Shown: positions 1-35,581 of the stretch, piece after piece | Layout of the letters: each line of letters opens with the position of its first letter | Position numbering within the stretch: position 1 is the stretch's first letter | Origin: Candidatus Alcyoniella australis | GTDB lineage: Bacteria > Lernaellota > Lernaellaia > JAVCCG01 > Alcyoniellaceae | Assembly: GCA_030765605.1 (NCBI GenBank) | Contig: JAVCCG010000017.1 | Location: forward strand, 1 to 35,581 | DNA length: 35,581 nt | Reading direction: 5' to 3' | Notes under the pieces: model-generated | What the model was told of the DNA's origin: nothing | Database searches by the model: none | Seen by the model: only the letters and a program-made list of their open reading frames with translations | Program-made: the position numbers and the translations under genes

Positions 1-662
1 GCGCGGTTGATCAGCACGGCGCAGGGCAGGCCGAGCTTGCGCACCATTTGTACGGCCAGATCGAGGTCGTTGAGTCCAAACGGCGTGGGCTCGGTGACCA
101 TCAGCACGAAGTCAGCGCCGGATACCGAGTTCAGCGCAGGGCACGAGGTGCCCGGCGGCGCGTCAAGGATTACCAGCCGATCGCTGTCCAGCCGACGTTT
201 GACCTCGCGGATCAACGGCGGGCTTTGGGCCTCGCCCACGTTGAGTCTGCCCTGTAAAAAGCGCACGTTGCCGCTGTGGCCACTGAGCACTTCGCCGATC
301 GGCCGTTCGATTTCGCTGATCGCGTCACGCGGGCACGAGGCCAGGCAGTTGCCGCAGGAGTGGCACAGCTCGTCGAAGGTCATCACCGATTTTTGCAGCA
401 CGGCCAGGGCGTTGAAGCGACAGGCGCGGGCGCATGCGCCGCAGAAGTCGCAAAGCTGATAGTTCACGCGCGGCACACGGGTATTGATGATTTCGCGTTT
501 GGTTATTTTTGGGTGGAGGAAGAGCTGGCCGTTGGGCTCCTCCACGTCGCAATCCGCGTAGAGCACATCGCCGGCCACGCGCGCAAGGTTGGTCGCCAGA
601 GTTGTTTTGCCAGTGCCCCCTTTTCCAGAGGCCACAGCAATTCTGAGTTGTCGATCGCTCAT
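1..662 (-). CDS. MinD/Mrp-like P-loop ATPase with inserted 4Fe-4S ferredoxin domain (3' end cut by window edge)
   Basis: About 220 residues are visible from an ATG at 662 to the window edge. A deviant Walker A motif (SGKGGTGKT) lies near residue 11, typical of the MinD/ParA/Mrp SIMIBI ATPases. It is followed by two ferredoxin-type clusters, CDFCGACARAC and CHSCGNCLASC, each able to hold part of a 4Fe-4S centre, and then by the Walker B-like stretch LVILDAPPGTSCP. This architecture is a known group of cytoplasmic nucleotide-binding proteins in anaerobes, often in tandem pairs and next to NifX-like and DUF5320 genes. The role is probably assembly or delivery of a metal cluster, but no substrate is established. 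The gene is last but not necessarily final in the minus-strand operon: a second ATPase of the same kind may lie just beyond the edge. The ribosome site is weak (GGA followed by As). Family assignment is confident; function is inference. Confidence 0.88.
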   Translation of the reverse strand, partial: MSDRQLRIAVASGKGGTGKTTLATNLARVAGDVLYADCDVEEPNGQLFLHPKITKREIINTRVPRVNYQLCDFCGACARACRFNALAVLQKSVMTFDELCHSCGNCLASCPRDAISEIERPIGEVLSGHSGNVRFLQGRLNVGEAQSPPLIREVKRRLDSDRLVILDAPPGTSCPALNSVSGADFVLMVTEPTPFGLNDLDLAVQMVRKLGLPCAVLINR

Positions 663-697
663 TTTTTCCGTTGCGCTCGCGGCCGACGATCGCTCGT

Positions 698-1771
698 CTA
701 CTTGCCGCTGAAGGGCATTGCCAGTTTTTTCAGCTGGTCCTGGGTGATTTCGGATCCGTAGGTGAACCACTGCACCAGCGGCTTCTCGTCGCTTTGGAGC
801 AGCACCCACTTGTCGCCGTCCTTGTCCAGGAAGGCCCATTCGAGCTGGTCGGTGACCGCCGGGACCACGCCCTTAAAGAACGTCGCCTTGCCGTCCTCGA
901 AGCTCATCATCGGTACGGACTCTCCGGCCTGCAGCAGCTTGACCGCCTCGTTGGCGTGGCAGCTCTCGCAATGCCGCCCGCGGCTGATCGAGTGCGTGTA
1001 GTAAGGACCGTAGCCCACGAACTTCTTATCGCCGGTCACCAGGCTCATCGCTGTGCCCGACGTAACCTTGCCCTCGTAGTTGACCAGCAGCAGCCAGTCC
1101 TTGTTCTTGATGAACGTGCCCTTGCGCGAGCCGGTGCGCAGGAACGTATCGAAGTGGCAGTTGTTGCACGAGAAGGTGCTCTGCACGTGGCAGGCCGAGC
1201 AGTCCAGCTTGTCGCCGTGGACAGTGTGCGAAAGCAGGGTCGAGTCCATTGGCAGAGCGTTTGTGGACTCGGCCGAATGGCAGTCCAGGCAATCGGTGTC
1301 CACTGCGCCTTGGTCGCGCATGGTCGTGTACTGCGTGCCGTTGCCGTGTACGTCTTCGCCGCGATGGCAGCGCGAGCAGCTGAAGCCCGCGGCCATGTGT
1401 ACGTCAAGGCAGCCGGCGTTGCGATCCATGCCGAAGGTGCCCTTCTCGCGGCTGTGGCAGGCAAAACAGGTATCGTTCTGATGCGACATCGCGCCGGAGT
1501 AGCTGAAGTTTTCTCCGCGCTTCTCCGCGTGGCACTGGTCGCAGGACTTGACATGGCAGTTGCTGCAGTCCAGCTGGTCGTAGGGAATGCCCGTGAGCGA
1601 CATGAAGCCGCCCTCTTTCTCATACCAGTAGCGCATGCCGTTGCCCGTGGCGTGCAGGCTCTTGTCGAAGAACGAGCTGTCAGCCTCGTCCTCGGCCAGC
1701 GCTGCCACGGTGAGCAACATTAACGCTGCAATTACCCCCAAGGCCACAATAGACCTTCCGCGCAACTTCAT
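698..1771 (-). CDS. Periplasmic octahaem cytochrome c family protein
   Basis: The 357-residue protein has a clear Sec signal peptide (residues 1 to about 26, ending in ALA) and eight CXXCH haem-attachment motifs, starting at Cys 69, 77, 102, 132, 161, 191, 202 and 268. A ninth stretch, CLDVH at 121, lacks the second Cys. DVHM-type stretches occur in related multihaem proteins, so it is more likely a haem-ligand region than a broken site. The C-terminal 70 residues have no haem motif. The protein should sit in the periplasm and carry electrons; the partner is unknown. A strong ribosome site (GGGGGAG) precedes the ATG. It lies between the zinc-ribbon gene and the ferredoxin-ATPase gene, which are cytoplasmic, so the operon spans both compartments. 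Cytochrome assignment is certain; specific function is not assignable from sequence. Confidence 0.93.
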   Translation of the reverse strand: MKLRGRSIVALGVIAALMLLTVAALAEDEADSSFFDKSLHATGNGMRYWYEKEGGFMSLTGIPYDQLDCSNCHVKSCDQCHAEKRGENFSYSGAMSHQNDTCFACHSREKGTFGMDRNAGCLDVHMAAGFSCSRCHRGEDVHGNGTQYTTMRDQGAVDTDCLDCHSAESTNALPMDSTLLSHTVHGDKLDCSACHVQSTFSCNNCHFDTFLRTGSRKGTFIKNKDWLLLVNYEGKVTSGTAMSLVTGDKKFVGYGPYYTHSISRGRHCESCHANEAVKLLQAGESVPMMSFEDGKATFFKGVVPAVTDQLEWAFLDKDGDKWVLLQSDEKPLVQWFTYGSEITQDQLKKLAMPFSGK

Positions 1772-1797
1772 TCTCTCCCCCTTGTGCGATTAAATGC

Positions 1798-1812
1798 TTG
1801 TATGCGATACAA
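1798..1812. promoter_or_regulatory. Perfect 15-bp palindrome upstream of the cytochrome gene
   Basis: TTGTATGCGATACAA has 6-bp arms around GCG and ends 27 bp before the cytochrome start codon. It looks like a dimeric regulator site or a small mRNA hairpin. It is only distantly like FNR/DNR sites (TTGAT-N4-ATCAA), so no regulator is assigned. Confidence 0.35.
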
Positions 1813-1820
1813 CGCGCGGC

Positions 1821-2054
1821 TTAGCCGCGTACGAGCTTGACCTTGCAATCCGGGCACATCTGTTCAAAGCACGGCGTGCCTTGCTGGTGCGCTATGCGCT
1901 TGCCGCACTGCGGGCAGACACACGCGCCGCCGGGACCGTTGGCCTGGCCGCCCATGCGTCCTTGTCCGCCGCCACGTCCCAGGCCGCGACCGCCGCCGCC
2001 TTGTCCACGGCCTCCGCCGCCCTGTCCACCGCCTTGTCCTTGTCCGGGCATCAT
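1821..2054 (-). CDS. Small Gly-rich zinc-ribbon protein of the NifX/DUF5320 cluster
   Basis: A 77-residue protein. The first half is nearly all Gly, Gln and Arg (GQGGG, GRGQGG repeats). The second half carries two Cys pairs, CPQC and CPDC, about 20 residues apart with a further Cys between them (PCFEQM), a compact zinc-ribbon or rubredoxin-like knuckle. Small proteins like this occur beside NifX-like and DUF5320 genes in anaerobes. The function is unknown; metal binding is the obvious inference. Two adjacent ATGs (2054 and 2051) follow AAGGAG, and the second has the better spacing, so the protein may begin one residue later. A 7-bp GC-rich inverted repeat (about 1815-1829) overlaps the stop codon. 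Confidence 0.75.
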   Translation of the reverse strand: MMPGQGQGGGQGGGGRGQGGGGRGLGRGGGQGRMGGQANGPGGACVCPQCGKRIAHQQGTPCFEQMCPDCKVKLVRG

Positions 2055-2096
2055 TCGCTCCTTATACCACAGGCCGGGGCCTGTGAATGATGTAAT

Positions 2097-2495
2097 TTAC
2101 TTCTGGGACTCGAGATCGCCGATGCGGGCCTTGATCGCTTGCAACTCGCTCTCCAGGGCCTCGGCCTCACCCTTGAGGTATGAGGCTTCCTGTTCGGCTG
2201 TGGGTTCGGGATAGGCTGCTTGTGGGCCGGAATTCCAGCCCATGTTTTGGCCCTGGCCCCAGCCCTGTCCGCGTCCGCCACCCCAGGCGCGGCCCCTGCC
2301 GCCTCCCCATGGTGCGAATCCGCGACCCGCGCCGCGGCCGTAACCCATGCCGCCGCCGCGACCAGCGCCGCGGCCGTATCCGCGGCCCGGCATAGGACTG
2401 GCGTATCCGGGCGCTGAATTGTCTGCGCAAAAGCCTGCGCCCCGTCCGGTCATCGATCCCATTCCATTGGGTCCTGTTCTGTCTCCACCTGGCAT
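2097..2495 (-). CDS. DUF5320 family Gly/Arg-rich protein
   Basis: A 132-residue protein whose N-terminus (MPGGDRTGPNGMGSMTGRG, then AGFC) is the signature of DUF5320. The middle is low-complexity Gly/Arg/Tyr/Trp with GYGRGAGRG-like units. The C-terminus (about residues 103-132) is a short coiled coil rich in Glu, Leu and Lys. DUF5320 proteins occur next to NifX-like proteins and MinD-type ferredoxin ATPases in many anaerobes, but their biochemical role is undefined. The start has a good ribosome site (AAGGAGA). It lies 3 nt after the NifX-like gene, so the two are almost surely co-transcribed. Confidence 0.85.
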   Translation of the reverse strand: MPGGDRTGPNGMGSMTGRGAGFCADNSAPGYASPMPGRGYGRGAGRGGGMGYGRGAGRGFAPWGGGRGRAWGGGRGQGWGQGQNMGWNSGPQAAYPEPTAEQEASYLKGEAEALESELQAIKARIGDLESQK

Positions 2496-2498
2496 TTT

Positions 2499-2927
2499 CT
2501 ATCTCCTTCTATTGTTATATCCCAGCGCGGAGCGACCGGATTCTCGGTGCATCCTCCCCCGGCCGTGGCCATGGCCGTGTCCGGGGTGTCTGGGGACGAG
2601 GGTTCCTAAAAGAAACTCGTTCAACGACTGGTCGATCTCGCCGACCACGCCGTCGATCACCCTAATGCCGCTGTGACGCAGGGCATGGGCGTCGCAGTTG
2701 CGCAACCCGCCGCAGAGCACCAGGCTCACGCCCTGGCTCAGCAGCAGCATTACCCGCTCTCTGGGGTCAAGCCCCACCAGAGCCAGGTCCTGCTGGTCAT
2801 CGATTTGATTGTTGCAGATATCGACAAGGGTGATGCTCGATGCGCAGTCAAAGCGCGGCGAGATCCTCGTGCCGAAGGTCGGAATCGCGATGCGCTGCTT
2901 CTGTTCCACATTGTCTAATAGCAGCAC
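2499..2927 (-). CDS. NifX/NifB-like dinitrogenase iron-molybdenum cofactor domain protein with His-rich tail
   Basis: The 142-residue protein matches the small NifX/NafY/NifB C-terminal fold (Nitro_FeMo-Co family): it opens with RIAIPTFGTRISPRFD and has the conserved segment VSLVLCGGLRNCDAHALRHSG. Members bind FeMo-co precursors or other Fe-S clusters; stand-alone copies in anaerobes without nitrogenase are of unknown role. The last 30 residues are His/Gly/Arg-rich (HPGHGHGHGRGRMH), a likely extra metal-binding tail. No nif gene is visible, so nitrogen fixation is not implied. The start is uncertain: GTG at 2927, or an in-frame GTG at 2909 that would fit the family N-terminus more tightly; neither has a clear ribosome site. 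It is the first gene of the operon. Confidence 0.85.
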   Translation of the reverse strand: MLLLDNVEQKQRIAIPTFGTRISPRFDCASSITLVDICNNQIDDQQDLALVGLDPRERVMLLLSQGVSLVLCGGLRNCDAHALRHSGIRVIDGVVGEIDQSLNEFLLGTLVPRHPGHGHGHGRGRMHRESGRSALGYNNRRR

Positions 2928-2948
2928 GATTCATGCCGAAGTTGAGGG

Positions 2949-2965
2949 CATGACATATCGTCATG
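2949..2965. promoter_or_regulatory. Inverted repeat over the predicted start of the NifX operon
   Basis: CATGAC-ATATC-GTCATG has 6-bp arms and lies just downstream of the candidate minus-strand -10 box, so it would cover the transcription start. It is operator-like and could bind a repressor. No family is assigned. Confidence 0.35.
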
Positions 2966-2967
2966 AA

Positions 2968-2997
2968 ATGATAGGATATTTACCAATTGACGAGCAA
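2968..2997 (-). promoter_or_regulatory. Candidate sigma-70-type promoter of the NifX/DUF5320/cytochrome operon
   Basis: Read on the minus strand: TTGCTC (2997-2992), an 18-bp spacer, then TATCAT (2973-2968). The -10 matches five of six consensus positions and the -35 is weak. Start would be near 2961. No properly spaced sigma-54 promoter was found. Confidence 0.35.
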
Positions 2998-3012
2998 TGC
3001 TTCTTGCCTCCT

Positions 3013-3063
3013 GGTAGCATAAGTGCTACTTTGGGCTTGAAATGTGGTAGCAAAAACGCTACC
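3013..3063. promoter_or_regulatory. Two tandem GGTAGC-N6-GCTAC palindromes between the regulator and the NifX operon
   Basis: Site 1 (3013-3030) is GGTAGC-ATAAGT-GCTACT and site 2 (3046-3063) is GGTAGC-AAAAAC-GCTACC. The half-sites are the same, with equal 6-bp spacing and centres 33 bp apart, about three helical turns. Such a pair is what a dimeric regulator, such as the adjacent enhancer-binding protein, would use. They lie about 60 and 93 bp upstream of the candidate operon start and just before the regulator's own ribosome site, so control of the operon, autoregulation or both are possible. Confidence 0.6.
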
Positions 3064-3082
3064 GGAAGGTGAAGGAAGTCTC

Positions 3083-4408
3083 ATGAATAATCCTAGTCAG
3101 GCTATTGAGACGATCCTCGATTCGATTGCCGACGGCGTATTTACCGTGGATCATCAGTGGCGCATTACATCGTGGAACGCGGCGGCCGAGCGGATCACAG
3201 GCTTTGGCCGCGAGCAGGCCCTGGGCCAGTACTGTTACGACGTGTTTCGCTCCAACGTCTGTCAATCCGACTGCTTGCTACGTCAGACCCTTGAGCACGG
3301 CAAGCCGCTGATCGACCGCCGGATTGATATCGTGACCGCGGGCGGCGAGGACAAGCCGATCAGCATCTCAACGGCCGTGTTGCGTGACCGCGACGGCGAG
3401 CTGATCGGCGGGGCCGAGACATTCCGTGATCTGTCGGCCATTGAGAGCCTGCGCAAACAGCTGCGCAAGCAGTACACGTTTCGCGACATCGTGAGTAAGA
3501 ACCATCGTATCGAGCAGATCTTCGATATTCTGCCCGACGTGGGCCAATCCGAGAGCACGGCGCTGATCTTGGGCCCATCGGGTTCGGGCAAGGAGCTGTT
3601 CGCGCGGGCGATTCACGATCTGAGTCCGCGACGCGAGGGGCCGTTTGTGGCGGTCAACTGCGCGGCGTTGCCTGACAACCTGCTCGAGTCCGAGCTGTTC
3701 GGCTACGTGGCAGGCGCGTTTACCGACGCGCGGCGCGACAAGCCCGGCCGCTTTGACCTAGCCGCGGGCGGCACGCTGTTTCTCGACGAGATCGGCGATC
3801 TGTCCGCCGCATTGCAGTCCAAGCTGCTGCGTGTGCTCGAGCAGCGCACCTACCAGCCGCTGGGCACCAGCAGCGAGAAAAAGGCCGACGTGCGCATTGT
3901 GGCCGCGACCAACCGCGATTTGCGGCAGCTGATCAGCATCGGTCGTTTCCGCGACGATCTGTACTACCGGCTTAACGTAGTGAGCATTGAGCTGCCGCCG
4001 CTGAGCGAGAGGATTGAGGACGTGCCGCTGTTGGTCGAGCATTTCATTGAGCGGCTCAACCTCAACCAGGGGCGTGAGATCCGCGGCCTGAGTGCGCGAG
4101 CAATGGAGGCGCTGATGCGCTACTCCTGGCCGGGCAACGTGCGCGAGTTACAGAACATCATTGAGCGCGCGTTTGTTATGTGCCGCGATGAGCTGATCGA
4201 TTTGCAGCACCTGCCGCGAGACATCGTGCCCGAGCAGCCGACCGAGCCCGAGCACGAGGGCGACCCGTTGAAGCAGGCCCAGGCCCAAGCCCTGCATCGC
4301 GCCCTGGCCGCGCACGAGGGTCACCGCCAACGCACTGCCGATGCCCTGGGGATCCACAAGACGACCCTGCTGCGCAAGATGAAAAAATTTGGGGTCAGCT
4401 ACCCCTGA
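3083..4408 (+). CDS. PAS-domain sigma-54 enhancer-binding-type regulator with GAFTDA loop
   Basis: The 441-residue protein has an N-terminal PAS domain (about residues 5-120), a central AAA+ sigma-54-interaction domain (about 135-370) and a Fis-type helix-turn-helix (about 400-438). Visible motifs are Walker A GPSGSGKE (164-171), the L1 loop GAFTDA (211-216), Walker B LFLDEIGD and the WPGNVREL helix. The PAS domain contains C60-x3-C64, which may sense redox state or bind metal. The L1 loop has Asp where classical sigma-54 activators have Gly (GAFTGA), so contact with sigma-54 may be altered. The ATG at 3083 follows AAGGTGAAGGA; an in-frame GTG at 3044 is less likely. It is divergent from the metal-cluster operon and is its likely regulator. 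Confidence 0.93.
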
Positions 4409-4428
4409 GCGACGCCCGCCCAAGCGCC

Positions 4429-4457
4429 TTGCCGGGTGCCGGGCGATGTTATATATC
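4429..4457 (+). promoter_or_regulatory. Candidate promoter of the GMP synthase subunit gene
   Basis: TTGCCG (4429-4434), a 17-bp spacer and TATATC (4452-4457) lie about 45 bp before the ATG at 4501. Four of six bases match at each box. It is plausible but not strong. Confidence 0.35.
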
Positions 4458-4500
4458 ACTCAGACATTGCAAAAATAACCAGCGGGTCAGGAGGCAGATA

Positions 4501-5466
4501 ATGGCGGTGCAGGAGATCACATTGGAGCAGCTCGACGTCGAGCAGTTCATCCAGCGGCAGGTGGAGCAGATCAGGCAGGCGGTGGGTGAGGGGTTGGCGG
4601 TCAACGCCCTGTCCGGCGGTGTGGACTCGGCCGTGGTAACGATGATCGGTCACCGCGCGCTGGGCGATCGGCTCAAGACCTACTTCATCGAGAACGGCAT
4701 CATGCGCGCGGGCGAGGCGCAACAGATCAAGGATTGGTTCGACGAGCTGGGAGTGCCGATCGAGATCGTCGACTCCAAGGACGAGTTCTTCGCCGCGCTC
4801 AAGGGCAAGCTCGACCCCGAGCTCAAGCGCGAGGCGATTACCCAGACCTTTTACAAGAGCGTGTTCGGCAGATTGGTGCGCGAGTCCGGCGCCCACCACC
4901 TGCTGCAAGGGACCAACTACACAGACGTCGAGGAGACCGTGGCCGGCATCAAGCGTCAGCACAACATCCTCGAGCAGCTGGGCATCGATACCGAGCAGGA
5001 GTTCGGCTACAAGGTGATCGAGCCGATCATCGAGCTGCGCAAGACCGGCGTGCGTCTGGTGGGCAAGGCCCTGGGTTTGCCCGAGGTGATCTACACCCGG
5101 CCGCCGTTCCCCGGACCGGCCCTGGCCACGCGGGTGATCGGCGAGGTCACACCAGAGCGCGTGGAGACCGTGCGCCAGGCCACGCTGGTCGTCGAGCAGG
5201 AGCTGGCCGACTCCGGCGCATTCCAGTACCTGGCCGTGCTGCACGAGGATCGGGTCACCGGCATTCGCCAGGGTAAGCGCGACTTCGGATTGCAGATCGA
5301 GGTGCGCTGCTGGGAGAGCACCGACGCGGTGGTGGCCCAGCCGACCGACGTCCCGTTCGCCAAGCTGCGCACCATTGCCGACCGCATCTGCCAAGAGGTG
5401 CCCGGCGTGGTCAGCGTGACCTACAACATCGCCTCCAAGCCGCCGTCCACAATCGAGGTGGTCTGA
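4501..5466 (+). CDS. guaA: GMP synthase ATP-pyrophosphatase subunit (no amidotransferase domain)
   Basis: A 321-residue protein equivalent to the C-terminal two-thirds of GuaA. It has the PP-loop SGGVDS (about residues 38-43), which binds ATP and adenylates XMP, then the dimerisation domain with RPPFPGPALATRVIGEV and the C-terminal KPPSTIEVV, which replaces the usual KPPGTIEWE-like end. The glutamine amidotransferase domain found at the N-terminus of bacterial GuaA is absent. The length fits archaeal-type two-subunit GMP synthase (GuaAb), so a separate amidotransferase or direct use of ammonia is implied; none is in the window. The start is well placed: AGGAGG followed by ATG at 4501. A clean terminator follows. 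Family is certain; whether this is the main GMP synthase of the cell or a paralogue is not known. Confidence 0.88.
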   Translation: MAVQEITLEQLDVEQFIQRQVEQIRQAVGEGLAVNALSGGVDSAVVTMIGHRALGDRLKTYFIENGIMRAGEAQQIKDWFDELGVPIEIVDSKDEFFAALKGKLDPELKREAITQTFYKSVFGRLVRESGAHHLLQGTNYTDVEETVAGIKRQHNILEQLGIDTEQEFGYKVIEPIIELRKTGVRLVGKALGLPEVIYTRPPFPGPALATRVIGEVTPERVETVRQATLVVEQELADSGAFQYLAVLHEDRVTGIRQGKRDFGLQIEVRCWESTDAVVAQPTDVPFAKLRTIADRICQEVPGVVSVTYNIASKPPSTIEVV

Positions 5467-5489
5467 ACCGCCACGAAATTGATCGAAGA

Positions 5490-5521
5490 CGGGCCGCTCC
5501 TATCCGGGCGGCCCGTTTTTT
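5490..5521 (+). terminator. Rho-independent terminator after the GMP synthase gene
   Basis: An 8-bp GC stem (CGGGCCGC at 5490-5497 with GCGGCCCG at 5508-5515) and a 10-nt loop are followed by six Ts. The T tract runs into the tspO stop codon on the other strand. Confidence 0.85.
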
Positions 5522-5999
5522 AGTTGAGCAGGTATAGCGCGCTGTTGAGCAGGGATGCGAACCCGACCCACAGCACGTAGGGAACCAGCAGTGCGGCGGC
5601 CATCGGCGAAACTTTCTTGAACGCCGAGTGAGTCCAGGCCAGTAATCCCAGCAGCAGCAGGATCACCACCAGTCCCAGGAACACGTCGTGTAGGCCGAAA
5701 AACATCGGCGACCAGATCGCGTTGAGCCCGAGCTGAATCGCGAACAGCTTCAGCGCTCGCCGCACCGTCGGTCGCTCGATCCCTTGACGCCAGACCAGAT
5801 AGGCGGCAATTGCCATTAAAAGATACAGCGTGGTCCAGACTGGACCGAACAGCCAGTTGGGCGGGTTAAACCACGGCTTGTTCAGACCCGCATACCAAGT
5901 GGGGATCGACGGAACCGTAAACAGCGCGCCCAACACGCCGGTCGCCTGGCAGATCAGAATCAAACCAAGCAGCTTGGCCGTCTCGCGCAATACGCGCAT
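5520..5999 (-). CDS. tspO: TspO/MBR family membrane protein
   Basis: A 159-residue protein with five hydrophobic segments and the family hallmarks: WYAGLNKPWFNPPNWLFGPV and then WTTLY in the first third, and a NAIWSPMFFGLHD segment in the middle. TspO proteins are tryptophan-rich integral membrane proteins that bind porphyrins and some sterols; in bacteria they are linked to tetrapyrrole and stress responses. The ATG at 5999 overlaps by one base the stop codon of the upstream selenoprotein (TGATG), which indicates translational coupling; a GTG one codon earlier is also possible. The pairing with a secreted selenium-dependent redox lipoprotein hints at a joint role in oxidative stress or tetrapyrrole handling, which is inference. 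Confidence 0.93.
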   Translation of the reverse strand: MRVLRETAKLLGLILICQATGVLGALFTVPSIPTWYAGLNKPWFNPPNWLFGPVWTTLYLLMAIAAYLVWRQGIERPTVRRALKLFAIQLGLNAIWSPMFFGLHDVFLGLVVILLLLGLLAWTHSAFKKVSPMAAALLVPYVLWVGFASLLNSALYLLN

Positions 6000-6553
6000 C
6001 ACTGGATTTGGCGGAGAGCGTCGAGCACCGTGGTATTGGCCGGGATGTCGGACATGCCCGAGCTGTAGTGCAGGTAGGTGATCGTGCCCTCGCTGTTGAT
6101 CACGAACAGCGCGGGCATCAACCCGAGCTTGAGCAGGCGGTACTGCTGGCCGTAGAGCTCGCCGAGCCTGGCGTCGGGATCGGGAATACCGACGTAGGGC
6201 AGCTTGTTCTCGGTCCAGAACTCGCGCATCTTTTCCGCGTCATGGCGCGCCACCACTGCGATTTGCGCGTTGGAGGCTTCGAACTTGGCGATCTCGTCTC
6301 GCATCTGACCCAGATGCTTGCGCGAATACGGTCAGCCGAAGCCGCGTAGAAACACCAGCACCAGCGGGCCGTCCTGTAGCAGGCCGCGCAAATCGACCTG
6401 TTCGCCGTCGAATGTCTGCGCCTGAAAATCGGGCGCACTCTGGCCTTTGTTGAGCATCGGTCCTCCACAAGCACTGGCGCTCAGCGCCAGCACGATCAGC
6501 CCTATGAGCAATGTTCCCAGATACAGCCGCGTGCTTCGTAGTGTTTTCCCCAT
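5999..6553 (-). CDS. Peroxiredoxin-like (AhpC/TSA) lipoprotein with selenocysteine at residue 74
   Basis: A 184-residue reading frame if the in-frame TGA at 6334-6332 is read as selenocysteine. The N-terminus is a hydrophobic signal with a lipobox-like end (SASAC, Cys 29), so it should be a membrane-anchored periplasmic lipoprotein. The AhpC/TSA thioredoxin fold starts at about residue 38 (APDFQAQTFDGEQVDLRGL). The segment FLRGFG-U-PYSRKH matches the FxRGxxCPxCRxxL active site, with the TGA exactly at the catalytic Cys. Coding in the same frame continues for 110 residues of recognisable redoxin sequence (DARLGELYGQQY, MPALFVINSEG). A stem-loop right after the TGA fits a bacterial SECIS. No other Cys follows, so it would act as a one-Sec enzyme. 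The ATG at 6553 has GGGAGG upstream. It is coupled to tspO. A standard caller would split or truncate it. Confidence 0.88.
6301..6317 (-). promoter_or_regulatory. Putative bacterial SECIS element
   Basis: On the minus strand, GCATCTG-GGT-CAGATGC forms a perfect 7-bp stem with a G-starting loop. It begins 14 nt after the TGA, so the apical loop lies about 21 nt downstream, within the spacing known for bacterial SECIS elements, which also require a G near the loop start. Confidence 0.8.
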
Positions 6554-6654
6554 CAGCCCTCCCGTGTTCCAAGGTAGTACTGATACCCGGAGTGAGTTGC
6601 TGACCAATGTCATATTGTATGCGGTTTTTCGGCAGGTGGACGTGCGATAAACGA

Positions 6655-6686
6655 GCGCGGCGGGCAGCCGTTGCCGCCCACCGCGC
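6655..6686 (-). terminator. Terminator-like hairpin after the beta-propeller gene
   Basis: An 11-bp GC stem (6655-6665 with 6676-6686, one G-T pair) and a 10-nt loop lie 19 bp past the stop codon at 6705. The trailing sequence (TCGTTTATCG) has only a short T run, so termination may be partial. Confidence 0.5.
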
Positions 6687-6704
6687 ATCAATACAGATTA
6701 TTTA

Positions 6705-8882
6705 TCAAGCGGGGTCCGGATCGTCGTCGTCGTCGGGCCAGACCTCGTCGTCGTCATCATCGTCGTCGTAGCCCGTCCAGGGATCCCGATAGGGCAGGTC
6801 GATGGCCAGCACGTCGTCCCATGAGTCCATGTCAGTGACAACCAGCGCGGCCTCGGAGATCGAGTAGATGTAATCGCCGATTACCACTGAGCGCAGTACG
6901 TTGTTGTTGCCGTACAGCGGATCGGAGCCCGTTTCGCCGGTGAAGTCCGAATGGTCCACGTCGTGCAGGTGGGTGAAGCCTTGTTCCACCGTGGCGCGGT
7001 AGATCATTAATGCGTGGTAGTCTTCGCCATACTTGAGATCGTCGTCATCATCGTCGTCGCCATAGCCCCACTCACTGTAGGGGAAGGCCAGCAGGTCTTT
7101 GCTCGCGTAGTACAGGAACGCCTTGTGATCCTGGTTGGCCAGGGATCGACCATCGTAATTGCCGATGTTCTCCTGGTGCAAAATCGTCGGCGCGGCGAAG
7201 TCGCTGACGTCGAACAGTACGAGTTTGACGCCCCAGGTGTCGCCCCACTGATCGCCCTGCAGGCCGAAGCCCAGCAGGTAGTCCTCGCCAAAGGGATGCA
7301 AGTAGGCCGAGTAGCCGGGCATCTGCAATTCGCCGACCACGGCCGGAGCCGTCGGATCGCTCATGTCCAGGGTGAACAGCGGATCGATCTGCTCGAATGT
7401 CACCAGGAATCCGCGATCACCCAGGAAGCGCGCCGACCTGATCTCCTCGCCCGGCGCGATGTCGCGCAACGCGCCGACGACCGTCAACTGCATCGAGCCC
7501 TGCTCGAGCACGAACACGTGGTTGGCCTGTTCCCCGCTCCAGTTACCGGTGGTGGTGGCGATCCGCAGGTAGTCCTGGTACTCGCTCATCGAGAACTGAT
7601 TAAGCACCCAGCCCTCGACCTCGCCCGTGCCCACGTAGATCGCCTCGGAGGCGGTGGAGGCGATGTCGAACTTGTGGATCAACGAGCTGTCGGGGTCGTA
7701 GTCCTCGAACCAGTCCCAGGCCTGCCACGGATCGGTGGTCACGTACAGCGCGCTGGTCGAGGCATAGACGATCGAGCCGTCGGCGATCAGCCCGATGTCG
7801 TGCTGCTTGGCCGCCGGATCCTTCATATCGATGGAGATCACGCTCAGCGAGTCGGTTCCCTGGGAGTTGCTCGGTCGATAGAGGTCGGTGCAGTCGCTGA
7901 GTGTGCCCGAACTGATCTGCTCGCCCTGGGGCGTGTGCACGATTTGGTACAGCCGCGGCATCCAGGATTCGAGTTCGCTCGATTCGATCAGCTCGCGGTT
8001 CTCGCGCTCGAGTGCGTCGTAGGCCGCGTTGATCGCGTCGAAGTCGCAGTTTTCCCAATATTCGTCGCAGTACGGCGAGGGGTCGATCCAGGTCTTGTAG
8101 TCCGGCCCCTTGTCGCTGGACCAGAGGGCAACGCGCACGCCGTTGTCAACGCGGCGCGAACTCAGGTAGTAGCCCTCGACGTAGTCCTCGCGCACCAACT
8201 GCATTGCGGCGGGGTCGGAGATATCGACCACCGTAAGTTTGAGTACCTCCCGCGGCAGCTGTTCAACGTCCAGGTCGGGCCAAACGTCGTCGGGGAGCTG
8301 ACTGCGGCCTACAGCGGAGAAGACCAGCACGTAGTCGGCATAGAGGAACATCTCCGTGGCCACGCCCGTGATCTCGATTCGGCCCAGCTCGGTGGTCTGG
8401 TCCGCGGGCTTGGGATCGAACACCAGCAAATGGCCGTTGGTCACCAGCACCAGCCGCTCGCCATCGGTCTTGACCAGGTCGGCCTCGTCGACTCCCTCCT
8501 CCTGCACGTTGGTGTCGGAGTGGTCGTCGTCATCGCGCCCCGCGTCGTCGTCGTCGCCCGTCGAGTCGTCGTCGCCCGAGTCGTCGTCGCCCGAGTCGTC
8601 GTCAGCCGAGTCGTCGTCGCCGAGTTCGTCGTCGTCATCGCCGTACCAGCCGAACGGGTCGTCACGGTACTCGTCGATGATTCGTTCCATCTGTTCGATC
8701 TCGAGCGCGCGCAGATAGCTTAGCGCCTCGTTGCAGCTCTCCATGCGGTGCAGGTTGTTCGACGTTTGGGCGGTCTCGCCGCCGCCATTGCCGTCGCCCT
8801 GGCATGAGACGAAGATCAGCGGCGCAACGAGCAGCGCCAGCCCGAACGCGATCATCGATATAATTCTGAGCCTGGTTCCCAT
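6705..8882 (-). CDS. Secreted beta-propeller domain lipoprotein with Asp-rich linkers
   Basis: The 725-residue protein starts at ATG 8882 after GGGGG; a longer frame to 8987 lacks a signal at its start. The N-terminus is a lipoprotein signal (hydrophobic segment, then FVSC). It is followed by a helical stretch and an acidic linker of GDDDS repeats (about residues 80-125). Then comes the marker NVQEEGVDEADLVKTDGERL of the secreted Beta_propel family, and about 550 residues of repeated beta-strand blades, interrupted by further runs of Asp near residue 625 and at the C-terminus. Asp-rich runs may bind calcium and keep the domain away from the membrane. The enzymatic or binding role of the family is unknown. 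It is divergent from the FadL gene across a region with a Fur-box match. Confidence 0.9.
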   Translation of the reverse strand: MGTRLRIISMIAFGLALLVAPLIFVSCQGDGNGGGETAQTSNNLHRMESCNEALSYLRALEIEQMERIIDEYRDDPFGWYGDDDDELGDDDSADDDSGDDDSGDDDSTGDDDDAGRDDDDHSDTNVQEEGVDEADLVKTDGERLVLVTNGHLLVFDPKPADQTTELGRIEITGVATEMFLYADYVLVFSAVGRSQLPDDVWPDLDVEQLPREVLKLTVVDISDPAAMQLVREDYVEGYYLSSRRVDNGVRVALWSSDKGPDYKTWIDPSPYCDEYWENCDFDAINAAYDALERENRELIESSELESWMPRLYQIVHTPQGEQISSGTLSDCTDLYRPSNSQGTDSLSVISIDMKDPAAKQHDIGLIADGSIVYASTSALYVTTDPWQAWDWFEDYDPDSSLIHKFDIASTASEAIYVGTGEVEGWVLNQFSMSEYQDYLRIATTTGNWSGEQANHVFVLEQGSMQLTVVGALRDIAPGEEIRSARFLGDRGFLVTFEQIDPLFTLDMSDPTAPAVVGELQMPGYSAYLHPFGEDYLLGFGLQGDQWGDTWGVKLVLFDVSDFAAPTILHQENIGNYDGRSLANQDHKAFLYYASKDLLAFPYSEWGYGDDDDDDDLKYGEDYHALMIYRATVEQGFTHLHDVDHSDFTGETGSDPLYGNNNVLRSVVIGDYIYSISEAALVVTDMDSWDDVLAIDLPYRDPWTGYDDDDDDDEVWPDDDDDPDPA
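8563..8622. repeat. In-frame 15-bp tandem repeat, four units, encoding GDDDS
   Basis: Units start at 8563, 8578, 8593 and 8608 (plus-strand unit gagtcgtcgtcgccc with single changes). Each encodes a five-residue acidic block of the lipoprotein linker, so gain or loss of a unit would change only the linker length. Confidence 0.85.
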
Positions 8883-9218
8883 TGCATCCCCCGCATCGAC
8901 CGATTGAAAATTCCGCCTCGACCATTGTTCAGTGGCAAAAAATATACCAATTGCCGCCACCGCGTCTGGTCGAAACACCCGCGACAATGATAATCAATAT
9001 TTACCCCGTTCAATAGAAATATTAATTCGTTAGGCAGCTTGATCGAATCCCGGTTCGTCTGATGAAAAACTGATATGCAGCGCGGAAAACCGTCGACAGC
9101 GGGCCGAGGTAATGGGTGAAATTGCAAAGGGACCGCAACTCTGATAATGATTTATTATTGACGGGTTTCGGTTACAGACGACAAAAAAAATTTAATACCC
9201 CAGGCCAGGAGGCTCGAA
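8883..9218. promoter_or_regulatory. Divergent AT-rich intergenic region (336 bp)
   Basis: The region separates the beta-propeller lipoprotein from the FadL-family gene and is clearly AT-richer than its flanks. It holds a Fur-box match at 8983-9001, a partial second one at about 9143-9159, a TTGACG at 9158-9163 and a TTTAAT at 9191-9196 that are too far apart to form one promoter, and the AGGAGG ribosome site of the FadL gene. No gene was seen. Confidence 0.6.
8983..9001. promoter_or_regulatory. Putative Fur box
   Basis: GACAATGATAATCAATATT matches 16 of 19 positions of the classical Fur consensus GATAATGATAATCATTATC, including the whole core AATGATAATCA. It is 101 bp upstream of the beta-propeller start and 218 bp upstream of the FadL start. 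Iron control of either gene is inferred. Confidence 0.6.
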
Positions 9219-10523
9219 GTGAATAGAAGCATATTCACGCTTTGCTTGCTGTTGTTGACCGTCGCGCTTGCGGCGCCGCTGCCCGCGTCGGCCGGTCAGG
9301 CGTTCATCCCGACCTCGTTCGGCCTCACCGCGCGCGGCATTGCCATGGCCAACGCGCTGACCGCGATCCCCGATCCCGGGGCGTCGTATTTCAATCCCGC
9401 GGCCCTGGCCGCAGAACCCGGCGGGGAGATCGCTGTCAGCTTCGAGTTCGCATCGCCGGACTTCACCGTGAAACGCGAGCTGGACAACAAGACCACGGCT
9501 TATGACGAGGACAACGAGATCATCGCCGCGGCGATGAAGTTCGATCTCTCGGGCATGTTCAAGGGCGATCGGATAGTCGCCCTCGGGATCTCGATGGCCA
9601 TGGACGACTACATGCGGCAGTTCGTCAGCTTCGGCGACGTGCGCGACGACCGCGGTCAGTTCGTGCGCTACGGCACGCCCGGCGTGTTCATGGCGTTCTC
9701 CCTTGCCGCGCAGATCATCCCGCAGTTGACCCTGGGCGTGGGCGCGCACATCAACATCGAGGCCAGCGCCAAGATGTCGCTGGTCACCGACCTGAGCGGC
9801 AACACCTCGTCCGAGAGCATGTCGATGGCTGCCAAGGCGAGCATGGGACCGCTGGCCGGACTCTACCTGGCGATCGACCGCTATCACGCGGGGCTGGCCT
9901 ACCGCGGCGAGAACATGGGCAAGCTCGGACCGATGGACGTGCAGACCGACGCCACGGTATCGCAGTCCAAGCTCGCGGGCCTGCCGCTGTCGCTGAACTT
10001 CCGCGACAACTTCACCCCGCAGCAGGTCGCCCTGGGATTCGCCGTGGACGCCACCGACTGGATGCTCGTGGGCGTCGACGCGGCCTGGCATAACTGGGCC
10101 GGGTTCAACGATGAGGTCGACGACTACAACAAGGACCAGGGCCGTGCGGACAGCGATGTCGAGTTCAAGGATGTGTTCGTCCCGCGACTGGGCCTGGAGT
10201 TCAAACCCCTCGACGGGCTGTTCGCGCGTTGCGGCTACGCCTACGAGCCCACGCCGCTGAGCAAGCCCGGGACGTTCAAACCCGTGCCGGACAACGAGCT
10301 GATGCAGGGCTACGTGGCCGTGGACAACGCCAAGCACGTGGCGAGCCTGGGAGTCGGCTACACCTGGGAGAAACCGCCGCTGCTGGCGCTGCCGATCAGC
10401 TTCGACGCGTATTACCAGCTGCACTACCTTGTCCCCGAGACCTGGGAGACATCCGACGGCTATGAGTACGCCTCCGAGGGCATGATGCACACCGGAGGCC
10501 TGGGCCTCACGCTGCGCTTCTGA
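9219..10523 (+). CDS. FadL/OMPP1/TodX family outer-membrane transport protein
   Basis: The 434-residue protein has a signal peptide (cleavage after about ASA, residue 25) and the FadL-type mature N-terminus: ...FIPTSFGLTARGIAMANALTAIPDPGASYFNPAALA. In FadL this region forms the hatch that plugs the barrel (AxGxAxxA...YNPA pattern). The rest alternates polar and hydrophobic residues as in a 14-strand barrel and ends in the aromatic LGLTLRF typical of outer-membrane proteins. Family members import long-chain fatty acids or hydrophobic aromatics. The GTG start at 9219 follows AGGAGG with 7-nt spacing. The following lipoprotein gene starts 13 nt later and is probably co-transcribed. The substrate is not predictable. 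Confidence 0.9.
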   Translation: MNRSIFTLCLLLLTVALAAPLPASAGQAFIPTSFGLTARGIAMANALTAIPDPGASYFNPAALAAEPGGEIAVSFEFASPDFTVKRELDNKTTAYDEDNEIIAAAMKFDLSGMFKGDRIVALGISMAMDDYMRQFVSFGDVRDDRGQFVRYGTPGVFMAFSLAAQIIPQLTLGVGAHINIEASAKMSLVTDLSGNTSSESMSMAAKASMGPLAGLYLAIDRYHAGLAYRGENMGKLGPMDVQTDATVSQSKLAGLPLSLNFRDNFTPQQVALGFAVDATDWMLVGVDAAWHNWAGFNDEVDDYNKDQGRADSDVEFKDVFVPRLGLEFKPLDGLFARCGYAYEPTPLSKPGTFKPVPDNELMQGYVAVDNAKHVASLGVGYTWEKPPLLALPISFDAYYQLHYLVPETWETSDGYEYASEGMMHTGGLGLTLRF

Positions 10524-10536
10524 TTGGAGGTGCACG

Positions 10537-13197
10537 ATGCAGATCGCACGTAGATTGATTCCGATTTTGCTGCTCGCCGCGCTGCTGTTTGGTTGCCAGG
10601 GCGAGGAGCTTGAAGACCTCAACCCGCCCTGGACCAGCGGCGCGTTACAGATCGAGATGTGCATGCCCTACATCGGTCAGCAGAACGTCAGCCTTGCCAT
10701 GCGGCCGGTGATCATCTTTGACAAGCCCGTGGACCAATCGAGCCTCGCTGGGCAGATCAGCCTGGCGCGGGTGGACGACGGCGTCGAGACCGAGTTGCCC
10801 ATCGAGCTTGCCGTCGATGGTCGCAGCGTTTGGATCGACCACGAGCCGGGCCTGGAACAACTGACCGATTACGTGATCCATTTCGGCGACCGCATCAGCG
10901 GGATCGACGGCAGACGTTTCACCGGCCTGAACGTTTCGTTCAGCACCGAGGGGCACAACCCGATCGCGGGACGCCGTCCCGAGGTGATCGCGCTGATGCC
11001 GATCGTCGATAACAGGGTCTACGAGATCGCCACGCTTTGGGCGGCGTTCAGCGAGCCGATCCAAACCGCGACCGTGGTCTACGGCGATACCGTGCGGCTG
11101 ACCCGCGACAGCGATGAGAGCCTGGTGCCCACGACGATCTGGCCGGGCTGGACCGTAATGACCATCGACCCGGACGAATATTTAATCGTGGGCGAGAGCT
11201 ACACGCTGACCATCGGCAGCGGGATCGAGGACCTCAACGGCGAGAGCCTGATCGAGTACGTCTACGGCTTTACGGCCCTATTCTCGGGCGAGCTGGTCGA
11301 CCTCACGGTGACGCACTGTCCCAGCGCCAACGATCCGGACACGCCGTGCGGCAACACCGAGATCGACGACCTGCCCACGTCCAAGGTCACCGGCCGCTCG
11401 TCCAACACGTTCTATACGATCAGCAAGCTGATCGGCGAGGGCTACGTCTATCACGGCGGGCCGTTGCGATCGGTTATGGGCGGCGCGGAAACCAATCCCG
11501 ACATTACGCCGGTGCTGCTGCCGCGCGGTCAGCAGGTCAACGTCAGCGCCCTGGGCGTGAGCCTGGGCGGCGAACTCTCCACCGGAGTGACGTCCGGGCC
11601 GATGACCCTGACCCTGCTCAGCGACGTCTACGGCTTCCAACTCGGAGCGGAATATCTCTATGGCTCGCCCGGCGGTAAGCCGGGGATGTACATGATCCTC
11701 GACACCGCGCTGGTGGCCCAAACGCCGCTGGTCAACGCGATGTTCTCGCAGAACATCCTCGGCACGCAGCTGGTCGGCACTTCCGAGGTCAACCCGCAGA
11801 CCGGCGATTTGTTCATGGACCTGGGCTCCTACATTACCCTGGATTTATTGGGCGAAAGGGCCACCACCGTGGTCTCGCTTAGCTACCAGCCGCCCAAAGA
11901 TCCCTACGACTTCGAGCCCGACACCACGCCGCCCTCGGTGGTCTCGGTCGGGCCCGTGCCCGACAGCGACAACGCGCCGCTGACCGAGCCGGTGACCGTA
12001 ACCTTCGACGATGTGGTGCTGCCCGCAAGCCTCGAGGGCAAAATCCGTCTGCGCGGCGGAACTCACGAGGGCCTGTGGAAGTTCCGCGGAACAACCGCCG
12101 TGTTCCATCCATCGCAGCCCCTCGAGCCGCTGACCCAATACACGCTGATGGTCGATGCGGGCATCGAGGACATGCTGGGCAACGCAATGGAGCAAGGCTA
12201 CAGCTCGACCTTCACCACCCGCGCGTCCGAGGCCAGCGCCGAGGCTCCCACTTTGGGCACAACCAGCCCCAGCCAGGGCGGAACGCATGCGGTCGACATG
12301 CCGGTCGATCTGTTCTTTGGACAGGCCATCGATCGCGACAGCGTGGAGCCGGGAGTCAACGTCAGCATGATCGACGTCTCGTCCGGGGGCGCGGTGGACG
12401 GCTCGTGGCTGGTCGGTTTTCATCAGGTGCGTTTTATTCCCAACGAGCAGTTCACGCCGGGCTCCACTTATCGGCTGACGATCGGCGACAGCATAACCAA
12501 CGTCGAGGGCGTGCGCCTCGATACCGAGCCCAATCGCCTTGCAGGCGGGCCTGATATCGAGATCGAATTCAACGCAGTGGAGTCGCTGGGCTACATACCG
12601 TTGGTGCTGATGATCGCGCCGGTGGCTGACGCCGACGACAGCGGGTTCCTCGGCATCGGCGAGCAACCGACTCCGGAAAACTCGATTTCGATGGACATCG
12701 CATTGATCAAAGAATCGAGCTATGCCAGCGGGATCATGGTCGCCTTTGCGCGCGGCCTGGAAGACGTCGGCGGACGCCAAGTCTTCGGCCTTGACCTGGG
12801 GGCCGGGATCCTGATGCACGTGACTTCCACCAGCATCGAACTGGCGCTCGAAAAGGGTTCCAAGGAGGAGCCGGGGCTGCTGGACATGGGACGAATCATC
12901 ATCGCCTCCACTGATCCGGGCTCGGCCGATATCTACGATCTCGGGGACGGAGGTCTGGGGTTGGATATCCTGATGCAGACCGAGTTCAGCGTGGAGAACG
13001 AGCTGCTCAACGGGTTCCTGGTTCACGAGTTGGTGCTGAGCCTCGACGCTGCAATGGACTTCACCGCCGACGGCAGGATGGCCACGCTGATCTCCGGCCA
13101 GAGCACGATCATCATGGACGTGCCGATCATCGGCAGACTCGAGATCCCGGCGGACGTCAGAATGCGGGCGGTTACGCCGCAGCTGGAAAGGCCGTAA
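10537..13197 (+). CDS. Large lipoprotein with repeated Ig-like (SbsA/Big_5) domains
   Basis: An 886-residue protein with a lipoprotein signal (LLLAALLFGC, Cys about 20). At least four Ig-like modules of about 100 residues are visible, each with a DKPVDQSSLAGQISL- or DDVVLPASLEGKIRL-type strand and an LTQYTLMVDAGIEDMLGN-type end, near residues 45-135, 145-245, 465-560 and 575-680. The region from 245 to 455 and the C-terminal 200 residues do not show this pattern; the latter is rich in beta strands and may be a separate domain. Ig-like lipoproteins of this type serve as surface scaffolds or adhesins. The ATG has GGAGGTG upstream, and the gene follows the FadL gene by 13 nt, suggesting an outer-membrane complex, which is inference. 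Confidence 0.85.
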   Translation: MQIARRLIPILLLAALLFGCQGEELEDLNPPWTSGALQIEMCMPYIGQQNVSLAMRPVIIFDKPVDQSSLAGQISLARVDDGVETELPIELAVDGRSVWIDHEPGLEQLTDYVIHFGDRISGIDGRRFTGLNVSFSTEGHNPIAGRRPEVIALMPIVDNRVYEIATLWAAFSEPIQTATVVYGDTVRLTRDSDESLVPTTIWPGWTVMTIDPDEYLIVGESYTLTIGSGIEDLNGESLIEYVYGFTALFSGELVDLTVTHCPSANDPDTPCGNTEIDDLPTSKVTGRSSNTFYTISKLIGEGYVYHGGPLRSVMGGAETNPDITPVLLPRGQQVNVSALGVSLGGELSTGVTSGPMTLTLLSDVYGFQLGAEYLYGSPGGKPGMYMILDTALVAQTPLVNAMFSQNILGTQLVGTSEVNPQTGDLFMDLGSYITLDLLGERATTVVSLSYQPPKDPYDFEPDTTPPSVVSVGPVPDSDNAPLTEPVTVTFDDVVLPASLEGKIRLRGGTHEGLWKFRGTTAVFHPSQPLEPLTQYTLMVDAGIEDMLGNAMEQGYSSTFTTRASEASAEAPTLGTTSPSQGGTHAVDMPVDLFFGQAIDRDSVEPGVNVSMIDVSSGGAVDGSWLVGFHQVRFIPNEQFTPGSTYRLTIGDSITNVEGVRLDTEPNRLAGGPDIEIEFNAVESLGYIPLVLMIAPVADADDSGFLGIGEQPTPENSISMDIALIKESSYASGIMVAFARGLEDVGGRQVFGLDLGAGILMHVTSTSIELALEKGSKEEPGLLDMGRIIIASTDPGSADIYDLGDGGLGLDILMQTEFSVENELLNGFLVHELVLSLDAAMDFTADGRMATLISGQSTIIMDVPIIGRLEIPADVRMRAVTPQLERP

Positions 13198-13287
13198 CCC
13201 GGGCTGTCCCGTCGTTCTCGTCGATATTCCACCGACGCAGGTTGGTGCTGCGCGAGCCTTGCAGCGCCTCGCGGCCGACGGATTTCG

Positions 13288-13317
13288 TTGACAAGCGATC
13301 CGGCCTCTTTCTATGAT
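13288..13317 (+). promoter_or_regulatory. Strong sigma-70-type promoter
   Basis: A perfect TTGACA (13288-13293), an 18-bp spacer and TATGAT (13312-13317, five of six) lie 36 bp before the ATG at 13354. It is the best promoter match in the window. Confidence 0.75.
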
Positions 13318-13353
13318 CGACGCGTGCTATCTTAAAAATCTATGGAGGGGCAG

Positions 13354-13716
13354 ATGCAGCAGTACAAGAAAGACCCGATCGTCTTCCTGGTGATTAACTT
13401 GTTTACGATGCTGATCCCGTACTTCCTGCACGTGGGAAGTTTCTTTAACGCCAAGCGGCCCGACGCCAAGATCAATTGGGTGGTCGATTGGCTGCTCTCG
13501 ATGTGCACCTGCGCCATCGGCTGGCTGTTCGTCGTGTTTCCCAAGCACAGCAAGCTGCTCGACGAGCTGCGTGCCGAGGTCGGACTGCCGCCGAAGAATC
13601 TGGGTATCCTCCACGCCTTCCTCTCGCCGTGGGGTGTCTATGAGATGGCCGTGGGCATCAACGAAATCGTCGACGCCCAGGCCCAGCAAGCAGCCGCTCC
13701 GCCGCCCCAGGGTTGA
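13354..13716 (+). CDS. Small membrane protein of unknown function
   Basis: A 120-residue protein with two hydrophobic segments: about residues 10-35 (VFLVINLFTMLIPYFLHVGSF) and 45-65 (VVDWLLSMCTCAIGWLFVVF). These are followed by an amphipathic C-terminal part and an Ala/Gln/Pro-rich tail. I do not recognise a family. The ATG at 13354 has GGAGGGG four bases upstream; an ATG at 13342 is part of that ribosome site and is unlikely. It has its own strong promoter and a GC-rich hairpin soon after the stop. Confidence 0.7.
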   Translation: MQQYKKDPIVFLVINLFTMLIPYFLHVGSFFNAKRPDAKINWVVDWLLSMCTCAIGWLFVVFPKHSKLLDELRAEVGLPPKNLGILHAFLSPWGVYEMAVGINEIVDAQAQQAAAPPPQG

Positions 13717-13741
13717 TGCGGAGGGCGGACTGAAGATCCGC

Positions 13742-14233
13742 ATGTACAGGGCCCCGGAGCATTTTTCCCGGGGCCCTTTGTCCGTGCACAACCTGCGCCC
13801 GGCCCTGCGCGACCTGTTCGCGCCGGAGTTTATCGCGCTCAGCGTAGTGCTGCTCGCGGCGTTTGCCCTGCAAAGCGGCAACGTCGGGCCGCCGCTGTGC
13901 CCGTTTCGGCACTTGACCAACCTGCCGTGTCCGGGCTGCGGCATGACCCGCGCGTTCGTGGCCCTGGCCCACGGCCGGATCGTCGAGGCGCTGGGCTACA
14001 ACCTGCTGGTGCTGGTGCTGTTTCCGGTGGCGGCTTGGCACTGGAACCGGCTGTTCTGGTACTTCGCCCTGGGGCTTGACGCGCCGCGCCTTGTGCCGCC
14101 AAGCTGGCTGCGGCCTTTAGGATACGTACTGCTCACCACGGCGCTGATTTTCGCCTTCTGGCGGATGGCCCTGCATTGGGACGAATTCAGGCCCCTGGGG
14201 ATCATCCGCGATTGGTTGGCCGATGCAATCTAA
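13742..14233 (+). CDS. DUF2752 family membrane protein
   Basis: The frame gives 163 residues from ATG 13742. The marker CPFRHLTNLPCPGCGMTRAF is the conserved Cys-rich core of DUF2752, followed by the ALAHGRIVEALGYNLLVL membrane segment. Three hydrophobic helices are visible. The function of the family is unknown; the CPGCGxTR motif suggests a redox or metal role at the membrane. The start is doubtful: the ATG precedes a terminator-like hairpin and lacks a good ribosome site. TTG at 13778 or GTG at 13784, the latter giving 149 residues, would begin after the hairpin. It overlaps the next gene by 11 nt. Confidence 0.85.
   Translation: MYRAPEHFSRGPLSVHNLRPALRDLFAPEFIALSVVLLAAFALQSGNVGPPLCPFRHLTNLPCPGCGMTRAFVALAHGRIVEALGYNLLVLVLFPVAAWHWNRLFWYFALGLDAPRLVPPSWLRPLGYVLLTTALIFAFWRMALHWDEFRPLGIIRDWLADAI
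13748..13777 (+). terminator. Terminator-like GC hairpin overlapping the N-terminus of the DUF2752 frame
   Basis: A 10-bp perfect stem (AGGGCCCCGG at 13748-13757 with CCGGGGCCCT at 13768-13777), a 10-nt loop and a short TTT lie 31 bp past the stop of the small membrane protein gene. The poor T tract makes attenuation as likely as full termination. Confidence 0.5.
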
Positions 14234-14858
14234 TACAAAGAACTCCTCGCAACGCAGCCTGCTTAGCAGGCTGGTCTCAACGCTGATCGTTACGCTGATG
14301 GCCCTGCTGTTGATCGCCTGGCTGGTGCTCGGCGAGAGCAAGGCGCAGATTTCCGGCCAGTTCCAATCCGCGGACTACGAGAGCCTGGCCGCGGCAATGC
14401 TCGACCCGGCGACGTTTGCGAACCTCGACAGCGGGTTCGACGGCATCGATGCGGACGTGATCGAGACGCTGTATTCCCTCGACGATCCGGCACTGTCAGA
14501 GCGGCTCTACCTGTTGAGCATTGTCACGAACCTGGGCGTGGTGCACGGCCAAAGTACGGCGCTGCTGTTGTGCTCGGTGAGTACGGGCGAGGCGGAGCAG
14601 GCAGTCGTGTGCAAGGTGCCGGACGTGCGCGACCTGGCCCGACGCAATCTGAGTTTCAAGTCGGACCAGCGCGTGACCGAGGCCTACCGCGGCGCGCTGC
14701 GCGGCCTGGACCTCGAGTTCAGATGTCCCGCAGAGGTGCCCTGTGGCTATCAGATCGAGGCCCGCGTCAAGACCTGGCTGCCCAAAGGCATGGCGCGCGG
14801 CCTGGTTATCGACGAATTTAAAGCGGTGATATCCGCCCTGGATCAGTCCGAGCCCTGA
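14223..14858 (+). CDS. Membrane-anchored protein of unknown function
   Basis: A 211-residue protein with one N-terminal membrane helix (about residues 18-38, STLIVTLMALLLIAWLVLG) and an extracytoplasmic domain of about 170 residues. That domain contains four Cys, two of them in a CPAEVPC loop near residue 165, which may form disulfides. I do not recognise a family. It overlaps DUF2752 by 11 nt, so the two are probably translated together. Its last 41 nt also overlap the 3' end of the convergent glycosyltransferase gene. Confidence 0.65.
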   Translation: MQSNTKNSSQRSLLSRLVSTLIVTLMALLLIAWLVLGESKAQISGQFQSADYESLAAAMLDPATFANLDSGFDGIDADVIETLYSLDDPALSERLYLLSIVTNLGVVHGQSTALLLCSVSTGEAEQAVVCKVPDVRDLARRNLSFKSDQRVTEAYRGALRGLDLEFRCPAEVPCGYQIEARVKTWLPKGMARGLVIDEFKAVISALDQSEP

Positions 14859-16392
14859 CCCGCAGCAGGTTCCAGCCCGCGGCGTCGGCCAGCTGCACGC
14901 GCACCAGGTCCCACTGTTCGATAAAGCGCGCCACCCGCCGCGCATCGTCGCGCGGAAAAAGGATCGCGTCGATGTGTCCGCCGCTACGCATGTACGGCCC
15001 GATGTCGAACGGCTCGAGGTACTTCTGCTCGCCGGGCATGTAGCTCAGCGAGCGGATTCCGGTCAGCGCGGAGAACGCCAGCGAGTCGTGGGTCAGCACG
15101 ATCTCGCCCGGGTCGAGCAGCTTGGTGGCGGCGATGCACGCTGCGTGCGCGCCGTTGTCGCGCGCGCACCACTTGTTGCGGCCATCGTAGGTCGAGAGCA
15201 GGCCGATATTGATCAGCGCGATCAGCGCCAGCAACGCTACGGCAACCTTGCGCGCCGGACGCTCCAGCGAACGTCGGTCGCGGCGTAGCGCAAACGTAAC
15301 GATCCCGCCGACCGCGAACACGCCGCATACCAGGTAGTCGAGCATGAACGGGATCAGCACGGTGAAGAAGCGATTCTCCACCAGCCAGGGGATGATCAGC
15401 ACCACCCCGAGATACGGCGGCACGTAGAAGTCGGCTGCGCGCCTGCGCCTGATCAGCGAGTACAGCCAACCGATGGCCATCAGGCCGAACAGCGCGCGCA
15501 GCGCCCAGCGCACGCCGCGGCTCTCCCGGTCTTCGCGCAGCAGCAGGCTCTGGGGCGCGTACCAGCTCGCGCGTTCGAGGTTGTCTTCAACCCGCTGGAC
15601 GAGCTTGTGTGACAGCGGGTCGATCTGCCCGCCGTTCGGACTCCAGCCCTTGGTGCGCAGCACGCTGGTCTGCGACGGCGAGAGGTTGCCCGGCTGCAAG
15701 GTTTCGATCGTTAAGTAGTAGGGCAGCGCCACGAACAGCGCCAGCGCCCCGACGGCCAGCAGTTTGCGCCAGGCCCCGCTCATACGCAGCAACAGGTAGA
15801 GCGCAGCCCCGACGATCAGGGCGATGCCGATCTGTCGCGTGAGTGCGGCGCACAGCACGCAGGCCAGACCGACCCAGAAGTGCGCGCCGAGCCTGTCGCG
15901 TTTGACCGACTGTTCCAGGCACAGCAGCGCGGCCAAGGTCCATGCAAGATACGGCGCCTCTCCCTGAATGCGCCCGCAGAACAGGTAGAAGGTCGAGCCG
16001 GCCATCGCCAGCAGCGCCAAACCGCTGATCAGCGGACCCCATGAGCGGCCGTAATAGCGCAGGGTCAGCAGCAGGCACAGCGCGCCGCTGAGGATGATCC
16101 CCAGCTTGAGCATGGCCAGCGATTCGCTGATCCGCGCGAACAGCGAGAGGTAGGCGGGCAGCACCGGCGGGTAAATCGTGAACGGCGCCAGGTCGGGATG
16201 GTTGATGCTCACCAGCCCCATGCCGCGCGCCAGGGCCCGCGCCCCGAGCACGTAGGCGCCGGAGTCAAAGCGCGGGTAGGGCGGCTCGGCCAGCCGCACC
16301 AGCAGCAGCAGGCCCAGCACCAGCGCGATCAGCCACAGCCAACGCGGCAACGCTTGTTCTGTTTTTTCAGCTTCCGCTTTTAGCCGGTCCAT
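14818..16392 (-). CDS. ArnT/PMT-like (GT39) membrane glycosyltransferase
   Basis: A 524-residue protein with about eleven hydrophobic helices in its first 400 residues and a soluble C-terminal domain. The first periplasmic loop carries PYPRFDSGAYVLGARALARG, with the acidic residue expected of GT-C enzymes that use polyprenyl-phosphate sugars. The second loop has HPDLAPFTIYPPVLPAYLSL. It would transfer a sugar from a lipid carrier to an envelope acceptor on the periplasmic side. It is divergent from the pyruvyltransferase/glycosyltransferase cluster, with 99 bp between the starts, and probably belongs to the same glycan pathway. Its 3' end overlaps the preceding unknown gene by 41 nt. Confidence 0.85.
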   Translation of the reverse strand: MDRLKAEAEKTEQALPRWLWLIALVLGLLLLVRLAEPPYPRFDSGAYVLGARALARGMGLVSINHPDLAPFTIYPPVLPAYLSLFARISESLAMLKLGIILSGALCLLLTLRYYGRSWGPLISGLALLAMAGSTFYLFCGRIQGEAPYLAWTLAALLCLEQSVKRDRLGAHFWVGLACVLCAALTRQIGIALIVGAALYLLLRMSGAWRKLLAVGALALFVALPYYLTIETLQPGNLSPSQTSVLRTKGWSPNGGQIDPLSHKLVQRVEDNLERASWYAPQSLLLREDRESRGVRWALRALFGLMAIGWLYSLIRRRRAADFYVPPYLGVVLIIPWLVENRFFTVLIPFMLDYLVCGVFAVGGIVTFALRRDRRSLERPARKVAVALLALIALINIGLLSTYDGRNKWCARDNGAHAACIAATKLLDPGEIVLTHDSLAFSALTGIRSLSYMPGEQKYLEPFDIGPYMRSGGHIDAILFPRDDARRVARFIEQWDLVRVQLADAAGWNLLRVRARTDPGRISPL

Positions 16393-16491
16393 CGGTTCAA
16401 CTTGAATCCTGACGATCTAACAAGCAATATTTAGACAGCTTCACTTGGTAGCACTGAAAAGCCCTGCGCGACAAGTAAAAGGAGAAGCGCC

Positions 16492-17697
16492 ATTCGTCTG
16501 GGACTGATATCACTGCATCGTTGCGGCAACATCGGCGACGAGGCGATCCTCGAATCGCTGGCGCGGCAGGCGCGCGTTGTAGCGCCGCACGCCGAGCTGT
16601 ACTCGTTCACCTTCGGCCCGGCGGGCCACGCCATGCTAAAGCTGGGCGACCCGGACGATCCGAGCGAGGCGTCGAGGCGTCACGAGCTGTTCAGGCCGGG
16701 GAAGGCCGACCCGCGTCGGCTCTCGATCAGCGCGTTCCTGTTGCGCGCCCAGGCGCTGAGCATGTTGCTGCACATCGAGCAGCTCGACGCGCTGGCCTAC
16801 GCCGGAGGCTACTGGCTGCACGACCTGAATCCCGTCAACTTTGCGGCGATCAGCGGCGTACTGCGAATCGCACGCGGCATGGGACGCCGGGTCGGGGTGA
16901 TCGGTGTGGGCGCCGGTCCGCTGGAATCATCCGCGGGCAAACGGCGAGTGCGCCTGGCCCTCGAGAACGCCGAGGCGCTGACCGTGCGCGACGAGCACAG
17001 CCGCCGGGTTTTAATCGACGCCGGGCTGTCGCGGGTCGAGCTGACCGCGGACCCGGCGTTGGAGCTGCCCAGCGCGCCGCAGAGCGAGGCTGAGCTGATC
17101 TTGGAGCGTGCGGGTCTCGACCCCAACCAACCCTTGGCAATCATCACGCCCTGCGCTTGGTTTCGCATGAGCGAGTTCTACAGCCGCCGCGACCAGCACA
17201 TCGCGGCCATGGAGCGCAGCCTGGCCATCGTGGCCGACGGCCTGGCAGAGGCCGGGATGCAGCTGCTGATGCTGGCGAGCATGGCCCCCGAGGACACGCT
17301 GACCTCGCGCAGGATTTTGAGCCTGATGCGCGGCCAAACCGCCACAGCGGTGATCGAGGCCATTGATCTGTTGCCCGGCCAGGTCCAGGCGCTGATCGGC
17401 CGGGCGCGGCTGCTGGTCTCAATGCGGCTGCATCCGCTGATCTTCGGGCTGAACTGCGGCGTGCCGCTGGTGGCGGTGGACTACGACGCCAAAGTGCGCG
17501 AACTGTGCGGGCGCGCCGGGATCGAGCAGTGGATGGTCGATCCGGGCCAGGGCGATTTCAGCGGTGCGGCCCTTGATCTTGTGCGCTCGTTACTCGACGA
17601 TCCAAGTAAGCAGCTTGCCATGGCGGCCCGGGGGCGCAGCGCGATGGTCGCGCGGCTCGCGGGGAACGCCGCGGCGATCAGGAGGCTGGTCCGATGA
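16492..17697 (+). CDS. csaB: CsaB-type polysaccharide pyruvyltransferase with ATT start
   Basis: The frame gives 401 residues when started at ATT 16492. The N-terminus (xRLGLISLHRCGNIGDEAILESL) aligns with the standard CsaB opening, GxxGxGNxGDEAxL. Later motifs agree: YAGGYWLHDLNP, GRRVGVIGVGAGPL, LTVRDEHSRRVL and RLLVSMRLHPLIFGLNCGVPLVAVDYD. No ATG, GTG or TTG lies in frame between the stop at 16432 and the conserved core, while AGGAG sits 7 nt before ATT. The next ATG (16633) would remove the GNIGDEA motif. CsaB adds pyruvate ketals to cell-wall or capsule sugars in the cytoplasm. The gene overlaps the next by 4 nt (ATGA) and heads a four-gene operon. A one-base error at ATT is the alternative. 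Confidence 0.88.
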   Translation: MRLGLISLHRCGNIGDEAILESLARQARVVAPHAELYSFTFGPAGHAMLKLGDPDDPSEASRRHELFRPGKADPRRLSISAFLLRAQALSMLLHIEQLDALAYAGGYWLHDLNPVNFAAISGVLRIARGMGRRVGVIGVGAGPLESSAGKRRVRLALENAEALTVRDEHSRRVLIDAGLSRVELTADPALELPSAPQSEAELILERAGLDPNQPLAIITPCAWFRMSEFYSRRDQHIAAMERSLAIVADGLAEAGMQLLMLASMAPEDTLTSRRILSLMRGQTATAVIEAIDLLPGQVQALIGRARLLVSMRLHPLIFGLNCGVPLVAVDYDAKVRELCGRAGIEQWMVDPGQGDFSGAALDLVRSLLDDPSKQLAMAARGRSAMVARLAGNAAAIRRLVR

Positions 17698-18905
17698 AAT
17701 TCACCATCGTTATTCCGGCCTACAACGAGGAGCAGGCGATCCGCGCCATTGTCGAGCGCTGCCTGGCGGCGCGCGAGGCGCTGGTGCGCGACACGCTTCT
17801 GGAACAGGTGCAGATCACCGTGGTCTCCGATGGTTCCAGCGACCGCACGGCGCAGATCGCTAGCGAGTTCGAGCCCGAGATCAAGCTGATTGCTTACGAG
17901 CGCAACCGCGGTTACGGCGCGGCGATCAAGCGCGGGTTCGCCGAGTCGGACGCCGAACTGGTCGGTTTCTTGGACGCCGACGGCACCTGCGATCCGCTGG
18001 TGTTCGTCGAACTGGTCAATAAGCTGCACAATGAGAACGCCGATGTCTGCCTCGGGTCGCGCATGACGCCCCAGAGCCGCATGCCCGCCACGCGACGGCT
18101 GGGCAACCGGCTCTACCGTCGGCTGATCAACATCATCGGCGAGTCGGAGATCACCGACGCGGCCAGCGGCATGCGCGTGATCCGGCGCGAGCGGTTGCCC
18201 GACCTCTATCCGTTGCCCGACGGCCTGCACTTTACCCCGGCGATGAGCTGCCGCGCGGTGCTCGACGAGGGGTTGAAGATCGTCGAGGTGCCGATGACCT
18301 ATGAGGAGCGGGTGGGCGAGAGCAAGCTCAACGTGCTCGGCGACGGAATGCGCTTTCTGGTGGTGATCCTCGATATCGCGCTGACCTACCGACCGTTAAG
18401 ATTGTTCGGCGCGCCGGCGCTGCTGCTGCTGATCCTAGCCCTGGGTTTCGGCGGCGGTATGCTGGTCGACTACGCGGCCACGGGCAAGGTCGCCGACTCG
18501 ATGATCTTCCGCGCCATCGCGGTGGTCGCGTTCGCCGTGGGCGGCGCTACGCTGCTCAGCGTGGGCGTGCTCGGCGAACAAGCTGCCGCTCTGCTCCATC
18601 CGCGTTCGGCCGGACATCGACCGATCGCCGGGTTGATGAGCCGCGTCCTGGGCCAGGCGGTGCTGCTCGGGGCCAGCGCCGCGCTGCTGGTAATCGGCGG
18701 TCTGCTCGGTCTGCGGCCGCTGTTGCAGTATGCGCTGGGCGGCCACATCGCCGTGCACTGGAGCCAGTTGATCCTCGCCGGACTGTGCGTGGTGCTCGGG
18801 GTCCAGGCTTTCGCTCTGGGCGCTCTGGGACGGATGCTCAGCCACTTGCAGATCAAGCGCCGCGCCCAGCTCGACGAGCTTTTGGGGAACGGCCCGCAAC
18901 AGTGA
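17694..18905 (+). CDS. Family-2 glycosyltransferase with C-terminal membrane helices (DPM1/ArnC-like)
   Basis: A 403-residue protein. The GT-A domain (residues 1-220) begins MKFTIVIPAYNEEQAI and has the nucleotide-binding DGSSD (46-50) and the metal-binding DAD (94-96). It resembles enzymes that move a sugar onto polyprenyl phosphate. From about residue 240 there are four hydrophobic segments, so the enzyme sits on the cytoplasmic face of the inner membrane. It could supply the lipid-linked sugar used by the nearby GT39-like transferase. It overlaps csaB by 4 nt and the radical SAM gene by 4 nt (GTGA). Confidence 0.88.
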   Translation: MKFTIVIPAYNEEQAIRAIVERCLAAREALVRDTLLEQVQITVVSDGSSDRTAQIASEFEPEIKLIAYERNRGYGAAIKRGFAESDAELVGFLDADGTCDPLVFVELVNKLHNENADVCLGSRMTPQSRMPATRRLGNRLYRRLINIIGESEITDAASGMRVIRRERLPDLYPLPDGLHFTPAMSCRAVLDEGLKIVEVPMTYEERVGESKLNVLGDGMRFLVVILDIALTYRPLRLFGAPALLLLILALGFGGGMLVDYAATGKVADSMIFRAIAVVAFAVGGATLLSVGVLGEQAAALLHPRSAGHRPIAGLMSRVLGQAVLLGASAALLVIGGLLGLRPLLQYALGGHIAVHWSQLILAGLCVVLGVQAFALGALGRMLSHLQIKRRAQLDELLGNGPQQ

Positions 18906-20353
18906 GGATCGCCTGTGTAAATCCGCCGTTCATCGGCCGTTACTCGCGCTCTCAGCGCAGTCCGGGCGTGATCAAAAGCGGCACGATGTACTACCCCTAC
19001 TGGCTGGCGCACGCTGTCGCGCTGCTCGAACAGCGCGGGCACCAGTGTCTGCTGCTCGACGCGCCGGCCTCGGGCCTGGGCCTGGATGCCACGCTCGAGC
19101 TGCTGGACGATTGGCGGCCGGGCCTGGTGGTGCTCGACACCTCGACCCCGAGCTTTGAGAGCGACGCGCGCATCGCCGCGCAGCTCAAGGGGCGGCTTAG
19201 CGGTGCGCGGGTGGTGCTGGTCGGAACCCACGTCTCGGCCCTGCCCGAGAGCTGCCTCGCGGCCGCGTCTCCCGTTGACGGCGTGGCGATCGGCGAGTAC
19301 GACCTGACCATCGCCGAGCTGGCCGATGTTCTGGCCGGGGACGGCGATCCGCTCGATGTGCCGGGCCTGGCCTGGCGCGCTGACGACGCGATCGTGCGCA
19401 CCGCCGGGCGCGCGCCGATCGAGGACCTGGATCAGTTGCCCTGGATCGCGCCGGTCTACGCCGCGCAGCTCGACCCGCGCGACTACCGCTTCAGCCTGTC
19501 CGGCTTTCCCATGGCAATGCTGATCTCCGGCCGCGGTTGCCCCAACGGCTGCTTTTTCTGCGTCTACCCCCAGACCATGCACGGCAGACGATATCGCGCG
19601 CGCAGCCCCGAGCACGTGGTGGGCGAGATGGAGTGGATCGAGCGCAACATGCCGACCGTGCGCGAGATCGTGTTCGAGGACGATACGTTCACCGCCGACG
19701 AGTCTCGCGTGCTGGCGATCTGCGAGCTGATCCGCGGCCGCGGCCTGCGGCTGCCGTGGTTCGCCAACGTGCGCGTGACCACCGGCCGCGAGACGCTGCG
19801 CGCCATGCGCGACGCGGGATTTCGCGCCTGCGCCGTGGGCTATGAGAGCGGCTCGCAGCAGCTGCTCGACGAGATGCACAAGGGAATCACCCTCGAGCGC
19901 TCCTACCGTTTTGCCGCGGACGCGGCCGAGCTCGGCGTGCTGGTCCACGGCTGCTTCATGGTCGGATTCCCGGGCGAGACCGAACAGACCATGCAGGCCA
20001 CGCTGCAACACGCGATCCGCCTGAATCCGGACAGCGCGCAGTTCTACCCGCTGTTTCCCTATCCGGGGACCGAGGCTTTTGCCTGGGCCGAGCAGCACCA
20101 GGCCCTGACCAGCACGGACACTGCGCAGTGGGTCGACGGGCAGGGCCGACACCGCGCGGTGCTCTCGCTGCCCGGACTTTCCTCGCAGCGGATGTTCGAG
20201 TTCTGCGAGCAGGCCTCGCGGCGATTCCACTTCCGGCCGCGCTATTTGGCCAAGAAGCTGTTGCAACTGCTGACTCGGCCCGTTGAGGGGCTGCGGTCGC
20301 TACGCGCCGGCCTAAGCTTCGTGCGCTATTTATTGGGGAGCGGCCGTGGCTGA
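18902..20353 (+). CDS. B12-binding-domain radical SAM protein in the glycan cluster
   Basis: A 483-residue protein starting at a GTG that overlaps the upstream stop. The N-terminus (IACVNPPFIGRY, then a Rossmann-like half to about residue 150 with LVVLDTSTPSFESD and VVLVGTHVSALPE) fits a cobalamin-binding domain. The radical SAM core has RGCPNGCFFCVYP (CxxxCxxC at about 214-221) for the 4Fe-4S cluster, then IVFEDDTFTADESRV, GYESGSQQLLDEMHKG and HGCFMVGFPGETEQT, all characteristic of the HpnJ/BchE-like branch. The reaction is probably a methylation or carbon-skeleton change of a lipid or sugar. Its place between two glycosyltransferases suggests an envelope lipid or glycan substrate. The exact reaction cannot be assigned. 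It overlaps the next gene by 8 nt. Confidence 0.88.
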   Translation: MRIACVNPPFIGRYSRSQRSPGVIKSGTMYYPYWLAHAVALLEQRGHQCLLLDAPASGLGLDATLELLDDWRPGLVVLDTSTPSFESDARIAAQLKGRLSGARVVLVGTHVSALPESCLAAASPVDGVAIGEYDLTIAELADVLAGDGDPLDVPGLAWRADDAIVRTAGRAPIEDLDQLPWIAPVYAAQLDPRDYRFSLSGFPMAMLISGRGCPNGCFFCVYPQTMHGRRYRARSPEHVVGEMEWIERNMPTVREIVFEDDTFTADESRVLAICELIRGRGLRLPWFANVRVTTGRETLRAMRDAGFRACAVGYESGSQQLLDEMHKGITLERSYRFAADAAELGVLVHGCFMVGFPGETEQTMQATLQHAIRLNPDSAQFYPLFPYPGTEAFAWAEQHQALTSTDTAQWVDGQGRHRAVLSLPGLSSQRMFEFCEQASRRFHFRPRYLAKKLLQLLTRPVEGLRSLRAGLSFVRYLLGSGRG

Positions 20354-21347
20354 ACTGTGCGTGGCGATCCTCACCCGCAACGAGGAGCGCAACCTACCCG
20401 AACTGCTCGAGAGCTTGGTCGCCCAGAACATCGACCGCTCGCGATTTTGCGTGATGGTTGTGGACAACACATCGAGCGATCACACCGTGGAGATCGCCCG
20501 CAGCTTTGCCGACCGGCTGCCTGGTCTGCGCGTTGTCGACAATTCGCTGCGCGGGATTGCGATCAGCCGCAATCTGGCGCTACGCGAGGCCCAGCAGCCC
20601 TTAATCGCTTTTACCGACGCGGACTGCGTGGTCCCGCCGCACTGGGTCGGAAGGCTGCTCGAGGGCTATCGCGCGCACCATGAGCGCGACGCGGCGGTGG
20701 TGGCGGTGGGCGGGGGCAACGTGCCGCTGGCCGGGCAGGGCCGCTTCATGGACGCGTTGGGCATCACCCTGCGCAGCTTCTTCGGCAGCCACGGCTCGGT
20801 GCAGGGGATGGTCTTTGAGCGCGACCGCGATGTGGAGCACATACCCACGCTGAACATCCTCTACGACCGCGAGCGCGTGCTGGGGATCGGCGGATTCGAC
20901 GAAAAATTCCTGATGGTCTCCGAGGACCCGGAGCTCAACCACCGCCTGCGCAACGCGGGGCTGCGCATCGTCTATCTGGCCGACTGCGTGGTGCAGCACA
21001 AGATGCGCCCCGACCTGCGCTCCTGGCTGCGCAACGTCAAACTCTACGGACGCGGCCGCACGCAGATTATCCGTAAACACCCAGATCATTTTCAGCTCAA
21101 GTTCTTGGTGCCGCCGCTGGTGGTGCTGTGCCTGGCGCTGACGCCTTTGGGGTTGCTGTGGCGGCCGCTGGCATTGCCGCTGTGCTACTTCGTTGCGACC
21201 CTGTTGTTGGCCGCGGCGCTGGCGATCAAGGCGCGACGTATCGACTGCCTGGGCTGGGCCTGGGTGATTCTCTCGCTCAACCCGATCGCCTATGGACTGG
21301 GCATGATTCAGGGTTTTTTCAAGCCGCAGCCGGGTCCTGATGATTGA
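20346..21347 (+). CDS. Family-2 glycosyltransferase with C-terminal membrane helices
   Basis: A 333-residue protein starting at GTG 20346 after GGGGAG. The GT-A domain has AILTRNEERNLPELLESL, DNTSSD (40-45) and the DAD metal site (91-93), with the acceptor-side motif EDPELNHRLRNAG near 197. Two or three hydrophobic helices follow at about 250-320. It probably extends the same envelope glycan as its neighbours from the cytoplasmic side. It is last in the csaB operon, and a weak hairpin follows. Confidence 0.88.
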   Translation: MAELCVAILTRNEERNLPELLESLVAQNIDRSRFCVMVVDNTSSDHTVEIARSFADRLPGLRVVDNSLRGIAISRNLALREAQQPLIAFTDADCVVPPHWVGRLLEGYRAHHERDAAVVAVGGGNVPLAGQGRFMDALGITLRSFFGSHGSVQGMVFERDRDVEHIPTLNILYDRERVLGIGGFDEKFLMVSEDPELNHRLRNAGLRIVYLADCVVQHKMRPDLRSWLRNVKLYGRGRTQIIRKHPDHFQLKFLVPPLVVLCLALTPLGLLWRPLALPLCYFVATLLLAAALAIKARRIDCLGWAWVILSLNPIAYGLGMIQGFFKPQPGPDD

Positions 21348-21352
21348 CCCAG

Positions 21353-21371
21353 AGCCTGGATTGTTCAGGCT
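21353..21371. terminator. Possible weak terminator between convergent genes
   Basis: AGCCTG-GATTGTT-CAGGCT (6-bp stem, 7-nt loop) is followed on the plus strand by AAATATTTT. It overlaps the mtnP stop codon. The short stem makes this a low-confidence call. Confidence 0.35.
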
Positions 21372-22228
21372 AAATATTTTGAGACGATCGGCCCGAGCTT
21401 GCGCACGGTCTGCTCGGGAATCACCGCGCGGTCGGTGATGATCCCGTACTCCAGGGCCGAGGCGCATTTGCAGTTGCGCTCGCCGCCGATCTTGGGCACG
21501 GCCGCGGCGATTAGCTTCTGCGCCACGACCACGTTGCTGTTCATGATTTCGAGGATCGACTCGATGCTCACGTCGTCGTCCGGCTCGCGCCAGCAGTCGT
21601 AGTCCGTGCACATCGCCATCGTGGCGTAGCAGATCTCGGCCTCGCGCGCGAGCTTGGCCTCGGGGATGTTGGTCATGCCGATCACGTCCATGCCCCAACT
21701 GCGGTAGACGTTGCTCTCGGCGCGCGTGGAGAACTGCGGGCCCTCCATGCAGATGTAGGTGCCGTACTGGTGGATCGTCGCCCCGACCTCGATCCCCGCG
21801 TCGTAGAGGATCTGCGCCAGCTCGGAGCAGACCGGATCGGCGAACGCCACGTGGGCCACGATCCCCTCGCCAAAGAACGTGGGCACGCGCGATTTGGTGC
21901 GGTCGAAGAACTGGTCCGGGATCAGGATCTGCCCCGGCGCGATGTGCTCCTTGAGGCTGCCCACGGCAGAAACCGAGATGATCCACTGGGCGCCGATTTG
22001 CTTGAGTGCGTAGATGTTGGCGCGGAAGTTGATGTCAGAGGGCATCAGCCGATGGCCGCGCCCGTGACGCGGCAGGAACGCCAGCGTGACGTCGCCGAGC
22101 TTGCCCACCACCAGCGCGTCCGAGGGCTCGCCGAAAGGCGTGTCGATGCGCTCCTCGCGCACGTCGGTCATCCCGTCCATCTGGTACAGGCCGCTGCCGC
22201 CGATGACGCCGATTACTTTGTCGCTCAT
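21365..22228 (-). CDS. mtnP: S-methyl-5'-thioadenosine phosphorylase
   Basis: A 287-residue protein with the phosphorylase markers IGVIGGSGLYQMDGM at the N-terminus, LPRHGRGHRLMPSDINFRANIYAL (phosphate and dimer site), MEGPQFSTRAES and GMTNIPEAKLAREAEICYA (substrate pocket). It splits methylthioadenosine with phosphate into adenine and 5-methylthioribose-1-phosphate, salvaging the by-product of polyamine and other SAM-using reactions. The ATG at 22228 follows GGAGG and overlaps the rlmN stop by 4 nt (ATGA). The full-length frame continues upstream without a stop, but that part is rlmN read out of frame. A PfkB kinase 4.5 kb away could act in the same salvage, which is inference. Confidence 0.93.
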   Translation of the reverse strand: MSDKVIGVIGGSGLYQMDGMTDVREERIDTPFGEPSDALVVGKLGDVTLAFLPRHGRGHRLMPSDINFRANIYALKQIGAQWIISVSAVGSLKEHIAPGQILIPDQFFDRTKSRVPTFFGEGIVAHVAFADPVCSELAQILYDAGIEVGATIHQYGTYICMEGPQFSTRAESNVYRSWGMDVIGMTNIPEAKLAREAEICYATMAMCTDYDCWREPDDDVSIESILEIMNSNVVVAQKLIAAAVPKIGGERNCKCASALEYGIITDRAVIPEQTVRKLGPIVSKYLA

Positions 22229-23274
22229 TGGGATCCTCCGAGGGGCTTTAATTCTGCCACTAATTGACCGCAGGCGGCGGCGATGTCCGAGCCGCGGGGT
22301 TTGCGAACCATCGCGGCCACGTTTGCATCGAGCAGTATCTGTTGAAACTCGCGCACACGCCGCTCTTCGGGCGGGGCGTAGTCTATACCGGGACCGGGGT
22401 TGAGTGGAATCAGGTTGACCTTGGAGGGCACCCGTCCCATCAGCGTGGCCAGCCGCCGCGCCTGGCGGTCCGAGTCGTTGACCCCGGCGATCAGCACGTA
22501 CTCGAATGTGAATCGGCGGCGGTGCGCCAGTTGCACACGCTCCAGCGCGTCGAACAGCCGCTCGAGGTTGAAACGACGGTTGATCGGCATAATCCGTGCG
22601 CGCGTGGCGTCGTCCGGCGCGTTGAGGCTTACCGCCAGGCTCACGCCCGTGCGCCGGATCATCTCGTCGATGCGGTCGGCCAGGCCTACGGTGGAGAGCG
22701 TCAGCCGCCGCGTCGAGAGGTTCGGCCCGTTGGCGCTGAGCATGATCTCGCAGGCGCGGGCCACGTTCTCGAAGTTGTCCAGCGGTTCGCCCATGCCCAT
22801 CAGCACTACGTTGCTGATCTCGCGCCCGTTCTCGGAGCGCAGCAAGAGCATCGCCGCCAGCCACTGGCCGCAGATCTCGCCCGGGCGAAGGTTGCGCCGC
22901 AGGCCCAGCGCGGCGGTCGAGCAAAACGCGCAGCCCATACGGCATCCGACCTGGGTGCTGACGCACAGCGTCATGCGCCGCGGTTCGGGGATCAGCACCG
23001 CCTCCACGGCCAGGCCGTCGGCCAGCCGCATCAGCAGCTTGCGCGTGCCGTCGGCCGCGATTTGCTCTTGTTCGATCTGCGGTAGGTCCACGCTGAAGCG
23101 CTCGGCCATCCGGCTGCGGAACACTTTGGCCAGGTTGGTCATCGACTCGAAATCGACCACGCCCTGGTGGTAGATCCAGCGCAACACCTGCGCCGCGCGG
23201 TAGCGCTCCTTGCCTAGATCGCTGATCAGCGCGGCGAGCTGGGGCTCGCCGTAATCGAGCAGGTTGTCGCGCAA
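22225..23274 (-). CDS. rlmN: 23S rRNA/tRNA adenine-C2 methyltransferase RlmN
   Basis: A 349-residue radical SAM methyltransferase. The CxxxCxxC cluster site is CRMGCAFC (111-118); further family motifs are EAVLIPEPRRMTLCVSTQVG, VLMGMGEPLDNFENV, RLTLSTVGL, SLAVSLNAPDDATRARIMPIN and LIPLNPGPG. The catalytic C-terminal Cys is in GSDIAAACGQL (about 335). It methylates A2503 of 23S rRNA and A37 of some tRNAs. The start is TTG at 23274, supported by GGGAGG six bases upstream and by the fit to the family N-terminus. It overlaps mtnP by 4 nt. Confidence 0.95.
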   Translation of the reverse strand: MRDNLLDYGEPQLAALISDLGKERYRAAQVLRWIYHQGVVDFESMTNLAKVFRSRMAERFSVDLPQIEQEQIAADGTRKLLMRLADGLAVEAVLIPEPRRMTLCVSTQVGCRMGCAFCSTAALGLRRNLRPGEICGQWLAAMLLLRSENGREISNVVLMGMGEPLDNFENVARACEIMLSANGPNLSTRRLTLSTVGLADRIDEMIRRTGVSLAVSLNAPDDATRARIMPINRRFNLERLFDALERVQLAHRRRFTFEYVLIAGVNDSDRQARRLATLMGRVPSKVNLIPLNPGPGIDYAPPEERRVREFQQILLDANVAAMVRKPRGSDIAAACGQLVAELKPLGGSQ

Positions 23275-23371
23275 GAAAACCTCCCGGCGGGGTTAGCCCA
23301 GATTGGCGAGGATAACGAAATTATTGCTAGCAGATTGTGTGCTGCAGCAGAAGCTTCGTGGATAATTCGGT

Positions 23372-23929
23372 CTAACAGTCGACCGCGAACCACGAGCGCT
23401 CGATCACCTCGCCGGCCTCGAAAATGACCATCACCGCCTGGCATCCGTTGTTGACCAGCCAGATCGCGGTCCCGCTATGCGTGGGCGATTGCTTGATTTC
23501 GGTGGTGCCCGGCGTGACTCCGAGCAGGGCCTCGATTTGTTCGATGGTCATTCCGGGCAGGATCTGCTCGGAAATCTGTTCGGCGTCCATGCTCTGGGCG
23601 ATCTGTTCGCTTGCCGGATAGGCAGACACCGATTGTGCGGCAGCCGCCTGTTGCTCGTAGGTCTCCATCTGTTGCCGTTCGGTCTCGGCCTGCCGCACGT
23701 ACTGCATCACGCCCAGGCCCAAAAAGGCGATGATGATCACCGCGGTTCGCAGCCAACGGCTGGCGGGCTTGGGCTTGGGCTGCTCCGCGTTGGGCTTGGC
23801 AGGCTGAGCTATCTGCGCCTGCTGCATCATCGACTGGTAGCGCGCCGGCTGCTTCAAACCGCAGAACGGGCAGGTGGGCGCCTCGGCGCTGATTTGCTCC
23901 TGGCATCGAGGACAGGAAAAGAAATTCAT
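23372..23929 (-). CDS. Zinc-ribbon, single-pass membrane protein with BamE/SmpA-like C-terminal domain
   Basis: A 185-residue protein. An N-terminal zinc ribbon (CPRC at 6-9, CPFC at 20-23) is followed by a Pro/Gln-rich stretch, one membrane helix (about 60-78, WLRTAVIIIAFLGLGVM), a Gln-rich coiled coil and a C-terminal domain (about 122-185). That domain begins ILPGMTIEQIEALLGVTPGTTEI and continues AIWLVNNGCQAVMVIFEAGEVIERSW, the pattern of BamE/SmpA-like folds. The ribbon should lie in the cytoplasm and the BamE-like domain outside. The function is unknown; it may link a cytoplasmic signal to envelope assembly, which is inference. It stands 97 bp upstream of rlmN on the same strand. Confidence 0.7.
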   Translation of the reverse strand: MNFFSCPRCQEQISAEAPTCPFCGLKQPARYQSMMQQAQIAQPAKPNAEQPKPKPASRWLRTAVIIIAFLGLGVMQYVRQAETERQQMETYEQQAAAAQSVSAYPASEQIAQSMDAEQISEQILPGMTIEQIEALLGVTPGTTEIKQSPTHSGTAIWLVNNGCQAVMVIFEAGEVIERSWFAVDC

Positions 23930-24014
23930 ATGCTACCTATGCCACATCCGAGACTGTTATGCCACTGCGCCGCGCGGCTGGCCGTGGTACTCGTACTGCG
24001 CTAGGTATTCATTC

Positions 24015-24020
24015 TATAAT
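24015..24020 (+). promoter_or_regulatory. Perfect -10 box only 8 nt before a start codon
   Basis: TATAAT ends 8 nt before the ATG at 24029, and there is no ribosome site between. No good -35 is seen. A start 6-8 nt downstream would give a leaderless mRNA. Confidence 0.45.
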
Positions 24021-24028
24021 CCCTTCTC

Positions 24029-25258
24029 ATGCGCACACTAAAAATCGTCGCGGCACTGTTGGTGGTGGCCGGCCTTTTCGGCGGCGACCATCCGCGATAC
24101 ATCAGCGATTACTACAACGCCCCCGCGCCGCGGGTCGAGATTTCCAAAGACGAGCAGCAGGTGGCCGATCGGGTCAATGATGCGTTGCGCAGCCGCGGCC
24201 TTACGATCCTGAGTATGGATCCGCGGATGGTGCTGGTCTGCCGCCACATCAGCGCCTATCTGCAGGCCAACGGCATCGAGCGCGTCGACGTCTTCGATTC
24301 GGACGAGATCAAGCGACAGCTCAACGATGCGGGCGTGACCGACGGCCGGATCATGATCCACCTGGGCAACTCCCACGGGGTCGACGAGTTCATCGGATCG
24401 TCGCTGGACAAGCTGGTGGAGCAGGTGCGCAACGCGGGCATGACCCACGTGGGCGTGGGGGTCGTCTCCGGCGGAATGCTCTCGCGGGTGAGCTTCATCA
24501 CCTTGATCATGACTAAGCGGCCGGTGTTGCTGGGCACGCTTCCGCGCAAGGTCGCGGGCGGAACGCGCCAGAGCCTGTCGATTGCACCGGCGCGCGGCGT
24601 GAAGAACGTCGGCCTGCACTTCAGCGACCCGGCGGGCCGCGAGCTGCCCGTGGAACTGCGCGGCGCAGCGGGCGGTAAACGTTTCGCCGAATTAAACTTC
24701 AACGCCGGCGGCGGCGCGTACACCATCGAGGTGACTTTCGAGGGCGACTACGGCCCGGAGGTCGGCGCGCTGTTTCAGGTCCAGTGCCAGGGACCCGCGG
24801 CCGCGCAGTCGCAGGCCTCGGTCAGCCCCTACACGGAGATCGACTGGGATATCCGCAACGAGCAGGAGGCCGAGGACCTGATCCTGATGTTGATCAACGA
24901 CGAGCGGATCAGCGCCGGTCTGACTCCGCTTACGCTCTACGGCCCGCTGTCCGACGTGGCCCGTGGGCACAGCCGCGACATGGCGCAGAACAACTTCGTC
25001 GGGCACCTCTCGCCGGGCCGCGGCGACGTCTCGGATCGCGTGGACGCCGCGGGGATCAAGTGGTCGCGCGTCACCGAGAACATCGCCCGCGCCGAGACGA
25101 TCCAGGACGCGCACCGCGGGCTGATGGGCAGCCCGGTGCATCGGCGCAACGTGATCGATTCGGAGGTCAACTTCGTGGGCATCGGCGTGGTATTCATCGA
25201 CGGGCCCTATGGCGGTCGCCAGGTGCTGGTGACCGTCGATTTTCTCGCCATGCGCTGA
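24029..25258 (+). CDS. Secreted CAP-domain (SCP/PR1, YkwD-like) protein
   Basis: A 409-residue protein with a short signal peptide (residues 1 to about 18). The C-terminal domain (about 268-409) is a CAP domain: DLILMLINDERISAGLTPLTL, VARGHSRDMAQNNFVGHLSPG, VTENIARAETIQDAHRGLMGSPVHRRNVIDSEVNFVGIGV. The two His and the Glu of the usual CAP cavity are visible (GHSRDM, TENIA, SPVHRRN). The N-terminal 250 residues form a separate domain with DDEIKRQ-like helices and a beta-rich stretch that I do not recognise. Bacterial CAP proteins act outside the cell on cell-wall or sterol-like ligands, mostly of unknown chemistry. The gene may be leaderless and precedes the hydrolase lipoprotein by 10 nt. Confidence 0.85.
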   Translation: MRTLKIVAALLVVAGLFGGDHPRYISDYYNAPAPRVEISKDEQQVADRVNDALRSRGLTILSMDPRMVLVCRHISAYLQANGIERVDVFDSDEIKRQLNDAGVTDGRIMIHLGNSHGVDEFIGSSLDKLVEQVRNAGMTHVGVGVVSGGMLSRVSFITLIMTKRPVLLGTLPRKVAGGTRQSLSIAPARGVKNVGLHFSDPAGRELPVELRGAAGGKRFAELNFNAGGGAYTIEVTFEGDYGPEVGALFQVQCQGPAAAQSQASVSPYTEIDWDIRNEQEAEDLILMLINDERISAGLTPLTLYGPLSDVARGHSRDMAQNNFVGHLSPGRGDVSDRVDAAGIKWSRVTENIARAETIQDAHRGLMGSPVHRRNVIDSEVNFVGIGVVFIDGPYGGRQVLVTVDFLAMR

Positions 25259-25268
25259 GAGGGTTGCA

Positions 25269-26387
25269 ATGAATCGTATCTCACTGCTGTGGGTGATGGT
25301 TTTACTGCTGCTGGTTTGCGCCACCGCGGCCTGCGAGGGCAGCAGCGATGAGTCAGACGCGCGGGGCGGATCCGACAACGACGCTGACGACGATGATGAC
25401 GACGACGAATTGCCGGACGAGTGCGACAATCCGTTTTGCGTGTTCCAGGAGTACGACTTGGGGTCCGATTGGATTTGCGCTCCGGGCGACGAATACGGCT
25501 GCTCGTGTTACGAGGATTACGAGCAGTTTATTATCGAGGCTCAGCAATTCGCCGCGCCCTTGCCCGGCGGGCTCGACGAGCTGCTGGCGCAACTCGACGC
25601 CATTGAGGGTGGCGACGTGCCGATAGTCGAGGGCCCGCTGGAGCCCGAGGAAATGCGACGGATTGTGCTCGAGGCGCTCAACGTCGATTTCCTGATCCAG
25701 GGCATTGACCAGCGGCCGCTGTGGACCGTAATCGTCTCCCAGGAGCAGCAGACCAACTCGCTGCAGCAGCGAATCGTGTTCAGCGACCCCTACATCGGAT
25801 CGTTCGAAGCGCTGTTGGCGATTCCCGACGACGGAGAGGAACTACCGGCGATCGTAGTGCGTCACGGCCACACCGAGTACCCCCAGGGGACCTTTGGCCA
25901 GACCTTTGGCAGCGGCGCGGTGCGGCGCGGATACGTGGTGCTGATCCCGCACAGCCGCGCGCTGTGCGGCGGCGACTACGAGCGCACCACCACCATGGAT
26001 CTGCTGATCGAGGGCTTCACTTTTCAGGGCTTGCGCTATTACGAGACCCTGCTGATGCACAAGTATCTGCGCTATCTGGGGTGGCGCGACAACACGGTGG
26101 ATGCCGACGCCCTGGGGCTGCTGGGCCACTCGGGCGGCGCGGCGTCGGTCAACCTCAGCGTGCGCATCGACCAGGGGTTCGCCGCGTTCGTGGGCGACTT
26201 CAATTCGACCTACTGCTGGCTGGATGACGTGGGGCGCTTTCTCGACGACACGGTGCCCCCACTATGGGCCTATCACGACTTGATCAACGATTACACGACC
26301 TGCCCAATGCCGTACTACGCCGCACAGTACGGCGAGCTGAACAATCAGGACCTGTGGGATTTCTTCGAGGAAAATCTTGGGCAGTAG
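25269..26387 (+). CDS. Alpha/beta-hydrolase lipoprotein with Asp-rich linker
   Basis: A 372-residue protein with a lipoprotein signal (LLLLVCATAAC, Cys about 21). It is followed by a linker with a run of seven Asp residues (about 39-45), and a Cys-rich segment (CDNPFCVF, CAPGDEYGCSC). The hydrolase domain starts near residue 165: LPAIVVRHGHTEY, RRGYVVLIPHSR and the nucleophile elbow GLLGHSGGAASVN (GHSGG at about 284). The catalytic acid and His are probably in the C-terminal third but are not assigned with confidence. It would act in the periplasm or at the cell surface on an unknown ester or peptide. The ribosome site GAGAGGG precedes the ATG. The Asp-run linker is shared with the beta-propeller lipoprotein. 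Confidence 0.85.
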   Translation: MNRISLLWVMVLLLLVCATAACEGSSDESDARGGSDNDADDDDDDDELPDECDNPFCVFQEYDLGSDWICAPGDEYGCSCYEDYEQFIIEAQQFAAPLPGGLDELLAQLDAIEGGDVPIVEGPLEPEEMRRIVLEALNVDFLIQGIDQRPLWTVIVSQEQQTNSLQQRIVFSDPYIGSFEALLAIPDDGEELPAIVVRHGHTEYPQGTFGQTFGSGAVRRGYVVLIPHSRALCGGDYERTTTMDLLIEGFTFQGLRYYETLLMHKYLRYLGWRDNTVDADALGLLGHSGGAASVNLSVRIDQGFAAFVGDFNSTYCWLDDVGRFLDDTVPPLWAYHDLINDYTTCPMPYYAAQYGELNNQDLWDFFEENLGQ

Positions 26388-26399
26388 TTCGGACTAGAA

Positions 26400-26488
26400 A
26401 CGGCAGGGCCGCGGCAGGCGAAGTTCGTCCTGATCGCTCCACGGCTTTACGTCAGTCCGGTTTCATTCATCCTACGCGGCCCCGCCGT
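26400..26488. repeat. Imperfect inverted repeat, 14-bp arms, 61-bp loop
   Basis: ACGGCAGGGCCGCG (26400-26413) pairs with CGCGGCCCCGCCGT (26475-26488) at 13 of 14 positions, starting 12 bp after the hydrolase stop. TGTTGTT follows. It could be a large terminator, a structured RNA or a remnant of a small mobile element. Confidence 0.55.
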
Positions 26489-26653
26489 GTTGTTAAGATG
26501 AATATCAACATTCGTGCCAGGGACGCTGGTCTCGAAATTCCAACGGGTTAGCCGTGAAGCTCCAATTCCGACCGGATCGACGGACTACTGTTATCCGATG
26601 TTCGTCTCAGATATCCGTGGCAAATCAAAATGGAAAGATTGCGCCGGATCGCG

Positions 26654-26680
26654 GATAATCCGAATAATCAGAATAACCCG
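26654..26680. repeat. Three-unit 9-bp degenerate tandem repeat upstream of the kinase gene
   Basis: GATAATCCG, AATAATCAG and AATAACCCG follow each other directly, ending 33 bp before the kinase ATG. No function is assigned. Confidence 0.4.
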
Positions 26681-26713
26681 GACATCGACGGCATACAGCA
26701 GACAGGAGAGAAG

Positions 26714-27631
26714 ATGAGCATTCTGGTTGTGGGCTCGGTTGCCCTGGATACGATCAGCACGCCCTACGGCAAGGTCGAGCGCGCCCTGGGCGGCTCGGCG
26801 ACCTACTTCAGCGCGGCAGCGCGTTTCTTTGCGCCGGTGCGGTTGGTCGGCGTGGTTGGTGAGGATTTCCCCGAGGAGCACGTACGCTTTCTCAACGAGC
26901 ACGAGATCGACACCAGCGGGCTGGTGCGCACTGCGGGCGAGACGTTCCACTGGATCGGCGAGTACGGTCATGAGCTGGGCGACGCGCGCACCATCGACAC
27001 CAAGCTGGGGGTGTTCGCCGAGTTTCGGCCCGAGGTGCCCGAGCATTTCCGCGACAGCGAGGTGGTGTTCCTGGCCAACATCGATCCCGAGCTGCAACTG
27101 GACGTGCTGCGCCAAGTGCGCAATCCGCAGATCGTGGCGCTGGATACGATGAACTTCTGGATCGAGGGCAAGCTCGAAGCACTGCGGCGGGTGCTGTCCG
27201 AGGTCGACGTGCTGCTGATTAACGAGACCGAGGCGCAAATGCTCTCGGGCGAACGCGGGCTGATCGCCGCGGCGCGCAAGGTCTGCGCCATGGGTCCTTC
27301 GACCCTGGTGATCAAGCGCGGAGCCCACGGCGCACTGCTGATCATCGACGACGAGCTGTTCTGTTCGCCGGCGTTTTTACTCGACGAGGTGCACGACCCC
27401 ACGGGCGCGGGCGACACTTTTGCCGGCGGGTTCGTCGGCTATTTGGCGCGCGCCGGCAGCCTGAATTCGCGCACCGCGCGGCAGGCGGTGGTCGCCGGAT
27501 CGGTGATGGCCAGCTTTAACGTGCAGAGCTTCTCCTTGGAACGCCTGGGTGCGCTCGAGCAAGGCGAGGTGTTGCGACGGCTGGAGGAATTCGGCCGGCT
27601 GACCGCGTACGAGCCGCTGGCGCTCGACTGA
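26714..27631 (+). CDS. PfkB family carbohydrate/nucleoside kinase
   Basis: A 305-residue protein of the ribokinase fold. The N-terminus is ILVVGSVALDTISTPYG, followed by the GGSATYFSAAARFF substrate region and the C-terminal signature DPTGAGDTFAGGFVGYL with the catalytic Asp at about 235. It phosphorylates a sugar or nucleoside with ATP; the substrate cannot be told from sequence. It has AGGAGA six bases before the ATG; an in-frame start further upstream is unlikely. The mtnP gene is 4.5 kb away, and PfkB kinases sit beside mtnP in some related bacteria, so methylthioribose or adenosine salvage is possible. It precedes the rhomboid gene by 4 nt. Confidence 0.88.
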   Translation: MSILVVGSVALDTISTPYGKVERALGGSATYFSAAARFFAPVRLVGVVGEDFPEEHVRFLNEHEIDTSGLVRTAGETFHWIGEYGHELGDARTIDTKLGVFAEFRPEVPEHFRDSEVVFLANIDPELQLDVLRQVRNPQIVALDTMNFWIEGKLEALRRVLSEVDVLLINETEAQMLSGERGLIAAARKVCAMGPSTLVIKRGAHGALLIIDDELFCSPAFLLDEVHDPTGAGDTFAGGFVGYLARAGSLNSRTARQAVVAGSVMASFNVQSFSLERLGALEQGEVLRRLEEFGRLTAYEPLALD

Positions 27632-27635
27632 CGCG

Positions 27636-28865
27636 ATGCTGCTCCCGGTGGGACACGGTCAGGGCCTTAAGCGCTGGCCGTGGCTCACTTTCGGGCTCAT
27701 CGGCGTCAACTTCGTCTGCTTAGCCCTAACCGCAATCGCCCTGGTTTTCGTTCCCGTCGATACGCTGACGGATCTGCTGGCATTCAAGCCCAGCAGGTTT
27801 CTGCCCTGGACTCTGCTGACCTCGTTATTCCTGCACGCGGGCATCGGGCACCTGCTGGGCAACATGCTGTTTCTCTATTTGGCCGGACCGCCGTTTGAGG
27901 ATCGTTACGGTCGCTGGGGACTGCTGCTGCTCTATCTGTCCGGCGGTGTGTTCGCGAGCCTGTTCTACGCCGTCTTTCACTGGGGCGCTCAGACGCCGCT
28001 GGTCGGGGCCAGCGGCGCGATTTCATCGCTGCTGGGCATGGCGCTGGTACGTTTTCCCAATATCAGGATCCGCTTCTACTTCACATTTATGTTCGTGTTC
28101 TGGTGGCCGTTCGAGGTGCGGGCCTGGATCATGCTGCCGCTGTGGTTGGCCCTGCAGGTGACCTTCGCCCTGCTGGCCGAGGGGCAGGGCGCGGGAGTGG
28201 CCTTTTCGGCGCACATCGGCGGGTTCCTGTTCGGAGTGGCCGCGGCCCTGGCCATCAAACGTTTGGGCTTGGAGGATCGGCTGACCCCCGAGGAGGTTAA
28301 GGATGCCGACAACTGGTACCAGCCGCTGTTTAAGCCCGACGAGCGTCTGATACTTGTCGAGGATCTGCTCAACGTCAACCGCGTTGCCGAGGCCTCGCGC
28401 GAGATCGCGGCCTACCTGAGCGAGAACCCGCATACCCCCGAGGCGCTGGGTCTGCACACGCGCGTGCTGCTCGATCAGGGCCGCGACGGTGCAGCGCTGC
28501 AGCAGGCGCGCCGAACCATCTCCGGCCTGCTGCTCGCGGAAAATCCCGACGGCGCGCTGGGCTTTCTGCGCAAACTGCGCGACGGCGGGTACGATCCCGA
28601 TCTGGGCCCGTTGCCCTATTTCAAGCTCGCCTCGCAGCTCAAGGCCCGTACGGATTACCACCATGCCGTCGAATACTACCTCGAGTCGGTGCGCGTCGCG
28701 CCCGGCTCGAGCCTGGCCGCCAAGGCGCTGCTGGCCGCGGCCGGGATCTGTAAGGACAAGCTGCGGGACGGCCCACGCGCCAAAAAGTTTTACGACGAGC
28801 TGCTGCGCAAACATCCGAGCTCGCCCCAGGCCGACGCGGTACGCAGCATGCTGGTTGAAATGTAA
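27636..28865 (+). CDS. Rhomboid-family intramembrane serine protease with C-terminal TPR-like region
   Basis: A 409-residue protein. Six membrane helices fill about residues 15-210. The helix-2 motif is LFLHAGIGHLLGNMLFLYLAG, the catalytic Ser is in GASGAISSLLG (about 127) and the catalytic His in SAHIGGFLFG (about 192). Residues 220-409 form a soluble helical region with TPR-like pairs (about 250-410), perhaps for binding partners. It should cleave membrane-spanning substrates in the inner membrane. It starts 4 nt after the kinase stop and has no obvious ribosome site of its own, so coupled translation is likely. The next gene is convergent, 15 bp away, and begins a region of different base composition. 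Confidence 0.9.
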   Translation: MLLPVGHGQGLKRWPWLTFGLIGVNFVCLALTAIALVFVPVDTLTDLLAFKPSRFLPWTLLTSLFLHAGIGHLLGNMLFLYLAGPPFEDRYGRWGLLLLYLSGGVFASLFYAVFHWGAQTPLVGASGAISSLLGMALVRFPNIRIRFYFTFMFVFWWPFEVRAWIMLPLWLALQVTFALLAEGQGAGVAFSAHIGGFLFGVAAALAIKRLGLEDRLTPEEVKDADNWYQPLFKPDERLILVEDLLNVNRVAEASREIAAYLSENPHTPEALGLHTRVLLDQGRDGAALQQARRTISGLLLAENPDGALGFLRKLRDGGYDPDLGPLPYFKLASQLKARTDYHHAVEYYLESVRVAPGSSLAAKALLAAAGICKDKLRDGPRAKKFYDELLRKHPSSPQADAVRSMLVEM

Positions 28866-28880
28866 TGGTGAGCTGTCGGT

Positions 28881-29609
28881 TCAGCGATGCGTGGTCAAGT
28901 GCCCGTTCAGATGGCCGATCAATGAGCCGAAGAAGTTTTTAGTTGAGGCGATTGGCGATGGTTCCCAATAGCTGCCCTGTTGACCCCGATCTTGATCTGA
29001 AAGGATCAAGCAGGATGCGCTGTACAGACGCTCGGCCATTAGTTTTTCACAGAATAGGCGATACCTTTCAGCGTATGATGCGCCCTTGAACTCTTTAAGC
29101 ACTGGGAAATGACTTTCGTTTACCCTGACTGGCTTGGTGGAGCCATCTGTTTTCTCTAAGAGCATGAAGTAGCCCAGCCACGGATGTGGCGAACTGTTAA
29201 AGGCACCGTCGCGATAGGCAGTCCACAGATCTGTAGCGTTGCCCAGGGACTCTTCGATTCGATTGTTGAAGTTGTTTCCAAACGAGCCGACCTGTGACTT
29301 GAGTTCGATCGCTGCAATAAGTTGGTTGTCAATAATTACGATAAGATCCCATTCCTTCATCGGTCTGAAAAAGCCCGGGATGTCGGTTTTCCCTTTTTTC
29401 GTTCGAAAGATCGTGTCTTCGGGTACACCGGCTTCAAGCAGAAGTTCCGAGAGCATGTCGAGGAATCCATCGAGCTGCTTGCCCCCGGTGGCTGCTCCTC
29501 TACTGCCTTGGTCTATATTGCCTGCCATACTTTGTTTGCGTTGTTGAAGCTCTCTGGTTTGCCAGAATGTCTTGACTGCTTGCCTTATCCGTTGGTCAAC
29601 AGTGTTCAT
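28881..29609 (-). CDS. PaeR7I/XhoI-type type II restriction endonuclease
   Basis: A 242-residue protein that matches the PaeR7I family along its length: GSRGAATGGKQLDGF, IPGFFRPMKEWDLIVI, LIAAIELKSQVGSFGNNFNNRIEESLG, NATDLWTAYRDGAF, HPWLGYFMLLE and FKGASYAERYRLFCEKLMAERLY. The PD-(D/E)xK nuclease site is D88 with E102-x-K104. Known members cut CTCGAG. Its start codon overlaps the methyltransferase stop by 4 nt (ATGA). The gene is AT-richer than its flanks, which suggests transfer. The frame is intact and the catalytic residues are present, so activity is likely. Confidence 0.93.
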   Translation of the reverse strand: MNTVDQRIRQAVKTFWQTRELQQRKQSMAGNIDQGSRGAATGGKQLDGFLDMLSELLLEAGVPEDTIFRTKKGKTDIPGFFRPMKEWDLIVIIDNQLIAAIELKSQVGSFGNNFNNRIEESLGNATDLWTAYRDGAFNSSPHPWLGYFMLLEKTDGSTKPVRVNESHFPVLKEFKGASYAERYRLFCEKLMAERLYSASCLILSDQDRGQQGSYWEPSPIASTKNFFGSLIGHLNGHLTTHR

Positions 29610-30595
29610 GAGTGGATTTCTATTTTAGCGTTGGTAAACAGACCTTCAGTTTCTCTACGGACACGGGTTGCCGAGTACTTAAAGTACTCAGGGTCGGTCT
29701 CTACTCCAATGCTGTTTCGGCCAACACGAGCGGCCGCCAGGCAGGTTGTTCCGGAGCCCAGGAACGGATCCACAACTACGTCTCCGACAAAACTGTACAT
29801 CCTGATCAGTCGTTCGGCCAGTTCCAAAGGGTAGGGGGCTGGATGATCCTTGGTGGAAGCTCCTGTCAGACCGGTCCATATCTGCTGAAACCACAACCGG
29901 TGTTTTTGCTCGGGAATCAGACTCAAGACGCGTACAGGTACGCTGGGCTTTCGATAGCCCCCGGGCTTGCGTTCCATTAGAATGAATTCGATATCGTTTT
30001 TAATTATTGCATTGGGTTCGTAGGGCTTCCCGAGAAAACCGCCGCCTCCATTTTCCACTTCATATGAAGCGTTGGCGATCTTATGCCAAATAATTGGGGC
30101 TAAGTTGTCAAAGCCGATATTTCTGCAATGTTCCTGAATGGAGGCATGTAGTGGAACGACCATATGCCTGCCGCCGTTTTTCCGTCTGGAAAGGCAGACG
30201 TCGCCTACAACGCAGATCAGTCTTCCACCGGGGACCAAGGCGTCGAAGCACTGCTGCCAGACCAAGTCGAGCTGTTCTAAAAACAGTTGATAATCTTTGA
30301 TATGGCCCATCTGTTGATCGGTTTTCCTATATTCTTTCAAAGTCCAATATGGAGGTGACGTCAGAACCAGATGTACGCTGTTGTGCTCGATAAAATCCAT
30401 CTTGCGAGCATCGCCGAGAACAAGGTGGTGCTCAGAGGGGACCATAGGGAGTTGCTGCTCGATATCAGCGACGATCTTCTGGTCCTTTGCGAACATGGGG
30501 AGCTGTTTTTGGTGGTTGGTAATCGAGCCAATGCTTTTTGGAAGATGGCTTTGCCAATCGATTGACAGTGTGAGAGTTGACAGGTTTAGATTCAA
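29606..30595 (-). CDS. Beta-class DNA methyltransferase of the restriction-modification pair
   Basis: A 329-residue protein with motif IV LVLTSPPYWTLKEY near residue 84 and the SAM-binding motif I VVDPFLGSGTTCLAAARVGRNSIGVE near 278, so the order (IV before I) is that of beta-class amino-methyltransferases. SPPYW is common among N4-cytosine enzymes, but N6-adenine is not excluded. It would protect the host from the neighbouring endonuclease. The start is a TTG at 30595; an ATG at residue 34 is possible, but no good ribosome site distinguishes them. PaeR7I itself pairs with a larger gamma-class m6A enzyme, so this pairing is unusual. No controller gene is seen. Confidence 0.9.
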   Translation of the reverse strand: MNLNLSTLTLSIDWQSHLPKSIGSITNHQKQLPMFAKDQKIVADIEQQLPMVPSEHHLVLGDARKMDFIEHNSVHLVLTSPPYWTLKEYRKTDQQMGHIKDYQLFLEQLDLVWQQCFDALVPGGRLICVVGDVCLSRRKNGGRHMVVPLHASIQEHCRNIGFDNLAPIIWHKIANASYEVENGGGGFLGKPYEPNAIIKNDIEFILMERKPGGYRKPSVPVRVLSLIPEQKHRLWFQQIWTGLTGASTKDHPAPYPLELAERLIRMYSFVGDVVVDPFLGSGTTCLAAARVGRNSIGVETDPEYFKYSATRVRRETEGLFTNAKIEIHS

Positions 30596-30627
30596 GTGTC
30601 CGTCGGGTGCTCTGCTGGGGTTTAGAG

Positions 30628-30646
30628 CGAGGCAACAATCGCCTCG
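30628..30646. promoter_or_regulatory. Inverted repeat upstream of the methyltransferase
   Basis: CGAGGC-AACAATC-GCCTCG has 6-bp arms and lies 33 bp upstream of the methyltransferase start. It may be an operator or a hairpin in the leader. No binding protein is known. Confidence 0.35.
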
Positions 30647-30706
30647 TGTACCGCCAATGCGAAGATAGCGGAATTCAACTTACGTCGCAATGGACGATGT
30701 TGCGTG

Positions 30707-32338
30707 CTAGTTGACCTTGGTCGCCCAGATTTCCTTGTGCAGGTCCACGTACTGCACCTGGTAGACCAGCCAGTTGCGGGTCGGGTGGAACATCGGGTCG
30801 GTTTTGTAGGGGTGGCGCGAGCTCTCCAGCCGTCGAAGATCGCTGCCGTCGAGGTTGACCAGGAACAGGTCTGTAACGTAGTTGGCTTCGCCGCCGAACA
30901 CTCCCAGCGGCGTAACCATGCTGTTGCTCACCGGCTTGTTGGGGTTGATAAAGATTCCCTCGAACGCCAGTTGCTTCGAGTGCGGCGAGAACGCCGCCTC
31001 GCCAAAACCCTCGTAGTTATCGGCCGGAGCCAGCATCGGCTGGGCCAGCCCGCCGATGGCGTCGACGATCATTAGCACGTTGCCCACCTCGTCGGACGAG
31101 GAGTGCTGGTGAAAGGCGATTCTCAATCCATCGGGCGTGAAGAACGGCCTGGTCGAGAGGCCGTCGTTGGTCAGCTTCAGTGCGCCCACTCCGGGGCGAT
31201 AGGTGTAGATGTCGTCGCTGACGACGCGACCCAAGTCTTCGGTGGTGAAGCTGCGCGCGCGCGTGGTGGGTCGGCCCTGGAACGCCAGCAGATTCTCGTT
31301 GGGCGACCAGACCGGGTTGGAGGCCACGATGCCCGAGACCGTCTTGACCGTAGGCTGGCCCTCTTCCTGGAGGCGCATGACGTGCAGCAGCTCCGGGCCC
31401 CAATTGTAAACGTTGGAGCTGCCGCGGCTCATGGCGATGTAGGCCAGGTAGGAGCCGTCGGGGCTGGCTGCCGGCGAATGCCCCTGGGCGATCATCGTTG
31501 TTTTGTGTCGCCTGAGTTCCACGCGATACAGCACCGGTTTGCCGTCTTCCCCGGAGGCCTGGTACACCAGCTCCTCTTTTCCCGGAAGCCAGCAGTAACC
31601 CAGGTCCCAGACCTCCCAGGCCGTAAATTGCGCCAGCTCGATCTCCTCGCCACCGGGAAACTTCTTGACGATCAGCGTCGAATCCTGGGCCGGAGCCCGG
31701 TGCTGCACGGCGTCGCGCAACTGGTCGAACGCACCGAACAGCGTGAACTTGGGCGTTTTAACGAATGCGACGTACTTGCCGTCCGGACTAAAGCGCGGAT
31801 TGATCGCATCGAACTTGGCGTAGCCGGCGACGCGCACGGTGGAGGGAAAGACGAAAACCTTGAGGGCCGCCGCGGCCACCAGCAGCAGGATCAGTACGCC
31901 AATGATCTTCAGCCACGGCAAGCTGCGGCCGTCCGCGGATTGCGAATCGTCGTCGGAGCCGCTGGGCTCGGGCCGTAACGGCGGCAGCCCCTTGAGCCGG
32001 CGCAGCCGTTCCTTGATCAGCACGTTGCCCGGCGAGAGCTTGTCGGCGGCCTCGAAATGTTCGATCGCCCGGTCTTTGATCCCGGCATCCTTATAGTGCT
32101 GGGCCAGTTGCATATGCAGGGCCAACGATTCGGGTTTTTCCGTCAGCTCTTGGTGCAGGCTTTTAATTTTTTGCACCTCGTCGGCCGCAACGCCCTCGAG
32201 CACAATCTCCAGCTCGCGCTGGCGGTCGGCCCTCGGCGCGCTGACCAAGCGCATCCTGGCTCCGCAGTTGCTGCAGACAATGGCGTTTTGCAGGTTCGGC
32301 GTGCCGCAGCTGGAGCAAGTTTGCTGACCAGGACTCAT
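30707..32338 (-). CDS. Zinc-ribbon, single-pass membrane protein with TolB-like beta-propeller
   Basis: A 543-residue protein. It starts at ATG 32338 after GGGAGGG; a longer frame exists without a ribosome site. The N-terminal zinc ribbon (CSSC at 8-11, CSNC at 22-25) is followed by a TPR-like helical stretch (about 55-125), one membrane helix (about 148-168, WLKIIGVLILLLVAAAALKVF), and a large outer domain. That domain has repeated strands of the PD40/TolB type: NPRFSPDGKYVAFVK, AASPDGSYLAYIAM, NPVWSPNENLLAFQG, RPFFTPDGLRIAFHQ and AAFSPHSKQLAFEG. The orientation puts the ribbon in the cytoplasm and the propeller in the periplasm. The ligand and partner are unknown. It lies downstream of mutS2 on the same strand. 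Confidence 0.85.
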   Translation of the reverse strand: MSPGQQTCSSCGTPNLQNAIVCSNCGARMRLVSAPRADRQRELEIVLEGVAADEVQKIKSLHQELTEKPESLALHMQLAQHYKDAGIKDRAIEHFEAADKLSPGNVLIKERLRRLKGLPPLRPEPSGSDDDSQSADGRSLPWLKIIGVLILLLVAAAALKVFVFPSTVRVAGYAKFDAINPRFSPDGKYVAFVKTPKFTLFGAFDQLRDAVQHRAPAQDSTLIVKKFPGGEEIELAQFTAWEVWDLGYCWLPGKEELVYQASGEDGKPVLYRVELRRHKTTMIAQGHSPAASPDGSYLAYIAMSRGSSNVYNWGPELLHVMRLQEEGQPTVKTVSGIVASNPVWSPNENLLAFQGRPTTRARSFTTEDLGRVVSDDIYTYRPGVGALKLTNDGLSTRPFFTPDGLRIAFHQHSSSDEVGNVLMIVDAIGGLAQPMLAPADNYEGFGEAAFSPHSKQLAFEGIFINPNKPVSNSMVTPLGVFGGEANYVTDLFLVNLDGSDLRRLESSRHPYKTDPMFHPTRNWLVYQVQYVDLHKEIWATKVN

Positions 32339-32440
32339 GCAATCCCTCCCTAGTGCGATGCAACGCAGAGGTTGAGGCGCACTTGATGAACCATATTGCA
32401 TTCGACGCGAGTTGACCCAAATTATTTTACGGATGCGCGC

Positions 32441-34852
32441 TTAAAGCAACTCGAGCTCGACGATCGCCACGCCGCCGCCGCCCTCGCCGCGCTCGCCGGG
32501 TCGCCACGAGGCCACGTAGGGGGATTGCGTCAGGTATTCGCGCACGAGCCCTTTGAGTACGCCCGAGCCGTGGCCGTGGATGATCGTTACCCGGCCGCGG
32601 CTGTCGCGCATCGCACGGTCGAGAAAATACTGGGTGCGGGCCAGGGCCTCCTCGGCGATAGTCCCGCGCAGGTCCAGCCGGTTCGCATCGTTCCCAAGCG
32701 TCGCAGCATCGGCGGGAGTTTCTCGCTCGAGACTGATGCGGGTGATCGTCTCGCTTCCACCACTCGCGCCCCGGAGCGGCAGCGCCACGTCGTCGGCCGC
32801 CAGGGTGATCACCGCCGAGCCCAGCTGCACACGCACCTCGCTGCGGTGGTCCGGGCCGGTGACCAGCTTGCCGTGGGCGTTCATCGGCGCGACCACTACC
32901 TCGTCGCCGGGCCGTAGCGCCGACCAGTCGTGGATCAGCACGCTCTCGATGGTTTTACGTTGCGAGGATTTTTCGGGCGCCGCCTGGACCACCAGGCGTT
33001 CGACCAGGCGGATCTCCTCGCGCGCCCCCTGGGCAGTTCGGTCCGAGGGCTCGGAGCGGAACGCGGCCAGCGCGGTCTTGATTTTCTGCCGCGCGCGGTC
33101 GGCCTCGCGCCGGATATTCTCCGCGGTCCTGCGTTGCAGCTCCTCGCGGCGCTCGCGTAAACGCCGGGTGATCTTGCGCTGCTTTTCGCGCTCCTCCGCG
33201 GCCTGATGCGCGTACTGCGCGGCTTTGTTCGACTGATCGATCAGCTTCTGGCGTTCGCGGTCGAGGCGTTCGATCGCGCCCTCGATCAGGCTCGCGCCCG
33301 AGCCGACGAGCTGCTCGGCGCGGTCGATCAGTTCAACGGGCAGTCCCAGTTTGCGAGCGATCGACAGCGCGGAACTGCGGCCGGGAACCCGCGGCAGAAA
33401 GCGGTAGGTCGGGACCATCCGCCGCTCGTCGAACTCCACGCTGCCGTTGTCGAATCCCTCGCGGCTCTCGGCCAGGGCCGCGAGTTCGGCGAAGTGGGTG
33501 GTGACCATCGTGCGGCAATCGCGCGACGCCAGCACTTCGAGCAGCGCCGTGGCCAAGGCTACGCCCTGGCGCGGGTCGGTCCCCTCGCCGACCTCGTCGA
33601 GCAGCACCAGGCTACGCTCGTCGATTCCGGCCAGGATCTCGCGGATCGTCTCCAGGTGTGCCGAGAAGCTGCTCAGGTGCGCCTCGAGGCTCTGCTCGTC
33701 GCCGATGTCCGCGAACACCGCGCCAAACAGAGCGATCTGCGAGCCGTCGCCGCAGGGCAGGTGCATCCCGGTACGGGCCATCAGCGCGAACAGCCCCAGG
33801 GTCTTGAGCAGCACGGTCTTGCCGCCGGTGTTCGGGCCGGTGACCACCAGCGTCGTGGTCGCGGGGCCGATCTCCAGATCGTTGGGCACGACCTCATCGC
33901 CGGCGAGCACCAGCAGCGGGTGCCGCGCCGCACGCAGCACCACCTGGCGGTCGACGCTGATCTGCGGCTCGACAGCGGACATCCGCTCGGCGAGCAACGC
34001 CCGGGCCATGATCGCGTCGAGCTCGATCAGGCACTTGCCCGCGTCGAGCAGCCCCGGGGCCACCTGCAGCACGCGGCCGCTGAGTTCGCGCCTGATCCGC
34101 GTCTCCTCGTGGCGGACCTGCAGCTCGCAGGTGCGCAGGTCGTTGCCCAGGCGCGTGACCTCGCGCGGCTCGATGAACAGGCTGGCGCCCGAGGAGGAGA
34201 TGTCGTGCACAATGCCTTCGATGCGGCTTTTGTGCTCGATCTTTACCGGGACCACGTATCGGCCCGAGCGTACCGTGACCAGCCGTTCCTGCAGATACTG
34301 CGTCACGGCCGGTGTGTCGAGCAGCCGGTCGAAGGTCTCGCCGATCTGCTCGCGCAGCCGAATCTGACGGGCGCGCAGGCGCTCGAGCTCGGGGCTGGCC
34401 GTGTCGAGCATCTGCCCCTGGTCGTCGAAGCAGCGTAGGATCTCGTGCTCGACCCCCTTGGCCGAGACCAGCCGCCGTGTGCGCTGGTGCAGCAGCGGCA
34501 GGTCGCTGTGCATCTCGTTGATCGTCTGCTTGATCAGCCGCGAGCAACGCAAGGTGCGGGCCACGGCGATCAGCTCGTCGGGATCGAGCGCAGCGTCGAG
34601 CCGCACGCGTTTGATCACGTCGTCCAGGTCGTGGACGCCATCGAAGTTCAGGTCGCGACCGGTGGAGAGTACCCCGCGCGACTCGGATGTCTCGGCCAGA
34701 TCCGCGCGGACTTGATCGAGGTCGCTTTGCGGCTCGAGCGCCCGGCAAGCAGCGGCGCCGCCGCGGGTGCGGGCGAAGCCGGCTAAATACTGCAGCAGCC
34801 TGGGCCAGTCCAACGCGGCCAGCGTGCGCCGCTCTAGGGTCTCACGCGCCAT
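32441..34852 (-). CDS. mutS2: MutS2 family ATPase/endonuclease
   Basis: An 803-residue protein. Visible parts are the core and clamp domains, Walker A TGPNTGGKTVLLKTLG (about 337-346), FADIGDEQSLEAHLSSFSAHL, Walker B LVLLDEVGEGTDPRQG (about 415), a Glu/Arg-rich coiled coil (about 520-600) and a C-terminal Smr domain (about 725-803) with LDLRG and IIHGHGSGVLK, the nuclease-associated motifs. It lacks the mismatch-recognition domain of MutS. MutS2 proteins suppress recombination or split stalled or collided ribosomes. It follows the upstream membrane-protein gene by one base (TGA-G-ATG), so translation is probably coupled. Confidence 0.95.
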   Translation of the reverse strand: MARETLERRTLAALDWPRLLQYLAGFARTRGGAAACRALEPQSDLDQVRADLAETSESRGVLSTGRDLNFDGVHDLDDVIKRVRLDAALDPDELIAVARTLRCSRLIKQTINEMHSDLPLLHQRTRRLVSAKGVEHEILRCFDDQGQMLDTASPELERLRARQIRLREQIGETFDRLLDTPAVTQYLQERLVTVRSGRYVVPVKIEHKSRIEGIVHDISSSGASLFIEPREVTRLGNDLRTCELQVRHEETRIRRELSGRVLQVAPGLLDAGKCLIELDAIMARALLAERMSAVEPQISVDRQVVLRAARHPLLVLAGDEVVPNDLEIGPATTTLVVTGPNTGGKTVLLKTLGLFALMARTGMHLPCGDGSQIALFGAVFADIGDEQSLEAHLSSFSAHLETIREILAGIDERSLVLLDEVGEGTDPRQGVALATALLEVLASRDCRTMVTTHFAELAALAESREGFDNGSVEFDERRMVPTYRFLPRVPGRSSALSIARKLGLPVELIDRAEQLVGSGASLIEGAIERLDRERQKLIDQSNKAAQYAHQAAEEREKQRKITRRLRERREELQRRTAENIRREADRARQKIKTALAAFRSEPSDRTAQGAREEIRLVERLVVQAAPEKSSQRKTIESVLIHDWSALRPGDEVVVAPMNAHGKLVTGPDHRSEVRVQLGSAVITLAADDVALPLRGASGGSETITRISLERETPADAATLGNDANRLDLRGTIAEEALARTQYFLDRAMRDSRGRVTIIHGHGSGVLKGLVREYLTQSPYVASWRPGERGEGGGGVAIVELELL

Positions 34853-34853
34853 C

Positions 34854-35549
34854 TCAGGTTCCTGGTTTGCGGCGCGGGCGGCGTAGGTCGAACCTGCCGC
34901 GGATGCTGTCGTCGATCAGCAACGTGCCCTGGAATACCTGGAACTGCAGGTCGCTGGAGAAGCTGTCGCTGCCGTTGAGTTCGATCTTGTGCGCCAACGG
35001 ACCATCGGGTCCCTCGAGTCGAAATCGGAAGGATCCGGAGAGCCTGTTTTGCAGACCCTCGGTGCGAAGCACGATTCCGGGCGTGGCAACCTCGGACAGT
35101 TCGGGCGGCAGCTCGTCAAAATCGAGCAGTTCCAGCCGGCCGACGAGGATTGTCTGTGTCTGGCTTTTGCTCATCCGCTGCTCGATTATGTTGAATCGCG
35201 TCTCGATTTTGCCGCTGTCGGAAAACGCCAGCCGTCCGTGGAACTCGTCCCCCTGATATTCGTAGTGCGGCGCGTGCGGCCAGAGGGCCAGGACCAACAG
35301 CAGCGCCAGCAATACGCAGGCCAGCAGCACGAAGGTCGGCATCGGCAGGCCCAGGACCTTGCGCTGTTTGGGCGTCATCTGCCCGACGCGCACGGCCTCG
35401 CGGGTCAGGCTCCTGATGCGTTCCGAGCGGTCCTGGGTTTCGTTTAATCGTATCGGCCGCCGTTCGCGGCGTCGCTGGGCCTGGGCCTTGCCGCGCTCGA
35501 CGATCCGGGCGACATCCGAATGCTCGTCGTCCTGCTTGCGTCTGCTCAT
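34854..35549 (-). CDS. Single-pass membrane protein of unknown function upstream of mutS2
   Basis: A 231-residue protein. The first 68 residues are highly charged (RRKQDDEHSD, RRRERRPIRLNETQDRSERI), then there is one membrane helix (about 71-90, PTFVLLACVLLALLLVLALW), and an outer domain of 140 residues predicted to be mostly beta (YEYQGDEFHGRLAFSDSGKIETRFNI). I do not recognise a family. There are no Cys. It is one base upstream of mutS2. A TATTAT box lies only six bases before the ATG, and no ribosome site is seen, so the mRNA may be leaderless. Confidence 0.75.
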   Translation of the reverse strand: MSRRKQDDEHSDVARIVERGKAQAQRRRERRPIRLNETQDRSERIRSLTREAVRVGQMTPKQRKVLGLPMPTFVLLACVLLALLLVLALWPHAPHYEYQGDEFHGRLAFSDSGKIETRFNIIEQRMSKSQTQTILVGRLELLDFDELPPELSEVATPGIVLRTEGLQNRLSGSFRFRLEGPDGPLAHKIELNGSDSFSSDLQFQVFQGTLLIDDSIRGRFDLRRPRRKPGT

Positions 35550-35555
35550 CGCACC

Positions 35556-35561
35556 ATAATA
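35556..35561 (-). promoter_or_regulatory. -10-like box 6 nt before the start codon of the mutS2-operon membrane gene
   Basis: On the minus strand, TATTAT (35561-35556) is followed by six bases and ATG at 35549. This is the spacing expected when transcription starts at or next to the start codon. Confidence 0.35.
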
Positions 35562-35567
35562 TCAAAA

Positions 35568-35580
35568 CACGGCAGCCGTG
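35568..35580. promoter_or_regulatory. 13-bp palindrome at the right window edge
   Basis: CACGGC-A-GCCGTG lies 19 bp upstream of the start codon of the membrane gene, just upstream of its -10-like box. It may be an operator or a terminator stem of a gene beyond the edge. The edge prevents a better call. Confidence 0.3.
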
Positions 35581-35581
35581 G

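Follow-up and report, generated by a model that had tools for sequence, protein, structure and literature searches.

A peroxiredoxin-like protein of Candidatus Alcyoniella australis with a probable UGA-encoded selenocysteine

Organization of the locus

The sequence studied, hereafter the window, was the 35,581-nucleotide stretch formed by positions 1 to 35,581 of contig JAVCCG010000017.1 (assembly GCA_030765605.1) from the 98% complete genome of Candidatus Alcyoniella australis. Its minus strand contains a frame of 184 codons (6553–5999) with a sole internal in-frame TGA at 6334–6332, for which a standard ORF caller yields two frames. The first-pass annotation had described two half-genes in the same frame separated only by this TGA at residue 74, and re-reading of the frame bore this out. 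The features of the locus are as follows.

5999–6553, minus strand: proposed complete selenoprotein frame, 184 aa, predicted AhpC/TSA fold; ATG at 6553, stop TGA at 6001–5999
6467–6553, minus strand: putative lipoprotein signal MGKTLRSTRLYLGTLLIGLIVLALSASAC, with lipid-acceptor Cys29 (codon 6469–6467), recognized by inspection
6332–6334, minus strand: proposed selenocysteine (Sec) codon 74, UGA, in the motif R70-G-F-G-U74-P-Y-S77
6323–6325, minus strand: codon 77, Ser (TCG), replacing the second Cys of UxxC; Cys in 87/87 other members, Ala in the homologue L152
6301–6317, minus strand: SECIS-like hairpin; 5' arm 6317–6311 GCATCTG, loop 6310–6308 GGT, 3' arm 6307–6301 CAGATGC
5520–5999, minus strand: TspO/MBR gene (PF03073, 5.9e-51), ATG at 5999–5997

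The joined frame matched the Pfam family AhpC-TSA (PF00578) at 72.6 bits, with a cut-off of 26, over residues 37–160, a region that spans the TGA; Redoxin (PF08534) also matched the joined protein across it. Homology, a criterion for selenoproteins, was found on both sides of the in-frame UGA, the immediate context of which is FLRGFG-U-PYSRKHLG. The 110 codons after the TGA are intact and include the conserved motifs IPDP, LYGQQ, and MSDIP. Besides the Sec site, the only other position with a cysteine is Cys29, the putative lipid site.

The product of the gene upstream (6705–8987, minus strand) belongs to Beta_propel (PF09826) and contains long runs rich in Asp (DDDDDD). Elsewhere in the window, positions 4429–5466 (plus strand) encode a stand-alone protein of the GMP synthase C-terminal/ATP-PPase type, with no glutaminase domain in frame and a score of 290.6 bits against TIGR00884, below the cut-off of 338.75.

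Conservation of the UGA codon among homologues

No relative was found by a single-sequence scan of genome contigs. When 84,980 species genomes were scanned with a profile (alignment-based), 197 loci were obtained, of which the best 80 were kept. With the scan loci limited to these 80, TGA occupied the site in all 87 homologues first aligned across it and Cys in none; the motif forms in this set were UPFC (70), UPYC (14), and UPHC (3). Some redundancy is present: L062 and L111 seem to be one gene, and two or three further pairs are near-identical. The records of the 87 homologues belong to Chloroflexota, Calditrichota/KSB1, Thermodesulfobacteriota, Spirochaetota, Bacillota, Actinomycetota, Myxococcota, and others, and relatives with TGA in each were found in seven genomes of another phylum.

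A homologue from a plasmid record of Thermomicrobium roseum also has TGA at the site, as do three sequences added by a wider sample (L152, L153, and L154). L152, with the motif UPYA, is the closest relative of the window gene at 53% identity. In total, TGA was found at the site in all 91 aligned homologues (the 87, T. roseum, and L152–L154), with neither another residue nor another stop in the Sec clade; the scan loci being the best 80 of 197, rare variants with Cys may exist. Only deeper relatives had Cys at the site, namely a paralogue in the same genome (L008, GCPICR) and Rhizobium and Pantoea proteins. The other six genomes of the same class contained no orthologue of the window gene (best E-value 2e-9, none at 1e-13), and a search for a phage homologue found none. 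Judging from these alignments, with the best 80 of the 197 scan loci included, the peroxiredoxin-like family appears to be widespread and to use Sec throughout, with no Cys orthologue found.

The first-pass annotation had warned that automatic annotation would split such a gene, and this proved true elsewhere. On the T. roseum plasmid (NC_011961.1, L148), the first part of the Sec homologue is annotated as a 'hypothetical protein' (1998–2126); this CDS terminates exactly at the Sec TGA, and the remainder has no listed gene.

Selenocysteine machinery and other selenoproteins

All four components of the Sec machinery were found in the genome: selA on the same contig (C17:65731–67068, 580 bits), selB (C25, 356 bits), the tRNA-Sec gene selC with anticodon TCA (C19, 76 bits), and selD (386 bits). 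The selD gene itself contains an in-frame TGA (SHGAGUACK; L019, G000:C133:56714–57634), and an AhpC-type peroxiredoxin gene (L001, G000:C35:59510–59908) has TGA at the peroxidatic position (FTFVUPTE). Within the class, selB was detected in six of seven genomes including that of Ca. Alcyoniella australis, five of them over the cut-off, and each of the 11 further genomes tested that carry a homologue had it, 10 of them above the family cut-off.

Further peroxiredoxin-like frames with TGA were also observed. One genome of the same class (G005) encodes a distant peroxiredoxin-like protein (L044, 1501–1815) with TGA in FYRGGWUPYC and an apparent lipoprotein leader, LAAMLAAACARG. Four peroxiredoxin-like matches with in-frame TGA occur in genome G044, and a frame on its contig C27 (L036), where the TGA is followed by PNS (UPNS), is a second UxxS-type case.

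Candidate SECIS hairpin

The perfect 7-bp stem with a GGT loop, reported in the first-pass annotation at the distance known for bacterial SECIS elements, was confirmed. The hairpin GCAUCUG-GGU-CAGAUGC contains seven Watson-Crick pairs, its stem beginning 14 nt and its loop 21 nt after the UGA. It fits the bacterial SECIS model of a 3–9 nt loop, a stem of 4–16 bp, a G at loop position 1 or 2, 16–37 nt spacing, and MFE of −7.5 or lower (PMC13188914), with an MFE of −7.8 kcal/mol for the hairpin and −11.8 for a 43-nt stretch. Comparable stems (at least seven Watson-Crick pairs, a G at loop position 1 or 2, similar placement) follow 0.5% of in-frame positions in the other window genes, while recoding this peptide synonymously produces one in 7.5% of cases. 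The fold z-score of the hairpin stretch was only −0.8, with no separation of its MFE from shuffles, and Rfam gave no SECIS match at the site. Taken alone, the window hairpin is modest evidence for Sec.

The main hairpin of the family is a different one, with an AGUU loop 25 nt after the UGA and a stem at 24–28/33–37 (numbering starts at the U of UGA). This is the best model-conforming hairpin in 82 of 89 sequences (scan loci again the best 80 of 197). In this register, 412 of 430 cells are paired, above all 500 shuffles, and compensatory changes are seen, two pairs being replaced by A-U and U-A in a Bacillota group and G-C by A-U in L104. An AGUUG loop at 16 nt forms the best hairpin in three members of the FLRGF group (including L070 and L077). 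The register of the window hairpin was also considered as a family-wide SECIS and rejected, because it showed no covariation and 427 of 602 cells paired, below shuffles.

The AGUU hairpin cannot be formed by the window gene, in which the GGU hairpin at 21 nt takes its place. In the same register, L152 contains a 5-bp hairpin (CAUCU-AGGAC-AGAUG), which differs from that of the window by two synonymous changes, which affect the loop and the base that closes it. A strong hairpin in the window register was observed in a distant peroxiredoxin-like selenoprotein, L035, as well. These comparisons suggest a shift of the recoding signal within the family.

Active site and predicted fold

The second Cys of the motif, present in the other members, is missing in the window protein (UPYS) and in L152 (UPYA). 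In a tree computed with the Sec site masked, these two formed a clade (97/99) to which neither the UPxC group nor T. roseum/L154 belonged. By sequence, the UPYS and UPYA proteins are thus a supported subclade with a predicted Sec-only site.

The protein fits the AhpC/TSA superfamily both in its PF00578 score, which is over the gathering cut-off, and in its thioredoxin-like predicted fold. The AlphaFold model has a mean pLDDT of 87.9, with a core above 90, and residue 74 lies just ahead of the helix 75–86. The best PDB folds found by Foldseek were Bcp1, BcpB, and AhpE (3drn, 5epf, and 1xvw; TM-score about 0.7–0.9). This profile match and fold, together with the AhpC-type gene on C35 of the same genome, would agree with a canonical peroxiredoxin in which Sec stands for the peroxidatic Cys. 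Such an assignment is nevertheless unlikely: in HMM alignments to Bcp/PrxQ structures, U74 falls on the Thr/Ser of T/SxxC and Ser77 on the peroxidatic-Cys column, the same column positions are seen in the alignment against L034, and the peroxiredoxin motif PxxxT/SxxC(U) is absent from the window protein. These column positions point to a peroxiredoxin-like rather than a canonical peroxiredoxin protein.

Thioredoxins and glutathione peroxidases carry their nucleophile at the first position of the motif. The alignments and the model suggest that Sec occupies this thioredoxin/glutathione peroxidase-type position and not the canonical peroxiredoxin one; predicted Sec74 is then the first position of a thioredoxin-like UxxC-type motif. 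The first-pass annotation had placed the TGA at the catalytic Cys of FxRGxxCPxC. This holds if the catalytic Cys is taken as the nucleophile of a thioredoxin-like CxxC, but not for the peroxidatic-Cys column, which is Ser77, and the motif is UPYS, not UPxC.

Leader peptide and overlap with TspO

The N-terminal extension contains, by inspection, the lipobox pattern ALSASAC-GG after an n-region and an h-region, and a ribosome-binding-like site, GGGAGGG, lies just 5' of the ATG at 6553. All homologues inspected start without such a leader, at a Met equivalent to an internal MLNKG of the window protein, and the ATG of this internal start has GGAGGA just 5' of it. An internal start could therefore give a cytosolic form like that of the relatives, with the lipoprotein leader unused. 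Exclusive use of this start is improbable, however: the extra N-terminal codons continue the same frame, have a ribosome-binding-like site of their own, and encode a basic n-region as well as a hydrophobic stretch and a lipobox with Cys-Gly-Gly, while GGAGGA is also simply two Gly codons.

The ATG of the TspO gene overlaps the stop codon of the proposed selenoprotein gene (TGATG), which suggests translational coupling of the two. As the TspO start lies on the A of this stop, a failure to insert Sec could reduce translation of TspO as well. Conserved linkage with TspO was rejected, as no adjoining TspO was found at any of the 87 homologues in the flanking DNA examined.

Comparison with known selenoproteins

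Sec had been said to have precedent in AhpC/TSA-like proteins, and it is indeed catalogued there in both UxxC and UxxS forms (PMC13188914, PMC9312934). Peroxiredoxin-like thiol:disulfide oxidoreductase selenoproteins (PF00578, UxxC/UxxU) are already listed (PMC13188914, PMC9312934); likened by description, they share with the window protein the AhpC/TSA assignment and Sec as the first residue of a CxxC-type motif. The window protein differs in being UxxS, in its lipoprotein-type leader, and in the placement of the SECIS.

The same sources list a UxxS peroxiredoxin-like family (cd02970/AhpC-TSA_2) from an Olavius algarvensis symbiont (PMC13188914, PMC9312934), which likewise has Sec, Ser three residues on, and no in-motif resolving Cys. 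In contrast to this family, the window protein matches PF00578 and PF08534, its closest relatives carry UPYA or UPxC, and AhpC-TSA_2 (PF13911) is absent from its Pfam matches at E <= 0.001. Its best NCBIfam match (residues 39–135) was the SelL-related redox protein NF040769, at 73.8 bits, below the cut-off of 120 bits.

Sec-AhpC/PrxU (TxxU) belongs to the same superfamily and is also encoded in this genome (C35), but its Sec is at the peroxidatic position, while that of the window protein is placed three residues closer to the N-terminus. In Bcp/PrxQ and 1-Cys AhpE, Cys chemistry takes place at the column that Ser77 occupies in the window protein. What is unusual in the window protein is the combination of a Sec-only site, a relocated SECIS, and a lipoprotein-type leader that probably makes it a lipoprotein.

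Proposed function and implications

The locus most probably encodes one intact selenoprotein with an AhpC/TSA-type fold in which UGA codon 74 is read as Sec (probability about 0.95). The observation is decisive because the TGA is conserved in homologues and the Sec machinery is present; Sec insertion at codon 74 itself is inferred from these sequence data, and the Sec reading given in the first-pass annotation is strongly supported. Neither of the two outcomes named there as refuting it, a genome lacking sel genes or homologues with a true stop at this place, was seen in the genome and the aligned homologues.

General reassignment of UGA, or its reading as Cys, Trp, or another residue, might be thought of since distant family members, including the GCPICR paralogue, have Cys, but it is very improbable given that UGA is the stop at the gene's own end and that tRNA-Sec, SelB, and a SECIS-like hairpin are present. 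A pseudogene or sequencing error, with a nonsense mutation at the active-site codon, would explain the two frames of the ORF caller but is effectively excluded by the shared TGA column across many phyla, the intact downstream codons, and the full machinery.

In the proposed selenoprotein, SelB and tRNA-Sec would decode UGA 74 as Sec, aided by the hairpin, while UGA 6001–5999 would act as the real stop. The product would have a thioredoxin-like AhpC/TSA fold with Sec at the N-terminal end of the active-site helix. The nascent protein would probably be exported and receive a lipid at Cys29; the resulting enzyme would be anchored in the membrane, with Sec74 as its only free redox residue. The Sec74 selenolate would likely reduce a hydroperoxide, or a disulfide, with formation of a selenenic acid or a mixed selenosulfide. 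Since Ser77 replaces the in-motif Cys, an external thiol would be needed to resolve this intermediate, in a 1-Sec cycle like those of glutathione peroxidases or 1-Cys AhpE. We give even odds to a history in which the UPYS/UPYA Sec-only subclade lost its resolving Cys, its SECIS moved to a position overlapping the usual one, and the enzyme was relocated in this organism to the envelope as a lipoprotein.

A gene that ordinary annotation splits is thus rescued as one frame. It belongs to a broad peroxiredoxin-like clade, spread over many phyla, with Sec at the site and no Cys counterpart found, so annotation may be wrong for many of its members, as it is for the T. roseum entry. With its Sec-only site and probable membrane anchor, the window variant would be a natural case of a selenoenzyme working without a resolving Cys. 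The gene would also be a case for how SECIS hairpins move inside coding sequence: if the proposed shift is true, the recoding signal was displaced within the coding sequence while Sec was kept.
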